From NCBI GenBank assembly GCA_947457715.1, contig CANGXK010000195.1:1-5442 (forward strand): a DNA stretch of 5,442 bases, given 5' to 3'. Under the pieces are notes generated by a model, which was not told the DNA's origin, searched no databases, and saw only the letters and a list, made by a program, of their open reading frames with translations. Shown in pieces: positions 1 through 5,442 of this stretch (positions are counted from its first letter, which is position 1; every line of letters starts with the position of its first letter). Both the position numbers and the translations under genes were made by a program. This DNA comes from Gemmatimonadota bacterium. GTDB taxonomy: Bacteria > Gemmatimonadota > Gemmatimonadetes > Gemmatimonadales > Gemmatimonadaceae.

Positions 1-717
1 CGAAAGGGCGTGAACCGCTACACGTGGACCATGCGTCACCCCGATGCGACCACGTTCCGCGGCATGATTCTGTGGGGCGGCCGTGGCACCGGCCCGTCGA
101 TGGCGCCGGGCACGTACAGCGTGAAGATGACCGCCGGCAGTGCGGCGCCGGTGCAGTACACGTTCGTAGTGAAGCCCGATCCGCGTGCAGAGGCCACGGA
201 AGCGGATCTCGTGGAGCAGACGCGGATGGCGCTGCAGGTGCGCGACCGCATGAGCGACGCGAACACGGGCGTGATCGAGATCCGGAACTTGAAAACGGAT
301 GTCACCGATCGCGCCGCGAAGATGACGGCGAATGCTGCGTTTGCGCCGTTGGCGAAGAAGTTCGCGGATTCGTTGAGCGCCGTGGAAGACTCGGTGTATC
401 AGACGAAGAATCAGTCGGGACAGGACCCGCTGAATTTCCCGATTCGCCTGAACAACCAGTTCTCGAGCTTGCTGAGCTTCGTGTCGAGCGGCGAGCGTCG
501 TCCGCCCAAGCAGGCGTACGATGTGTTGACGGTGTTGAACCCGAAGCTCGACCTGCAGATGGCGCGTATGGAGCGCATCATTGCCGCGGACCTACCGAAG
601 ATCAACGCGATGTTGAAGGCGGCGGGATTGCCGGAGATTACGCGGAGCAAGGTGGAGAAGGGCGGACCTGGTGCGGCGCAGTCGGTGTTTGTGCCGGACG
701 CGGAGTTTGATCGGTAG
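1..717 (+). CDS. C-terminal part of a secreted BNR-repeat (sortilin/VPS10-like) glycosyl-hydrolase-type protein, 5' truncated
   Basis: The frame is open from the first base (R-K-G-V-N-R-Y...) and ends at TAG 715-717, so 238 C-terminal residues are visible and the start lies left of the window; the GTG at 10 is an internal Val. Residues about 1-60 look like the beta-sandwich that closes these proteins (FRGMILWGG, then APGTYSVKM and the strand YTFVVKPDPR). Residues about 64-210 form a charged helical tail containing YQTKNQSGQDPLNFPIRLNN (133-152) and ending in DLPKINAMLKAAGLPEI. I recognise this arrangement from the very large BNR/sortilin-like proteins annotated 'glycosyl hydrolase' or 'WD40/YVTN/BNR-like repeat-containing protein' in Gemmatimonadota and Acidobacteriota; their substrate and enzymatic activity are generally unproven. 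The BNR propeller itself would lie off the left edge. It converges on the minus-strand cluster and is followed by a hairpin terminator. The family call is fairly sure, the biochemical role unknown. Confidence 0.85.
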   Translation, partial: RKGVNRYTWTMRHPDATTFRGMILWGGRGTGPSMAPGTYSVKMTAGSAAPVQYTFVVKPDPRAEATEADLVEQTRMALQVRDRMSDANTGVIEIRNLKTDVTDRAAKMTANAAFAPLAKKFADSLSAVEDSVYQTKNQSGQDPLNFPIRLNNQFSSLLSFVSSGERRPPKQAYDVLTVLNPKLDLQMARMERIIAADLPKINAMLKAAGLPEITRSKVEKGGPGAAQSVFVPDAEFDR

Positions 718-742
718 GGATTACGCGCTGGCGGAACTGATG

Positions 743-775
743 ACGCCCGGTCGACTTGGACAGTCGACCGGGCGT
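743..775 (+). terminator. Strong hairpin terminator after the BNR protein gene
   Basis: A perfect 14-bp inverted repeat (743-756 with 762-775, core cgcccggtcgac) encloses a 5-nt loop (tggac). It starts 25 nt after the TAG of the upstream gene and runs into ttgttg, a weak U-rich tail on the + strand. The placement and stem strength fit a Rho-independent terminator. On the minus strand the sequence after the stem (tcatcagttcc) is less U-rich, but the stem could still stop read-through from the convergent cluster. Confidence 0.75.
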
Positions 776-832
776 TGTTGCATGCGGGGGGAGGAATGCG
801 GGGCGGCTAGACAGGTCTCGGCCGTAGGGCCT

Positions 833-1012
833 TCACCCACCGGCCGCGTGGTGCGCCGTCGCATGCCCCGCAGGCTTGTCCGACCGGTACGTCATCGCCT
901 TGGCGGCTCGGTCGTATGTCAGTCGCTCCAGCGCGACCGGAGTGCGGGCGCAGTACCGGGCGAGCCGAGTGGCGAAGGTGCGATCGCTACTGCGGCCCCC
1001 GAAGATGTGATG
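833..1012 (-). pseudogene. Remnant of an IS91-type (Y2/HUH) transposase, C-terminal fragment
   Basis: Between an in-frame TAG (1013-1015) and a TGA (833-835) the minus strand encodes about 59 residues, including LARYCARTPVALERLTYDRA (967 leftwards) followed by KAMTYRSDK (ending at 875). IS91/IS801-type transposases carry a similar stretch (L-x-R-Y-x-x-R-x-P-x-x-x-E-R-L ... Y-R) C-terminal to the catalytic tyrosine region. After SDK the frame becomes uninformative and soon stops. A neighbouring frame reads on with LRGMRRR and later GEGPTAET, which resemble segments near the end of the same family, so a frameshift or internal deletion is likely. There is no start codon with a ribosome site and no catalytic tyrosine region, so it cannot be active. 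The assignment comes from remembered family patterns over about 40 residues. The alternative is chance similarity in GC-rich DNA. Confidence 0.5.
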
Positions 1013-1065
1013 CTATGGTTCGACACCTGCGGAGCGCTGCTGCTGACCGATGAAATTGCGAGCAC

Positions 1066-3579
1066 TCAGCGCCTGGTTCCGACACACGCTCCACCCACCG
1101 TTTCTCCAACGGCGAACTTCATGACGACCACGGCATCGCGCACTTCGAGGCGCCCGTTGCAGTCGGCGTCGCCGTTGGGAAACAGCACCGTCGTGGCCGA
1201 TACCTGGACGCCGATCAAGCCGAGTTGAATGGCGAGTGCATCGGCAGCATTCACCAATCCGTCGTTGTTCGCATCCCCGCGAAGCACCGGATCGGCGGCA
1301 GTGAAGTCGAATGCCCAGATGCCGCGGCCATACGTGGCCGCGACCAGGCGGTTCGTCCGGGGGTTGTATACGAGATCCGTAATACGGATGGCCGGCAACC
1401 CTTCGTTGCGCGTCCACGTGGCACCAAGGTCGGGGCTTTCGTACACGCCCAGCATGTTCCCCACGTATAGGCGATTGGCCGGTCCCCACACCGCCGCTTG
1501 CGTGGTCACATCAGGGAGAGACCCGTTGATGTCGGTCCAGGTTTGGCCACCATCCTTCGACAAGAACGCGTGAGACGTACCCGAGCTTCCAAACGTTACC
1601 ACCACCCGATTCGCGTCGGCCGGGTCGACCGCAAAATCGGTGATGGCGCGGTTGGGTAGCGTGGTCAGCGGGGTCTGCCAGGTGACGCCGTAATCGCTGG
1701 TGTAGCGCACGTTGCCATCGTTGGTCCCCACGAACAACACGTTCGTGTCGTTGGGCGCGATCGCGAGCGCGGAAATGGTGCCAGAGCCCCGCGTAAGATC
1801 CGGGGAAATCGACGTCCACGCCGTCCCTTCATTGAGCGTACGGTAAACGCGCGCACCACCAAAATACAGGCGCGTCGGGACCTGTGGATCGATGATGAAC
1901 GGCGCAATGAACGCACGTCGTTCAGCGGTTTCGATACCACTGGTGATGCTTCGCGCCGATCCATTCTTGCCGTTCACGCGGACCATATTGCCGCTCTGGC
2001 TCGACACGTAATAGATGTCGGGATCCTGCGGATTCACTGCCGTGAAGGCGCCGTCGCCGCCATTCACACCGTTCCATTGCAGCATGCCGTTTCGGGCAAT
2101 GATCGTGCCGTTGTCCTGCATGCCCGTGAGAATCCCCGATGGATCGGTGGGGTGCACGGACAGCCCCGGATAATGCTGTGAGGTGGCCAGTCCGGCGTTC
2201 AGCGACTCGAAGCTGCTGGCGCCGTCCCGCGAGAGGAAGGCGCCGCCGTCGTTGCCGGTGAAGATGCGCCGCGAATCATTGGGGTCGACGGCGATGACAT
2301 GCCAGTCGCAGTGAATCTGCGGGGCGATCTCGGTGAACGACTGTCCACCATCCGCTGATCGGAATGCGCGCACGCCGCCCACGAACATCACATCGGCATT
2401 GGCGGGATCCACCGCGATCATGAGGTTGTACTCGCTCTGTGCACCGAAGTTGTTTCGGCTGGCGATGACCGGTGCGTTGGTTACGCCGCTCGCCGCTAAC
2501 GTGGTCCGGATGCCGGTGTCATCATCGTAGCGATAGAGGCCTCCGAACCGCCGGTCCGGTCGCGCACCAACGATCCACACGCTGCCCGGCTGCGAGCGGG
2601 ACACGGCGATCTCGAGACGGCCCACCGAGTCGGCGGTAAACGTGGTGACAGTCGCCCACGTGGCGCCGCGGTCGCGCGAGCGCCAGAGCCCGGGCGGCGT
2701 AGCGGAACCGACAACGCCCACGCGGGCCGCATACATGACACTGGGGTCAGTCGGATGCTGCACGACATCGCTGAACGTGAGCGCCGGCGTCACGACCGAC
2801 CAGGACTGCCCCGAATTGGTGGACCGCATGACGCCGCGCACCGTGGCGGCGAGGATGGTGGTGCTGGTGGCCGATCCGGCACTCGCGCGATCAATGACGA
2901 TGTTGTACATCGGCCACGATTGCGAGACTGACGGCGAGAATACCTCTCGCCCGAGCGTGCTCCACGTGGTGCCGCCATCAGTGCTGCGCAGCATGCCACA
3001 CCCCTGCGTGGACTCCGAGGGCTCACCGGTGCCGGCGTACACGATCTGGGGATTTACGGGATCGACCGCGATGGCGCCAATCACCAGTGAACACTGGTTA
3101 TCGGTGAGCGGCACCCAGCTGGCCCCTTCGTTGGTCGACTTCCATACGCCACCTGACGCGGTGCCGACGTACAGGATGTTGCGGTCGGTGGGATGGAACG
3201 CCAACGCCGGCACGCGTCCCGCGTCGAGCTGCGGGAGCGAGCCGAAGAAACCGTTGTCGCCATAAAACCCGCGCGGACCGACCGATGCCCATCGTCCCGG
3301 GGTCGGCACCGGAATAGTGGTCCGAAGCATCGCACTGCTCTCGCCGGCCTGAGCGGCGAGCCACGTCTGATACGTCATCCCCGATCGGGCGTCCGTGCTT
3401 CCCGGCTGCGCATCCCACAGCGCAATCAGCGCGCTGCGCCGCTCTTCGGGATCGCTCTCGCGCACGACGGTTTTGCCCTGTGCGAACAGCGCACCCGGCG
3501 TGAGCGCGATCAGCAGGGTCGCCACACACGCGGCGCGCCGAATGGGGCGTGCGGCATTATTCACGATCGGCGCGTCCAT
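1066..3579 (-). CDS. Secreted Asp-box (BNR) beta-propeller protein with C-terminal type I dockerin
   Basis: The product has 837 aa from ATG 3579. Residues 11-33 are a Sec signal peptide (RPIRR, then a hydrophobic core ending PGALFA, cleavage likely before QG). Ten Asp-box motifs of the form S-x-D-x-G-x-x-W/F follow: 148-155, 199-206, 253-260, 301-308, 408-415, 450-457, 581-588, 627-634, 674-681 and 715-722. These mark one or two sortilin/GH74-like beta-propellers. The segments GTGEPSES (184-191), HCDWH (423-427), GNDGG (442-446) and MQDNGT (487-492) are typical of this secreted BNR family. The propeller ends at YGRGIWAFDF and passes straight into a dockerin (768-825). I cannot identify catalytic residues, so binding or hydrolysis of a glycan or protein is open. 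The gene is last in the cluster and its start overlaps the IPT gene. No clear Shine-Dalgarno precedes ATG 3579; GTG 3564 is an alternative that keeps the signal peptide. An upstream in-frame start at 3675 would lie deep inside the IPT gene and add 32 unlikely residues. Confidence 0.9.
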   Translation of the reverse strand: MDAPIVNNAARPIRRAACVATLLIALTPGALFAQGKTVVRESDPEERRSALIALWDAQPGSTDARSGMTYQTWLAAQAGESSAMLRTTIPVPTPGRWASVGPRGFYGDNGFFGSLPQLDAGRVPALAFHPTDRNILYVGTASGGVWKSTNEGASWVPLTDNQCSLVIGAIAVDPVNPQIVYAGTGEPSESTQGCGMLRSTDGGTTWSTLGREVFSPSVSQSWPMYNIVIDRASAGSATSTTILAATVRGVMRSTNSGQSWSVVTPALTFSDVVQHPTDPSVMYAARVGVVGSATPPGLWRSRDRGATWATVTTFTADSVGRLEIAVSRSQPGSVWIVGARPDRRFGGLYRYDDDTGIRTTLAASGVTNAPVIASRNNFGAQSEYNLMIAVDPANADVMFVGGVRAFRSADGGQSFTEIAPQIHCDWHVIAVDPNDSRRIFTGNDGGAFLSRDGASSFESLNAGLATSQHYPGLSVHPTDPSGILTGMQDNGTIIARNGMLQWNGVNGGDGAFTAVNPQDPDIYYVSSQSGNMVRVNGKNGSARSITSGIETAERRAFIAPFIIDPQVPTRLYFGGARVYRTLNEGTAWTSISPDLTRGSGTISALAIAPNDTNVLFVGTNDGNVRYTSDYGVTWQTPLTTLPNRAITDFAVDPADANRVVVTFGSSGTSHAFLSKDGGQTWTDINGSLPDVTTQAAVWGPANRLYVGNMLGVYESPDLGATWTRNEGLPAIRITDLVYNPRTNRLVAATYGRGIWAFDFTAADPVLRGDANNDGLVNAADALAIQLGLIGVQVSATTVLFPNGDADCNGRLEVRDAVVVMKFAVGETVGGACVGTRR
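1105..1278 (-). other. Type I dockerin module of the propeller protein
   Basis: Two EF-hand-like calcium loops are visible. Loop 1 (residues 769-780) reads D-A-N-N-D-G-L-V-N-A-A-D with ligands at positions 1, 3, 5 and 12, followed by the helix ALAIQLGLIG. Loop 2 (804-815) reads D-A-D-C-N-G-R-L-E-V-R-D, followed by AVVVMKFAVG. This is the duplicated loop-helix pattern of type I dockerins, which bind cohesins in a calcium-dependent way. Cys807 in loop 2 and Cys832 in the tail could form a disulfide that clamps the module. Confidence 0.88.
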
Positions 3580-4000
3580 TGATGAGGGTAAACGGCACGG
3601 CGTTTGTGGTGCCGTGCGACGTAATGACTTGCACATCGTAGCGGCCGCTGGCGAGCGGACGCACCGGCGCGCCACCGCGGTCGGGCAACTGTTCGTCGTT
3701 CACCGGCACGGTAAAGCGCAGCGTACTGGCGGTGCGCGAATGCGACACACGCGGCACCTGACGGAGCTCGATCTGTCCGAAGCGCACGGTATTGAGCGCG
3801 TCGAAGTGACGCCCGGACGCGGTGACCGTGACCTGCTCCCCCTGCGACACCGTGGCGGCTGACGGCGTGAGTGTCTCCAGCGTCGGTGCGGCGACTCCAC
3901 GATGGTGGCAGGCCAACATCCCGGTTAACAGCACACCGGTCCACATGGTGCGCATGGCGGTACACCTGGCGAGCCGCGCACGGGTTACCCTCGTGAGCAT
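3557..4000 (-). CDS. Small IPT/TIG-domain lipoprotein
   Basis: From ATG 4000 the product has 147 aa. The N terminus is Arg-rich, then hydrophobic (MWTGVLLTGMLAC), with a likely lipidated Cys at residue 31; the lipobox MLAC is imperfect but usable. The mature part begins PTLETLTPSAATVSQGE, then VTVTASGRHF and RFGQIELRQV, and ends SGRYDVQVITSHGTTNAV plus a last strand PFTLIN. This is the classic layout of one IPT/TIG immunoglobulin-like domain, as found in bacterial surface and carbohydrate-binding proteins. I infer a structural or adhesive role at the cell envelope. The start is uncertain: ATG 4000 has a G-rich ribosome site 10 nt upstream and gives a positively charged n-region; GTG 4009 would make a GTGA overlap with the previous gene; ATG 3955, behind AGGTG, would give 132 aa. 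The stop (3557-3559) lies inside the start region of the dockerin-propeller gene. Confidence 0.8.
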   Translation of the reverse strand: MLTRVTRARLARCTAMRTMWTGVLLTGMLACHHRGVAAPTLETLTPSAATVSQGEQVTVTASGRHFDALNTVRFGQIELRQVPRVSHSRTASTLRFTVPVNDEQLPDRGGAPVRPLASGRYDVQVITSHGTTNAVPFTLINGRADRE

Positions 4001-4005
4001 GGTGT

Positions 4006-4479
4006 TCACGCCCCTCCCCCGATCTCCCGACGGACGTCGAGTGAGTCCAACAACGAGGCCCCGGCGACGCTGTGCACTTCCTGCACGGCCAGTTCCCACG
4101 TAGACGGTGCGGATGGCGTGGTGCGAACGAACGTGAGGGTCACCAGGGCACCCACGTGCGTCCCGGTCACCCACGCCGCCGCCACCTTGACCGACTGGGC
4201 GTGTGCCTTGCATGCCAGCAGCGGCTCGCCCTGCGCAGCCACGCAATCGGTGAACGTCCACTGTGGTGGCAGCAGGACCTCACCGGTCAGACTCCCCACC
4301 GATCGCGTGGGGCCGGCGCCCAGCGCAATCGCCACGCGGATCGTGTCGCCCTGCATGGGGGCCGGTTGCAACGACAGCACGGTGCGCGGTGCGACGGGGG
4401 CGCTGTTCAGCAGATCGGCCGTGGTGCGGCAGGCCGTGAACGCCAGCGCCAGAACAAGGGTACGGCAGACGGATTTCAT
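4006..4479 (-). CDS. Small lipoprotein consisting of one cohesin-like module
   Basis: The product has 157 aa from ATG 4479. The signal sequence MKSVCRTLVLALAFTAC suggests lipidation at Cys17 (FTAC, a tolerable lipobox). After a short linker, residues about 35-152 show the strand order of a cohesin/CBM-like jelly-roll: VLSLQPAPMQGDTIRVAIAL, then SLTGEVLLP, a hydrophilic middle, VKVAAAWVTG, GALVTLTFVRT, a hydrophobic strand WELAVQEVHSV and a closing segment LLDSLDVRREI. The GDT-x-R-V-x-I opening and the V-TLTF strand fit cohesins best. I see no sequence signature that proves it, and a generic Ig-like or CBM2/3-like sandwich is the alternative. Cys79 and Cys90 could form a disulfide. The start is fixed by an ATGA overlap with the upstream gene. 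A longer reading from 4767 is rejected because it would run through the upstream gene. The likely place of action is the membrane or cell surface, perhaps as an anchor for the dockerin-bearing product two genes downstream. Confidence 0.78.
   Translation of the reverse strand: MKSVCRTLVLALAFTACRTTADLLNSAPVAPRTVLSLQPAPMQGDTIRVAIALGAGPTRSVGSLTGEVLLPPQWTFTDCVAAQGEPLLACKAHAQSVKVAAAWVTGTHVGALVTLTFVRTTPSAPSTWELAVQEVHSVAGASLLDSLDVRREIGGGA
4011..4020 (-). promoter_or_regulatory. Ribosome binding site of the IPT/TIG gene
   Basis: Read on the minus strand this is gggggagggg, containing GGAGG, placed 10 nt before ATG 4000 and only 1 nt before GTG 4009. The distance favours ATG 4000 as the start. The site lies within the last codons of the preceding cohesin-like gene (encoding its Gly-rich end), so translation of the two is probably linked. 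Confidence 0.6.
4476..4479 (-). promoter_or_regulatory. ATGA stop/start overlap between the two cohesin-like genes
   Basis: On the minus strand the bases atga hold both the start ATG (4479-4477) of the cohesin-like lipoprotein and the stop TGA (4478-4476) of the Big/cohesin-like protein. No clear Shine-Dalgarno lies before this ATG (caacccggtcgtaatcatcc), so initiation probably depends on ribosomes finishing the upstream gene. Confidence 0.8.
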
Positions 4480-5442
4480 CGGATGATTACGACCGGGTTG
4501 AATACGCTCGTAACGCTGGTGAGATCGTTCAGCGTGCCGTCGAGTAATTGATTGAGCGTGAAGACGAGCTGGTTGCCCACATTGCGCTGATTGACACGAC
4601 ACTGCAATCGGAGCAGCTGCACGGTGCCCTGCACCGGCGTTGCGGACGCCCACGTCAGACGCAAATTCTGCTGTCCGTCGACCTGCTGCACCTGCACGCC
4701 GGTGCGAAACGTCGTGAGGCTCGTGGCGTTGAACGGCGAGAACGGGAACGACGCCGATCCAGGCCATGCCACCTCGAGATCAATGGCGCTGAGCGGGCGG
4801 CCGTCGCGCGACTCCACCTCGATGGTGATCGAGAACGTGTCGGTGGTGATCCGGTAGCTGGGCAAGGTGGCCCGGACAATCGGCCCCGTGGCGTTGCGTG
4901 GCACAAACACCAACAGGGAGTCAGCGATCGATGCCGTACGGCTGCTTTGTGCCACCACGAACGTGCGCCCCGGAAGTGCGCCGGTGATGACGCCATCGGC
5001 ACTCACCGTGGCGCGCGAAGGGTCACGTGCAAACCAGCGAACGGCACTCGCACTCAGCGCATTGCCTTGCGCATCGCGAGCCGACAGGAACGGCGTGAAT
5101 TGCGACGTTGGCGAGTCGAGCTCCAACACGCGCCGCACTGTATCAGCCGCCGTGACCAACGTGATGACGCTTGTGGGTTGTGCCGAGCTGTCCGGTGTCA
5201 CGGTCGTAAACGCTCGCCCAGTCACTCCCGGCAGCCCGTCGGCAGCGTACTGCAGCGAGCGAACACCTTGGGCGCCGAGTACCGTGAGCGCAGAGAAGGT
5301 GGCGCGCCCCAGTGTATCGGTCTCGGCCGTCGCATTACTGAGTGTCCCGATGCCCCCTTGCAGCGTGGCACGAACCCGCACGCCCGCATCGGGAGCCGTA
5401 TTGCCGACGCTGTCCAGCAGCTGAACGACCGGCGGTGCTGGC
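4476..5442 (-). CDS. Surface protein with bacterial Ig-like domains and C-terminal cohesin-like module, N-terminal part outside window
   Basis: The frame is open to the right edge, so 321 C-terminal residues are visible and the true start lies beyond 5442; the GTG at 5381 is an internal Val of an Ig-like domain. Residues 1-83 form most of a Big_1 (invasin-like) domain: PPVVQLLDSVGNTAPDAGV, then ATLQGGIGTLSNATAETDTL, GRATFSALTV and a final strand. Residues about 89-180 resemble Big_2: FLSARDAQGNALSASAVRWF, then ATVSADGVITGALPGRTFVV. Residues about 187-321 form a cohesin-like module that ends the protein. There is no C-terminal membrane anchor or sorting signal in view. Such proteins usually carry an N-terminal signal peptide and stacked Ig domains holding a binding module away from the cell; that is inference here. 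The gene is the first visible member of the four-gene cluster and overlaps the next by ATGA. Confidence 0.85.
   Translation of the reverse strand, partial: PAPPVVQLLDSVGNTAPDAGVRVRATLQGGIGTLSNATAETDTLGRATFSALTVLGAQGVRSLQYAADGLPGVTGRAFTTVTPDSSAQPTSVITLVTAADTVRRVLELDSPTSQFTPFLSARDAQGNALSASAVRWFARDPSRATVSADGVITGALPGRTFVVAQSSRTASIADSLLVFVPRNATGPIVRATLPSYRITTDTFSITIEVESRDGRPLSAIDLEVAWPGSASFPFSPFNATSLTTFRTGVQVQQVDGQQNLRLTWASATPVQGTVQLLRLQCRVNQRNVGNQLVFTLNQLLDGTLNDLTSVTSVFNPVVIIR
4479..4883 (-). other. Cohesin-like module at the end of the Big-domain protein
   Basis: The segment starts after PRNATGP and contains strands RITTDTFSITIEVES, PLSAIDLEVAWP, TGVQVQQVDG, NLRLTWASATPVQGTVQLLR, LQCRVNQ, QLVFTLNQLLDG and the closing VFNPVVIIR. 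A long hydrophobic strand with 'A-x-A-x-P-x-x-G-x-V-x-L-L-x-L', then 'L-x-D-G-x-L-x-D', then a final strand is the cohesin order. The call is by pattern only, without an alignment. The alternative is another carbohydrate-binding beta-sandwich. Confidence 0.55.

What the first reader, a model, noticed from the sequence alone, without database searches (positions are those of the whole stretch)
1066..5442. Possible compact cohesin-dockerin surface assembly encoded by four coupled genes
Consecutive minus-strand genes encode a Big-domain protein with a C-terminal cohesin-like module, a lipoprotein that is little more than a cohesin-like module, an IPT/TIG lipoprotein and a secreted beta-propeller with a canonical type I dockerin. 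Seen directly: exported proteins, clear dockerin, overlapping genes. Known: dockerins bind cohesins, and both modules also occur outside cellulosomes in many bacteria. Inferred: the dockerin docks the propeller onto one or both neighbours, making a miniature non-cellulosomal scaffold on the cell surface. The pairing of a lipid-anchored single cohesin with a longer Ig-stalk cohesin would offer two alternative docking sites.
Basis: partly seen in the sequence, partly recalled or inferred. Interest (0 to 1): 0.75.

Follow-up and report, generated by a model that had tools for sequence, protein, structure and literature searches.

The report
Miniature cohesin-dockerin cell-surface docking operon
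A bacterium related to Gemmatimonas carries four overlapping genes that look like a tiny building kit: two lipid-anchored proteins with sockets (cohesins), one further lipoprotein, and a secreted propeller protein with the matching plug (dockerin); the set has stayed together in many relatives although the sockets are too divergent for the standard cohesin model to see.

The parts
4476..5441 (-). gene A (5' part cut off by the window): Ig-like (Big) stalk with C-terminal cohesin; full-length relatives are lipoproteins of about 660 aa
   Evidence: (Big matches sub-threshold in the window)
4479..4904 (-). cohesin module of A (residues 180-321)
4006..4479 (-). gene B: lipoprotein made of one cohesin module (about residues 31-157), lipobox Cys17
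3557..4009 (-). gene C: lipoprotein with an IPT/TIG-like domain, lipobox Cys34
   Evidence: (TIG 16.7 bits, under the 20.9 cut-off)
1066..3579 (-). gene D: exported beta-propeller protein (Sortilin-Vps10/BNR, GH74-like) with C-terminal dockerin
1117..1278 (-). type I dockerin of D (residues 768-821), two F-hand calcium loops
   Evidence: PF00404 18.9 bits in the window, under the cut-off; over the cut-off on D in 10 of 11 related genomes; loops read directly
4476..4479 (-). ATGA overlap, stop of A / start of B
   Evidence: a start codon at the same 4-bp overlap in 11 of 11 relatives
4006..4009 (-). 4-bp overlap, stop of B / start of C
   Evidence: a start codon at the same 4-bp overlap in 11 of 11 relatives
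3557..3579 (-). 23-bp overlap of C and D
   Evidence: 23 bp in L001, L008 and L009, 4 bp in the other 8 relatives

Best explanation
A-B-C-D is a self-contained, non-cellulosomal cohesin-dockerin assembly. Translationally coupled genes make three envelope lipoproteins and one exported client. The client D, a GH74-like propeller protein that lacks GH74's first catalytic Asp and so probably binds rather than cuts its ligand, folds its C-terminal dockerin around two calcium ions and docks into a cohesin: that of A, held away from the membrane on an Ig-like stalk, or that of B, which sits close to the membrane. C is a third lipoprotein of the complex or an assembly helper. Shown: genes, overlaps, predicted cohesin folds, dockerin loop pattern, conservation of the set, and association of cohesin genes with the dockerin rather than with the propeller. 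Inferred: binding, calcium dependence, one-at-a-time use of A or B, outer-surface location, D's ligand.
Against: No complex was predicted and no binding is known. The dockerin-bearing propellers are probably one clade, so 37 against 31 may reflect a single evolutionary event. Only 2 of 20 candidate cohesin proteins scanned pass Pfam's cut-off, and 2 more match below it. The dockerin's positions 10-11 (AA / VR in the window) do not tell a known partner type. In 7 of 39 dockerin tails one calcium loop departs even from a relaxed pattern. C is not found by profile in 8 of 40 loci, two of which have no upstream sequence, and in L107 and L110 it lies upstream of A instead. Partial distance correlations of the dockerin with A and B (0.24 and 0.23) are only a little above that with C (0.14; n = 28).
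Confidence: 0.72

Rival explanations
1. A and B have the cohesin fold but act as structural or adhesive Ig-like lipoproteins; the D dockerin binds something else, or is only a stable calcium-binding end piece. The operon is kept for joint regulation.
For: A shared fold does not prove function; a cohesin homologue occurs in TMEM132 where no dockerin partner is detectable in vertebrates (PMC6030884, passages read). The window's modules miss Pfam's cohesin model.
Against: Cohesin genes accompany the dockerin and not the propeller (37 of 37 against 0 of 31); other dockerin genes of the family also sit by cohesin matches (15 of 16).
Confidence: 0.18
2. Only one of A and B is the dock for D; the other cohesin binds a different dockerin protein or has lost binding.
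For: The two cohesins form distinct clades, as expected if specificities differ; three loci have just one cohesin gene upstream (L106, L189, L191).
Against: In 8 of 11 close genomes D is the only dockerin over the cut-off, so no second client is seen; both cohesins show similar extra distance correlation with the dockerin (0.24 and 0.23, n = 28; 0.28 and 0.17, n = 32). The single cohesin is on the A side of the tree in L106 and L191 and B-type in L189, which suggests that either can suffice.
Confidence: 0.35
3. The kit is a degradative surface enzyme complex, a minimal cellulosome-like system in which D cuts xyloglucan or another glycan.
For: D's nearest solved relatives by sequence are GH74 xyloglucanases and other propeller glycosidases (best E 2.3e-19); NCBIfam glycosylhydrolase F510_1955 scores 144.9 (cut-off 175).
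Against: The GH74 position that is Asp in 2cn2 and Ala in 2cn3 is Ala141 in D and Ala or Ser in 9 of 9 aligned D proteins; no carbohydrate-binding module matched; A and B carry one cohesin each, so no multi-enzyme scaffold.
Confidence: 0.12

Closest known systems
Non-cellulosomal cohesin-dockerin proteins (Archaeoglobus fulgidus cohesin 2xdh; review by Peer et al. 2009, not held here)
   Same: Single cohesins outside cellulose degradation; both window modules match 2xdh first by VIA-align.
   Different: Here two separately conserved cohesin types, both on lipoproteins, are translationally coupled to one dockerin propeller and a TIG-like lipoprotein, in a bacterial family.
Clostridium perfringens cohesins on glycoside hydrolases (2vo8, 2jh2, 2w1n, 2o4e)
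   Same: Single cohesins outside cellulosomes; among the top fold matches.
   Different: In the entries that name the parent (2vo8, 2w1n, 2o4e) the module belongs to a glycoside hydrolase; here the cohesins are on lipoproteins and the propeller bears the dockerin.
ANME archaea dockerin/cohesin proteins (PMC9012536, passages read)
   Different: Variable domain sets, including scaffoldin-like proteins with up to five cohesins; here a recurring four-gene operon.
Cellulosome (Clostridium thermocellum and others)
   Same: Dockerin-cohesin logic; cohesins of scaffoldins and of the anchoring protein OlpA (3ul4) are among the top fold matches.
   Different: No multi-cohesin scaffoldin, no carbohydrate-binding module and no cellulase seen in the operon.

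Membership tests
Cohesin (PF00963 superfamily) | cohesin beta-sandwich fold | tested here: met
Cohesin (PF00963 superfamily) | sequence homology to known cohesins | tested here: met
   Only through relatives: A-like L123 36.5 bits and B-type L118 30.5 bits (cut-off 24.1), 2 of 20 candidates scanned. The window's own A and B give no PF00963 hit at E <= 1, nor does any of the 11 close genomes.
Cohesin (PF00963 superfamily) | binds a dockerin | not testable with these tools
   No complex prediction or binding data; only gene association.
Type I dockerin (PF00404) | two calcium-binding F-hand repeats | tested here: met
   Both loops read in the window; of 39 related tails 32 have two loops under a relaxed pattern and 7 have one; 20 of 39 have two under a strict pattern.
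Type I dockerin (PF00404) | match to the family model | tested here: met
   Through relatives: window 18.9 bits, under the 22.9 cut-off; over the cut-off on D itself in 10 of 11 related genomes (G008's D is cut by a contig end).
Cellulosome | scaffoldin with several cohesins | tested here: not met
   A and B carry one cohesin each in the window and its close relatives.
Cellulosome | dockerin-borne plant-cell-wall enzymes and a carbohydrate-binding module | tested here: not met
   D lacks the first GH74 catalytic Asp; no carbohydrate-binding module among Pfam matches at E <= 1. The rest of the window's genome is not held.
GH74 xyloglucanase | propeller related in sequence | tested here: met
   best solved relatives are mostly GH74 xyloglucanases, best E 2.3e-19, over parts of the protein.
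GH74 xyloglucanase | catalytic Asp in the first propeller | tested here: not met
   Ala141 in the window, Ala or Ser in 9 of 9 D proteins. That 2cn3 is the catalytic-site mutant of 2cn2 is recalled; the second catalytic residue was not tested.

The most novel reading that the evidence does not exclude
One client, two sockets at two heights: the propeller is first caught near the membrane by the short B cohesin and then handed to, or switched with, the A cohesin on its Ig stalk, so that the two separately conserved cohesin types tune display or release of a ligand-binding propeller. This would be a regulated, minimal cohesin-dockerin display device.
Probability: 0.2. Interest if true: 0.75.

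Novelty: new variant of a known kind. Interest (0 to 1): 0.56.

Why it matters
It gives a minimal cohesin-dockerin system with both candidate partners in one operon and no sign of a cellulose role, in a group that includes cultured Gemmatimonas. The cohesins are below Pfam's detection in the window and its 11 close genomes, so orphan dockerins elsewhere may have hidden neighbours too. The pairing is directly testable with three small recombinant modules, and could yield an orthogonal binding pair.

Tried and rejected

The idea that the propeller rather than the dockerin carries the gene association was rejected: 31 dockerin-less propeller homologues (in 30 loci) have no upstream cohesin match; two loci have weak matches (E 9e-5 and 4e-4) in a downstream overlapping ORF (L204, L201). 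Absence of a dockerin there rests on a profile of D-type dockerins; 7 of them were scanned with Pfam and 0 of 7 had PF00404 at E <= 0.01. Because the first count used profiles iterated on dockerin loci, I repeated it with the starting profiles: same result at E <= 0.01; at E <= 0.001 one dockerin locus (L115) drops out. Rows left out of the 37 and 31: L012 (a piece of D), L095 and L193 (under 1 kb upstream); L002, L008, L174, L194 and L196 (propeller cut by a contig end); the second propellers of L178 and L181 (partial match).

A mirror-tree style test was tried to choose between A and B as partner; it did not decide, and its permutation p-values ignore phylogeny. Cellulosome and GH74 membership were rejected on tested features. 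Literature searches: cohesin + dockerin + Gemmatimonad- gave 3 papers and Gemmatimonas + dockerin 1, incidental by their titles (listings only); dockerin + cohesin + propeller + lipoprotein gave 3, none on this by title (listing only). Searches were seen as listings. Passages were read in PMC6030884, PMC2930009, PMC12484212 and PMC9012536. Peer et al. 2009 is not held.

Full report
What is there. The window (5442 bp) holds, on the minus strand, A (4476-5441, cut at its 5' end), B (4006-4479), C (3557-4009) and D (1066-3579). Stop and start codons overlap by 4 bp (A/B, B/C) and 23 bp (C/D). B is a 157-aa lipoprotein precursor, C a 150-aa one, D an 837-aa exported protein with Sortilin-Vps10/BNR propeller repeats (112 bits) and a C-terminal dockerin (18.9 bits, below the 22.9 cut-off). 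Pfam sees no cohesin in A or B at E <= 1. Two full-length A proteins whose module is 99% and 96% identical to the window's (P0012, P0013) are 668 aa long and begin with a lipobox-like signal, so A, B and C are all predicted lipoproteins. The window's organism is not given; its nearest relatives (D 83-84% identical) are Gemmatimonadetes assemblies.

Conservation. A scan of genome contigs with D gave 12 loci from 11 genomes. In 11 of 11 loci long enough to judge, A-B-C-D follow each other on one strand, with start codons at the same 4-bp A/B and B/C overlaps, and C/D overlaps of 4 bp (8 loci) or 23 bp (3 loci). The twelfth locus, L012, is the other end of D from the L002 genome. Some flanking genes are shared among the closer loci (such as L003, L004, L006, L009 and L011), but L005 and L010 have the four genes in other surroundings, so the unit is these four genes. 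In 148 genomes of the family of G006, strong matches to the A cohesin (E < 1e-60), B (E < 1e-50) and D (over 1000 bits) fall in the same 8 genomes.

Does the cohesin go with the dockerin? Of 148 genomes of the family 48 have a dockerin and 31 a D homologue at E <= 1e-100. I took 24 loci with distant D homologues (39-45% identity). With the starting profiles, 22 of 24 have a B-like gene (E <= 0.05) and 15 of 24 an A-like gene (E <= 0.01; 17 at E <= 0.2). Profiles iterated on these and 16 other dockerin loci found 87 (A) and 88 (B) of 1871 ORFs at E <= 0.01, largely the same ones, and no reversed ORF. Then, over 92 loci and 4593 ORFs, 40 D-like ORFs (one a fragment) had a dockerin; 37 of these have at least 1 kb upstream, and 37 of 37 have a same-strand upstream cohesin gene, 34 of 37 two or more. 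A phylum-wide search matched D's profile in 303 of 395 genomes at E <= 1e-60. I fetched the listed dockerin-less propellers down to 460 bits: 31 propellers in 30 loci have a complete end and 1 kb upstream, and 0 of 31 have an upstream cohesin gene. To avoid circularity I repeated the count with the starting profiles: 37 of 37 (27 of 27 distant loci) and 0 of 31 at E <= 0.01; 36 of 37 and 0 of 31 at E <= 0.001. Caution: the dockerin-bearing propellers are probably one clade, so the contrast may be a single event. Among 16 dockerin loci of the family whose dockerin protein is not D, 15 also have a cohesin-profile match in the same or a neighbouring gene; these loci helped to build the iterated profiles, and one (L125) is weak.

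Two socket types. A tree of 77 cohesins from these operons separates 36 A-type and 36 B-type sequences, named by gene position, with none misplaced (support 0.94). Both types thus look old and separately kept. Where only one cohesin gene is upstream it lies on the A side of the tree (L106, L191) or is B-type (L189), which suggests that one can suffice. Two loci have a third cohesin fused to the TIG-like domain (L117, L120), and in L122 B and C are one protein. C is missing by profile in 8 of 40 loci and lies upstream of A in L107 and L110. A distance-matrix test gave partial correlations with the dockerin, given the propeller, of 0.24 (A), 0.23 (B) and 0.14 (C), n = 28, and of 0.28 (A) and 0.17 (B), n = 32: in the expected direction, but weak.

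The client. D's nearest solved relatives by sequence are mostly GH74 xyloglucanases. The GH74 residue that is Asp in 2cn2 and Ala in 2cn3 aligns with Ala141; it is Ala or Ser in 9 of 9 aligned D proteins. So GH74 chemistry is unlikely and ligand binding more likely; other activities are not excluded.

How it most likely works. Shown: the gene set, overlaps, predicted cohesin folds, calcium-loop pattern, conservation. Inferred: D is exported, its dockerin folds around calcium and docks into the cohesin of A (long stalk) or B (short tether), so that D is displayed at the envelope without a lipid anchor of its own; C is a further member. Whether this is the outer surface of the cell is not shown.

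What is known. Non-cellulosomal cohesins and dockerins are known from diverse bacteria and archaea, and archaeal versions bind specifically (PMC9012536, passages; Peer et al. 2009 not held). A cohesin homologue next to bacterial Ig-like domains is known from TMEM132 in animals (PMC6030884, passages). The searches named in Tried and rejected found no paper on such a system in Gemmatimonadota by title in the held library, which lacks most subscription journals. Verdict: a new variant of a known kind, with docking the one step still to test.

Noticed in passing
window 1-717, plus strand: End of a convergent gene with no Pfam or NCBIfam match at E <= 1; no similar ORF in the 12 loci, several of which are short.
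   Followed up: partly
L123-L138 (non-D dockerin loci): Dockerin genes of the family other than D sit beside or contain cohesin-profile matches in 15 of 16 loci; several proteins seem to carry both modules (such as L131).
   Followed up: partly
L117 4712-5560, L120 8668-9480, L122 5529-6632: Cohesin-TIG fusion proteins joining B-like and C-like modules.
   Followed up: partly
L122 6646-10125: A D homologue with an extra cohesin-like module between propeller and dockerin.
   Followed up: no
window gene B, 4006-4479: Two cysteines (C79, C90) invariant in 32 sequences, in neighbouring predicted strands, perhaps a disulfide.
   Followed up: no
L010 (CALQGY020000011.1): Record titled Candidatus Kuenenia carries the operon, and its genome G010 is listed in the family of G006, a Gemmatimonas record, so the title looks wrong or the bin is mixed.
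   Followed up: no
L006 10049-12516: D is split over two overlapping frames in this assembly: a sequencing error or a broken gene.
   Followed up: no
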